Shown: positions 1-42,423, counted from the stretch's first letter. The stretch: 42,423 nt of DNA from a virus (IMGVR_UViG_3300024255_000054:1-42423), one strand, 5' to 3'. Made by a program: numbers and translations. Notes: generated by a model from the sequence alone, not told the origin.

Positions 1-132
1 TCAAGGTGTCGGTATGTAAACTGGTTGCATTATTCCACCGCCTGGTCCGTCATCATCATCAGCATCTTCTTTAAGTACTGAATGAATTATAAAAGCACCC
101 AACAAAAAGGTTGCTAATAACATCATCACCAT
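1..132 (-). CDS. Small single-span membrane protein, 43 aa
   Basis: A 43-residue protein begins with MVMMLLATFLLGAFIIHSVL, one hydrophobic segment (about residues 1-20). An acidic stretch (EDADDDD) and a Gly/Pro-rich tail follow. I chose the ATG at 132 because it overlaps the stop of the upstream hli gene (CTATGGTGA). A longer in-frame ORF would run back through the hli coding region. It is the last gene of the hli-petF micro-operon seen here. The family is not recognised. Its place beside two thylakoid-targeted Hli proteins suggests a membrane role, but that is inference. Confidence 0.6.
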   Translation of the reverse strand: MVMMLLATFLLGAFIIHSVLKEDADDDDGPGGGIMQPVYIPTP

Positions 133-233
133 AGTCCCGGAATTAAATCTCCGGTAAGGGCATAGGATCCCATTGCGGCAATGACTCCGATCATTGCTGC
201 CCAACCATTAATACGTTCTGCTCTTTCGTTCAT
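126..233 (-). CDS. hli: High-light-inducible protein, short form (35 aa)
   Basis: This encodes a 35-residue Hli (single-helix chlorophyll a/b-binding-like) protein. It contains the family signature E-R-x-N-G-x-x-A-M-I-G followed by a hydrophobic helix ending SYALTG. Hli proteins sit in the thylakoid membrane and protect photosystems under excess light; cyanophages carry them to keep the infected host photosynthesising. The protein is almost only the one transmembrane helix, among the shortest Hli forms. The start overlaps the stop of the upstream 49-aa gene (ATGA) and its own stop overlaps the downstream start, so translation is probably coupled. Confidence 0.88.
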   Translation of the reverse strand: MNERAERINGWAAMIGVIAAMGSYALTGDLIPGLW

Positions 234-379
234 TGTTCTTGCTCCTGTGTTTTGTTGTAAATAATGACTCTACTATTTTCATGTGTGAATACTAGTTCAT
301 CATCATGTGCCCAGCAGAGTTCTTCGTATAGGGCATTTAACCTCTCCATGTCATCATAGAGTTGATTTGGATCAGGCAT
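230..379 (-). CDS. Conserved small acidic protein, 49 aa
   Basis: A 49-residue acidic protein starts MPDPNQLYDDMERLNALYEE and ends in a Gln/Glu-rich tail. The ATG at 379 overlaps the end of the upstream 107-aa gene by 8 nt and the TGA overlaps the next hli start by 4 nt. That pattern of overlaps on both sides supports a real gene. No domain is recognised. Spacing suggests it is co-translated with ferredoxin and Hli, so a role in photosynthetic maintenance is possible but unproven. Confidence 0.65.
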   Translation of the reverse strand: MPDPNQLYDDMERLNALYEELCWAHDDELVFTHENSRVIIYNKTQEQEQ

Positions 380-695
380 TTATGTTAGTAACTGGTTCGT
401 ATGGATGTTGAGGTTTGTGTTCTCTATCCATAGGTTGAGATTTACTAAGGTCTCTTCTGGATTGATTCTTAATAACAATAAAAGCATCTTTATTGTACTT
501 ACGAGTACCAATGGGTGTTTGCCACTTCTTGTTGTACTCTTCACCTACATCAATACCAGACACTTGAGTTCCTGCCATTTCGACAGAAATTTCATCTCCT
601 TCTTCCCACCCGTATTTTTGGGCAAGAGAAGAAACTTGTTCATAAACAGATGGAGTATTCATTACTCGATCTTCTGGTTCAAGGCTTCCATGCAT
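372..695 (-). CDS. Unknown protein, 107 aa, following ferredoxin
   Basis: A 107-residue soluble protein with no recognised domain. The middle part (MNTPSVYEQVSSLAQKYGWE at residues 12-31) looks folded. The C-terminus is Lys/Arg/Pro-rich and probably disordered. The ATG at 695 shares one base with the ferredoxin stop (TGATG), a standard reinitiation arrangement. Met12 at 662 is an alternative start. Immediate coupling to petF suggests a ferredoxin-linked function, which is inference. Confidence 0.6.
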   Translation of the reverse strand: MHGSLEPEDRVMNTPSVYEQVSSLAQKYGWEEGDEISVEMAGTQVSGIDVGEEYNKKWQTPIGTRKYNKDAFIVIKNQSRRDLSKSQPMDREHKPQHPYEPVTNINA

Positions 696-988
696 CAGTA
701 GAGGTTCTCTTCTTGTTCAGTTTGAATTATAACATCAGAAGTTGGATATGCAACACAAGTGAGTACAAATCCTTGTTCAATTTGATCATCATCTAAAAAT
801 GATTGATCACTTTGATCTACCGTGCCAGATACAATCTTACCTGCACATGATGAACATGCACCAGCACGGCAAGAGTAGTTCATGTCAACACCACCCTCCT
901 CGGCAGCATCAAGAAGATATTGATCATCTTGGCATGTGACAGTTGTTTCTGCACCATCAGAAGTACGGAAAGTAACGTTAAAGTCCAT
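695..988 (-). CDS. petF: Plant-type [2Fe-2S] ferredoxin
   Basis: A 97-residue ferredoxin, the usual size for cyanobacterial PetF. The cluster ligands are visible: Cys40, Cys45 and Cys48 in CRAGACSSC and Cys78 in LTCVAYP, spaced as in the plant-type family. It carries electrons from photosystem I to acceptors such as FNR, or, in phage infections, to bilin reductases and ribonucleotide or desaturation chemistry. The stop of the upstream 28-aa peptide overlaps its start (TAATG). The Glu/Asp-rich C-terminus (TEQEENLY) is typical. Confidence 0.95.
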
Positions 989-1074
989 TAGTAAGTTTCA
1001 GATAAGTTTTGTATGGAGTATGCCAACAACACAAGGAAGGCAACACTAGTTATTGTAAACAAGATTTGATACAT
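988..1074 (-). CDS. 28-aa membrane micropeptide
   Basis: A tiny ORF reads [20 protein letters not shown] and then a polar tail QNLSETY. It is one transmembrane helix with a short soluble end, the shape of small photosystem or cytochrome b6f subunits, although it does not match any I know. It fills the gap between hli and petF. Its TAA overlaps the ferredoxin ATG, which argues for real translation. A Shine-Dalgarno sequence is weak (GAG), so it may depend on coupling with the hli gene 10 nt upstream. Confidence 0.55.
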
Positions 1075-1084
1075 TGTCAAGTTC

Positions 1085-1303
1085 TCAGAAACCGAAAAGT
1101 CCGAAAAAGAACACACTACCAGTCGTAGCATAAGAAACCAGGGCAAAAGCAAATCCAATCATTGCTGTGCGACCATTGAGTTTCTCTGCACGTTCTGCGT
1201 ATGACTCATGGCCGTAACGTTCTGCGTCAGTCTTAGAAATATACATTTGTGGTTCAGTTGCGTACATGTTTGTACGTCCACCATCTTCAGTTGTTACAGT
1301 CAT
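1085..1303 (-). CDS. hli: High-light-inducible protein (72 aa)
   Basis: A 72-residue Hli protein. A polar N-terminal extension (residues 1-35) precedes the chlorophyll-binding helix with E40-x-x-N43-G-R45-x-A-M-I-G, then a Phe-rich C-terminus. Family knowledge: Hli proteins bind chlorophyll and carotenoid and quench excess energy in thylakoids. AAGGAGTG lies just upstream of the ATG. The gene opens the micro-operon and is driven by the consensus early promoter at 1331-1359. A 35-aa hli lies downstream in the same unit. Confidence 0.93.
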   Translation of the reverse strand: MTVTTEDGGRTNMYATEPQMYISKTDAERYGHESYAERAEKLNGRTAMIGFAFALVSYATTGSVFFFGLFGF

Positions 1304-1330
1304 TTTACACTCCTTAATGTTTCTTTACAT

Positions 1331-1359
1331 AGTATATAGCAAAAGGCAGGGTTTGTCAA
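1331..1359 (-). promoter_or_regulatory. Early sigma70-type promoter for the hli-petF operon
   Basis: On the minus strand TTGACA (1354-1359) is separated by 17 nt from TATACT (1331-1336). It lies 28 nt upstream of the hli ATG and has an ideal -35. It belongs to a family of similar sites in this window and should be read by the host polymerase early in infection. Confidence 0.8.
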
Positions 1360-1418
1360 GACCTTTCTGGTATTACTTAATTCACCTCTGTCAAAATGCC
1401 CATGAAATTGATTAACCA

Positions 1419-1447
1419 TTAAAAAGGGAGTGCGACAGCACTCCCAG
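1419..1447 (-). terminator. Intrinsic terminator after the porin-like gene
   Basis: On the minus strand an 8-bp perfect stem (GGGAGTGC/GCACTCCC, 1426-1445, 4-nt loop) is followed by TTTTT. It lies 30 nt past the stop of the 123-aa gene and before the hli promoter. Confidence 0.85.
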
Positions 1448-1476
1448 TATAGCATCTAGATGTTTACTTGATTAAA

Positions 1477-1848
1477 TCAGAAGCTGTACTTCAGACCCAA
1501 CTTGGTGCCATAACCGCGATCGATGTCGCTGTCGCCACTACCAACGAAGGAGACTTCACCATATGCGCCAAGAGCATCGGTCAGTGCAAGACCCAGACCA
1601 GCTTTACCGGAAGGAACGGTGTCGCTCTCGCCGCCATCAGGAGACACAACGGTAGCGCCGCCTTGGACGTAGTACGAAGAAGACTCACCGAGTTCGCCTT
1701 CGTAACCTACGTGAAGGTCCGTGGCAGTTCCATTGTAGCTGGATCCAGTGAAACCGGAGTTGGCTTCTACGTTAACGTAGGGACCTGCAAGGGCAGCACC
1801 AGCAGAAACGGAAAGTGCAGCAGTTGCTGCGAATACAGATTTGATCAT
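1477..1848 (-). CDS. Secreted porin-like beta-strand protein, 123 aa
   Basis: The first 21 residues form a clear Sec signal peptide (MIKSVFAATAALSVSAGAALA), with cleavage expected after ALA, before GPYVNVEAN. The remainder (about 100 residues) alternates polar and hydrophobic residues, is rich in Gly, Tyr and Ser, and ends in an aromatic (KLGLKYSF). That is the pattern of an outer-membrane beta barrel. It is too short for a full porin and resembles small host outer-membrane proteins of marine picocyanobacteria. The gene looks more GC-rich than its neighbours, suggesting host origin. GAGGT precedes the ATG. Alternative: a secreted virion or adhesion protein. Confidence 0.75.
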   Translation of the reverse strand: MIKSVFAATAALSVSAGAALAGPYVNVEANSGFTGSSYNGTATDLHVGYEGELGESSSYYVQGGATVVSPDGGESDTVPSGKAGLGLALTDALGAYGEVSFVGSGDSDIDRGYGTKLGLKYSF

Positions 1849-2004
1849 TTGTTAATACCTCGTAATTTTTACTTGCGGAATTTCACCCGCAGATGAAGGG
1901 GGAGTTCGACGTTCCCCGCATTTTTATTATAACATAACCAGGCAGCGAGTAATTGAGGCGTTCAGGTTTGTTACAGTTCGTGAAGCAAGTGCCTCCCGAA
2001 CACT
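1849..2004 (-). promoter_or_regulatory. Structured 5' leader of the porin-like gene
   Basis: A roughly 155-nt leader without a gene lies between the promoter and the ATG. It contains two small GC-rich hairpins on the minus strand: GGGGA/TCCCC around 1898-1917 and GCGG/CCGC at 1875-1890. A second possible -10 (TATAAT, 1926-1931) has only a poor -35. The length and structure are unusual for this compact genome and suggest post-transcriptional control. No known riboswitch is recognised. Confidence 0.4.
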
Positions 2005-2038
2005 TATTTATAATAACAGAAGATTAAAACTTTGTCAA
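2005..2038 (-). promoter_or_regulatory. Overlapping early and late promoter
   Basis: Minus strand: TTGACA (2033-2038), 17 nt, TATTAT (2010-2015), a near-consensus host-type promoter. The T4-like late element TATAAATA (2005-2012) overlaps the -10. The -35 overlaps the stop of the last glycan-operon gene. The porin-like gene could therefore be expressed throughout infection. Confidence 0.75.
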
Positions 2039-2748
2039 GGGGTTCCTTTCTTCTCTATTCGGTATGCCCTACCTTGATCATCAAAACCATCAATATCAAT
2101 GTAATTAGGTTCACCAGTAAAATTATCTACTGGCGAAACGAGAAGATAGGGACCTGGAATTCTATCATCATTGGGATGATAAGTTCTAAAGTTAGTTGGG
2201 TGAAAATGAATTGTAACTACTTTCTTTCCAGGATTTCTGCATGTGTATCCAAGTTCTCTCATGTGATAAGTGATCTTATTATCACAACCAGGTTTACCCA
2301 TTGTATAATTCATCTTTTCAGATACTGCAATCGGTGCCTTAAAAATCCAAGAGTCTTGTGATGCTGGATTTTCGTAAGGTTCAATCTCCCAGTTCTTTCC
2401 ATCACCAGTAGAAATTTCCCAACGACTTAATGCATAAAACTGTTTTATCATATCAAGACTCTTGAAGAATCGAAGAGTATCATCAAAGATAATATCTGCA
2501 TTTGCAACTACACAGATTTGATCTTTTAGATTATCATTACAAAAATCAAAAAGATCTTTATAAGTTGGTCTATCTTTTCTTACTATTCTATGAATTTTAG
2601 GAGAATCAAAATTGAGTTCAGAATCATCTTCCATGAAAAGATATACATTATCAATCAAATCATTAGCAAGATTTTGATGGAGGCAATATAGATACTCTCC
2701 GTTTCTCATATGATTATGAGAGTTAAAATATTCAATAATTAGATTCAT
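2035..2748 (-). CDS. Glycosyltransferase-like protein, last gene of glycan operon
   Basis: A 237-residue protein. The core VVANADIIFDDTL (residues about 80-92 from Met1) resembles the acidic metal-binding region of GT-A transferases. An aromatic, Asp-rich middle and a PGCDNKITYHMRELGY segment follow. I chose the ATG at 2748 because it overlaps the epimerase stop (ATGA); the in-frame extension to 2790 would lie inside the epimerase gene. It has no clear CAZy match by eye. Its position at the end of the glycan operon supports a role in glycan assembly. Confidence 0.6.
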   Translation of the reverse strand: MNLIIEYFNSHNHMRNGEYLYCLHQNLANDLIDNVYLFMEDDSELNFDSPKIHRIVRKDRPTYKDLFDFCNDNLKDQICVVANADIIFDDTLRFFKSLDMIKQFYALSRWEISTGDGKNWEIEPYENPASQDSWIFKAPIAVSEKMNYTMGKPGCDNKITYHMRELGYTCRNPGKKVVTIHFHPTNFRTYHPNDDRIPGPYLLVSPVDNFTGEPNYIDIDGFDDQGRAYRIEKKGTP

Positions 2749-3638
2749 TGTTCGGAGATCCAATCCATTAAGTTTACTTTTGGTTCCCAACCAAATGTTC
2801 TTTTTAATTTATTATTATTTGCAAGAGTCACTCTAGACTCACCAATTCTTGAGGGAATATTGACTTGATTATCAGAAATTGCATCGGCAATCTCATTGAT
2901 AGAATAATTTACACTGTTGCCAACATTATACAATTGTCCGTAGTTCATATCATGAACATTTTTTATTGCCGCAAGAACGTTGGCAGATACGACATCAGAT
3001 ACATGTGTAAAGTCCCTACGCTGCTCTCCATCACCAACAATCGTAAGTGGTTCTCCTGCGTCACGTTGACGTAAGAAGATACCAATTACAGGAGCATACT
3101 GTCCTTTGAGAGGTTGTCTTTCACCGTAAACATTAAAGTATCTGAAGAAAATAGTCTTTACGCCAAAAAGATCATTATACATTTTACAAAGTTTTTCACC
3201 AGCAACCTTCGATACTGAATAAGGATTTAAACAGTCATCATTCTGAAGTTCATCATTGGGTGGTTCATTAAATCCATAACCCGATGAAGTAGAAGAATAG
3301 ATTACTTTCTTTACACCTGCCTCACGGGCACACTGAAGAACAGTAACCGTACCTACACAGTTTACACTGACTGCCTCAATAGGATTTAAGATAGCAGGTT
3401 GAATTCTAGATTCGGCAGCAAGATGAAACACATAATCTATATTAGTCATTGAGTTTTTCAATAACTTATAATCTCTAATGTCACCTTTTATATTGTAAGA
3501 TTTAGGATTCCTATAAAAATCTTCATTGGATTCTGCACTCTCATTATCATAGCAGACAACTTCATGGCCCATTTCTAGAAGTTTATCTACAATGTGAGAT
3601 CCTATAAATCCTGCACCGCCTGTTACTAATGATTTCAT
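2745..3638 (-). CDS. NAD-dependent nucleotide-sugar epimerase/dehydratase
   Basis: A 297-residue extended short-chain dehydrogenase, slightly shorter than typical UDP-sugar 4-epimerases (about 310-340). The Rossmann motif GGAGFIGSH is at residues 7-15. The catalytic Ser/Thr region is SSTSSGYG and the Tyr-x-x-x-Lys pair is in PYSVSK. The family interconverts or dehydrates UDP- or GDP-sugars, most often UDP-glucose or UDP-GlcNAc 4-epimerisation. The substrate cannot be read from the sequence. Four-base overlaps link it to the FkbM gene upstream and the transferase-like gene downstream. Confidence 0.88.
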   Translation of the reverse strand: MKSLVTGGAGFIGSHIVDKLLEMGHEVVCYDNESAESNEDFYRNPKSYNIKGDIRDYKLLKNSMTNIDYVFHLAAESRIQPAILNPIEAVSVNCVGTVTVLQCAREAGVKKVIYSSTSSGYGFNEPPNDELQNDDCLNPYSVSKVAGEKLCKMYNDLFGVKTIFFRYFNVYGERQPLKGQYAPVIGIFLRQRDAGEPLTIVGDGEQRRDFTHVSDVVSANVLAAIKNVHDMNYGQLYNVGNSVNYSINEIADAISDNQVNIPSRIGESRVTLANNNKLKRTFGWEPKVNLMDWISEQ

Positions 3639-4279
3639 AATTCAGATTTAGAAAAAATAACATCAACTTGAAATAAATCACCTTTCTTTAAATTATCAGT
3701 ATCTTCATCCATCCAGATATTTTCACCAATAATCTCATGATTAGTAAATCCAATACTACTCATGTATTCAAGCACTTCATCAAACAAAGGAGATCCTTCA
3801 TTATATTGCAAAATTGAAACTTCCATTATTATGTAAGAAGCTTTTTGAATAGTATTCAATCCACCTCTAATAATATCTAATTCAGATCCTTGAGTGTCTA
3901 TCTTAATGAGATCAAAAGTTTTTTCGACTTCTTCAATAACTTCATCCAGTGTATATGTATTCCTCTTAACTTTTATACTATCATTATAATATTTGGTATT
4001 TTCTTTTAAGTAAGAAGTCCCAGTACACGTAGGATTTTTTGGATTCAAATGTAGAGTAACCTCTTTATTAGAATCACTCAAAAGAACAATGCAGTGAGGA
4101 AATGGCAAATTTTCTAGATACTCATCACAATTTTCATTTCCCTCTAACATTAGAGAGTCTACATTTTTCCATAGTTTTTTACAAAACATAGAAAAGTTAC
4201 CATGATGAGCTCCAATATCTAATAGAGTATTAGGAGTATATTTTTTGGATAGATTGATTAAATAATTTTCAACATTCAT
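3635..4279 (-). CDS. FkbM-family methyltransferase
   Basis: A 214-residue SAM-dependent methyltransferase of the FkbM type. The SAM-binding motif I is LLDIGAHHGNFS (about residues 19-30). The characteristic FkbM block LIKIDTQGSELDIIRGG lies about residues 122-138. FkbM enzymes O-methylate sugars or polyketides, and in surface-glycan clusters they cap or modify sugars. It overlaps both neighbours by 4 nt. Its likely role is methylating the glycan made by this operon (inference). Confidence 0.88.
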   Translation of the reverse strand: MNVENYLINLSKKYTPNTLLDIGAHHGNFSMFCKKLWKNVDSLMLEGNENCDEYLENLPFPHCIVLLSDSNKEVTLHLNPKNPTCTGTSYLKENTKYYNDSIKVKRNTYTLDEVIEEVEKTFDLIKIDTQGSELDIIRGGLNTIQKASYIIMEVSILQYNEGSPLFDEVLEYMSSIGFTNHEIIGENIWMDEDTDNLKKGDLFQVDVIFSKSEL

Positions 4280-5226
4280 AAGTAAACTTCCTTAAATTTT
4301 TGACAGACTTTTTCTGGAGTATAATCTTGATAGCAATTCCATTCCAAAGAATTTATTTCCGTCTTATCTAAATTCTTGAGGATGTGTAGAATTTCCGAAT
4401 AGTTTTCGTAATAAATTCCTTTTTCATCCAGTGTATCTATATGATTTCTTTCCGGAGATTTTTCGTAAGTAATAACAGGTTTATTTCTAATTGAAAACTC
4501 AGCACAAGACAATCCAAATGATTCACCAATATACCTAGCATGAAGCATAGCATCACATGTATTGATAAACTTCACTTTAGTATTCATATCAGAAGTACCA
4601 GACAAGTATATCACCCTCTCATGTTCAATGAAAGATTCTGTGAACTGAAAAACAAACCAAATATCAGATCTTTCAGTGAGAACTTGTTGTATTGCTTGCT
4701 TTACAAAAGGCAAATCGAAAGTTTCCCATCCACCATTTCTACCAAGCACTAGTGCTTCTTTAGGAATAGATAACTCTTCTCTCATATCTTCCTCAACCTC
4801 AGGAAGATATACCATATAAGGAACATAAGGAATTTTATAGTCAGTTATCTTTGATAACCACTTCGATCCCATAGCATAGATGTCACCATGAACCCAGTCA
4901 GAAGTCCAGTTTCCTGATATTGCATTGACAAGATTTTTACTAACTGAAGATATAACTCCATCTGGAGCTCCACCCTTTTCCATTAAAAAATAATCACATT
5001 CATTTTTATCCAAAATAGGATCTATTTCACTGACAGTATCATAAGAAAAAACTGAAAACTCTTTTTCAAATTTTTTCAAAGCATCGACACTATTAGCAGG
5101 ATGAGTGGAGGGATACATGATAATTGGATCGACACCAAGATAATGTCTGGTCCAATATGCCCAATCATAAATTGCTACTGTTGTTCCTCTCAGGGAGAGT
5201 GAATTATCATGAAATGCTATTTTCAT
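4276..5226 (-). CDS. GT-B (GT4-like) glycosyltransferase
   Basis: A 316-residue protein with a GT-B look. The N-terminal half begins MKIAFHDNSLSLRGTTVAIY, as in donor/acceptor Rossmann domains. The C-terminal half has the GT4-like donor-site pattern ESFGLSCAEFSIRNKPVITY, where Glu and the Gly-Leu-x-x-x-Glu spacing contact the nucleotide sugar. It is shorter than standard GT4 enzymes (about 370). It probably transfers a sugar from an NDP-sugar in the cytoplasm. Overlaps of 4 nt at both ends. Confidence 0.72.
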   Translation of the reverse strand: MKIAFHDNSLSLRGTTVAIYDWAYWTRHYLGVDPIIMYPSTHPANSVDALKKFEKEFSVFSYDTVSEIDPILDKNECDYFLMEKGGAPDGVISSVSKNLVNAISGNWTSDWVHGDIYAMGSKWLSKITDYKIPYVPYMVYLPEVEEDMREELSIPKEALVLGRNGGWETFDLPFVKQAIQQVLTERSDIWFVFQFTESFIEHERVIYLSGTSDMNTKVKFINTCDAMLHARYIGESFGLSCAEFSIRNKPVITYEKSPERNHIDTLDEKGIYYENYSEILHILKNLDKTEINSLEWNCYQDYTPEKVCQKFKEVYL

Positions 5227-5915
5227 TTTATTATAATAGAATTTACTAGTTTATTTCTAATTTCTGGATTATCCCAACTAATATTATATTGACTAAGATG
5301 ATATTTTACCAAACCTTCTCCAACAAATTGTTTCCAACCATCTTGCCTGTACTTTTTAAAATTATTATATAGTGACGAATAAATATCCATATTTTTTGAT
5401 GAAGAAATTGCTAGATCACTATTTGGAGAATCTCTCATGGCATAACAATTTACATAATCCATAGACAAATTATACAAATCAATATCAAATTTAATTATGT
5501 CAACATCAAATCTACATCTAATAACAATATCATACGAAAAATTATTTTCTCTTTCGTATTGCATTTTCAATTGATTAGTTCTTTGTATGGAAAAAAACAT
5601 ACTATGAACATTAGATGGTCTTGCTAGTTCATAATTAACATCATTAAAAGGATTGAAAATAATTTGAGGTTCATACAAAAACACTACTGGATTATAAAAT
5701 TTTTTAATTAAATCTACAGTATCTTCTCTCCAGTGATATGTTCTACCATATGATAATGTTGTAGGTAATTCCATTTTTTTATTTGACATGGAATTGTCCC
5801 ACCAGGTATGCACAAAAACGTCTGGTGAATATTTTTGTAAAATATTTTTATCAATTTTTGCATAACCCTCTTCAAGATATCTTGGTTGTCCGGAAATGCA
5901 GAGTGCTACTTTCAT
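5223..5915 (-). CDS. Glycosyltransferase-like protein, CISGQPR family
   Basis: A 230-residue protein starting MKVALCISGQPRYLEEGYA. It has the internal motif DIVIRCRFDVDI, resembling the acidic acceptor/metal site of GT-A transferases. It is a paralogue in layout of the 252-aa protein at 9056-9814, which starts MKIAACFSGRIRNFE and has DYVFRLRPDWFF at the same relative place. Members are common in viral and marine glycan clusters, but the chemistry is not established. Low-complexity Asn/Ile/Lys-rich C-terminus. Confidence 0.62.
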   Translation of the reverse strand: MKVALCISGQPRYLEEGYAKIDKNILQKYSPDVFVHTWWDNSMSNKKMELPTTLSYGRTYHWREDTVDLIKKFYNPVVFLYEPQIIFNPFNDVNYELARPSNVHSMFFSIQRTNQLKMQYERENNFSYDIVIRCRFDVDIIKFDIDLYNLSMDYVNCYAMRDSPNSDLAISSSKNMDIYSSLYNNFKKYRQDGWKQFVGEGLVKYHLSQYNISWDNPEIRNKLVNSIIIK

Positions 5916-6364
5916 TTTAAATTACTAACATAATCACTACAAACAGCATAACAATTAGTTAGTTTTAATATATCCCAACTAATATCACATTCTTCTGGCA
6001 TAACAACGACTGTTGATGGAGTATAAGTTTTTCCAGGATAAGACCATATATATCCATGACTAGTCATAGTGTAATCATCATTTTGATGCCAAAAATAATT
6101 GAAATTTGTTCTAGTCATAAAATCCAATGTATCGATGTCTTTACAATGAATCCAAAGATATTGAGACCTTTTTGCCAATTCAAAAAATGAAATGACATTT
6201 TTTGGTTTATCATGTCCTAACCAGAACGTTTGAGATACTACATCGTATCTTAAATCAATTTCTACATCATAACCATTTTCTATACATTTGTCAATCTGCC
6301 CAATAGTATTTTCATCGTCTACATTAGGTCCGTTCATATTACCACGATGTGCAATGAGTTTCAT
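5912..6364 (-). CDS. Glycerophosphodiester phosphodiesterase-like protein
   Basis: A short (150-aa) TIM-barrel phosphodiesterase of the GDPD/PI-PLC superfamily. Visible motifs are IAHRGN (catalytic His), DENTIGQ, EIDLR (metal Glu and Asp) and LGHDKP (second catalytic His). Full-length GDPDs are about 240-300 aa, so this is a minimal or C-terminally reduced form. The family hydrolyses glycerophosphodiesters to glycerol-3-phosphate and an alcohol. In a glycan operon it might trim phosphodiester-linked substituents or provide glycerol phosphate; that is inference. Confidence 0.75.
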   Translation of the reverse strand: MKLIAHRGNMNGPNVDDENTIGQIDKCIENGYDVEIDLRYDVVSQTFWLGHDKPKNVISFFELAKRSQYLWIHCKDIDTLDFMTRTNFNYFWHQNDDYTMTSHGYIWSYPGKTYTPSTVVVMPEECDISWDILKLTNCYAVCSDYVSNLK

Positions 6365-6681
6365 GCCGGATACTTATCCGAAGGAATAGATGGCCATCTT
6401 ATAATAATTAATTCAGAATCTGCAAGGAACTCAACATTAGAAATTTCATTCGGTTCATAAATCCACATATCTCCTGCCTTGAGATGCTTACCAGAAACCA
6501 TAAGTTCTCCTGATACAATATAGTTCAACTCATTAGTGACTTTATGAAAGTGTGGGAATGTCTCACAACCCTTCTCATGTTTATGATGAGCAACTTCAAA
6601 AAATGGATTTTTAAAAAGGGATGGATTGAAGTCTCCTACAAACCATCCTGCTTTGAAGTCTGAGATATTTGCTTCTATCAC
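6361..6681 (-). CDS. Single-domain cupin
   Basis: A 106-residue cupin with the two conserved blocks: motif 1 HFHKVTNELNYIVSGELMVSG and motif 2 around GDMWIYEPNEISNVEFL. Metal-ligand His residues appear in HHKH and HFH. Small cupins in sugar operons include sugar-phosphate isomerases, epimerases and binding proteins, so no reaction can be named. It lies between the GDPD-like gene and the nucleotidyltransferase-RpiB fusion, with 4-nt overlaps, which suggests it acts on the same sugar route. Confidence 0.78.
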   Translation of the reverse strand: MIEANISDFKAGWFVGDFNPSLFKNPFFEVAHHKHEKGCETFPHFHKVTNELNYIVSGELMVSGKHLKAGDMWIYEPNEISNVEFLADSELIIIRWPSIPSDKYPA

Positions 6682-7835
6682 TTCTCTAACTCCTGGATAC
6701 GGATTTGATGCCTACCACCATCAAAAGTATTACTAAAGCAGGTTTCAATGTACCTACAAAGAACATCGTAATCAACATCCTTGGCAGGGATAGAAAAGAA
6801 GTTGGCACAGTTGTGACGGATAGACATCTCCATAGCAAAGTTATCATAGATTAGTGCTGACCTGATACCCTTATACTTGTTGGCACAAATATTCACACCT
6901 TGACCAGTGCGACAGAAACCAAATCCATAATCACAATCACGCTCACCAATAGACTTAACTGCCTGAGCAATGTAATCACGATAATCACAATCCTTATTCA
7001 GGATAGTTCCAAAGTCAATAAACTCTAGGTTATATTTGGTTAAAACTTTTTTAAATGTTTCTTTTGCCTCGAACCCAGAATGATCAGAACAAATGGCAAT
7101 AGGTTTATCACCAATACGACGAGTGACATTATCTTTATAGAAGTGAAATTCGTCAGGAGTTCCAAAGACATGCATCTTATCCACAGGTTCAGTCAAAATC
7201 TTTTTACCATCCTCAATGAGAAGATTGTAAAGGGGTGAAATATAAAACTCATTTTTAGTTCTCAAATCCCGTTCAATCATCTCTCTGGCATACTTACAAA
7301 AATCAGATCCTTTCTTGAATCCATAAATTCCCACACATGCATTATTACTGATTGCTTTCTTCTCAGCAGTCTCTACTACATATCCATTTCCATCAACCTT
7401 AGCATAACTGTAGTTTGATGAGTTAGATTTAAAGGTTAGTAGTAATCCATCACCATCCAAATCATTAATTGTATGTGGATTAAATACTGGTCTGAATTCA
7501 ATATCCAGAGTATGAATGACTAATGGTGCATCATTATCAATATACTCTTCAGCATATAAACAACTACATACAGATCCGTCAGTAAGTTTATCTAGAACTA
7601 CAATTTTTATATCATCACCAAACTTCTTACGAAGAAGTTCATCCATGTGAAAATTATAAACAGTCTCATCTCTAACTACAAAAATAAGATTGCATCCCTC
7701 ATAGTCTAGGCAATCCAGAGAGATATCAATAAGATGTCTATCTTTAATATTGATCAATTGTTTTGGGACTTTAAATCCTTCTTTGATAAATCGACTTCCC
7801 AATCCTGCCATGGGAATAAGAATATTTGGTTTCAT
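6678..7835 (-). CDS. Nucleotidyltransferase fused to RpiB-type sugar-phosphate isomerase
   Basis: A 385-residue two-domain protein. Residues 1-235 are a sugar-1-phosphate nucleotidyltransferase: MAGLGSRF is the phosphate-binding G-x-G-x-R motif and VPKQL supplies the conserved Pro-Lys. Residues 243-385 are an RpiB/LacA domain: CSDHSGF, catalytic Cys308 in FCRTGQG, ANKYKGIRSAL, His341 in RHN and GGRHQ near the end. RpiB interconverts aldose and ketose phosphates. The fusion joins an early isomerisation step to the final NDP activation step, and kinase and phosphatase genes lie just upstream in the operon. The exact sugar is unknown. Confidence 0.85.
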   Translation of the reverse strand: MKPNILIPMAGLGSRFIKEGFKVPKQLINIKDRHLIDISLDCLDYEGCNLIFVVRDETVYNFHMDELLRKKFGDDIKIVVLDKLTDGSVCSCLYAEEYIDNDAPLVIHTLDIEFRPVFNPHTINDLDGDGLLLTFKSNSSNYSYAKVDGNGYVVETAEKKAISNNACVGIYGFKKGSDFCKYAREMIERDLRTKNEFYISPLYNLLIEDGKKILTEPVDKMHVFGTPDEFHFYKDNVTRRIGDKPIAICSDHSGFEAKETFKKVLTKYNLEFIDFGTILNKDCDYRDYIAQAVKSIGERDCDYGFGFCRTGQGVNICANKYKGIRSALIYDNFAMEMSIRHNCANFFSIPAKDVDYDVLCRYIETCFSNTFDGGRHQIRIQELEK

Positions 7836-8515
7836 ATATACTTGCCAATAATTTCAGTCGTTGTTAAATGTGAAAATTCAATCCACTCGTGGATGTCACC
7901 CTCGTTCCCTAATAATTTATATAAGAAGCAAGAGGCAAATATATCACCAGCACCAAGAACATTTACGTCTTTCAACATCAAGTCTTCTGGTAGTTTGTAA
8001 AAGAACTCTTTCTCTCCGTTAGACACCACACTTCCAGATGCACTATGAAGAATTACCCAACCTCTTGTAACAGAAGCAAGATATGAAAGATCACAATCTA
8101 TGTCTTCATCAGAGATAAACAAGTAATCAACATAGTTTAGAAGATCTTTATTTACACTATTGCTAATACTTTTACCTGGACAAATATCAGCAGTGATAAT
8201 ACCACCCAAACCAGGAATAAAATCATGACGAGTCATTTCATTCAAGTAAATTAAGTGGTTGATTTTAGAATCAATCATCTTGACCGGATGTTGAACAAGA
8301 CTCAGATTCACCTTTGAATATCTTTTTGCCGCAGGTTTATCGACATAGATAAGAGCCTGTCCCACATCAATGGGAGACAGACCAATATCAATTGTTGGAT
8401 CAATCTCAAGTAATGCCTTCCAGACATTTGCCATTGATCCTAGAGTTTTCTTTTCAGTATCACCATCAGTAATGGTATCAATAGTTAGATGTCCGTAAAG
8501 AGCAATGTCCTTCAT
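7832..8515 (-). CDS. PfkB-family sugar kinase
   Basis: A 227-residue ribokinase-fold enzyme, shorter than typical members (about 300). The N-terminal motif GSMANVWKAL matches the PfkB Gly-Gly-x-x-x-N substrate region. The C-terminal NVLGAGDIFASCF holds the GAGD anion hole and catalytic Asp. Members phosphorylate sugars or sugar phosphates with ATP; HldE-type heptose kinases belong here. With the neighbouring KdsC-like phosphatase and nucleotidyltransferase-isomerase it forms a plausible sugar-activation route. Some lid segments appear missing. Confidence 0.82.
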   Translation of the reverse strand: MKDIALYGHLTIDTITDGDTEKKTLGSMANVWKALLEIDPTIDIGLSPIDVGQALIYVDKPAAKRYSKVNLSLVQHPVKMIDSKINHLIYLNEMTRHDFIPGLGGIITADICPGKSISNSVNKDLLNYVDYLFISDEDIDCDLSYLASVTRGWVILHSASGSVVSNGEKEFFYKLPEDLMLKDVNVLGAGDIFASCFLYKLLGNEGDIHEWIEFSHLTTTEIIGKYI

Positions 8516-9054
8516 TAAAATTTTTCCTTCAAGTCAAGTTCATAGATCTTGTCTATCACTTTATCATAAGAGAAGCAGGGAAGCAACCCATCTATTTCAA
8601 ATGTATCAAAAAGAGTCATAATTACATTTTCACCACCCCTGACCGGTAGAACTTTTGCCGTTTGTTTGACAATCCTTGGGGAATCTAACATGCAAACAGG
8701 ATATCTAACCTTCTTCATGATACCAATGTCAAAGAGATCGTCACCAACATAAGCAGTTTCTTTCTCTGTGCAATCATACTGCTTCAGTATATCATCAAGA
8801 TAATTTGCTTTATCACTATGGAATCCTGATCCACGATTAGCAATAACATGCAAGTTCCTATTCTCAAGGATACTGACATTATATGGATCGCCAGTCAAAA
8901 ATACAACATTAACTCCGATTGCACGGAATCGTTTAATTGCAGTCCAGTCCTTATCACAAAAAGTTTTAAGTTTAACTGTTCCTTCACGGTCATAATATTT
9001 GATGCCATCAGTCATGACACCATCAACGTCAAGAATTAAAAGTTTAATTTTCAT
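8515..9054 (-). CDS. KdsC-like HAD phosphatase
   Basis: A 179-residue HAD hydrolase close in size to KdsC (about 185). Motif I is LILDVDGVMTDG (nucleophile Asp and acid/base Asp), motif II VVFLTGDP, and motif III/IV YVGDDLFDIGIMKK. KdsC removes phosphate from Kdo-8-phosphate, and relatives act on Neu5Ac-9-P or heptose phosphates. No Kdo or sialic-acid synthase is present here, so it likely acts on another sugar phosphate. The ATG at 9054 is chosen over an in-frame start at 9069 because it follows the upstream stop by one base. TAATG overlap with the kinase gene. Confidence 0.87.
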   Translation of the reverse strand: MKIKLLILDVDGVMTDGIKYYDREGTVKLKTFCDKDWTAIKRFRAIGVNVVFLTGDPYNVSILENRNLHVIANRGSGFHSDKANYLDDILKQYDCTEKETAYVGDDLFDIGIMKKVRYPVCMLDSPRIVKQTAKVLPVRGGENVIMTLFDTFEIDGLLPCFSYDKVIDKIYELDLKEKF

Positions 9055-9055
9055 A

Positions 9056-9814
9056 TTAATCAAAAGCAAAAGATCTGTAATTAGCTCTATACGCCAATTC
9101 TGTGGTTATATTTGGTGCGGATAAGTTAGTTTTTACAGAACCAATATCTATTTCATCTGGATACTCACATTCAACAGGAGATTCTGTAGGAATAACATCA
9201 ACACCAATGTCATTTAAATATATTCCAAGTAAAGATTCTGGATGAGGATTTCCAGTATGCATTGTGGGAGTTTTATGAACATACTTAGATATGTTTTTAA
9301 ATAAATTAGCATACTTGGACATTGAAACACTTGTTCCCATACCAATAATATCACTTTTCCCTAAAGGATGAACTTGCGTAAAATTCCATCTAGAAGGAAT
9401 CATAACACAATTATCATTCATTTCTTCTAAAGTTAAATCAATACTTTCCAATGTCCTAAGAAAAAACCAATCTGGTCTTAATCTAAAGACATAATCATAC
9501 TTAAAGTTATTTTCTTCTTCATATTGTTCTCTCAATCTATTTGCATTGTAAATATTACACCACATTTTAGATATGGGTCCACCAAATTTATATTCAGAGT
9601 CTAAGTGATCATAATAATCATGCTCATTGATAATGAGTTTTTTGGGTTTATACAACCTATCAAATTCCAATAGGTTCTGCTCTCGTCCATTTCTGTTTGG
9701 AGATCCAAAAAAGAAAGTATCAACATCATAGATGTCAAAAAAATTTTTCTTGAAATATGGAAAAGTATCTTCAAAATTTCTAATTCTTCCAGAAAAACAT
9801 GCAGCAATTTTCAT
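9056..9814 (-). CDS. Glycosyltransferase-like protein, CFSGRIR family
   Basis: A 252-residue protein that resembles the one at 5223-5915: N-terminus MKIAACFSGRIRNFEDTF, central DYVFRLRPDWFF, and an aromatic, Asp-rich region. Such proteins occur repeatedly in viral glycan clusters and are treated as putative glycosyltransferases. A catalytic mechanism is not shown. It overlaps the GT10 gene by 4 nt. Confidence 0.62.
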   Translation of the reverse strand: MKIAACFSGRIRNFEDTFPYFKKNFFDIYDVDTFFFGSPNRNGREQNLLEFDRLYKPKKLIINEHDYYDHLDSEYKFGGPISKMWCNIYNANRLREQYEEENNFKYDYVFRLRPDWFFLRTLESIDLTLEEMNDNCVMIPSRWNFTQVHPLGKSDIIGMGTSVSMSKYANLFKNISKYVHKTPTMHTGNPHPESLLGIYLNDIGVDVIPTESPVECEYPDEIDIGSVKTNLSAPNITTELAYRANYRSFAFD

Positions 9815-10674
9815 GTTAAAACTCCAGTCATTTGTTCAAATACACCATCCAAAGTAGGTTTCCTTTCAAATAAAGGTTCTTTAAGAATAGATTGATAAAG
9901 ATTATTGTCATTATCTATCCTAACAATATCCTCCAACATAGATTCCATATCAGAATAATCACTTAAATTTAAAAAACCTTTTGTATTGAAGTCTCTATGA
10001 CATTCCGTATCAGAATAATAAATTGGAATATTGCCTGCTATCTTCGCATGTAATAGTTTTTCAGTATACCATCCACCAGGAGCAGCATTCTCAAAACAAA
10101 TAGAAAACTTATAATCAGAGATTACTTCCATCTTTTCAAGTTCTCCAGCATGACTATTATTTTGAGGAATCTGCATCTTATGACACTTCCCATAACAATC
10201 AACATCCTTATATCGGTTGACCATATCTATCATATCAATTCTATTTTGATAAGGCACACTAAAAACTGTACTACAAAATTTAGTTTTTTCTCTTGAAGCA
10301 AATGGATTCTCTTCAGTAAAATAATCAACAGGTATCAACCATCCAGGATTACCCCATGTTCCAGTATTGAACCAATCAACATAAAACATCCATAAAGGAA
10401 TTCTAATATTCTTAGAATCATATAAATCAAAGAAACTAGTGATAGAATAATCACATTCATTAAAGTTTGGTCTTGGGGAACTTTCTCCATTAAAAAATAT
10501 TTTTATACAATCATTATATGATCTATGTGATTGCCCAAAGATATTATAAATCAAACAATCACAATCTTCAGGATTACTGACAGATATATCTTCAAATACT
10601 TCCTTGAATAAAAATGTTATAAGATTATGATTATAATCAAACCCTGGCCAAAAGTCAGCAAAAGAAATTTTCAT
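9811..10674 (-). CDS. GT10 alpha-fucosyltransferase-like protein
   Basis: A 287-residue protein with the hallmark GT10 C-terminal block: YKFSICFENAAPGGWYTEKL then HAKIAGNIPIYYSD, matching the FxxxFEN...G..TEK....G.IPIY pattern that binds GDP-fucose. An N-terminal acceptor domain precedes it. Family members transfer L-fucose from GDP-fucose, usually alpha-1,3 or alpha-1,4. The same operon has GDP-mannose dehydratase and a GDP-fucose synthase homologue, so donor supply fits. Because a ColD-like enzyme is also present, the donor could instead be GDP-colitose, which shares the L-galacto configuration (inference). Confidence 0.88.
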   Translation of the reverse strand: MKISFADFWPGFDYNHNLITFLFKEVFEDISVSNPEDCDCLIYNIFGQSHRSYNDCIKIFFNGESSPRPNFNECDYSITSFFDLYDSKNIRIPLWMFYVDWFNTGTWGNPGWLIPVDYFTEENPFASREKTKFCSTVFSVPYQNRIDMIDMVNRYKDVDCYGKCHKMQIPQNNSHAGELEKMEVISDYKFSICFENAAPGGWYTEKLLHAKIAGNIPIYYSDTECHRDFNTKGFLNLSDYSDMESMLEDIVRIDNDNNLYQSILKEPLFERKPTLDGVFEQMTGVLT

Positions 10675-10676
10675 AA

Positions 10677-11294
10677 TTAATTTTGTATCGTTGTTTGAAA
10701 CTGATCATTTTGTATGGCAAGTGCTGGTTCAAACCAATAATTATTCAGAGAAAATTTATCAATCAAATAATTATAATACCAATCTGCACCATTATCACAA
10801 TATTTTAATTCTTCTAATATTTTATTAGATCCGGATTTACTTATAAGATAAGCATGTGTACATCTAGATCCCCTTATCTTTGCTATTCTTTGATCTTTTA
10901 TGGGGGTAGCATGTAAGTTACAGCAAGTTCCAACCCATGCTGTATCCCAGTCTTCGGGGAGTTGATCAAAAGATTTCTTAAATTCATCTAAAAAATCATC
11001 ACAAAGAATTACATCATCTTCCAATACTAAAGCATAATCATATTTTTCAGCAACTTCCTTAATTATCTTAATATGCTTCAAAACTAAAGAAATTTCTGAA
11101 TTTTTTAATTTTCTTCCTGCAGGATTTTTACCAAAAATTTTAGGAAAGTTTTTTTCTATTTCATCAGTGTCCCAATTATCAGAACTATAATCTTCCACAA
11201 ATTCATAGTCTATAATATTTTCTTCTCGTAAAACTTCTAAAAGATAAGATTTTCTTTCAGTAAGTTTATTCCAATGACATATAAATGTTTTCAT
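10677..11294 (-). CDS. GT25 glycosyltransferase (LPS-type)
   Basis: A 205-residue protein of the GT25 family. Seen: FICHWNKLTERKSYL at the N-terminus (equivalent of the I-N-L-x-R-R-x-x-R start), ALVLEDDV (the family acidic motif) and THAYLISKSGSNKIL (the conserved A-Y-L-I-S-x-x-G block). Family members add galactose or related sugars to lipopolysaccharide cores. It lies 2 nt upstream of the GT10 gene and overlaps the preceding transferase by 4 nt. Confidence 0.87.
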   Translation of the reverse strand: MKTFICHWNKLTERKSYLLEVLREENIIDYEFVEDYSSDNWDTDEIEKNFPKIFGKNPAGRKLKNSEISLVLKHIKIIKEVAEKYDYALVLEDDVILCDDFLDEFKKSFDQLPEDWDTAWVGTCCNLHATPIKDQRIAKIRGSRCTHAYLISKSGSNKILEELKYCDNGADWYYNYLIDKFSLNNYWFEPALAIQNDQFQTTIQN

Positions 11295-12046
11295 TTATTG
11301 AACCACTCCTCTCTCCATTTTTGACCACCAGCAAAATGACGAATAATCACATCGTTTTTCTCCACCCTATTAATTAAGAATTGACAATTAGATTCACCTT
11401 CCATCTCCGTGACATTCCATGCTGTAGGAAGAATCTCTACATGCTCATAAAGTTCTTCTAGGGAATAGACAGTCCATTCAGTTTTATCGGAATGCCATCC
11501 ATAGTCCGGCAGGTTCCAAAAAGATTCATCAGAGTGTCTCTTGATACCTGCAAGAGAATACCAGGATGCCTGTTCCCTAAACTCATGCCAAAAACTATTT
11601 ACATAACCAAACCTTTCATGTCTAGACACAGCATCATTGAGATCTTGATATCTATCTTCAGAAAGAATGTTATCAACTAACTTTCTAGACCATTCATTGA
11701 CCTTGATAGAATAGTTACCCATACAATGAGTATTTCCGGAGTCAATAGAATATGAAAAAGATTTATTTGTTTGATACAGTTCGTCAATATTTGCGATGCA
11801 CATGTCGGCATCTAGATGTGTAACGATATCTCCATCAGTTACATATCCTTCCTCAAGCATTTGCTCAAGAATAGTGAACTTCAACCAAGTATAATTTCCA
11901 CGATACTTATAGAGATTATCCTTAAGTTCAAGATATTCAAATCCATGATTATCAGCATATTCTTGATTTCTAGGGGACATATAAGTATCAAAGAATTTTT
12001 GTCTTTGATCCGTATAAGAACCAAAGACTAAAAGAACTTTTTTCAT
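11291..12046 (-). CDS. GT-A glycosyltransferase (GT34-like)
   Basis: A 251-residue GT-A fold transferase. The start VLLVFGSYTDQRQKFF and YTWLKFTILEQML resemble the GMA12/MNN10 (GT34) family. HLDADMCI is the metal-binding D-x-D. SFWHEFREQASWYSL resembles the acceptor loop, and IIRHFAGGQKWR near the C-terminus matches the family His-Phe/Ala-Gly block. Sugar specificity is unknown. Overlaps of 4 nt on both sides. Confidence 0.78.
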   Translation of the reverse strand: MKKVLLVFGSYTDQRQKFFDTYMSPRNQEYADNHGFEYLELKDNLYKYRGNYTWLKFTILEQMLEEGYVTDGDIVTHLDADMCIANIDELYQTNKSFSYSIDSGNTHCMGNYSIKVNEWSRKLVDNILSEDRYQDLNDAVSRHERFGYVNSFWHEFREQASWYSLAGIKRHSDESFWNLPDYGWHSDKTEWTVYSLEELYEHVEILPTAWNVTEMEGESNCQFLINRVEKNDVIIRHFAGGQKWREEWFNK

Positions 12047-12900
12047 CTAACCCTTTTAATAATGTTCTCAAAGACACCTTGAAGTGAAAAGTAATCTTGA
12101 TAAAGTTCTTGACCCTTCTTCAACATCTCACTGTATGTATCATCAGAAATACTCTTCAAAATATCGTAGGTATTTCCGATATTGTCATCATCAATTATAA
12201 CACAAAATTCTTCCCAATCCAATTCGTCAGACCAAGGAAGTGCATGATCATCAGAAATGTAAACAGGAACAGTATTCAATTGGAAAGACTCATAGAGTCT
12301 GAAACTAGTGGTTCCATACCCCCTAGGACATAAAGAGAATTTAGAAGCAGACATAACATCAAGAAAGTTATTTAACTTCTCTTCTCCAACGTTAATATCC
12401 CAGTTTCCTGCTTTGACAAGGCAATCATCCTTACCACGGAATGCCTTTACCATATCAGTTCTTACCCAATAAGTATTAGAACCAATAAAAGAAGCAAAGT
12501 ACTTGTGATCCTGTTTAGGAATTTCTGGAATAGAAGAACATACTAATGGAATAGGAATTACATTTCCTTTCTTACGATTACCACCGGCACAGAAGATCAT
12601 AGTGTCCTCAGGAAAATCTTCAAAAGGCCCATCGTCTTGTTGACAGATAGTAAAGTAAGATCCATCTGCACTTAGTGTATCATACATAAGGTTTTGTAGA
12701 TTAGGATATGGTTGTCCTGCCCAAATTTTATTACAAAAAATATTTGACCAGAAAATATCAATATATTCCCTTTCTGATTTATTTTTCAATTGTTGATAAT
12801 GACTGTAAAAATATTCTTCCAGATATTCTCCTTGATGATAGGGAGGATATGTTGGTGTAAGAGACTTTGGTCTCAGATAATCTTCCTTCAAATAAACCAC
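12043..12900 (-). CDS. Exostosin-like (GT47) glycosyltransferase
   Basis: A 285-residue protein with the exostosin/GT47 donor-domain block SKFSLCPRGYGTTSFRLYES followed by NTVPVYISDD. That is the signature of the second Rossmann domain of GT-B exostosin enzymes. Exostosins transfer uronic acids, xylose, galactose or similar sugars. It overlaps the upstream PF03407-type transferase by 13 nt and the downstream transferase by 4 nt. Confidence 0.82.
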   Translation of the reverse strand: MVYLKEDYLRPKSLTPTYPPYHQGEYLEEYFYSHYQQLKNKSEREYIDIFWSNIFCNKIWAGQPYPNLQNLMYDTLSADGSYFTICQQDDGPFEDFPEDTMIFCAGGNRKKGNVIPIPLVCSSIPEIPKQDHKYFASFIGSNTYWVRTDMVKAFRGKDDCLVKAGNWDINVGEEKLNNFLDVMSASKFSLCPRGYGTTSFRLYESFQLNTVPVYISDDHALPWSDELDWEEFCVIIDDDNIGNTYDILKSISDDTYSEMLKKGQELYQDYFSLQGVFENIIKRVR

Positions 12901-13559
12901 AGTCCTTCCTCCTTAAACTTATTGATTTTGGTTTCTACACCAATCATCCAATTATTATGAACGATCATAGCGTTTTCTTTTTTGCCTTGCTGATAATACA
13001 CATTACCATTAGGAAATAGATCCTCAGATAGTAATGCTATATTATCATTATATTTTGTGAGTGCAATGCGGTTCATGATTAGTTGATCATCGTCGGAATT
13101 ATCTGCACCACATTCTTCTACTAACTGACGACACTCAGGGGTCTCATTAAATACCATAAAACCAGTGCAGATTGTAGACCCAGGAACATCAGTTTGAAAT
13201 AGTACTTCTTCATGACCAGTCAGAATCTCAACAGGATTTTCTTTGAACACAATATCAGTGTCAACCCACATCAGATTAGGATGTTTTTTGTGAACTTGAT
13301 TAATAATTTTCCACTTGTGACGAACCACATTTCTAAATCCACTATTAATATCAAAAGTCCAATCCTGATATTCTTTCAAGTTACTATCCATATAAAGAAA
13401 AGCACCTTTATAACCTTCAAGAATAAAAGACTTATAAACGTCTTCGTCCATACATGCAATGATAAAGTCATCCATATCAATGCCCACTTTTTCAGCAGAC
13501 TTCAACATGTTCAGACAAATATCATGACATCCAGAATTTAAGAATGTAAGAAATTTCAT
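12888..13559 (-). CDS. Nucleotide-diphospho-sugar transferase (PF03407-like)
   Basis: A 223-residue GT-A protein. LMWVDTDIVF holds the D-x-D metal site. STICTGFMVFN, DDQLIMNRIA and MIVHNNWMIG follow in the order seen in the nucleotide-diphospho-sugar transferase domain (GT77-related). Substrate unknown. It is the first transferase after the GDP-sugar synthesis genes. Confidence 0.82.
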   Translation of the reverse strand: MKFLTFLNSGCHDICLNMLKSAEKVGIDMDDFIIACMDEDVYKSFILEGYKGAFLYMDSNLKEYQDWTFDINSGFRNVVRHKWKIINQVHKKHPNLMWVDTDIVFKENPVEILTGHEEVLFQTDVPGSTICTGFMVFNETPECRQLVEECGADNSDDDQLIMNRIALTKYNDNIALLSEDLFPNGNVYYQQGKKENAMIVHNNWMIGVETKINKFKEEGLWFI

Positions 13560-14506
13560 TGATCTTTATACCACTCGTAAGTTTTTTGAATTCCTTCTTC
13601 CAAAGAAATTTTTGGTTTCCATCCAAGAGATTTAATTTTAGTTACATCCAAGAGTTTTCTTGGAGTTCCGTTTGGTTTAGTAGTGTCCCAATTTGTAAAT
13701 CCAGGGAATTTAGTTACTTTAGAAATTATTTCCGAAAGTTCTCTAATGGTAATATCTTCACCAGTTCCAACATTAATAATTTCAGAACTATCATAGTCCT
13801 TCATACAAGTATAACATGCTTCAGCAAGATCATCGACATGAAGAAATTCACGTCTTGCAGATCCATCACCCCAAAGTTCTACATCAGGCCACCAAGGACC
13901 ACCCATATCAATAGTATATCCAATATCAGTTGCATGATGATACTTTGCAATCATTGCGGGTAACACATGAGAGGTCCCCAAATCAAAGTTGTCATTAGGA
14001 CCATAGAGATTCGTAGGCATCAATGAAATTGCATTAAAACCATACTGTTTACGATATGCCTGACACATCTTGATGCCAGCAATCTTTGCAATCGCATAAG
14101 CATCATTGGTTGGTTCCAAAGGACCAGTCATAAAATACTCTTCCTTGATTGGTTGCTCACACAACTTTGGATAAATGCAGGAAGATCCAAGGAATAAAAG
14201 TTTTTTAACACCAAACTTACGAGCAGCATGAATGATGTTTGACTGAATCATCAAATTATCATAAATGAAATGTCCGGGATAATCTTTGTTTGCACAAATA
14301 CCACCTACCTTTGCGGCTGCAAGATAGACGTATTCAGGTTCATTGATTCTAAAAAATCTTTCTACATCTTCTTGACAACGTAAATCCCAATTAGAAGATG
14401 GTGAAGAAATAATATTCGTATAACCCTTCCAATGAAGCATACGAACTATTGCCGATCCTACCAGTCCAGTATTACCGGCAACATAAATTTTAGATTCAGT
14501 ATTCAT
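13556..14506 (-). CDS. fcl: GDP-L-fucose synthase (or ColC-like epimerase-reductase)
   Basis: A 316-residue enzyme close in length to GDP-fucose synthase (about 320). Motifs: AGNTGLVGSA for NADPH, LGSSCIYPK with the catalytic Ser and Cys, YAIAKIAG with Tyr-x-x-x-Lys, PTNLYGPNDNF, and SHVLPA with the catalytic His. It would convert GDP-4-keto-6-deoxymannose to GDP-L-fucose by 3,5-epimerisation and reduction. ColC, which makes GDP-L-colitose from the 3-deoxy intermediate, belongs to the same family, and a ColD-like gene lies directly upstream, so either product is possible. Confidence 0.9.
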   Translation of the reverse strand: MNTESKIYVAGNTGLVGSAIVRMLHWKGYTNIISSPSSNWDLRCQEDVERFFRINEPEYVYLAAAKVGGICANKDYPGHFIYDNLMIQSNIIHAARKFGVKKLLFLGSSCIYPKLCEQPIKEEYFMTGPLEPTNDAYAIAKIAGIKMCQAYRKQYGFNAISLMPTNLYGPNDNFDLGTSHVLPAMIAKYHHATDIGYTIDMGGPWWPDVELWGDGSARREFLHVDDLAEACYTCMKDYDSSEIINVGTGEDITIRELSEIISKVTKFPGFTNWDTTKPNGTPRKLLDVTKIKSLGWKPKISLEEGIQKTYEWYKDQ

Positions 14507-15669
14507 AATTGTCCCAAGATAGAGTCTAACAATTCAATTTCTTTATCACCAATAAAATGGTTATTGCCCAAATAAATTCCATTATCATGAACAAAATCTA
14601 CATTTAATTTTTCCTTTTTAGTTTCAATATCATAATCTTTTAGGAATGGTTGTCTTAAAAGATTACCACCAATAATTGGTCTGTACTCCATACCATTTTT
14701 ATCAAATTCTTTTTTCAAAAAATGTGAGATCTCCTTTTTCTTACATAATACAGGAAAACAAAAATTACTTACAAAGTCATCATATTCCGGAACTACAAAA
14801 TTTTTGGAATATTTTTTTATGAGAGATATAAACTTTGAGTAGTTTTTATTTCTTCTTTCAATATATCTGTCAAGTCTTTTTAGTTGAGACATTCCCAATA
14901 CAGCACACAATTCTGTATTTCTAAAGTTATATCCATCCGTCACAAACATAAACTGTTTAGATATTTCAGGATACTTATCAATGTATGTTTGAAATTTTTC
15001 AGATTCTCTTGCTAATCCATGAGACCTCTTCATTCTCATCAAATCATACAAATCATAATTATTAGTGGAAATCATTCCACCTTCAATTGTTGATATATGA
15101 TGTCCAAAATAAAAACTAAAAGTAGATCCCAAACTATTAGATCCTACTTTTGTCCCATTGAGATTTTTACATCCATGAGACTCACATACATCATCTAAAA
15201 GTATTGCATTAGGAAATAATTCAGAATACTTATTTCTATTTGCAGGATATCCTATGAGATGTGTAACAAAAACAAGTTTTATATCAGGATGTTTTTCTGC
15301 AATATATTCCAAATCCTCTTCACAAAAACTAAAATTTTTAAGATTAATGTCACAAAAGATTGGAGTAAATCCCAATTGAATTACCGGACCAATATTTGTA
15401 ACCCATGTATCTGCAGGCACCAAAACTTTATCTCCATCCTTCAATCCATATAATTCTTTTACAGATGAAAGAAGAAGATAATTAGCAGTGCTTCCGGATG
15501 AGACATATAAAGAATACTTAGATCCTAACCAATTATTCCATTCAGATTCAAACTTTCTGACCTTTGGACCATTAGTAAATCTATTTGAAAATAAACAAAA
15601 AGATGCCATTTTGACCCGATCAGATAATGTTAGATTATCTTTCATCAATGGCCATTTAATATCACTCAT
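14503..15669 (-). CDS. ColD-like GDP-4-keto-6-deoxymannose 3-dehydratase (DegT fold)
   Basis: A 388-residue DegT/DnrJ/EryC1/StrS-fold protein. The Lys that forms the PLP Schiff base in aminotransferases is replaced by His191 in [14 protein letters not shown]. That is the hallmark of the ColD group, which uses PMP to remove the 3-hydroxyl of GDP-4-keto-6-deoxymannose. Further ColD-like blocks are [20 protein letters not shown] and NGIYLGNN. The iron-sulfur Cys pattern of E1-type CDP dehydrases is absent. I start at the ATG (15669), which overlaps the gmd stop by 8 nt; an upstream in-frame TTG is less likely. Sitting between gmd and fcl, it probably makes a 3,6-dideoxy sugar precursor. Confidence 0.83.
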
Positions 15670-16657
15670 GAATACACATATCCTCAACTAATTCTTTAAA
15701 AGAAATCTTAGGTTCCCAACCTAATTTTTTCTTTGCCTTAGTGGCATCACCTAATAAAGTTTCAACTTCAGCAGGTCTGAAATATTTAGGATCAATTCTG
15801 ATGACCGTTTCTCCATCAGAATTAATACCAACTTCATCAAGACCAGAATCTTCCCACCTAATTTTCATATTGAAATAAGGTGCCGATTCTTCAACAAACT
15901 GACGAACAGAATATTGTTTTCCTGTAGCAATCACAAAATCTTCAGGTTTATCTTGCTGAAGCATCAACCACATAGCTTCAACATAATCTCTAGCATGTCC
16001 CCAATCACGAAGTGCATCAAGATTGCCAAGATACAAACAATCTTGTTTACCTTCAGAAATTGCTTTGAGTGCTCTTGTAATCTTACGAGTTACAAATGTC
16101 TCACCACGTCTTGGAGATTCATGATTAAACAAAATACCACTACATGCATACATTCCATATGACTCACGATAGTTCTTTACTATCCAGTACCCATAGAGTT
16201 TTGCAACACCATAAGGAGAACGTGGATAGAAAGGTGTAGTTTCAGTCTGCGGAGTTTCTTGTACTAAACCATAGAGTTCACTGGTGGATGCCTGATAAAT
16301 ACGAACCCTATTCTCCATACCAAGCAAACGGACTGCCTCAAGCACTCTCAGGGTGCCTATAGCATCTGTCTGACCCGTATACTCAGGCATCTCAAACGAT
16401 ACCTTTACATGACTTTGTGCTCCCAGATTATAAATCTCATTTGGTTTGACCTGCTGAATAACTCTTACAAGATTAGTGGAGTCAGTCAGATCTCCATAGT
16501 GAAGATTAATTTGTTCATAAATGTGATTAATGCGATGAGTATTGATCAAAGAAGCACGACGAACAATACCATGAACTTCATAACCTTTTTCAAGGAGAAG
16601 TTCTGCAAGGTATGAACCATCTTGTCCTGTAATACCAGTAATTAAAGCAACTTTCAT
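15662..16657 (-). CDS. gmd: GDP-mannose 4,6-dehydratase
   Basis: A 331-residue extended SDR, near the usual 340-370. N-terminal [19 protein letters not shown] binds [15 protein letters not shown] follows, QASTSELYG carries catalytic Thr/Glu, and [14 protein letters not shown] holds Tyr-x-x-x-Lys. [16 protein letters not shown] is the diagnostic GMD substrate block. It converts GDP-D-mannose to GDP-4-keto-6-deoxymannose, the branch point to fucose, colitose, rhamnose or perosamine. It is the first gene of the 19-gene operon. No clear Shine-Dalgarno is seen and the predicted leader is only about 15 nt. Confidence 0.95.
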
Positions 16658-16678
16658 ACGCTATTCTATAACTTTACC

Positions 16679-16707
16679 ATTATACAAAAAAAGCAGAGTT
16701 TATGCAA
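16679..16707 (-). promoter_or_regulatory. Promoter of the glycan operon, overlapping a terminator
   Basis: Minus strand: TATAAT (16679-16684) preceded after 17 nt by TTGCAT (16702-16707). The -35 matches only 3 of 6 consensus positions and lies in the terminator hairpin of the upstream gene. The predicted start is about 15 nt before the gmd ATG. Confidence 0.6.
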
Positions 16708-16714
16708 CTCTGCT
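16686..16714 (-). terminator. Intrinsic terminator after the 97-aa gene
   Basis: Minus strand: AGCAGAGTT, 5-nt loop, AACTCTGCT (16692-16714), a 9-bp perfect stem, then TTTTTTT. It ends the purM transcript before the glycan operon. Confidence 0.88.
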
Positions 16715-16732
16715 CTACTTTTTTCTTACATG

Positions 16733-17026
16733 TTATAATGTCCTCTCTAATCTGGTTTCTGCCTGGTCTGGAAAATCTCTAGGACGACTATCTAAAGCAT
16801 TGTCAGTTCTAGGCGAACCTTCGTTTGCCTTCATCGTGTGTTGAAAGTTGATCCTCTTGTATCTAATGCAGAATGGGTCAGGCATCCAATATGTCACCTG
16901 CCAATTAATTAGTGGATTCAACTCAAGATGTTTCTCTACAGAATGATTAAAAATACCAATCTGAATATATCCATCATGAGTGACACAAGAGTTGTCACCT
17001 ACTGACACAACAAATAGTTGTTTCAT
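16733..17026 (-). CDS. Unknown protein, 97 aa, downstream of purM
   Basis: A 97-residue protein beginning MKQLFVVSVGDNSCVTHDGY with a mixed alpha/beta pattern and a basic/acidic C-terminus rich in Arg, Asp and Pro. No family recognised. It overlaps the purM stop by 4 nt and is followed by a terminator, so it is part of the purM unit. Confidence 0.65.
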   Translation of the reverse strand: MKQLFVVSVGDNSCVTHDGYIQIGIFNHSVEKHLELNPLINWQVTYWMPDPFCIRYKRINFQHTMKANEGSPRTDNALDSRPRDFPDQAETRLERTL

Positions 17027-17952
17027 TTAACCTTTCCAATAACCCATGATTTCATACCATATGGAGTGTCTGCAATGAGAGTTTGTGTCATCTTTACTAC
17101 ATCTGGGGACACCACCAAACAAAATCCAATGCCACAATTGAATACATTACGCATCTCTTCCTCGGCAATCTCTCCTGCCTCCTGTATCTTGTTAAAGATT
17201 TCTGGTCTTTCCCAAGCAGACCAATCAACATCAACAGTCAGATGCTTTGGAAGGCATCGTGGAAGGTTCTCAGGGATGCCACCACCTGTGATGTGTGCCA
17301 TGCCTAGGATAGGAACTTCATCCAACAGGTGCTGGATCAGACGAGCATAGATGGTGGTTGGAACCAGCAGTTCAGGCATCTCTTTATAGTAGATGTAATT
17401 TCTCCACAGCATATCATTGACTAGTGTGTATCCATTACTATGGAGACCACTACTCTCAATACCAATAACTACATCACCAGGTCTAATGTTACTACCGTCA
17501 ACAACGTCATTCTTTTCTACAATACCAGTACAGAAACCAGCAAGGTCATAATCATGTGCCCTGAAATGCTCTGCTGTTTCTCCACCTAACAATTCCATAC
17601 CTGCCATAGCACAACCAGTGGCAACTCCATACGCAATGTCACTCACATTAGAATCAAGTGTTTTAGTAGAGATATAATCTAGAAAATATAATGGTTTAGC
17701 ACCAGAACATATAACGTCATTGACGCACATAGCAACGAGATCCTGACCAATAGTGGTGTAATCACGGGCAATCCTACAAATGTTAATTTTAGTTCCGACA
17801 CCATCAGCACCAGATACCAGCACAGGTTTCTCATATCCTGATGGCACTTCCATCATTCCACTGAACCCGCCAATACTAGGCGATAGTGCTTTAAGATACT
17901 CAACAAAGGATCTACCCTTGATAATGTCAACTCCAGAAGTTTTATAGTCCAT
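17023..17952 (-). CDS. purM: Phosphoribosylaminoimidazole synthetase (AIR synthase)
   Basis: A 309-residue PurM, slightly shorter than bacterial enzymes (about 345). Seen: SGADGVGTK (ATP/substrate loop), GGETAEHFRAHDYDLAGFC, GIESSGLHSNGYTLV and TGGGIPENLPRCLP. It closes FGAM to AIR with ATP, the fifth step of purine synthesis. Cyanophages carry it to raise purine supply for DNA replication. The N-terminal MDYKTSGVDI resembles the bacterial Y-x-x-A-G-V-D-I start. Confidence 0.94.
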   Translation of the reverse strand: MDYKTSGVDIIKGRSFVEYLKALSPSIGGFSGMMEVPSGYEKPVLVSGADGVGTKINICRIARDYTTIGQDLVAMCVNDVICSGAKPLYFLDYISTKTLDSNVSDIAYGVATGCAMAGMELLGGETAEHFRAHDYDLAGFCTGIVEKNDVVDGSNIRPGDVVIGIESSGLHSNGYTLVNDMLWRNYIYYKEMPELLVPTTIYARLIQHLLDEVPILGMAHITGGGIPENLPRCLPKHLTVDVDWSAWERPEIFNKIQEAGEIAEEEMRNVFNCGIGFCLVVSPDVVKMTQTLIADTPYGMKSWVIGKVK

Positions 17953-17967
17953 GATTAAAAAATTTTA

Positions 17968-18186
17968 TTATGCAACTTCTACTGGTTGTTCAAGATCCAC
18001 ATAAAGACAGTCCATCATAATTTCATAATCATCACCAGGATCACCAGAAAATACTACTCCATTGTTTTCATAATAACGACGAACTTTTTTAAAAAGTTTA
18101 GGATTTTTTACATCAAGAAATAAGTCCCCATTTGCAGCACCACGAAGAGTGGGGAGGTCTTTTTTAAACTTAGAAGTAAGTGTCAT
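17968..18186 (-). CDS. Unknown protein, 72 aa, upstream of purM
   Basis: A 72-residue protein (MTLTSKFKKDLPTLRGAANG start) with a basic N-terminal half and an acidic C-terminal half. No domain recognised. It is the first gene after the promoter at 18209-18237 and lies 15 nt upstream of purM. Confidence 0.7.
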   Translation of the reverse strand: MTLTSKFKKDLPTLRGAANGDLFLDVKNPKLFKKVRRYYENNGVVFSGDPGDDYEIMMDCLYVDLEQPVEVA

Positions 18187-18208
18187 TTGTCTGATTAATT
18201 ACCTTGTA

Positions 18209-18237
18209 ATAATAAGATGGATGGAGTAAAAAGTCAA
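18209..18237 (-). promoter_or_regulatory. Early promoter for the purM unit
   Basis: Minus strand: TTGACT (18232-18237), 17 nt, TATTAT (18209-18214), about 23 nt upstream of the 72-aa gene start. Confidence 0.75.
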
Positions 18238-18243
18238 GTAGTT

Positions 18244-18341
18244 GTTGAGAGAAGAATCGAACACCTCTAAGGCAATTTAAAATTACCGGTTCCCCTCTTC
18301 TCCCCAATTCTAGTTTTGCTACTCAACTATGCTTAAACTAG
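18244..18341 (-). ncRNA. tRNA-like structured segment, possibly a degenerate tRNA
   Basis: Minus strand features: GTTGAG (18322-18327) can pair with CTCAAC (18244-18249). A 5-bp anticodon-like arm GGTAA/TTGCC (18271-18287) has a 7-nt loop TTTTAAA. A T-loop-like GTTCGATTC lies at 18254-18262, with a 4-nt spacer between the two arms as in real tRNAs. The D-arm region does not fold as a tRNA and has about 15 extra bases. The loop centre would read UUA, complementary to the UAA stop. I think it is a decayed or unusual tRNA-like RNA, not a working tRNA. Confidence 0.3.
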
Positions 18342-18438
18342 CAAAAAATACAAAGTTGAGTTGTCAAGGCAGGTGCAGTATGTCCTTCCAGATTATGTTC
18401 GGTCGGTTCCCATGCTTCTTTTTTTCCTTACCTTAACT

Positions 18439-18503
18439 GTAGGTTCCTATCGCCGCTGCTCCTGAACCTACCAAAGGGGAGCACCGCAGTTGATTTCTCA
18501 ACT
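18439..18503 (-). ncRNA. Candidate structured RNA with H-type pseudoknot
   Basis: Just downstream of the promoter at 18509-18537 the minus-strand RNA can form a 5' hairpin AGUUGA-GAAA-UCAACU (18488-18503). An interlocked pair of helices follows: UGCUCC (18478-18483) with GGAGCA (18457-18462), and GUAGGUUC (18464-18471) with GAACCUAC (18439-18446). The order stem1-stem2-stem1'-stem2' is an H-type pseudoknot with perfect 6- and 8-bp stems. There is no convincing ORF. It could be a riboswitch-like leader of the purM unit or a trans-acting RNA. Confidence 0.5.
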
Positions 18504-18508
18504 CATAC

Positions 18509-18537
18509 ATTATACTACCTCTAGTGCCCTCTGTCAA
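18509..18537 (-). promoter_or_regulatory. Perfect-consensus early promoter
   Basis: Minus strand: TTGACA (18532-18537), exactly 17 nt, TATAAT (18509-18514), a full sigma70 consensus. It lies in the 3' end of the 51-aa gene. It drives the roughly 300-nt gene-free structured stretch before the purM unit. Confidence 0.85.
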
Positions 18538-18676
18538 ATGGTTCCCAATGCTGCCAGTTGTATTTGTGGACTGCCCACATTCCTATAACAGGAATAAACA
18601 CCAAAGAAAATCCTATCACCCCAAGACACCAAGGAGTATTCATAATTGTTCGAACAAAAATTTGTACATTCATCAT
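18521..18676 (-). CDS. Small membrane protein, 51 aa
   Basis: A 51-residue protein with one or two hydrophobic segments (VIGFSLVFIPVIGMWAV) and a polar C-terminus ending WEPFDRGH. Start at 18676 overlaps the upstream stop by ATGA; a second ATG follows directly. Its 3' end carries the -35 of the next promoter. Family not recognised. Confidence 0.6.
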   Translation of the reverse strand: MMNVQIFVRTIMNTPWCLGVIGFSLVFIPVIGMWAVHKYNWQHWEPFDRGH

Positions 18677-18822
18677 GGATTTTTAGGGTCAATTCCTAAG
18701 GTCTTCAAATACTCTATCCACCAATCTTGGTCTTTCATATATCTCCAATTGGGAACTTCTTTTCCAAGTTCCACAACATAATACTGATGCAGTGCTTCAT
18801 CGATAATCTGTGCGATTTCCAT
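18673..18822 (-). CDS. Small unknown protein, 49 aa
   Basis: A 49-residue soluble protein starting MEIAQIIDEALHQYYVVELG, Trp/Tyr-rich toward the end. I start at 18822 because GAGGAAG precedes that ATG. The in-frame extension to 18942 would overlap almost all of the 70-aa membrane gene in another frame. Confidence 0.6.
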   Translation of the reverse strand: MEIAQIIDEALHQYYVVELGKEVPNWRYMKDQDWWIEYLKTLGIDPKNP

Positions 18823-19009
18823 ATTCTTCTTCCTCTGCATCAACGTCTTCATATGGATTTTCCAAGAAAAGTCCTCGTTTTCGTGAAGGTTCTCGTTTGA
18901 CATAATCCTGTTCTGCGTTAACTGCTTCAACCCAAACAGCAAGTTTTAATACTATGTAGATAATAACAAGAGGTAAAAAACATGCAATAAGAATGATTTG
19001 ATGTCTCAT
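18797..19009 (-). CDS. Small N-terminally anchored membrane protein, 70 aa
   Basis: A 70-residue protein: a strongly hydrophobic N-terminal helix (HQIILIACFLPLVIIYIVLK) then an acidic cytoplasmic-type tail (DVDAEEEEYG). The ATG overlaps the stop of the 38-aa gene (ATGA). AAGGAG lies upstream. Family unknown; one of a run of membrane micro-genes. Confidence 0.65.
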   Translation of the reverse strand: MRHQIILIACFLPLVIIYIVLKLAVWVEAVNAEQDYVKREPSRKRGLFLENPYEDVDAEEEEYGNRTDYR

Positions 19010-19122
19010 AAATCTCCTTCGTCTCTAATTCTGATAAAATAACCAATAATTATTCCACTCAGCAAGGCAATATAAAGGTAAATAAGACTTGCAAAAAAAC
19101 TAAAAAGTTCATTCCAATCCAT
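19006..19122 (-). CDS. 38-aa membrane micropeptide
   Basis: Reads MDWNELFSFFASLIYLYIAL then a continued hydrophobic stretch (LSGIIIGYF) and a charged end (IRIRDEGDL). It is a single membrane span with a 4-nt overlap at its stop and a 14-nt overlap with the upstream gene. GAGGAAGAAG precedes its ATG. No family recognised. Confidence 0.55.
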   Translation of the reverse strand: MDWNELFSFFASLIYLYIALLSGIIIGYFIRIRDEGDL

Positions 19123-19240
19123 CTTCTTCCTCATCAGGTTCGTAAAGTGGACATGGCTCTTCGAACAAATTTCTCACCCTAAGTTGATTTATCTGTTCTT
19201 TGAGTTGCTCGTAAAACTCTTTTCTTTCTTCCTCGTTCAT
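19109..19240 (-). CDS. 43-aa acidic helical peptide
   Basis: A 43-residue highly charged protein (MNEEERKEFYEQLKEQINQL start) that should form an amphipathic helix, with an acidic tail EPDEEEDGLE. It lies between membrane micro-genes and overlaps the 38-aa gene by 14 nt. Function unknown. Confidence 0.55.
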   Translation of the reverse strand: MNEEERKEFYEQLKEQINQLRVRNLFEEPCPLYEPDEEEDGLE

Positions 19241-19247
19241 TTACTTA

Positions 19248-19451
19248 TTAGAGTGTTATTTTTAACCAAGGAGCAATGGGGTCAATTACTCCAATAAGTC
19301 GAAGAAGACCCTCAGCAAAAAGTGCGAGAACAACCCAACCAACACACATACTGATAATTCCAGCATTACGATTATGTTTTCGTATGGCATCATCAATCAT
19401 CTCCTGAACTTCACTTCGTTTCACATAGTCATCATTATAAGGACTCATCAT
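19248..19451 (-). CDS. Small C-terminally anchored membrane protein, 67 aa
   Basis: A 67-residue protein: a charged N-terminal helix (SEVQEMIDDAIRKHNRN) followed by a hydrophobic span (IISMCVGWVVLALFAEGLL). Tandem ATGs allow a start at 19451 or 19448. It overlaps the upstream 53-aa gene by 17 nt. Family not recognised. Confidence 0.6.
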   Translation of the reverse strand: MMSPYNDDYVKRSEVQEMIDDAIRKHNRNAGIISMCVGWVVLALFAEGLLRLIGVIDPIAPWLKITL

Positions 19452-19596
19452 TCTTTACATCAAGCATTTTTGATAATGGATCTTCCTGTCCACTAACTAT
19501 AGCACAAGCTCTTTGATAAAACATGTTTTGTGTATTTCCTGATTCTTCAAATGCTTTTTTTACTTTCACCCAATTTTCGTAAGTGTGTTCGTCCAT
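19435..19596 (-). CDS. Unknown protein, 53 aa
   Basis: A 53-residue soluble helical protein beginning MDEHTYENWVKVKKAFEESG. It is the first gene of the micro-gene run that follows tRNA-Ser and lies 25 nt downstream of a promoter-like site at 19621-19648. No domain recognised. Confidence 0.55.
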   Translation of the reverse strand: MDEHTYENWVKVKKAFEESGNTQNMFYQRACAIVSGQEDPLSKMLDVKNDESL

Positions 19597-19620
19597 TTAA
19601 TTAATGCTTATTTAATAGTT

Positions 19621-19648
19621 ATAATAGTCAATGTCTAATATTTGACAA
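19621..19648 (-). promoter_or_regulatory. Probable early promoter of the membrane micro-gene run
   Basis: Minus strand: TTGTCA (19643-19648), 16 nt, TATTAT (19621-19626), lying between tRNA-Ser and the 53-aa gene. Confidence 0.55.
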
Positions 19649-19667
19649 CTTTGTGTGTATTTCCCAA

Positions 19668-19750
19668 CGGAGAGAACAGGAATTGAACCTGCGAAGTTTT
19701 TACACCCGACTGTTTTCAAGACAGCTTCCTCGACCAACCGGACCCTCTCC
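19668..19750 (-). tRNA. tRNA-Ser (anticodon UGA)
   Basis: An 83-nt class II tRNA. The acceptor arm GGAGAGG pairs with UCUCUCC (last pair G-U), with discriminator G as expected for serine. The anticodon loop CUUGAAA reads UGA. The T-arm contains GGTTCAATTCC. A long variable arm is present. CCA is not encoded. Confidence 0.93.
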
Positions 19751-19751
19751 A

Positions 19752-19784
19752 ATAATTTACAATAAACCGCTCTGCCAACTCACC
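19752..19784 (-). pseudogene. tRNA 5'-half fragment (tRNA-Ser-like)
   Basis: Minus strand GGTGAGTTGGCAGAGCGG then TTTATTG looks like an acceptor 5' strand plus D-arm of a tRNA (GGCAGAG-x-GGTTTA is typical of tRNA-Ser). It is followed by AT-rich sequence and then the intact tRNA-Ser. No matching 3' half (ACTCACC) follows. It also contains the stop codon of the 85-aa gene. It is probably a leftover of a tRNA deletion. Confidence 0.42.
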
Positions 19785-20037
19785 TCACTTCAAAGTCCAT
19801 TTTACGAATTTTACGTTGATTTCTTTGTTCTTGCCATAAGATGTCTTCCTGTGAAAAAATACTCTTATTACTTTTGGAATGGTGTGAATTTAACATAACA
19901 ACATTTGATAAGTCAACTGCTGAAATTTTATCACCACGAATAGTTGCCATGTTAGGGCAACCACAAGAAACTGTTTTACTGGATCGTCCTTCTAATTCTT
20001 TACCACAAGAACGACACCTAATTTTATTATTTTCCAT
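19780..20037 (-). CDS. Cys-rich zinc-ribbon-like protein, 85 aa
   Basis: An 85-residue protein with four cysteines near the N-terminus in CRSCG and CGCP (Cys8, Cys11, Cys25, Cys27), a likely zinc knuckle. A middle block IRGDKISAVDLSNVVML and a basic C-terminus follow. No exact family is known to me. It lies 33 nt downstream of a late-type TATAAATA at 20071-20078. Confidence 0.7.
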   Translation of the reverse strand: MENNKIRCRSCGKELEGRSSKTVSCGCPNMATIRGDKISAVDLSNVVMLNSHHSKSNKSIFSQEDILWQEQRNQRKIRKMDFEVR

Positions 20038-20070
20038 TGTATAATACGTTATACATCTTCAGTTTCAAGA

Positions 20071-20078
20071 TATTTATA
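20071..20078 (-). promoter_or_regulatory. T4-like late promoter element
   Basis: TATAAATA on the minus strand, 33 nt upstream of the 85-aa gene and overlapping the stop region of the 57-aa gene. Confidence 0.6.
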
Positions 20079-20247
20079 CTTCTTTTTTTAGCATATATTC
20101 TACCGTATTAGCAACATCATTCATTGCTTCTCTCAAATCTTTTCTCTGTCCTGAATGACATTCCGAAGAATATGTTCCTGAAGTTTCTTCACAGAGAGTC
20201 CATCTCCATTGCCTCATACTCTCAGAGTACCAAAGATTAATTTTCAT
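20074..20247 (-). CDS. Unknown protein, 57 aa
   Basis: A 57-residue protein starting MKINLWYSESMRQWRWTLCE, with a beta-rich aromatic N-terminal half and a helical C-terminus (LREAMNDVANTVEYML). Overlaps the upstream coiled-coil gene by 11 nt. It looks like a compact single-domain protein of unknown family. Confidence 0.55.
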   Translation of the reverse strand: MKINLWYSESMRQWRWTLCEETSGTYSSECHSGQRKDLREAMNDVANTVEYMLKKEV

Positions 20248-20413
20248 TTATAGAAAATTCGTCTACGCGACTAATTAGTTCTCCCATCTTACGGATCAAT
20301 TGCGTGTGTTCATTTTCTATTTCCCCAATACGACTCTGTAGTATCTCAATCATATCATAGATATTATCACAGTCTGCAATTTTTTGTTCCGACTTTTTCA
20401 TTTTATTTTTCAT
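20237..20413 (-). CDS. Short coiled-coil protein, 58 aa
   Basis: A 58-residue protein with a heptad-like pattern (IYDMIEILQSRIGEIENEHT). Start at 20413 overlaps the upstream stop (TAATG). Met5 at 20401 is an alternative start. Family not recognised. Confidence 0.55.
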   Translation of the reverse strand: MKNKMKKSEQKIADCDNIYDMIEILQSRIGEIENEHTQLIRKMGELISRVDEFSINEN

Positions 20414-20622
20414 TAGTAATCCATGTCTCCACCATAACTAATACAGATTTTCTTGTTTTCTGCTGATGCTCTACACCACTGCCTGACATAAGCATCTGCA
20501 TCCTTATCCATTGCAAAGTGAGCATGGTTGTGGAGCACTCCTATTGTAATAAGAACACCAATAGTAATCAGATTATAGTGTGTTACTGGATGAGTAATGA
20601 TTTTCAGAAAGTAATTTTTCAT
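20413..20622 (-). CDS. Small membrane protein, 69 aa
   Basis: A 69-residue protein: basic N-terminus, a hydrophobic span (NLITIGVLITIGVLHNHAH), then a polar Cys-containing tail (DAYVRQWCRASAENK). I place the start at 20622 because the longer in-frame ORF would run through tRNA-Gly. Probable inner-membrane or thylakoid protein of unknown role. Confidence 0.6.
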   Translation of the reverse strand: MKNYFLKIITHPVTHYNLITIGVLITIGVLHNHAHFAMDKDADAYVRQWCRASAENKKICISYGGDMDY

Positions 20623-20646
20623 AACAAAAAGGGATTTCTTACGGAA

Positions 20647-20717
20647 AGCGGAATACCAGAATCGAACTGGTGACGAAAGGTTGGAAACCTTTAGTTTTGC
20701 CTCTAAACTAATTCCGC
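20647..20717 (-). tRNA. tRNA-Gly (anticodon UCC)
   Basis: A 71-nt tRNA. Acceptor GCGGAAT/ATTCCGC pairs perfectly. The anticodon stem AAAGG/CCTTT has the loop TTTCCAA, so the anticodon is UCC. The T-arm is ACCAG-TTCGATT-CTGGT. Discriminator U. CCA is not encoded. Confidence 0.93.
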
Positions 20718-20763
20718 AGAGTGGGAGATTGCTCTCCCGACACACTTCCTCCACACAAGAGGT

Positions 20764-20792
20764 AGTATAAGACAAGATTGAGTTCTTGTCAA
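20764..20792 (-). promoter_or_regulatory. Early promoter upstream of tRNA-Gly
   Basis: Minus strand: TTGACA (20787-20792), 17 nt, TATACT (20764-20769). It transcribes tRNA-Gly and the following small genes. Confidence 0.8.
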
Positions 20793-20800
20793 GTGAACTA

Positions 20801-20821
20801 AAGGGGTGATCAAATCCCCTT
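20801..20821 (-). terminator. Weak hairpin, possible terminator after tRNA-Arg
   Basis: Minus strand AAGGGG, 9-nt loop, CCCCTT, followed by only a short T run (TTTAG). It sits between tRNA-Arg and the next promoter; termination may be partial. Confidence 0.35.
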
Positions 20822-20871
20822 GTGTAAAGTGGGATCATCATGGGAGTGGCCAACTCATCATGACTACCCAA

Positions 20872-20944
20872 CGCCCCGTGGAGGATTCGCACCCCCGACC
20901 GCAAACTTAGAAGGTTCGTGCTCTGTCTCCTGAGCTAACGGGGC
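20872..20944 (-). tRNA. tRNA-Arg (anticodon UCU)
   Basis: A 73-nt tRNA. Acceptor GCCCCGT/ACGGGGC, discriminator G. D-arm AGCTCAGGAGACAGAGC. Anticodon loop CTTCTAA reads UCU, decoding AGA/AGG. T-arm GGAGG-TTCG-type (GTGCGAATC on the RNA strand). It lies 7 nt beyond the HNH gene stop. Confidence 0.92.
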
Positions 20945-20951
20945 AAACTAA

Positions 20952-21227
20952 TCACAGATTGTGATCATACTCCCAATGACAATTAGGACATAATGCCATT
21001 AAGTTTTCTTTTGAGTTTATAACACTTATTAAAGTGTCTCCCTCAAAGGTTGATACTGCTTTTTTATGAGCAATCTCAACTCGTTTATTATAACCGCATT
21101 CCTGGCAGGTGTCAAGACCCAGATTTTTAGCGGTTGCTCTTGCTCGTGTTCTTACAAGAGCATAAGCAGAAGACCTACATCGTATCGATTTCCTGATCTT
21201 CAGTCCATTCCTCAGGTTCAATAGCAA
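20952..21227 (-). CDS. HNH endonuclease-like protein with unclear start
   Basis: The C-terminal half is a small HNH nuclease: CQECG (Cys41, Cys44), EIAHKK (His54), NLMALCPNCH (Asn75, Cys80, Cys83, His84) and a final His89. Such enzymes cut DNA, often as free-standing homing endonucleases in T4-like phages. No ATG or GTG start fits. The ORF opens at TTG (21227) and overlaps the 104-aa gene by 53 nt. It may use a rare start, depend on frameshifting from the upstream gene, or be an eroded homing gene. A tRNA gene borders it, a common place for such elements. Confidence 0.68.
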   Translation of the reverse strand: MLLNLRNGLKIRKSIRCRSSAYALVRTRARATAKNLGLDTCQECGYNKRVEIAHKKAVSTFEGDTLISVINSKENLMALCPNCHWEYDHNL

Positions 21228-21489
21228 GGTAAGTCAACTCTTCTTGATCTGGGTCAACGTTAATCCATTCATCAAACTCTTCTGAAATCGCCACAGCATC
21301 AAACTGTGCCTCAATGTCTCCATCAGCAAGTAAATGAATACGCTCGATAGACCAATCACGAATTATAGATACAGGTTCAGTCGTCTTTTCCATAATAATC
21401 TTTTCTGAAGTAGGTTCATCCACTATAGGAGCACTTGGTTCTTTAGTCAAGTGCTCCAAAAAGTTTTTAATTAATTTCAAAAAGTTCAT
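21175..21489 (-). CDS. Acidic unknown protein, 104 aa
   Basis: A 104-residue protein: basic N-terminal helix (MNFLKLIKNFLEHLTKE) then a strongly acidic region rich in Glu, Asp and Ile ending EEWTEDQEIDTM. No family recognised. It lies 3 nt downstream of the SegE-like gene, and its 3' end overlaps the HNH ORF. Confidence 0.6.
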   Translation of the reverse strand: MNFLKLIKNFLEHLTKEPSAPIVDEPTSEKIIMEKTTEPVSIIRDWSIERIHLLADGDIEAQFDAVAISEEFDEWINVDPDQEELTYLAIEPEEWTEDQEIDTM

Positions 21490-21492
21490 AAC

Positions 21493-21924
21493 TTAAAAGT
21501 AATCTTTTCTAAAATATCTTGAAAGTATATTTGAGTTATAAAACGCAGGTGTTCCGTCTCCCAATGCTTCAGTTAAAACTCCGTTGATGAACAGTTGTCT
21601 GGTCTCTTCAAAGTTGACTCTGCCTTTTGTCTTATGTAAAGATAAGATAGTTCTGCTAAAATTTTGTCTAGCATAATGTTCCACATCTTCTTTAAGTTCT
21701 GGACAAGACCCATAATACTTTTTCCAGTCTGATTCCTGCTTTACTTTGCGTTTCTTACCTTTTGGAGTTCTGAATGACCAAAAGTATTTCCTTCCTATAT
21801 ATCTACGATTGTTTTTTGTATTTGTAATAAGATAGACAAAACCAAAGTTATCTTCAATATTCTGAGTTAAAAAAGGAGACCCATTAAAATACCAAGGGTT
21901 CTCATAGTCAATATCTATACTCAT
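21493..21924 (-). CDS. SegE-like GIY-YIG endonuclease
   Basis: A 143-residue GIY-YIG-type nuclease. GFVYLITN and RRYIGRKYFWS form the two GIY-YIG motif halves, with basic RTPKGKKRKVKQESDWKKYY following as in the SegE-like family. Cyanophages and other tailed phages carry this form as a putative homing or recombination nuclease. The ATG at 21924 is preferred over an adjacent in-frame TTG. It overlaps the upstream 53-aa gene by 17 nt. Confidence 0.82.
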   Translation of the reverse strand: MSIDIDYENPWYFNGSPFLTQNIEDNFGFVYLITNTKNNRRYIGRKYFWSFRTPKGKKRKVKQESDWKKYYGSCPELKEDVEHYARQNFSRTILSLHKTKGRVNFEETRQLFINGVLTEALGDGTPAFYNSNILSRYFRKDYF

Positions 21925-22069
21925 CAAGTTTATCGATAACCTTATTCAGATATTTATGAACTAAATCTTTATCTCCTTGCCATACACTTGATGGTTCTTT
22001 ATCAACTTCGTACTTTAATTTCAATACACGAACCTTAAATTCGTCTTTATTCAGTTGATTTTTAGGCAT
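21908..22069 (-). CDS. Small basic protein, 53 aa
   Basis: A 53-residue charged helical protein starting MPKNQLNKDEFKVRVLKLKY. It begins directly after a strong terminator and overlaps the SegE-like gene by 17 nt. Family unknown. Confidence 0.55.
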   Translation of the reverse strand: MPKNQLNKDEFKVRVLKLKYEVDKEPSSVWQGDKDLVHKYLNKVIDKLDEYRY

Positions 22070-22096
22070 AAAAAAGAGAGGTTAAGTAACCTCTCT
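22070..22096 (-). terminator. Intrinsic terminator of the nrd operon
   Basis: Minus strand AGAGAGGTTA, 2-nt loop, TAACCTCTCT (22075-22096), then TTTTT. The stop codon of the 57-aa gene lies inside the hairpin. Confidence 0.85.
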
Positions 22097-22255
22097 ATCT
22101 ATGTTAGTTTCAGTGGAAATTCCTATCCATGACTCCAGATAGTCAAGGTTTCCAAACATATAATCATCATACTCTGCTGCTCGTCTATAAGCATTCAAAC
22201 ATTTTTCTGTTATACTATCAAAGTTGGAATCCTGAGAATGTGTTTCCTTTGACAT
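22082..22255 (-). CDS. Unknown protein, 57 aa, after nrdB
   Basis: A 57-residue acidic helical protein starting MSKETHSQDSNFDSITEKCL. It overlaps nrdB by 38 nt, has AGGAGG 11 nt before the ATG, and ends inside the terminator stem. A conserved end-of-operon gene is likely; function unknown. Confidence 0.6.
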   Translation of the reverse strand: MSKETHSQDSNFDSITEKCLNAYRRAAEYDDYMFGNLDYLESWIGISTETNIDREVT

Positions 22256-23399
22256 CTTGTCTTATACCTCCTACTACATAAGATTCCACTTCTGTCTCTT
22301 GAGGAGCAACTTGAAGTCCCTTAGAAGAGATCCAGTGTTGTGTCCAGGGAAGTGGATTGTTCTTTGCTGCAATGTCATAAACAGGTTTAAGTCCGATTGC
22401 CTTCATTCTACGGTTTGCAATCCATTCGACATACTGCTGTAACAGTTTGTCATTTAGACCAATCATAGAACCATCTTTAAATAGATAGTCTGCCCAACGC
22501 TTCTCTTCATTTACAGCACGATCAAACATCTTATAAGTCCACTCTTCTTCTTCTTTCATAATCTGCTTCATCTCAGGATCATCACCTGCTTTCCACTTAT
22601 TCAGGATGTTCTGAGTAATTGCAAGATGCTGATTTTCATCTCGTGCGATGAGAGAGATAATTTTAGCGGATCCTTCCATAAGTTTGAGTTCTCCAAATGC
22701 AAACGAGCAAGCAAAGGAGACATAGAACCTAATGCCTTCAAGAATGTTGACATTTGCAATTGCTCTGTAGAGTTTTCTCTTGACATCTTTACTTTCCCAG
22801 TGTGATGATGGTGAATCTCTAAAGTCTTTTTGCCACATGCTTCCAGTGCCCCATTGTTGAGCACTGTTGATAAAGTCATCATACGCCTCTGTAACGGTGC
22901 TAGCACGTTCTAGAATACGTTCATCAGTGACGATTTGATCAAAGACATCAGAAGGATCTGAATAGATGTTCTTGATGATGTAAGTGTAAGAACGACTGTG
23001 AATCATTTCCATGAATCCCCAGACTTCCATACATGCTTCTAGTTCGGGTAGACTGCAATAAGGTATAAAAGCCATCCCAGGACCACGCCCTTGTATGGAG
23101 TCAAGCATAATCTGATACTTGAGGTTACTTGTATAGATATGCTTTTGTTCTGGACGAAGTGTTTGATAATCCCCACGGTCTTTCTGTAGTGAAACTTCTT
23201 CTGGTCTCCAAAAATATCCAAGTTGTTGAGTTGTTAGTTTATCAAAAATTGGATACTTATAGGAATCGTACCTTTGGACTCCCAAAGGTTTACCAAAGAA
23301 CATTGGTTGTTTTTTAGTGTTCACTTGTTCCGTATTAAATACGGTCATTCCTGTTATATCATGTTTTTGATCTTTGTTCATTAAAAAATCGTATTGCAT
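22218..23399 (-). CDS. nrdB: Ribonucleotide reductase class I, beta subunit
   Basis: A 393-residue NrdB. The iron ligands and radical tyrosine are in place: Asp100 (LDSIQG), Glu131-x-x-His134 and Tyr138 in EMIHSRSYTYI, then FGELKLMEG and ARDENQHL with the remaining Glu and Glu-x-x-His. It makes the tyrosyl radical that NrdA uses to reduce ribonucleoside diphosphates to deoxy forms, feeding phage DNA synthesis. Encoded 35 nt downstream of nrdA. Confidence 0.96.
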   Translation of the reverse strand: MQYDFLMNKDQKHDITGMTVFNTEQVNTKKQPMFFGKPLGVQRYDSYKYPIFDKLTTQQLGYFWRPEEVSLQKDRGDYQTLRPEQKHIYTSNLKYQIMLDSIQGRGPGMAFIPYCSLPELEACMEVWGFMEMIHSRSYTYIIKNIYSDPSDVFDQIVTDERILERASTVTEAYDDFINSAQQWGTGSMWQKDFRDSPSSHWESKDVKRKLYRAIANVNILEGIRFYVSFACSFAFGELKLMEGSAKIISLIARDENQHLAITQNILNKWKAGDDPEMKQIMKEEEEWTYKMFDRAVNEEKRWADYLFKDGSMIGLNDKLLQQYVEWIANRRMKAIGLKPVYDIAAKNNPLPWTQHWISSKGLQVAPQETEVESYVVGGIRQDVKGNTFSGFQL

Positions 23400-23434
23400 T
23401 CGTTATCTCTATTAATTCTTGTATGTATTATAAC

Positions 23435-25732
23435 TTAAATTTTACAGGATTCACAGTCTTCATCATCAGAATTATCAATATCATTTAGGAGATTTTGGAG
23501 TTCTGATTTCTCATCAATGACTTCATCATTCTTTTGATCGTAAGTATTCTGATAGTAAGAAGTCTTCCATCCATACTTGTAAGTAGTAAGGAAGTCTTGT
23601 GCCATCACAGAAACAGGAACTTCATTATCGGGATAGTTTTCTGGATTATAACTCCAATTGCCACTGATTGCCTGGTCAAAGAATTTTTGAATTACAGCAA
23701 TCACATTGATATATCCATGATTAGATTTCATCTCCCAAAGTAAAGTGTAGTTATTCTTCAAGGTATTGTACTGTGGAACAATCTGCTTAAGAGGTCCTTT
23801 CTTCGATTTTTTAATGGACAAGTAGTCTCTAGGTGGTTCGATTCCGTTTGTTGCATTTGACACAACGGAACTACTCTCTGATGGCATCTGTGCGGACAAT
23901 GTTGAGTGCCTAAGACCATGTTCCAAGATAGATGCTCTAAGACTTTCCCAATCATGTGCCAATTCAGTCGAAGTAATTTCGTCTACATCCTTCTTGTATG
24001 TATCAATGGGAAGAATACCATCAGAATACTTTGTGCGCCCAAAGTTTTTACAATACCCTTTCTCCTTTGCGAGATTGTTTGATGCTTTCAGGAGATAGTA
24101 TTGGAAGGATTCGGAAAGACCATGAGCAGCGTCCCATGCCTCCTGTGAATCGTAGTTAAACCCTAGTTTCGCCAAATAGTGGGCGAGACCAATAAAACCT
24201 ATTCCAAGCGACCTACGTGCCTTTGTAGCGCGTTCTGCTGCTAGTACAGGATACTCTTGATAGTCAATCAATTCCTCTAAAGAACGGACAGAAAGATCGC
24301 AAAGTTCTTCTAGTTCTTCATCAGATTTGATCTTTCCTACATTTACAGCAGATAGAATGCAGAGTGCAATCTCACCAAACTCATCGTCAATGTGATTGAT
24401 AGGATCTGTTGGAAGTGTAATTTCTTGGCAAAGATTACTCATACTAACTTTATCTTTAAAAGAAGAATGAGTGTTGCAATGATCAATATTCATCAAATAA
24501 ATTCGACCTGTCTCTGCCCTCTCCTTAAGGATGTTGAGAATTAGTTCCTGTGCCCCGATAGTCTTTCTTGGAGTAAACTTATCTGATTCATAACGCTCAT
24601 AGAGATCGTCAAAGTGAGGAAGCCCAAAAGCATCATACAGACCTGGTACGTCATGCGGTGAGAAGAGGCTAATCTCTCCATTCTTAATGAAACGTTCGTA
24701 GAAAAGTTTTGAAATTTGGATTGAGTAGTCAAGTTTCCTCACTCGATTGTCTTCTGTACCCTTATTATTCTTAAGAACAATAATGTCTTCTATTTCTTGG
24801 TGCCAGATTGGGAAGTGTACAGTCGCGCTTCCACCCCTAATGCCGTTCTGTGTACAGCATCTGACAGTCGATTCAAACTTTTTAAGGAAAGGGACAACAC
24901 CTGTATGTTGAACTTCTCCGCCTCGGATCTTACTGTTGATGCCACGGATTCTGCCTGCGTTGATACCGATTCCCGCCCTTTGTGCAACGTATTTGCCGAT
25001 AGCCATATCAGAACTAAAGATGCTATCGAGGGTGTCATCAACATCAACAAGAACACAGCTAGCAAATTGTCGAAGTGGAGTTCGCACCCCTGCCATGATA
25101 GGTGTGGGAATGTTGATTTTGTGTTTTGAGATTGAGTCATAGTATCTCCTGACGTATGACATTTTGGTTTCTTTAGGATACTCTGCAAAGATAGTCAGAG
25201 CAATCATCATGTACATAAATTGCGGAGTTTCGTAAACTCCACCGCCACTTCTGTCTTGCACAAGATACTTGTCAACGACCTGACGTAAACCTGCATAAGT
25301 GAATAACAAGTCACGATCATGATCGATGTAACTATTAGCCCGTGCAATCTCTTCTTTAGAATACTTGGAAAAGATTTCACTATCATAAACTTTAGAATTC
25401 ACACAATTAATTATGTGACTTTCAAGGTCTGGAAATTCTTTATGTCCACCATAGAGTTGTTTACGAACTGCAAAGAGGAGCAGACGTGCAGCAACATACT
25501 GATAATTAGGATGATCCAGATCAATTAGATCACTTGCACTACGAATGAGAATCTCTTGGATTTCTGCTGTTGTAATGCCATCATAAAATTGAATACCAGA
25601 CTTCATCTCAACTTGACTCGCAGAGACCCCTGCAAGACCATTACATGCCTCCTCAACCATCAAATGCATCTTATCTAGATCAAGAGATTCAATCGATCCA
25701 TTTCTCTTGACTACCTTTGTACCATTGCTCAT
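23435..25732 (-). CDS. nrdA: Ribonucleotide reductase class I, alpha subunit
   Basis: A 765-residue NrdA, full length. An ATP-cone (residues about 6-95, VVKRNGSIESLDLDK start) suggests allosteric activity control. Active-site cysteines appear in FASCVLVD, NLCQEI and IALCILSA, and the C-terminal electron-transfer pair is in DCESCKI. With NrdB it reduces NDPs to dNDPs. It overlaps the primase gene by 4 nt. Confidence 0.96.
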   Translation of the reverse strand: MSNGTKVVKRNGSIESLDLDKMHLMVEEACNGLAGVSASQVEMKSGIQFYDGITTAEIQEILIRSASDLIDLDHPNYQYVAARLLLFAVRKQLYGGHKEFPDLESHIINCVNSKVYDSEIFSKYSKEEIARANSYIDHDRDLLFTYAGLRQVVDKYLVQDRSGGGVYETPQFMYMMIALTIFAEYPKETKMSYVRRYYDSISKHKINIPTPIMAGVRTPLRQFASCVLVDVDDTLDSIFSSDMAIGKYVAQRAGIGINAGRIRGINSKIRGGEVQHTGVVPFLKKFESTVRCCTQNGIRGGSATVHFPIWHQEIEDIIVLKNNKGTEDNRVRKLDYSIQISKLFYERFIKNGEISLFSPHDVPGLYDAFGLPHFDDLYERYESDKFTPRKTIGAQELILNILKERAETGRIYLMNIDHCNTHSSFKDKVSMSNLCQEITLPTDPINHIDDEFGEIALCILSAVNVGKIKSDEELEELCDLSVRSLEELIDYQEYPVLAAERATKARRSLGIGFIGLAHYLAKLGFNYDSQEAWDAAHGLSESFQYYLLKASNNLAKEKGYCKNFGRTKYSDGILPIDTYKKDVDEITSTELAHDWESLRASILEHGLRHSTLSAQMPSESSSVVSNATNGIEPPRDYLSIKKSKKGPLKQIVPQYNTLKNNYTLLWEMKSNHGYINVIAVIQKFFDQAISGNWSYNPENYPDNEVPVSVMAQDFLTTYKYGWKTSYYQNTYDQKNDEVIDEKSELQNLLNDIDNSDDEDCESCKI

Positions 25733-26694
25733 ATTTTCTTCCAGATGTTAAATTTAAGTTTTGCCTCTAAACCAGAGTAAGTATTTAATTCTATCACAGA
25801 TTGAACATCTAGTCCAGATAATACCATGTCATTAATGTCTTTATCATTTATGTTAGATGGCCAGATTACTACCTTATCTCCACGTTGGGTGACTGCATCA
25901 ATCTTTGCAACGATTTCTTTGTTTCTTGGTTCGTTGTCGTAGACGTATACGAATTGATAATCCATAGTGCTGAGGTTAGCATCACTACCACACATAGCAA
26001 TAGCATTTGTAACGAAATGACTGTCGAAGGGTCCTTCTGTGACATAGACTGGTTTTGTTTTGTTAATTTCATCAAGTCCATAAATCTTAGGAACATCTTC
26101 TTCCAACATGATAGTAATGTATTTAACCTTACTATAACCAAGTGATCTTCCCTGAACTCCAATAAGTCTTTTATTATAGAAAATTGGAATGACTATTCTA
26201 GGTTCATCATAATAAGTATTATCAAAAGTCTTCTTTAGACTATTGACCCACTTCTTAAAAGTGGGGGTGTAATAAAATTTATGCGGATTTAATTTTCTAC
26301 CTTCCAGATACTTTTTTGCATCTTCATTCTCCGATGCCCTTGGAAGATTTATCTTTGTATTGAATGTAGTTTTCTTAAACTCAAACTTTGGTTCTTCAAC
26401 TACAATTTTTTTACCTGTCTTACCTTCTTTAAATTTTTCAAAAATGTATTCTTTATGAAGACCAACATCCATCTTCTTAAGAAAATTATTAAAAGAGATG
26501 TTAATTCCGCAGTTGTGACACTTAAAGTTAGTATTATTTTTTACTTGATAAAGATAACCTCTTGTTCTATTCTTATTTTTTTGAGAGTCCCCACAAATAG
26601 GGCACCTAAAATTATAAAGATTATTCTTTACCTTTTTAAATTTAAGAAGTCTTGGGGACAAAATACCAATGTATTTGGTATCAACAAAATCCAT
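25729..26694 (-). CDS. 61: DNA primase (T4 gp61-like)
   Basis: A 321-residue primase. An N-terminal zinc-binding domain has CPICG (Cys31, Cys34) and CHNCG (Cys59, Cys62). A TOPRIM-like core has VYVTEGPFDSHFVTNAIAMC with the catalytic Glu and a later VYDNEPRN acidic motif. It makes RNA primers for lagging-strand synthesis together with the gp41 helicase (33779-35152). Confidence 0.9.
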   Translation of the reverse strand: MDFVDTKYIGILSPRLLKFKKVKNNLYNFRCPICGDSQKNKNRTRGYLYQVKNNTNFKCHNCGINISFNNFLKKMDVGLHKEYIFEKFKEGKTGKKIVVEEPKFEFKKTTFNTKINLPRASENEDAKKYLEGRKLNPHKFYYTPTFKKWVNSLKKTFDNTYYDEPRIVIPIFYNKRLIGVQGRSLGYSKVKYITIMLEEDVPKIYGLDEINKTKPVYVTEGPFDSHFVTNAIAMCGSDANLSTMDYQFVYVYDNEPRNKEIVAKIDAVTQRGDKVVIWPSNINDKDINDMVLSGLDVQSVIELNTYSGLEAKLKFNIWKKI

Positions 26695-26709
26695 AATTTA
26701 GTAAAGAGT

Positions 26710-27135
26710 TTATTTTATTTGCTCTATTATTGTATCAGCAGATGCCACAGAAGTCAATAGTTTGGAAGAAATTCCGCTTGTAACAGCACCTATAATAAGA
26801 CTGGCAACAATAATAACCCCACCTATCTGCCACCTAAACTTAGAAAGTTCTTGTATCTTTTCTTCTATCTTATTAATTCTTTCTTTTACTTCCTTATGGT
26901 CTCTCTTATTTTCTTCTTTTACTTCATCAAGCATCTTTAATAATAAAGCATCAGTCTTTTCAGACTCTTCTAATTTATTTTCATGCCTCTCAAGTATTAC
27001 AGAAATCTTATTACTATTTTCTGAAATTGATGTTACAGCACGTTCTAATTTGTCCAACATTTCTTTAGACAAATTTTCATACATTTCAAATTTTGATTCT
27101 AAAACAGCAATATTTTTACCAAACCCGAAAGACAT
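26710..27135 (-). CDS. Coiled-coil protein with C-terminal membrane anchor, 141 aa
   Basis: A 141-residue protein: a long Glu/Lys-rich coiled coil (residues 5-100) then a hydrophobic span (WQIGGVIIVASLIIGAVTSG) and a short tail. The layout resembles XhlA-type or small holin-accessory proteins, but no sequence match is claimed. A late or lysis-linked membrane role is possible. It lies 15 nt upstream of the primase gene. Confidence 0.6.
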   Translation of the reverse strand: MSFGFGKNIAVLESKFEMYENLSKEMLDKLERAVTSISENSNKISVILERHENKLEESEKTDALLLKMLDEVKEENKRDHKEVKERINKIEEKIQELSKFRWQIGGVIIVASLIIGAVTSGISSKLLTSVASADTIIEQIK

Positions 27136-27144
27136 TCCTATACC

Positions 27145-27252
27145 TTATAACTTTTGATTGCAATAGTATGTAATCATTCCTGTCCATTTCACTACAGAGT
27201 TTGATAACTTAAGGAAATTATAAAGGTAAGGACTTCTTTTAATCTTATTCAT
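27145..27252 (-). CDS. Possible 35-aa basic peptide
   Basis: An ORF reads MNKIKRSPYLYNFLKLSNSV and ends CNQKL. It fills an otherwise empty 140-nt gap. No Shine-Dalgarno is seen and a short hairpin (TGGCA/TGCCA) lies just upstream. Evidence for translation is weak. Confidence 0.3.
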   Translation of the reverse strand: MNKIKRSPYLYNFLKLSNSVVKWTGMITYYCNQKL

Positions 27253-27275
27253 TTGGCAATAGTGCCATTTAATTA

Positions 27276-27467
27276 TTATTTATTTTTTAAATAATCTAAC
27301 CACTTCTTGCGAGAACCTCTTCCACCTTTTGCATATTTCTTCATAGGTTTATCATAACCAGCAACAGGTCCTTCTGAATCAGATGATGAAGTAAATCCAC
27401 TAGTACCAACTGCCATCATTTCTCTGAGATTTCTGAAATGATCAATTACTCTATCTATTTTACTCAT
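27276..27467 (-). CDS. Small basic phage protein, 63 aa
   Basis: A 63-residue protein with a Gly/Ser/Pro-rich centre (SDSEGPVAGYDKPMKKYAKG) and a basic end (RGSRKKWLDYLKNK). Similar segments occur in cyanophage particle proteins, so a structural role is plausible. Overlaps the upstream gene by 8 nt. Confidence 0.6.
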   Translation of the reverse strand: MSKIDRVIDHFRNLREMMAVGTSGFTSSSDSEGPVAGYDKPMKKYAKGGRGSRKKWLDYLKNK

Positions 27468-27843
27468 TTTGAAAAATTAAATTTAATTGTTTTAAGCAAT
27501 TTAAATCAACTGGTATGTCGTGTATGTCTGTCTTTGGATAATCAGGAATCTTATTTAAGAATATCATGAATGTCTTTAACTGCGACCACATCTCAGACTC
27601 AATTTTAAAAAACAACATTGGTGTTGTAGCTTCTCCAAAAACATTATATAAAATAGTAAAATGATTTATTAACAGGTGAGTACGAATCTCACCTGTTTTT
27701 TTATATCTCTTCAACAATCTTTTGACATATTTAAAGTGATTTAAATCACGATTAAAATCATCTTTGGTTACTGCCTGAGGATTTTCATAGTTCTTAATCG
27801 CAAATAAAAGGAAGTTATCCTCATTCAGTTGATCAAATTTCAT
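27460..27843 (-). CDS. Unknown helical protein, 127 aa
   Basis: A 127-residue, mostly helical protein (MKFDQLNEDNFLLFAIKNYE start). A basic segment (FKYVKRLLKRYKKTGEIRTH) is followed by hydrophobic helices. No family identified. It sits among late, probably virion-related genes. Confidence 0.65.
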   Translation of the reverse strand: MKFDQLNEDNFLLFAIKNYENPQAVTKDDFNRDLNHFKYVKRLLKRYKKTGEIRTHLLINHFTILYNVFGEATTPMLFFKIESEMWSQLKTFMIFLNKIPDYPKTDIHDIPVDLNCLKQLNLIFQNE

Positions 27844-27860
27844 ACTACATTAACTTTACA

Positions 27861-28409
27861 TTAGTTTCCAGGGAAATATCCATCGTCAGCATTGTTATCG
27901 GCAGTAGTAAGAATTCCACTAGCGACTAACACTTCATGCTTAACTCTCAACTCACCATGCATGTCAATGTAGGTTGTAACTCCAACCCATCCACTATGAC
28001 CAACGGCATAAGCAGTAGTTGATGCTGCACCAACTTCAATCTCATCAACACCATAAACAGCAGTTGTTACAGGACTTGTTGAGTAACCAACTGTTTTTTC
28101 TTCAGGTGCTCTATAAGTACTATCAAGAATTGTATAACTTGGTTCTTGCGAAATAAAGTATGCAGTTCCTGCAGGAATTGTAGTAGTAGTAAATCCAGCA
28201 GTAGAAGCAAGGGTTAATGCTGTACTTCCTACACCAACAATCGCCGCATAACCATAAGTTGCACCAGCACCTACGGTAATAACATCACCTTCACCAACTG
28301 CATCAGTGAAAGTAACTACACCAACTGGACCAAAAGCAGTCTTAGTTGCAAAATCAACTTCGATTGTACCAGCATCATATACTAAATCGGTATTTCCCCA
28401 GAGTGCCAT
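27861..28409 (-). CDS. Probable virion structural protein, beta-rich, 182 aa
   Basis: A 182-residue Gly/Ala/Thr/Val-rich protein with strong beta-strand periodicity and almost no charged clusters, the composition of a phage tail, fibre or head-decoration protein. It starts MALWGNTDLVYDAGTIEVDF. A late TATAAATA lies 31 nt upstream (28440-28447), which supports late structural expression. Exact role unknown. Confidence 0.68.
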   Translation of the reverse strand: MALWGNTDLVYDAGTIEVDFATKTAFGPVGVVTFTDAVGEGDVITVGAGATYGYAAIVGVGSTALTLASTAGFTTTTIPAGTAYFISQEPSYTILDSTYRAPEEKTVGYSTSPVTTAVYGVDEIEVGAASTTAYAVGHSGWVGVTTYIDMHGELRVKHEVLVASGILTTADNNADDGYFPGN

Positions 28410-28439
28410 TCTTTTACCCTTAAAAGTTTTACTAAAAAA

Positions 28440-28447
28440 TATTTATA
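28440..28447 (-). promoter_or_regulatory. Late promoter element
   Basis: TATAAATA on the minus strand, directly after the terminator T-run and 31 nt upstream of the 182-aa gene. Confidence 0.75.
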
Positions 28448-28469
28448 AAAAAAGGAGAGTAACTCTCCT
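28447..28469 (-). terminator. Intrinsic terminator after the 65-aa gene
   Basis: Minus strand AGGAGAG, 3-nt loop, CTCTCCT (28453-28469), then TTTTTTT running into the late promoter. Confidence 0.85.
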
Positions 28470-28497
28470 TTCGGTTGTATTTTATTTATGCAATTTA

Positions 28498-28695
28498 CTA
28501 TGTCGATGATTTTGATTCTTGGAAAAGAAGATTTTCAATAACATCCACAGCACCATCATCAAGTTTATTATCAGTGGATGAAGCAAGATTGCGAAGAATT
28601 GAAATTAGATAACGACGAACTTCTTCTTTCTCAAGAAGATTTCCAATCGTTTTCTTTGCGAGAGGGAGAAATAGTGCCCACATAATTTTTACCAA
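28498..28695 (-). CDS. Small helical protein, 65 aa
   Basis: A 65-residue protein: a mildly hydrophobic N-terminus (MWALFLPLAKKTIGNLL) and a helical acidic C-terminus. Start at Met1 (28695) or Met5 (28683). No family recognised. It lies between structural genes and ends before a terminator. Confidence 0.55.
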   Translation of the reverse strand: MVKIMWALFLPLAKKTIGNLLEKEEVRRYLISILRNLASSTDNKLDDGAVDVIENLLFQESKSST

Positions 28696-28716
28696 AGTCT
28701 ACATTCTATATAGCAA

Positions 28717-30444
28717 TTAACTTTCAGATTTTTGACCTTGTTGTGAAGAAAGTTTTTGCGTTTTTCTTTGACGAATAGATGCAATCTTTTTATCGATACT
28801 AGCAGATTTTCTTTGGAGTTGAACCTCTTGGGGTGTCACCTGAACTTCACTTTGAATTGACTCATCAATGTCAACTTCTTCCTTCATACGATCTGCAACT
28901 TTTTGTGCCTGCTTTCCCACAAATCTTTTCAAAGAAGTCTTTGATCTATTTTTAACGTCACTTGCTTTCTGAGAAAGTTCTCTTGCTTTGTTGTAAGCAG
29001 ATACTTGTGCTTTAGCAGATGCCATACCAAATTTTTCTTTTGCTTTGGATTTTATTTTAGAAAGTTTTTCTCCAACCTTTCTCTTGATGTATCTCATACG
29101 ACCTTGAAGTTTGCTCTGCTTGCTCTGTCCCTTAGGTTCAAGTCCCTTACTATCGTGACCATAAGTTACAGTTGCTTCATCAAGCAAAACAACTTCAAAT
29201 ACTTCTTCAATCTCATCTTCTGTATAACCTTCTTCAAGGAACTCATCATAGATGGTATTAATAATAACATCCAACTCATTAATCTCTACTTCTTCAAGGA
29301 GAGTTCCACCAATACCTTCTACTGCTTCACTCAACTTTGGATTGATGTTAATTTTATTTTTCTGGTTCTTAGGCATTTCTTTGATTTGCTTCTCACCATC
29401 TTCATCAGCAACTTCAATCAAATCATGTCTCCAGTCTGAGAAAGATTCTTTTGTCACTTTCTTAGGTCCGGTAAATACTTTTCCTTTACCATCAGGAGTA
29501 GGAATAAACTCTCCATACTCACCCTTATGCTTATCATTATGTTCTACATCACCATCAACATCAGTATCAATTCTCTTTGATGCATTCTTAGTAAGTTTTC
29601 CAATGTTTTTTGAAGGAACTTCTACTTCACCATGAACATTTTTTGCTTCCATGTAAGGAGCAAGTTTCTTTTCAGTCTTTCTAAATTCTTTAGGAGACTC
29701 ATAACCAGTTGATTTTGCATCAGGATTGATAGAAGAACCTCTACCTAAAGACTTTCTCTTTGATGATTGCTTTGATAAGTCAATCTTTTCATCGACCATT
29801 TCACCTTCTGGTTCAAATGAATTATAAACACCAGTCTTCATTCCCTTATAGTGCTTCATAAGATCAGCAAGTGCTTCTTTTTTATCTCTTATGCTCTTGA
29901 TGTTCTTAGCACGTTCTTTGACCTTAGACTTATCAACTTTAGTTACTTTAAATTCATCAATCTGCTCAACTTCTTCTTTTCTAGTCTTTTCACTTTTCTT
30001 TTTATTACGTGCCTGAAGAGCTTTGACCATTTTATCAGCATTCTTCTTAAAGTTTGCTGCGTGTACTGGATTATCAATAACACCTTCTTCTACTTTCTTA
30101 TCATCGCATTCACAAGGATCTTTATCACACTTACCACATTCCTTTTCACCATTATTCTTAGAGATTGCCTTACCAATCGCCTTTCTCTTCTTATGAAGAT
30201 ACTTATCAGACTTATCTACATCACCATCATTATCAATGTCTGCATCTTCCTGACCCACTGGATCAAGTTTTTTCCCCTCTCTCATCCAACGAGGTTTAGT
30301 ATCATCTTTTACTTTTTTCATGTCTTCAATTGCTTTCTCATTATTTTTCTGACGTTTCTTCATATCAGTCTCAAGATATGAGTCACTCTTCTTTTCAGCA
30401 ATCTGATCAAGATAAATTTGGGAAATATTGTTAAGATGTGTCAT
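28717..30444 (-). CDS. Large Lys/Glu-rich virion-associated protein with EF-hand-like loops
   Basis: A 575-residue, highly charged, mostly disordered protein. It has two calcium-loop-like motifs: DADIDNDGDVDKSD (about residues 68-81) and DTDVDGDVEHND (about 299-310). Short acidic motifs recur (EEVEQIDEF, EEVEINELD, EEVDIDESI). A Cys-rich piece (CGKCDKDPCECDD) is near residue 103. The C-terminal third is a basic coiled region. A late promoter 33 nt upstream supports virion expression. It could be an internal head or scaffold-like protein processed in the prohead; that is inference. Confidence 0.72.
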   Translation of the reverse strand: MTHLNNISQIYLDQIAEKKSDSYLETDMKKRQKNNEKAIEDMKKVKDDTKPRWMREGKKLDPVGQEDADIDNDGDVDKSDKYLHKKRKAIGKAISKNNGEKECGKCDKDPCECDDKKVEEGVIDNPVHAANFKKNADKMVKALQARNKKKSEKTRKEEVEQIDEFKVTKVDKSKVKERAKNIKSIRDKKEALADLMKHYKGMKTGVYNSFEPEGEMVDEKIDLSKQSSKRKSLGRGSSINPDAKSTGYESPKEFRKTEKKLAPYMEAKNVHGEVEVPSKNIGKLTKNASKRIDTDVDGDVEHNDKHKGEYGEFIPTPDGKGKVFTGPKKVTKESFSDWRHDLIEVADEDGEKQIKEMPKNQKNKININPKLSEAVEGIGGTLLEEVEINELDVIINTIYDEFLEEGYTEDEIEEVFEVVLLDEATVTYGHDSKGLEPKGQSKQSKLQGRMRYIKRKVGEKLSKIKSKAKEKFGMASAKAQVSAYNKARELSQKASDVKNRSKTSLKRFVGKQAQKVADRMKEEVDIDESIQSEVQVTPQEVQLQRKSASIDKKIASIRQRKTQKLSSQQGQKSES

Positions 30445-30456
30445 TAGTACAGAGTA

Positions 30457-31605
30457 TTACTTTTTATCTTTATACTTATTTATAAAATTACGAATGCTCT
30501 TTACGTCAGTCATTCTCATCGTATATTGAGTAAGTGCGGGAGTTCCAACTTCTCTTTGATCTGCAGGTACGCCAGATACATCAGTAAATGCTTTCTTTTC
30601 TACTACATCAGTAATCCAAGATTTAAACATTACATTATTGTCTTCAGTAGCACAAATAAGATAATTGGTTCCGCAACGAATAATCTTACCCCTCAACCCA
30701 GTATTTGCACTCTCTACGATTGTTCCTTTTCTAAAAATTTCCCCTCTAACATAATGATCTCTCAAATTTTGATAGTTTAATATGGGAGAAACTTTCCACA
30801 TCTCGCTCTTTGTCTCTACGCCAATACCACTCTTGACTTTATTAAATAACTTTTCAGAATCTTTAAACTTAGTAGGTAGACCTGATTTAAATCCATCAAA
30901 ATTATCTTGTGCAGCATACTCTCTCATCTTTGATGATGTCTCACTATCATTATCCCTTTCACCACCAGCAACTACAGTGATGTCATCAAAGTTATAAAGA
31001 CTTCCATTATGCTTCTGAGCAAGACCTTTAAACTCAGCAAGTCTATCCGCACCAACAACAATCGTCACTTCCCTATATCCATCATTCTCCATCCTCTGGA
31101 GAACATCAAAAATAGTAATTGCTTCATTGTCATTCATAATGTTGTCCTTAAATGAAGGGAACATCTTTTTCATAAAGTCAATTTTAGTATCAGGTTTCAA
31201 AGGATTCATTTCAGAATCTTGCCCTCTAGATGGATAAATTCTCAAATCAGAACCACCAGCAATTCCTTTCGCAGCAGTGAATAATTGCTGATGCTTCTTG
31301 GTTGGTGGGTTGAACTTACCAAATACTAAAGTTACTTTATTACCACCTTCACCATCTTCTGGTGCTGGTTCTTGTTTCTGTGCTTGTGGTTCTTGTGGTT
31401 TCTTCTTCTGGTCTGGAGGAACATCTCTTCCAGGTCTTTGTCCCTTATTATAAAACTTTAAATCCCCACCTTCAGTCTTCGCAACAAACTCTCCAGAGGC
31501 ATTATACCATCCACCATGACCATCCCCCTTGAGTCCCATTTTCTTTGCTCTTTGGGACGCAAGTGAATCTTGTGCTTCGGTTATAAACCTGGAAAACTTT
31601 TTCAT
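30457..31605 (-). CDS. Virion-associated protein with nucleotidyltransferase domain
   Basis: A 382-residue protein. The N-terminal 90 residues include DGHGGWYNASGEFVAKTEGG and a Pro/Gln-rich linker, as in cyanophage head-associated proteins. Residues about 90-260 form a HIGH-superfamily nucleotidyltransferase: FGKFNPPTKKHQQLF is the G-x-F-x-P-x-x-x-x-H site, TIVVGADRLAEF the middle, and SETSSKMREYA the S-S-x-x-R end. Relatives include NMN adenylyltransferases. The C-terminal region is beta-rich. Late promoter-like elements flank it. Confidence 0.78.
   Translation of the reverse strand: MKKFSRFITEAQDSLASQRAKKMGLKGDGHGGWYNASGEFVAKTEGGDLKFYNKGQRPGRDVPPDQKKKPQEPQAQKQEPAPEDGEGGNKVTLVFGKFNPPTKKHQQLFTAAKGIAGGSDLRIYPSRGQDSEMNPLKPDTKIDFMKKMFPSFKDNIMNDNEAITIFDVLQRMENDGYREVTIVVGADRLAEFKGLAQKHNGSLYNFDDITVVAGGERDNDSETSSKMREYAAQDNFDGFKSGLPTKFKDSEKLFNKVKSGIGVETKSEMWKVSPILNYQNLRDHYVRGEIFRKGTIVESANTGLRGKIIRCGTNYLICATEDNNVMFKSWITDVVEKKAFTDVSGVPADQREVGTPALTQYTMRMTDVKSIRNFINKYKDKK
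30477..30484 (-). promoter_or_regulatory. Late promoter element inside the preceding gene
   Basis: TATAAATA on the minus strand, in the 3' end of the nucleotidyltransferase gene and 33 nt upstream of the 575-aa gene. Confidence 0.7.
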
Positions 31606-31626
31606 GTTATGTGCTTATATATACTA

Positions 31627-31634
31627 TATTTATT
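31627..31634 (-). promoter_or_regulatory. Late-type promoter variant
   Basis: AATAAATA on the minus strand, 22 nt upstream of the 382-aa gene; one base from consensus. Confidence 0.45.
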
Positions 31635-31637
31635 GGT

Positions 31638-32078
31638 TTAACTTCTTTTGTATTTTGCGTAGTTAATATTTCTCATCGACATAATCTCATCATTCTCAAC
31701 TACATGAAGATATCCAGCAACTTCTTGCCAAGTATAACTCTTTACTTCATTCCAATGAAAATTAATTCCTTGGAAACCCCATCTAAAAATAGAAGTTACA
31801 GCAACTAATGGATGCTGATCGTAAGTAATCTCTGGCGTTTTGGCATTATAGATGAAAGTATAATAGTTTCCTACTTCAGGAACTACATCAGTTGTATTGA
31901 AGACATCAATTATCTCAATCATAATATCTTCTGGATCAGAAAGACTTTTAATTCTTTCTTCTAGAACATCCAACCTACTTTTAGATTCTTCTTTCCTTCT
32001 TCTCTGCTCTTCTAATTTTCTCCTTTGAGATGTTAAAAGAGATGGTGCTTTTTTAGCCTTGCTTAGTTTTCTGGGCAT
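31638..32078 (-). CDS. Conserved cyanophage protein, probably structural, 146 aa
   Basis: A 146-residue protein. The N-terminal 45 residues are Lys/Arg-rich (coiled). The C-terminal 90 residues form a compact domain with NYYTFIYNAKTP, PLVAVTSIFRWGFQGINFHW and YTWQEVAGYL. I recognise the domain style from cyanophage late regions but not its function. It lies among late genes. Confidence 0.65.
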   Translation of the reverse strand: MPRKLSKAKKAPSLLTSQRRKLEEQRRRKEESKSRLDVLEERIKSLSDPEDIMIEIIDVFNTTDVVPEVGNYYTFIYNAKTPEITYDQHPLVAVTSIFRWGFQGINFHWNEVKSYTWQEVAGYLHVVENDEIMSMRNINYAKYKRS

Positions 32079-32135
32079 TTACTACACTCCAACTTTTCAA
32101 AAAAAGCACTCCTAAGTTACTCTATATACTATCTA

Positions 32136-32143
32136 TATTTATC
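32136..32143 (-). promoter_or_regulatory. Late-type promoter variant
   Basis: GATAAATA on the minus strand, about 57 nt upstream of the 146-aa gene and following a terminator. Confidence 0.4.
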
Positions 32144-32150
32144 ATAAAAT

Positions 32151-32176
32151 AAAAAAACCTCCCATTTCTGGGAGGT
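32151..32176 (-). terminator. Intrinsic terminator after the 197-aa gene
   Basis: Minus strand ACCTCCC, 6-nt loop, GGGAGGT (32157-32176), then TTTTTTT. Confidence 0.88.
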
Positions 32177-32183
32177 CTCTAAA

Positions 32184-32777
32184 TCAAACTCTACCTCTTG
32201 TCTTAGTCGTAAAAGTCTTTCCACCTTTATCATAACCAGAAACTGAAACCTCAGGTCTTCTCTTATCTACAGTGTATCCAGGATCTTTTTTCTCCGGTTC
32301 CATAGATCTTCCTGCGTATTCAGTTTTTTTTTCAGGCTTCTTTTTGAACATTCCCAAAATCTCATCAATCTGCTCTTCAGTAATCGCATTCGCCATAATC
32401 CAGTTTGCTTCCTGAATGTCCTGTGCGATTTGTTCATCAATCAGAAACTCAAGGATAGTATCAAAGACATCAAACTCTTCCTTACGAAGTTTCTCTTTTA
32501 CCTTTCTCTTTGCCTCACCAGCAGCATACTGGACTGCTGCCTTTGGATTCTTCTTGATGTCATCTCTTACTGCTTTGTTGAGAGCTGCTCTCTTTTCTGG
32601 TTTTCTCAACCAACCAGGATTGTTATGAATCCCCTGCGTGTAAGCATACTTATTAATATGCTTCTTGACTTTCTCACCAACTTTATCTCTGAGACCTTCC
32701 TCAATCTCAACTTCTTCTTGAATAGAATATACTTGACTATATGCTTGCATCAAAATACTAAGTTCTTTAGGATCCAT
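32184..32777 (-). CDS. Charged helical protein, 197 aa, likely virion-associated
   Basis: A 197-residue protein rich in Lys and Glu. Near the N-terminus it has EEVEIEEGL, matching the recurring acidic motifs in the 575-aa protein. A basic block with YAYTQGIHNNPGWLRKP follows, and the C-terminus is Gly/Lys/Thr-rich. A late TATAAATA lies 28 nt upstream. Shared motifs and promoter type suggest it accompanies the 575-aa protein in the particle (inference). Confidence 0.65.
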   Translation of the reverse strand: MDPKELSILMQAYSQVYSIQEEVEIEEGLRDKVGEKVKKHINKYAYTQGIHNNPGWLRKPEKRAALNKAVRDDIKKNPKAAVQYAAGEAKRKVKEKLRKEEFDVFDTILEFLIDEQIAQDIQEANWIMANAITEEQIDEILGMFKKKPEKKTEYAGRSMEPEKKDPGYTVDKRRPEVSVSGYDKGGKTFTTKTRGRV

Positions 32778-32804
32778 CTTTGGTATTTTTAACTATAATA
32801 ATTT

Positions 32805-32812
32805 TATTTATA
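32805..32812 (-). promoter_or_regulatory. Late promoter element
   Basis: TATAAATA on the minus strand, 28 nt upstream of the 197-aa gene, directly following the terminator T-run. Confidence 0.75.
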
Positions 32813-32837
32813 AAAAAAGATCCCTAGGAGTCTAAGG
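32812..32837 (-). terminator. Intrinsic terminator after the 70-aa gene
   Basis: Minus strand CCTTAG, 4-nt loop, CTAGGG (32822-32837), then ATC and a T-run that merges with the late promoter. Confidence 0.7.
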
Positions 32838-33050
32838 TTATTCTTCAGGTTTGACTTTATTAAATCCAAATGGTCCTACTTTAGTTTCAGATCTTTTCTT
32901 CATAACAACACCAGCAAGAGACTCCATAATTTTAAGGATGTCTTCTGCCTTAGCACCTTCACCAAGTTCTTTGGCAACATAAAAATACTTATCAAAGAAC
33001 TCTTGACTGTGCTCTTTATAGTCTTCGACTGTGATTGGTTGATCTTTCAT
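32838..33050 (-). CDS. Unknown protein, 70 aa
   Basis: A 70-residue helical protein (MKDQPITVEDYKEHSQEFFD start) with a helix pair and a basic C-terminus. It overlaps the secreted 61-aa gene by 4 nt. No family recognised. Confidence 0.6.
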   Translation of the reverse strand: MKDQPITVEDYKEHSQEFFDKYFYVAKELGEGAKAEDILKIMESLAGVVMKKRSETKVGPFGFNKVKPEE

Positions 33051-33232
33051 TTCATTTGTCCTCCATTACAATAACGAACTGCTTTATGTGTGGGGTAATT
33101 TAATTCTTGTTTGACTTGTTTTACGCATTCAAGTTGCTTCCTTCTCCAATCAACAGTACTCCAGTCTATGGTAGCATGGGCTGGTGATTGTAATAACACT
33201 AGAATAGTGAATAAGATAATAAGAAACTTCAT
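33047..33232 (-). CDS. Small secreted protein, 61 aa
   Basis: Has a signal peptide (MKFLIILFTILVLLQSPAHA, cleavage expected after AHA). A mature 41-residue domain with two cysteines (ECVKQ and YCNGG) follows, which may form a disulfide in the periplasm. Overlaps both neighbours by 4 nt. Function unknown. Confidence 0.65.
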   Translation of the reverse strand: MKFLIILFTILVLLQSPAHATIDWSTVDWRRKQLECVKQVKQELNYPTHKAVRYCNGGQMK

Positions 33233-33378
33233 TTTCCACCTGTATCGTAGTTTAGTTTGTCGTCTTGATCTTTTAATTTACGCATACGAATTGTTTCGTG
33301 TAAGCGTTTAATTGCTTCTTCAGTTTCTGGGGTTTTATCATAGGACCATTCATCCTTTGACTTTTTCTTTTTACCCAT
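33229..33378 (-). CDS. Small basic protein, 49 aa
   Basis: A 49-residue, very basic then acidic helical protein (MGKKKKSKDEWSYDKTPETE start). Its ATG overlaps the mazG stop (ATGA) and its TGA overlaps the next start. The arrangement supports a coding gene; no family known. Confidence 0.6.
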   Translation of the reverse strand: MGKKKKSKDEWSYDKTPETEEAIKRLHETIRMRKLKDQDDKLNYDTGGK

Positions 33379-33782
33379 CAGACATCACCTTCCTTTCGGA
33401 CTTCGGAATGTTTTACGGAAAATTCTCCACCAGGATATCTTGATTTGAGTTTATCAACATTCATTTCAATGACTTCATCAAGAGAAACATCGAGTCCCAT
33501 ACATGCTTGTGCAACATACCACATGATGTCTCCAAGTTCACGCTTCATGTGAAATAGATTTTCTTCATTAACAGGTTTACCTTGGAAGATAATCTTCTTT
33601 ACAATCTCGGTAAACTCACCTGCCTCAGCAGACATTCCTACAGCAGCAGTAAGCAATCGCTCGGTAGGAAACTCTTGACCTTCAAGTTCTTGGATACGAT
33701 ATACGAAAGCTTCGTTATCTTTACTTTGTTCCGAGGTAACGCCATTTACAAATTCAAGGTATCGTTGTGTGTCTACAGTCAT
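33378..33782 (-). CDS. mazG: MazG-like nucleoside triphosphate pyrophosphohydrolase
   Basis: A 134-residue all-alpha NTP pyrophosphatase. SAEAGEFTEIVKK provides the E-x-x-E metal motif, and KRELGDIMWYVAQ the E-x-x-D. NVDKLKSRYPGG is the usual C-terminal helix. Cyanophage MazG hydrolyses nucleotides and has been proposed to alter host alarmone or nucleotide pools. It overlaps the helicase gene by 4 nt. Confidence 0.92.
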   Translation of the reverse strand: MTVDTQRYLEFVNGVTSEQSKDNEAFVYRIQELEGQEFPTERLLTAAVGMSAEAGEFTEIVKKIIFQGKPVNEENLFHMKRELGDIMWYVAQACMGLDVSLDEVIEMNVDKLKSRYPGGEFSVKHSEVRKEGDV

Positions 33783-35152
33783 GAAAATTTAAATCCCTCA
33801 AATGATTTCTTAGGTCTGTCCTCGTTATTATACTCTTCTTCTTGTCCAGAGTCAAGTATGTTGTCTTGTGCTGACTGCTCACAATCATAAAGACGCATCT
33901 TGGCACGGTCAATTCCAATCACAAATCTCTTATTGACTACAGTATCATTATACCTATTCTTTAATTGTTTCACCATTATCTGTCCAATCTGCTCAAGTTC
34001 CTCAGTGCTAATAAGGGCAAACATAAGATCAGCAGTAGCAGGGAGACCAAAGGACTCAGAAGTGTCAGTAAGGTCAACGTCAGAGCTACCGTAACCAGAA
34101 CGAGTGGTCTGGGTGGCAGATACGATAGGGACCTTGGCTTCGCCAGCCAACCCTCTAAGCTCCTCTGCAATAGACTTAATATAACTATATGAATTGACAT
34201 TACCTCCCGACTTATAACGAGAGGAAGCGCATATATTAAGGTAATCAATGAAAATAATATCAGGTCTAAATGACTTCTTAAGTTCAAGATCACTGAGGAG
34301 TGATTTAAAATGTCCACTATGTGCAGATGCTGTAGGGTATTCTTTAATTATAAGACTACCTTGAGTTTTTGCTGCTAACTTAGTTACTTTATTTTCAAAC
34401 GTTGACTTAGGTAAATCTACAATATTCTGAATGGCAACGTCTAATAAGTTCGCATCAATTCGTTCAGCAATTTTCTCCTCTGCCATTTCCATTGTAATAT
34501 AGAGTACGTTTTTCCCTTGGAGCAACACGGAGCTAGCAAAATTGCACATGAATAAAGACTTGCCGACGCCAGTACCAGCAAGCGCGACAGTAAGAGTCTT
34601 ATTAGATATACCCCCGCTCGAAATTTTGTCAAAGTACTCCAAATCAAATGGAACTTTCTCTTCTTTTCTATGATAATACTCATATCTTTCTTGATAATTT
34701 TCTAAGTAGTCATGTCCAATGTTGTTATCAAAAGAAACTGATAGTGCTTCAGAAAGAATAGAAGGAATCGCATCCCTACTCTTTTCACCCTTTCCATCAA
34801 ACAGTTGAACTGATTCCATTAATGCTAAATGTATGGCACGATCACGACACCACTTTTCAGTAGTATCAATTAACCAATCATTTTCGACACTAATTGAATC
34901 TAAATTTTGAATTAAATTACAAATTTCACTATATTGTTGTTGATTAAGATCAGAGCGATCATCAACATCAATAATCAATGTCTCCCTTGTAGGATTACTA
35001 TTATATTCGGTTATAAATTTTTTAATTTCCTCAAATACAACTTTTTGATTAAATTCTTCAAAGTATTCTTCCTTAATAAAAGGAAGAACTTTTCTAGCAT
35101 ACTCCTCATCGTTCAAGAGGCATTTCAGAATTAAAAACTCAACTTTATCCAT
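33779..35152 (-). CDS. 41: Replicative DNA helicase (T4 gp41/DnaB-like)
   Basis: A 457-residue DnaB-family helicase. The Walker A is ALAGTGVGKSLF, and NVLYITMEMAEEKIAERI follows as in DnaB motif 1a. Walker B is in PDIIFIDYLNIC, and SATQTTRSG lies in the sensor region. It unwinds the fork as a hexamer and works with gp61 primase. Overlaps the 2OG-oxygenase gene by 8 nt. Confidence 0.94.
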   Translation of the reverse strand: MDKVEFLILKCLLNDEEYARKVLPFIKEEYFEEFNQKVVFEEIKKFITEYNSNPTRETLIIDVDDRSDLNQQQYSEICNLIQNLDSISVENDWLIDTTEKWCRDRAIHLALMESVQLFDGKGEKSRDAIPSILSEALSVSFDNNIGHDYLENYQERYEYYHRKEEKVPFDLEYFDKISSGGISNKTLTVALAGTGVGKSLFMCNFASSVLLQGKNVLYITMEMAEEKIAERIDANLLDVAIQNIVDLPKSTFENKVTKLAAKTQGSLIIKEYPTASAHSGHFKSLLSDLELKKSFRPDIIFIDYLNICASSRYKSGGNVNSYSYIKSIAEELRGLAGEAKVPIVSATQTTRSGYGSSDVDLTDTSESFGLPATADLMFALISTEELEQIGQIMVKQLKNRYNDTVVNKRFVIGIDRAKMRLYDCEQSAQDNILDSGQEEEYNNEDRPKKSFEGFKFS

Positions 35153-35798
35153 ATCTAAATGCGAAAGAAATACTTACTCTTGTTTTATCTTCTCTAAAAG
35201 GAAGAACCATGTGAAGAAGATATGATGGAAATAAAATCAATACTGATGACGTTGGATAAAGATGGTAAAAGTCAACATTAAAAGCAGATGCTTTATCTGT
35301 TAGTAATTGAACTTTTTTACCGTAAGAAGGATCTTGTAAGACTAATGCCCCTCCATCTTTATTATCCCAAGTTCCAGGTTTCAGTGGATTTTGCGATGTA
35401 TAATTAAATTTCCAGTCATCACCAACAATAGATTCTATTGGATAATAAACACCTGCAAGAGCAGTTGCTCCATGATGATGCATGAAATTTAAATCACCAG
35501 ATTGATTTATATTTGCCCACAAATCAGTACATATAATACCATCCTTGTATCCATGTTGCAAGCAATACTGATTTCCACATTCAGTTAAAATCTTAGAGAG
35601 AGATTTATAACTATCATACTTCTTTTCTAAGTTAGTTGTACTGTGCCATCCTCCCATGTTGCTGTGGTCTTCACCAGAATTTTTATTCTTTTCGGAGATA
35701 GCATCTTCAACTAATTTAATATTTAAGTTATGATTTGTCTTTCCAAAATTTTCTAGTCCAATTGGAATAGGAAATAATGGCAAAGACTTAAGAACCAT
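35145..35798 (-). CDS. 2-oxoglutarate/Fe(II) oxygenase
   Basis: A 217-residue protein of the phage 2OG-Fe(II) oxygenase type (TIGR02466-like). Seen: LNFMHHHGATALAGVYYP near the first metal ligands, ILFPSYLLHMV with the distal His, and TRVSISFAF with the 2OG-binding Arg. Such enzymes hydroxylate proteins or nucleobases; the substrate is unknown. I start at 35798 because that ATG follows GGAGAA and overlaps uvsX by 11 nt. An in-frame start at 35819 is less likely. Confidence 0.85.
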   Translation of the reverse strand: MVLKSLPLFPIPIGLENFGKTNHNLNIKLVEDAISEKNKNSGEDHSNMGGWHSTTNLEKKYDSYKSLSKILTECGNQYCLQHGYKDGIICTDLWANINQSGDLNFMHHHGATALAGVYYPIESIVGDDWKFNYTSQNPLKPGTWDNKDGGALVLQDPSYGKKVQLLTDKASAFNVDFYHLYPTSSVLILFPSYLLHMVLPFREDKTRVSISFAFRYG

Positions 35799-36792
35799 AA
35801 CTAAATTCTCCTTTTGCAATCACATCCAGTTTTTCCATCACCTCTGGGGTAAAATATGTTTCTGGGTCTTTCAGTATTACCTTGGCATAGACTTTCTTAC
35901 CGTCCATCTCATACCGTCCGGCAACATTCTTCCATAGTCCACCAAGTTCTCCTAACTCAAGTAGACCATAGTATCGGTCAAGACCACGCTCATCGTAATA
36001 AAGACGAATTTCAGCATCTTTATTCTCTTTACTCAGACGCGACTTAGCAGTCTTTGCTCTGATAATATTTCCAATGACTTCTGTTCCATCCTTTTCTTTT
36101 TTCTTACTGAGATGAATAATCGTGGATGCCGCATACTTAAGACCAGAACCTCCACCCATTTCTTTCATAGGAACGTAAGAACCAATGACATCATAAGTGT
36201 GATTGGTAACGATCATAGGAATGTTAGCCTGACCAAGTTTTAAAGTCAACATTCTAAATGCACCCTTAATCAGTTGTGATTTTGTCATGTCACGAACTTG
36301 CTTTTCATCAAGAGCATCTTTAATCTCTTTCTCGGTAGAAAGCATTCCCAAAGAGTCTAACACAAATATGCAAGGTTTACGCTCATCTTCAGGTTTTTTT
36401 AAGTACATGTCTACCATCTTGAGTGCCTTACTACGGAACTCTTCAACAGTTACAAGATTTACCACTACAGTGCGATTAAGGTCAATACCACGACTTTCTA
36501 GGAGCGATTTATTGACAGCTGCCTCAGTATCAAAATAAAGGCAATATGCATCGGGATTAGTATCCAAGAAGTTCTTGACCACTGCGAGTGAGAAAAAAGT
36601 CTTTCCAGTAGAACTTTCCCCAGCAATTGCAGTGATTTTATTCCCAGAAACACCACCACGGATAGACCCAGATACAAGAGCATTAAAGATGAACGAACCA
36701 GTATCAACGTATGTTTCAGTTTCATCAATGTCTGCTGCCAGTTTGGTAAAGTCATCTCCAATTTCCTTTACAATATCTTTTAAAAAATCCAT
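35788..36792 (-). CDS. uvsX: UvsX recombinase (RecA-like)
   Basis: A 334-residue RecA-fold protein. Walker A is AGESSTGKTFF, Walker B is in IFVLDSLGML, and MIVTNHTYDVIG and GGGSGLKYAAS form L1/L2-type loops. It catalyses strand exchange in phage recombination-dependent replication and repair. ATG at 36792 is chosen over an in-frame TTG at 36804. Confidence 0.95.
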   Translation of the reverse strand: MDFLKDIVKEIGDDFTKLAADIDETETYVDTGSFIFNALVSGSIRGGVSGNKITAIAGESSTGKTFFSLAVVKNFLDTNPDAYCLYFDTEAAVNKSLLESRGIDLNRTVVVNLVTVEEFRSKALKMVDMYLKKPEDERKPCIFVLDSLGMLSTEKEIKDALDEKQVRDMTKSQLIKGAFRMLTLKLGQANIPMIVTNHTYDVIGSYVPMKEMGGGSGLKYAASTIIHLSKKKEKDGTEVIGNIIRAKTAKSRLSKENKDAEIRLYYDERGLDRYYGLLELGELGGLWKNVAGRYEMDGKKVYAKVILKDPETYFTPEVMEKLDVIAKGEFSYGS

Positions 36793-36822
36793 ATTAATCA
36801 ACAATAGAGTATAAGTTTAACA

Positions 36823-39318
36823 TTAAGAGAAGAATGAATCAAGTGTTATTTTTTTCTCAGCAGTCCATCCAATTATATCTAGAATACTAGTTACAGGGTT
36901 TAGAAATGCCTTTTCAAACTGCAAATCATAATCAGCTTCAACTCCAAATTCTTTAGGAAATTCTTGAATGAATGCAATCACATTTTCCCTGAATACATTA
37001 GGAGTTTTTAAATAAACAAATTTTATTCTCTCTCCGTTTTGAATAAGTGAATATTTATTTGTAAGTTTTTTTTGTTTCAAATAATGATTGAACAAAAGAG
37101 CCCCTCTAGTATGACCTGGCGTACCTTTAATATAAATGTCTGAGTAAGATTTATACTTATTTACATCACTCACACCACGCGGAAAGGCAATGTCTTCTAC
37201 AGGCAAATTATTAAACTCTTGCCTACATTCATTAATGTAATGAATAATTTGATCATTAGTGCCAGTCAAGATAATCTTAACAGCATCTTTGATCATCTTA
37301 CGACATGGAGAAGGAGTAGAAGATTTAATTGCCTCAAGACCCATAATCTTTAGTTTTGGTTCAGAGTATTGAACACCTTCACTATTCCATACATTAAGAG
37401 CATATTTTTTCTTTGCTGTCCATACTCCACGTTCAGCAATGTTCTCCCGTTTCATAACCATCATCTGACTATAAGCATTCACATAATTAGATAATTCTTG
37501 ATAAGATTTATCGATAAATATCTCGAAATCTGATTGGCAAATTTTATCAAGTACATAAACAATCTTTTGAGGATCTCTATCTTTTCCTTCGAATAACTTA
37601 TCTACAAGAGGACCAAGATTGAGATAGATGGAGTCAGTGTCCATGGCAATAACATAATCAACATCACCCGATTTAAGAATGTTATTCAGACGACTATTCA
37701 GTTTATTCTCAATCCAACGGATAGAGACTTCACCAGAAAGCGTAATCGCTTCCGCATTGTCCAATTTGTAGTAACGGAAATATTGATTACCAATAGCACC
37801 ATATGCAGAGTTGAGTTGAATCTTGCGAGCCATCTGAATATTATTACATCTGGCAATCTCTTTTTCAAGTGCTTTAGTTGGAGTCTTTTCATAATCTTGC
37901 TTTGCCTTAAGCATCTTCTTTTTATAGATGGTGCGATCCTTATAGATCTTATCCATCAGTTCTGGTAAGAACCCACGAACATCCTTACGATACATAGCAC
38001 CATTAGCACACACTGCATAGTCTTTATACATCTCAAGACTTAACTCTCTATTGATAATTTTATCTTTAGTGACACTTGGATGTTTTTCTTCCATAAGTGT
38101 TTCTGGAGAAATATTATACTGCATAATCAAATGAGGATACAGTGAATTAAGGTCAAAAGACACAATCCAATCATAAGTACCTGGAGTAGGTGGTTTTACA
38201 AAAGCACCATCATACTTTCCATCTTTTTTATTTGCTTTCTTTGGTGGAATTACAACATTTTTCTTTTTCAAGTAATTGTAGATAATAGTATCCCACATTG
38301 TAACTTGAGTGAATACATCATTATAGTTTACTTTAGCATCATATGCCATTGTAATTGCAAGTTCAATTAGTTTCATCTTGTCTTCCATTCGGTCAACAAG
38401 TTCCACGTCAATGATGTTATATTCTACAAACTTCTGCCATCCATTAGTATAGAAATCTTTGAATGTTTCAAACTCAGAGTGGTCAAGTTTTTTCTGTCCG
38501 AGTTCTACACTAGCAATGTAATCAAGTCGATAAGATTCTTGCTTTTTATAGGTGAACTTTTTATACAAAGTCAAATAGTCAAGTTGAGTAACACCACCAA
38601 CATCATAGTGTATCATTTCACGATGATCTCTGATAGTCATTTTCTCAGTTACTAACCCCCAAGGAGAAAGACGTTTCATCAACTTCTCACCAAGAATACG
38701 ATCAATACGACGTACCAAGTAAGGCATGTCATAAAACTCACTATTCCATCCAGTTACGACTTCTGGACAATTTTCTTCAATCATCCACCAATTTATAAAG
38801 TCATTCAGAAGTTCTTTTTCAGTTTCAAACTGTTTGTAAATAAGATTATCCTGAGTATTTTTAAATGGACCTTTACCCCAAGTCCGAATTTGCTTTGTAG
38901 TATAATCTTGAATAGTAATCAAGAGAACTTCTTCGGCAGCAGACTCTACATCAGGAAATCCATTTTCAGATGAAACCTCAATATCAATCGTAGAGATTTT
39001 AATTTTATTAGTATCAAAAGTAATTTCATCATTAGGATACATTTCTGAAATGTACTGATAGATAAATCTCTCGTTACCGTAAATTTTAAATCCTTTTACA
39101 TTATCATACTTTTTGATAAATTCTCTACTATCACGAATACCACCAGGTTGAATAGATTCTACATAATCACCTTCTAGTGTTTTATATTTTGTTTTTTTAC
39201 CAGAAGGAACAAAAAGAGTTGGGTAAAACTTTTCTCGACTAGCAAAATGTCGTCCATTCTCATATCCACGCACAAGGACATTATCTCCAACTACTTGTAC
39301 GTTTGTATAAAATCTCAT
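36823..39318 (-). CDS. 43: DNA polymerase, family B (T4 gp43)
   Basis: An 831-residue intact polymerase. Exonuclease motif I is STIDIEVSS. Polymerase motif A is DLNSLYPHLIMQ, motif B QLNSAYGAIGNQYF, and motif C IAMDTDSIYL. It is a single ORF with no intein or split. It replicates phage DNA. The ATG immediately follows the small 85-aa gene (TAATG-type junction). Confidence 0.97.
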   Translation of the reverse strand: MRFYTNVQVVGDNVLVRGYENGRHFASREKFYPTLFVPSGKKTKYKTLEGDYVESIQPGGIRDSREFIKKYDNVKGFKIYGNERFIYQYISEMYPNDEITFDTNKIKISTIDIEVSSENGFPDVESAAEEVLLITIQDYTTKQIRTWGKGPFKNTQDNLIYKQFETEKELLNDFINWWMIEENCPEVVTGWNSEFYDMPYLVRRIDRILGEKLMKRLSPWGLVTEKMTIRDHREMIHYDVGGVTQLDYLTLYKKFTYKKQESYRLDYIASVELGQKKLDHSEFETFKDFYTNGWQKFVEYNIIDVELVDRMEDKMKLIELAITMAYDAKVNYNDVFTQVTMWDTIIYNYLKKKNVVIPPKKANKKDGKYDGAFVKPPTPGTYDWIVSFDLNSLYPHLIMQYNISPETLMEEKHPSVTKDKIINRELSLEMYKDYAVCANGAMYRKDVRGFLPELMDKIYKDRTIYKKKMLKAKQDYEKTPTKALEKEIARCNNIQMARKIQLNSAYGAIGNQYFRYYKLDNAEAITLSGEVSIRWIENKLNSRLNNILKSGDVDYVIAMDTDSIYLNLGPLVDKLFEGKDRDPQKIVYVLDKICQSDFEIFIDKSYQELSNYVNAYSQMMVMKRENIAERGVWTAKKKYALNVWNSEGVQYSEPKLKIMGLEAIKSSTPSPCRKMIKDAVKIILTGTNDQIIHYINECRQEFNNLPVEDIAFPRGVSDVNKYKSYSDIYIKGTPGHTRGALLFNHYLKQKKLTNKYSLIQNGERIKFVYLKTPNVFRENVIAFIQEFPKEFGVEADYDLQFEKAFLNPVTSILDIIGWTAEKKITLDSFFS

Positions 39319-39575
39319 TATTTAATCAAAGTTTGATACTTTTCGATGAGTGTTGGATTAGGTTCAGCAAGAGTCAGAATTTTATCAGAAGAGATCATAT
39401 ACTGATTATCAGTAGTATAATCAATCAACCATGGAGATAGTGTACAGTCTGACTGATTCAACAAAAATGGTTCAGTCAACTTACAATCAGGTTCTCCAAG
39501 TTCTGTTGTTACTTCTTCAATCTGACTGATCAGAATCTGATTGGTCGTCAGTAGAATCAATTTGATCGGTGTCAT
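39318..39575 (-). CDS. Small conserved protein, tandem paralogue B, 85 aa
   Basis: An 85-residue beta-rich protein starting MTPIKLILLTTNQILISQIE. It resembles the preceding 118-aa protein in layout: same first strands, a PW-containing centre, then ILTLAEPNPTLIEKY versus ALEPTPGLKKMY. It overlaps that gene by 59 nt, starting inside its acidic tail. The fold may be Sm/LSM-like, which is only a guess from the strand pattern. Function unknown, next to gp43. Confidence 0.68.
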   Translation of the reverse strand: MTPIKLILLTTNQILISQIEEVTTELGEPDCKLTEPFLLNQSDCTLSPWLIDYTTDNQYMISSDKILTLAEPNPTLIEKYQTLIK

Positions 39576-39873
39576 TTAAAATTTGCTCCTCATACATTTT
39601 TTTAAGTCCAGGTGTTGGTTCTAGTGCAGTCACTAAGAAATCTGGAATAATAGGCACTACTTTATCTGCAGAAAATCTTGGCCAAGGATTTAAAGAAATA
39701 CTCATTTGATCTTTTTCATAACCTTCTTCATTGGTAATTCTATACTTACCATTCACATCAATAGTACAAGGTGTCTCTAGGACATAAGTAATTAACTTAC
39801 CCTCATCAAATCCTTCTTTGATATCCGCAATGACTTCTTGACCAGATTTGAATACTACAATTTTTACAGACAT
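39517..39873 (-). CDS. Small conserved protein, tandem paralogue A, 118 aa
   Basis: A 118-residue protein starting MSVKIVVFKSGQEVIADIKE, with a compact beta domain to about residue 80 (ISLNPWPRFSADKVVPI), then EPTPGLKKMYEEQI and a 20-residue Asp/Gln/Ser tail. It is the paralogue of the following 85-aa protein. The last 59 nt also encode the start of that protein in another frame. Promoter at 39895-39923. Confidence 0.7.
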   Translation of the reverse strand: MSVKIVVFKSGQEVIADIKEGFDEGKLITYVLETPCTIDVNGKYRITNEEGYEKDQMSISLNPWPRFSADKVVPIIPDFLVTALEPTPGLKKMYEEQILNDTDQIDSTDDQSDSDQSD

Positions 39874-39894
39874 AACTCTCCAATGCTCACTACG

Positions 39895-39923
39895 ATTTTA
39901 GCACAAAAAAAGAGGGATAGCAA
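39895..39923 (-). promoter_or_regulatory. Promoter overlapping the hsp20 terminator
   Basis: Minus strand: TTGCTA (39918-39923), 17 nt, TAAAAT (39895-39900). The -35 lies in the 3' side of the terminator hairpin. It would drive the paralogue pair and gp43. Confidence 0.6.
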
Positions 39924-39946
39924 CTGGATTTTGCCAGTTTCCCTCT
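39905..39946 (-). terminator. Intrinsic terminator after hsp20
   Basis: Minus strand: AGAGGGA and AACTGG strands pair with CCAGTT and TCCCTCT (39911-39946) with a small internal bulge, followed by TTTTTTT. Confidence 0.83.
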
Positions 39947-39980
39947 GAGACGACGATATTTGGAGTTTAACCAAAAGTAT

Positions 39981-40415
39981 TTAGAACCAGACTTTCTTTT
40001 GATGATGCTCTGGCACAATTCTTCCCAGAACAATACTTAACAACCCATCCTCAAATTCAACTGATCTAACTTCCGTGTCCTCTGCCAATGTCCAAGATCT
40101 GGTGAAAGATCGTTGAGCCATTCCTCTGTGGACATAGGTGGTTTCTGATTCTGTATCTTCTTTCTGTCCTTCGACAAAGAGTTTTCCGTCTTGTGTGTAG
40201 ACATTTACTTCTTTCTTTTTAAATCCTGCAAGTGCAAGTTCTAGTCTTGATTCTACTGTACTGACCGTGACTAGATTAAATGGAGGATAATTCTTCGTTG
40301 TTTCGTGGAGATTAAACAACCTATCGAAGTATTCATCCATTCCTATGCTATTCCTATTTATACGCTCCATGAGCGCAGGCAGGTCTGCAGCAGTGTACCG
40401 TGCAAGGTTTCCCAT
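39981..40415 (-). CDS. hsp20: Small heat-shock protein Hsp20
   Basis: A 144-residue alpha-crystallin-domain chaperone. The N-terminal arm holds MDEYFDRLFNLHE. The crystallin domain includes LALAGFKKKEVNVYTQDGKL, YVHRGMAQRSFTRSWTL and the final EDGLLSIVL. It is widespread in cyanophage genomes and may hold folding intermediates during assembly. I start at 40415, which has GGGG upstream; the longer frame to 40466 lacks support. Late and early promoter elements lie upstream. Confidence 0.92.
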   Translation of the reverse strand: MGNLARYTAADLPALMERINRNSIGMDEYFDRLFNLHETTKNYPPFNLVTVSTVESRLELALAGFKKKEVNVYTQDGKLFVEGQKEDTESETTYVHRGMAQRSFTRSWTLAEDTEVRSVEFEDGLLSIVLGRIVPEHHQKKVWF

Positions 40416-40473
40416 TTGTATTTCCCCTTTTAAAGCGAGTTTGTGTTTTGTGGACCCCGAAGGCATCCATACT

Positions 40474-40508
40474 TATTTATATCATAGCATAAAAAACGGA
40501 GTGTTGAA
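40474..40508 (-). promoter_or_regulatory. Combined early-like and late promoter for hsp20
   Basis: Minus strand: late TATAAATA (40474-40481) follows a -10 TATGAT (40481-40486). A weak -35 TTCAAC (40503-40508, 16-nt spacer) lies in the loop of the preceding terminator. Confidence 0.55.
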
Positions 40509-40514
40509 CTCCGT
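40491..40514 (-). terminator. Intrinsic terminator after the DEAH ATPase gene
   Basis: Minus strand ACGGAG, 7-nt loop, CTCCGT (40496-40514), then TTTTTT. Confidence 0.8.
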
Positions 40515-40528
40515 AAATTTTTATTCGG

Positions 40529-42157
40529 TTATACTATACTGAAAAATTTATCTAAAGTTCCATCACCTTTCCAATCTTCAATCTCTTTATTCACATTAAC
40601 CGTAAATTTACTACCGTCACATGGACACTCAACCTCTACTTCCAAATTAATAGGAAGAAAACTTATTTTTGGAGAGTCATTAATAAATGTTCTATCCAAC
40701 CAAGCATGTCCTTCTTCAACTGTGTTTACATAATCTTCCTTAAAATCTTGAATCGATTCTTTCCACGTTCTTTTAATTTTTACATTATCTGGATACCAGA
40801 TATCAAAGTTGTTAGCAGTTTTTATAGTTTCAATTACTACTTCAACGGGAATACCATACTCTTTACTATACTCTCTTACATATAGTTCAATATTATTTTT
40901 GAATTTCTTTCGGATGATGTTACCCGTACCAACGTCAATCCTAACCATTCTTCCATAAATTTGAAGGGGAATTAGGGTTCTAATTTCTTTTGGATCACGG
41001 AGACGACATACAACTTCAACATGAAAATTGTGAACGTTGATTCCTGATCTAGCACGATTAACTACAATTACATGTCGTAAAGGATTTTCGGGGTCTTCTA
41101 GTCTTCTAATGAGTTCTTTAGAATCATTACATCTAATGGTTTCTGAACCATAGTCTTCAGTTCCATTATTATAATTTAAATCCCAAACACGAATGCCAGT
41201 TTCGGTCATAGTGGCAATCATCTTGGAGTTTGGATCTTCACCAGTTCCCAAAAGATAGTCAGACAACTCTTTCCGAACATCATCAATAGACGCGCCCCAA
41301 GTGCCAACTTTAGTTCCTGCTAGAAAAAGTCCTGTTTTTTTGCATACAATATTCGAATCAAACTCTTGTAGTTGTGCTAACTTACTTTCAGTATCCCTAA
41401 TTTTTTCAATACTATCTGCAATATACTTTGAGATTGAATTTCTTCCAGAATGTTTTACAAACGGGTATTCGATAACATTTCCCAACCATGCTTGACTAGC
41501 AATTAATGACTTTTTATCTGGCATTTTATTGCAAATCGAAAATCTATCAGTGAGACTCTTATCACCTTCATGGTGTTTTGTGACAGTTGCGGTAAATCCA
41601 ACAATTCTGGGATTTACTTTAGCCCATTCAAAGAAATTATCGATTGTGCTTGCTTTATATTGAGTGTGATATCCATAAGTGGTGATGTATGCTTCACCAC
41701 CCTTATCACCACACCCAACATACTGGTGTGCTTCTTCAATGACAACCACTGCATTTGGTGCTAATTCGAGCATTTCATCAAAATACATCGAAAAATAAGA
41801 GTGTGTCACAGAAACACAAGCAACAATATCAGTTCTTTTTGAGAGACTCTCAATATTTCTGACAGTTGTTGGATCTAAATTATTATAATATTGATAAAGT
41901 GTTTCATCATTACTCAACAAATCAACATCAACAAAAGTTCCATCATCTGCTACCTCAGTCGTAGGAGAGACTCTGATGATGTATTTGAGGTCTGGAAAAA
42001 CGTTCTTCAAGATGACCGGCATCTCTTTATCTTGGAAGTAACTTTTTCCTAATCCCGTTTGTCCTCTAATAATTTTGATCCTAGGATCATTAGCAAACTT
42101 ATAATCTTCGACAGATGCTTTAAAAGATGCAGATAAGATCTCATATGGAAGTTTCAT
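40529..42157 (-). CDS. SF2 DEAH-type helicase/ATPase, 542 aa
   Basis: A 542-residue superfamily 2 ATPase. Walker A is RGQTGLGKSYF (residues 31-41), the DEAH-type box is VVVIEEAH (137-144), and GFTATVTK is motif III. A second RecA-like domain ends with a motif VI-like QIYGRMVRID. A short C-terminal domain has a Cys pair (VECPCDGSKF), perhaps a zinc knuckle. It does not look like the usual UvsW sequence. It may act in branch migration, restart or a defence-related role. It begins after a long leader with early and late promoters. Confidence 0.78.
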   Translation of the reverse strand: MKLPYEILSASFKASVEDYKFANDPRIKIIRGQTGLGKSYFQDKEMPVILKNVFPDLKYIIRVSPTTEVADDGTFVDVDLLSNDETLYQYYNNLDPTTVRNIESLSKRTDIVACVSVTHSYFSMYFDEMLELAPNAVVVIEEAHQYVGCGDKGGEAYITTYGYHTQYKASTIDNFFEWAKVNPRIVGFTATVTKHHEGDKSLTDRFSICNKMPDKKSLIASQAWLGNVIEYPFVKHSGRNSISKYIADSIEKIRDTESKLAQLQEFDSNIVCKKTGLFLAGTKVGTWGASIDDVRKELSDYLLGTGEDPNSKMIATMTETGIRVWDLNYNNGTEDYGSETIRCNDSKELIRRLEDPENPLRHVIVVNRARSGINVHNFHVEVVCRLRDPKEIRTLIPLQIYGRMVRIDVGTGNIIRKKFKNNIELYVREYSKEYGIPVEVVIETIKTANNFDIWYPDNVKIKRTWKESIQDFKEDYVNTVEEGHAWLDRTFINDSPKISFLPINLEVEVECPCDGSKFTVNVNKEIEDWKGDGTLDKFFSIV

Positions 42158-42269
42158 ATTTTTAAATTGAAAGTAACTTATTCAGATGAAGACTTTTACA
42201 TCCTCATACAAGACTAACTCCAGACCAGTTAATTCAAGTTTTACCTTGCTGATAATTTATTAGTCCCAC

Positions 42270-42277
42270 TATTTATA
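42270..42277 (-). promoter_or_regulatory. Late promoter element
   Basis: TATAAATA on the minus strand, about 112 nt upstream of the DEAH ATPase start, leaving a long AT-rich leader in which I see no gene. Confidence 0.6.
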
Positions 42278-42292
42278 CATGATGATAGTGAA

Positions 42293-42321
42293 ATCATAAC
42301 ATAAAAAAAGACCCCTGTCAA
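42293..42321 (-). promoter_or_regulatory. Early promoter whose -35 is the loop of a terminator
   Basis: Minus strand: TTGACA (42316-42321), 17 nt, TATGAT (42293-42298). The -35 hexamer is exactly the 6-nt loop of the upstream terminator hairpin. Confidence 0.8.
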
Positions 42322-42327
42322 GGGGTC
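42303..42327 (-). terminator. Intrinsic terminator of the right-edge gene
   Basis: Minus strand GACCCC, loop TTGACA, GGGGTC (42310-42327), then TTTTTTT. Confidence 0.88.
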
Positions 42328-42375
42328 GCGGGTGTTCCGATTGTAGAGTGTGCCGCACGAAAAGCACGAAACTAT

Positions 42376-42423
42376 TTATGCTTCCTCTTGGGGTTTTGAC
42401 TTCTTACCGATGTTATACTTCTG
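42376..42423 (-). CDS. C-terminal end of a gene cut by the window edge
   Basis: The last 15 codons of a minus-strand ORF read QKYNIGKKSKPQEEA before TAA. It is followed 50 nt later by a strong terminator, which supports a real gene end. Too short to identify. CATAAATA overlaps its stop and could be a late-promoter variant. Confidence 0.5.
   Translation of the reverse strand, partial: QKYNIGKKSKPQEEA

Follow-up and report, generated by a model that had tools for sequence, protein, structure and literature searches.

A block of overlapping genes in a viral genome fragment, encoding a KdsC-type phosphatase, a PfkB-like kinase and a nucleotidyltransferase (NTase) fused to an RpiB-type isomerase, is tightly conserved in cyanophages and some relatives, and its most likely role is to supply surface glycans with an unusual activated sugar. 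We interpret it as the sugar-nucleotide module of a phage glycan cluster, in which RpiB, a PfkB C1 kinase, KdsC and the NTase would all act on one sugar of the pentose-phosphate or Calvin-cycle pool, and we put the probability of this interpretation at roughly 0.55.

The window, i.e. the whole stretch of DNA that was analysed, is a virus record of 42,423 bases. It contains ferredoxin- and Hli-like ORFs as well as nrdAB-like genes, and the DNA of its module is 77–81% identical to that of the Synechococcus phages SynMITS9220M01 and Bellamy. Its source can thus be read as a T4-like cyanophage. The block is a run of five overlapping genes inside a long minus-strand glycan cluster, with the following features:

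8515..9054, minus strand: KdsC-type HAD phosphatase, 179 aa; DVDG, TGD, K82 and GDDxxD intact and invariant
7832..8515, minus strand: size-reduced sugar kinase of the PfkB/ribokinase fold, 227 aa; G26..N30 and the catalytic GAGD (D191) kept
6678..7835, minus strand: NTase-RpiB fusion protein, 385 aa
7116..7835, minus strand: nucleotidyltransferase domain, residues 1–240 of the fusion; PMAGLGSRF...PK, D111 invariant among close relatives
6681..7106, minus strand: RpiB/LacAB-type isomerase domain, residues 244–385
6897..6914, minus strand: C-R-T-G-Q-G motif, residues 308–313, standing where a C-G-T-G-x-G catalytic loop is canonical
6361..6681, minus strand: small cupin, 106 aa; HxHx4Ex6G metal motif; the usual downstream partner
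5912..6364, minus strand: GDPD-like protein, 150 aa; HRG..ENT..ExD..HD motifs; a frequent partner of the NTase family

The ORFs and the family and structure matches confirm three consecutive overlapping genes at 6678–9054 (KdsC-like, PfkB and NTase fused to RpiB), as claimed by an earlier interpretation made from the DNA without database searches (hereafter the sequence-only reading). The overlaps within the trio are 1 and 4 bases. The cupin and GDPD-like genes, which extend the run with overlaps of 1–4 bases each, are likely further partners that the sequence-only reading did not include. The KdsC-like ORF starts with an ATG at 9054, although a TTG at 9069 could give a longer protein. Elsewhere in the window, positions 9811–10674 and 13556–16657 hold genes resembling those for GDP-mannose dehydratase, DegT aminotransferase and GDP-fucose synthase, along with a GT10 fucosyltransferase; judged by these likenesses, GDP-fucose synthesis and use are probably further functions of the cluster.

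Members of the block

The phosphatase carries the HAD motifs of the KdsC/YrbI type (DVDG, TGD, K and GDDxxD), all of them invariant. Its best models were KdsC (NF007019, 1.2e-24) and PDB 3n07 (2.5e-18 over a 149-residue match), whereas the GmhB model gave an E value of 0.006, in line with the proposal that a KdsC-like enzyme takes the place of GmhB. The score against the Kdo-8-P phosphatase equivalog was 87 bits, below the cut-off of 208. Together with KdsC, a KDN-9-phosphatase was among the top models, and these matches would fit a Kdo- or nonulosonate-like acid sugar, with a phosphorylated acid sugar as the substrate of KdsC and a CMP-type sugar as the product of the NTase. However, no KdsA/NeuB-type synthase was seen in the block, KdsB/NeuA is not the best family for the NTase, and such routes need no C1-acting PfkB, making an acid sugar highly improbable.

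The PfkB-like ORF gave a weak sequence match (2.6e-4) and scored 20.9 bits with Pfam PF00294, below the gathering score of 25.8. Its AlphaFold model (pLDDT 88.9) matched ribokinase-family structures in Foldseek with an E value of 6e-11 and a probability of 1.00, and both the GGxxxN-type motif (G26, N30) and the catalytic GAGD (G188–D191) of the ribokinase fold are present. The protein falls some 70 aa short of the length of ribokinases. A longer PfkB relative of 295 aa occupies the same position in another contig (L277, 3942–4829), which suggests that the short phage kinase has lost an inner segment of the ribokinase core. The sequence has no HldE family match and is not a GHMP kinase, which sets it apart from HldE domain I and HddA.

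The NTase domain matched Pfam PF00483 at just 4.9e-4. With an alignment profile, it reached 4.5e-29 to the solved NTase 4evw, its nearest solved structure, a V. cholerae protein that bears no more specific name than pyrophosphorylase. The domain is remote from all sugar-1-phosphate equivalogs (29.9 bits for rmlA_long, against a cut-off of 320 bits). This distance speaks for the main rival to our best explanation, in which the NTase would act directly at the terminal phosphate group of a phosphorylated ketose or aldose (giving, for example, a CDP-5-pentulose), RpiB would set the balance between ketose and aldose, and PfkB and KdsC would do no more than feed or drain the phosphorylated pool. The NTases Mnp1 and HS5.18 of capsule clusters, which use a terminal ketose phosphate (fructose-6-P with CTP, PMC10918830), provide a precedent, and fusion to RpiB would allow the NTase to capture the isomerase product directly. 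However, the always-adjacent kinase and phosphatase are then left without a clear job, and there is no SDR-type reductase as fixed neighbour, unlike in the glucitol and mannitol systems. We therefore regard terminal-phosphate use as possible but unlikely.

The isomerase domain is a member of the RpiB family (PF02502, 7.8e-33, 113.8 bits, residues 246–383; TIGR00689, 104.7 bits against a cut-off of 88.3) and falls short of the rpiB equivalog TIGR01120 (102.1 bits, cut-off 138.65). Among the module proteins, there was no match to GmhA, and the PF02502 match agrees with the suggestion that RpiB stands in place of the SIS-type GmhA. The catalytic residues named in papers on RpiB and LacAB (Asp-His, Cys, Thr/Ser, His-Asn and Arg) are kept in the fusion as D251, H252, C308, T310, H341, N342, R375 and R379.

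A distinctive feature of this domain is its catalytic loop. The RpiB domain on its own as query retrieved 79 loci; in all 79 it is fused to this NTase and carries C-R-[TS]-G-Q-G-x-N, and the same was true of 129/129 ORFs holding the C-x-[TSA]-G-Q-G pattern in an earlier locus set, in which redundant loci were counted. The cellular RpiBs examined read C-G-[TS]-G-[IL]-G (30/30). The canonical pattern had zero matches in viral contigs, but it is narrow, too narrow to prove absence. In RpiB, backbone NH groups of this loop hold the intermediate near C1/C2 (PMC4783025). An invariant Arg, or Lys in the one cellular copy described below, within such a loop and beside the catalytic Cys suggests that the specificity of RpiB has changed.

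A changed loop could also mean that the kinase acts first. PfkB would then form a ketose 1,5- (or 1,6- or 1,7-) bisphosphate, the altered RpiB would convert it to the aldose bisphosphate, and KdsC and the NTase would finish the route. C-R/K-[TS]-G-Q-G is present in every member and in 0/30 of the cellular RpiBs examined, the loop contacts lie at the relevant carbons, and E. coli PfkB is a kinase that phosphorylates C1 of a ketose phosphate. On the other hand, the Arg side chain may face away from the substrate (the AlphaFold model of the full NTase-RpiB protein, with a pLDDT of 54.8, is too poor to place it), and the known ribose-1,5-bisphosphate isomerases belong to another family. This order of steps appears doubtful. 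Somewhat more doubtful is a specific form of it, in which the mini-PfkB product or ribulose-1,5-bisphosphate from the Calvin cycle would be turned by the altered RpiB into an aldose 1,5-bisphosphate, KdsC would take the 5-phosphate and the NTase would make an NDP-furanose pentose.

Conservation and pentose-phosphate link

Independent searches starting from NTase-RpiB, PfkB, KdsC and RpiB all recovered the same block. After duplicate removal, 85 loci remained, with about 70 distinct phage PfkB genes that had room to tell their neighbours (split profile hits were merged by hand). In 64 of these ~70, the immediate upstream neighbour is KdsC and the immediate downstream neighbour the NTase; in another five, one or two genes intervene, and an extra PfkB copy in one contig (L270) is unlinked. 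PfkB identity across the set goes down to ~38%, and lower still in the transketolase-bearing contigs discussed below. The flanking glycosyltransferases turn over: the upstream fucosyltransferase of the window and the neighbouring glycosyltransferase are kept in just 3 of 43 close loci. Where synonymous sites were unsaturated, dN/dS ranged from 0.05 to 0.16 (one saturated pair gave no value); the block is under purifying selection. The KdsC-PfkB-NTase trio is a real module, whose order is kept over dozens of phage contigs, beyond chance. The sequence-only reading was to fall if homologous clusters never kept the genes together; they form a conserved and selected module. Some phages (L193, L194, L198, L199 and L200) lack RpiB, so the isomerase is not always needed. 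We found no published description of the NTase-RpiB fusion or of the module in open-licence papers.

We could also observe a split mini-transketolase, consisting of a PF00456-like protein of 213 aa and a PF02779 protein of 160 aa and lacking the C-terminal domain, that adjoins the module NTase or lies within ~1 kb of it in 14 of the 14 phage contigs encoding it. Eleven of these contigs have the RpiB domain and three do not, two of the latter being sequence-identical; L194 and L200 are additional RpiB-less cases with transketolase. The phage glycan clusters concerned are L267–L280 and L193, L194, L197, L199 and L200, and the two halves are always near KdsC-PfkB-NTase(-RpiB). Transketolase halves beside the trio fit the pentose-phosphate source that had been suggested for the sugar. 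RpiB and transketolase act on the same sugar phosphates and have ribose-5-P as a common product, and for this reason a pentose product of the ribose series is slightly favoured, with a heptose or tetrose possible.

For cyanophage rpiB, a role in the pentose-phosphate pathway (PPP) has been published. Enav et al. (2014) reported rpiB on cyanophage scaffolds, noted no evidence of the gene in cyanobacteria and suggested that the phage gene supplies nucleotide synthesis (PMC4022391); viral rpiB has also been listed as a PPP gene (PMC10653327). The domain described here could accordingly be an auxiliary enzyme raising ribose-5-P for phage nucleotide synthesis: its catalytic residues are intact, and cyanophages carry further PPP genes, such as those for glucose-6-phosphate and 6-phosphogluconate dehydrogenase near the SynMITS9220M01 cluster. 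However, RpiB is always fused to the NTase and always within the KdsC-PfkB-NTase block, and it has the invariant change beside the catalytic Cys. Furthermore, the hosts possess an unrelated isomerase, RpiA (PMC4022391), so that plain ribose-5-P supply by a phage RpiB would be redundant. Nucleotide supply thus seems improbable. Wherever we recovered this RpiB domain in a phage locus, it makes up the C-terminal portion of a sugar nucleotidyltransferase. Judging from these loci, cyanophage 'rpiB' is probably a sugar-nucleotide gene, and we argue that its count as a PPP or nucleotide-supply gene should be corrected.

Our preferred explanation, the sugar-nucleotide module, would run as follows. A sugar phosphate would be drawn from the pentose-phosphate or Calvin pool and interconverted between ketose and aldose phosphate by the RpiB domain. 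PfkB would phosphorylate the anomeric carbon (C1) to give a bisphosphate, KdsC would remove the distal phosphate, and the RpiB-fused NTase domain would join the sugar-1-phosphate to a nucleotide, yielding an activated sugar for the neighbouring glycosyltransferases. We infer the order of steps, the C1 phosphorylation site and the use of one sugar throughout all four steps. The pathway is supported by the order, the fusion and the conservation of the genes, by their intact active sites and the purifying selection on them, by the glycan genes that accompany them, by the cellular counterpart and by the association with split transketolase. If it is true, it is an added route to activated sugars that relies on RpiB, a mini-PfkB and a phosphatase of the KdsC type, and that numerous phages share with one or more cyanobacterial genomes.

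Cellular counterparts

An RpiB-family gene was found in only 1 of 400 genomes of one picocyanobacterial family, the group to which a Prochlorococcus locus with the same NTase family (L058) belongs. This sole picocyanobacterial RpiB (Prochlorococcus-genus genome G727, contig C17, 11675–16242) lies in a copy of the module, with NTase-RpiB, cupin, KdsC, PfkB-like and GDPD-like genes, and its loop reads CKSGQG. The contig of 22 kb is a glycan island with apt-like, hisH/F-like, HldE-like and WbpG-like genes (named by eye from sequence). It is chromosome-like and does not look like phage, although a binning error is possible. As RpiB is all but absent from these genomes, a typical host RpiB is not the source of the phage domain; the cellular copy also means that the module is not purely viral. 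A mini-PfkB profile had no matches at 1e-12 in 297 SAR11-family and 339 cyanobacterial genomes, sets without a positive control, and the divergent PfkB-like gene of G727 shows that this search may overlook members.

A genome-wide NTase search revealed no cellular RpiB fusion. Its one match (PACT01000001.1) is a cyanophage contig within a Crocinitomicaceae MAG and equals the phage contig IMGVR_UViG_2825980227_000005 in length. Odd RpiB matches in SAR11 were canonical genes or fragments, save one (L340, contig C2 of the SAR11-family genome G204, 4601–10052), in which a canonical RpiB is fused to a nucleotidyltransferase resembling HldE domain II. Further genes of that cluster resemble a PfkB kinase, the transaldolase TalC and an aldolase, and there is an SIS gene. 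We dropped this fusion as a case of RpiB standing in for GmhA, the SIS gene being GmhA-like.

Comparison with known systems

Members of the same NTase family (~40–46% identity) occur in SAR11, Prochlorococcus, Legionella, Clostridia and the phages S-CAM9 and B23. These relatives have no RpiB; their NTase is fused to, or adjoins, a HAD protein of the beta-phosphoglucomutase family (108 bits to TIGR02009). Many of the clusters share the small cupin and/or GDPD-like partners with the module, but they have the beta-PGM-family HAD where the module has KdsC, PfkB and RpiB. In the simplest reading of this swap, the kinase-phosphatase pair could replace a mutase-like step, although the beta-PGM-like HAD may instead be a phosphatase. 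The small HxHx4E cupin and the GDPD-like 'AHRG' protein recur beside the NTase family in bacteria and phages (L055, L058, L067 and L129; 5912–6681 in the window). In phage S-SKS1 (5998–7425 of locus L005), an NTase of this family is joined to a RibB-like 3,4-dihydroxy-2-butanone-4-phosphate synthase that appears intact, in a gene annotated solely as synthase. Phage S-SM2 (5995–7563 of L006) encodes one protein with two tandem NTase domains, with a pyruvate-dehydrogenase/transketolase-like gene nearby.

Compared with the RpiB/LacAB family, the module domain has the same fold family and catalytic residues, but it scores below the rpiB equivalog cut-off, has the invariant C-R/K-[TS]-G-Q-G and forms the C-terminal part of an NTase. 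The rpiB of Enav et al. (PMC4022391) is likewise an RpiB on a cyanophage, treated there as a PPP gene and here as a domain of a sugar-nucleotide enzyme. Mnp1 and HS5.18 (PMC10918830), likened to the module by their description, are NTases of capsule clusters that act on ketose phosphate; they need no kinase, phosphatase or isomerase and are paired with an SDR reductase.

The closest parallel in logic is the ADP- or GDP-heptose pathway (GmhA, HldE or HddA, GmhB, and HldE-II or HddC), whose set of an isomerase, a kinase for C1, a phosphatase for the distal phosphate and a nucleotidyltransferase the module would match. The sequence-only reading, which had suggested a new route to an NDP-pentose or NDP-heptose, is partly borne out. 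An NDP-heptose is less likely, since the same cluster contains HddA-like (287 bits, under the 600-bit cut-off), HddC-like and GmhA-like genes in SynMITS9220M01, and HddA- and HddC-like genes in Bellamy; going by these neighbours, the product is probably not an ordinary heptose. The description of the enzymes as 'non-homologous members' was also too strong. Both phosphatases, KdsC and GmhB, belong to the HAD enzymes, the PfkB-like kinase shares its fold with the kinase domain of HldE, and the NTase has the sugar-1-phosphate NTase fold of HddC. The module differs from the heptose pathway in that its isomerase is an NTase-fused RpiB and not the SIS-type GmhA, its phosphatase is of the KdsC type and not GmhB, and its kinase is a short PfkB without an HldE match.
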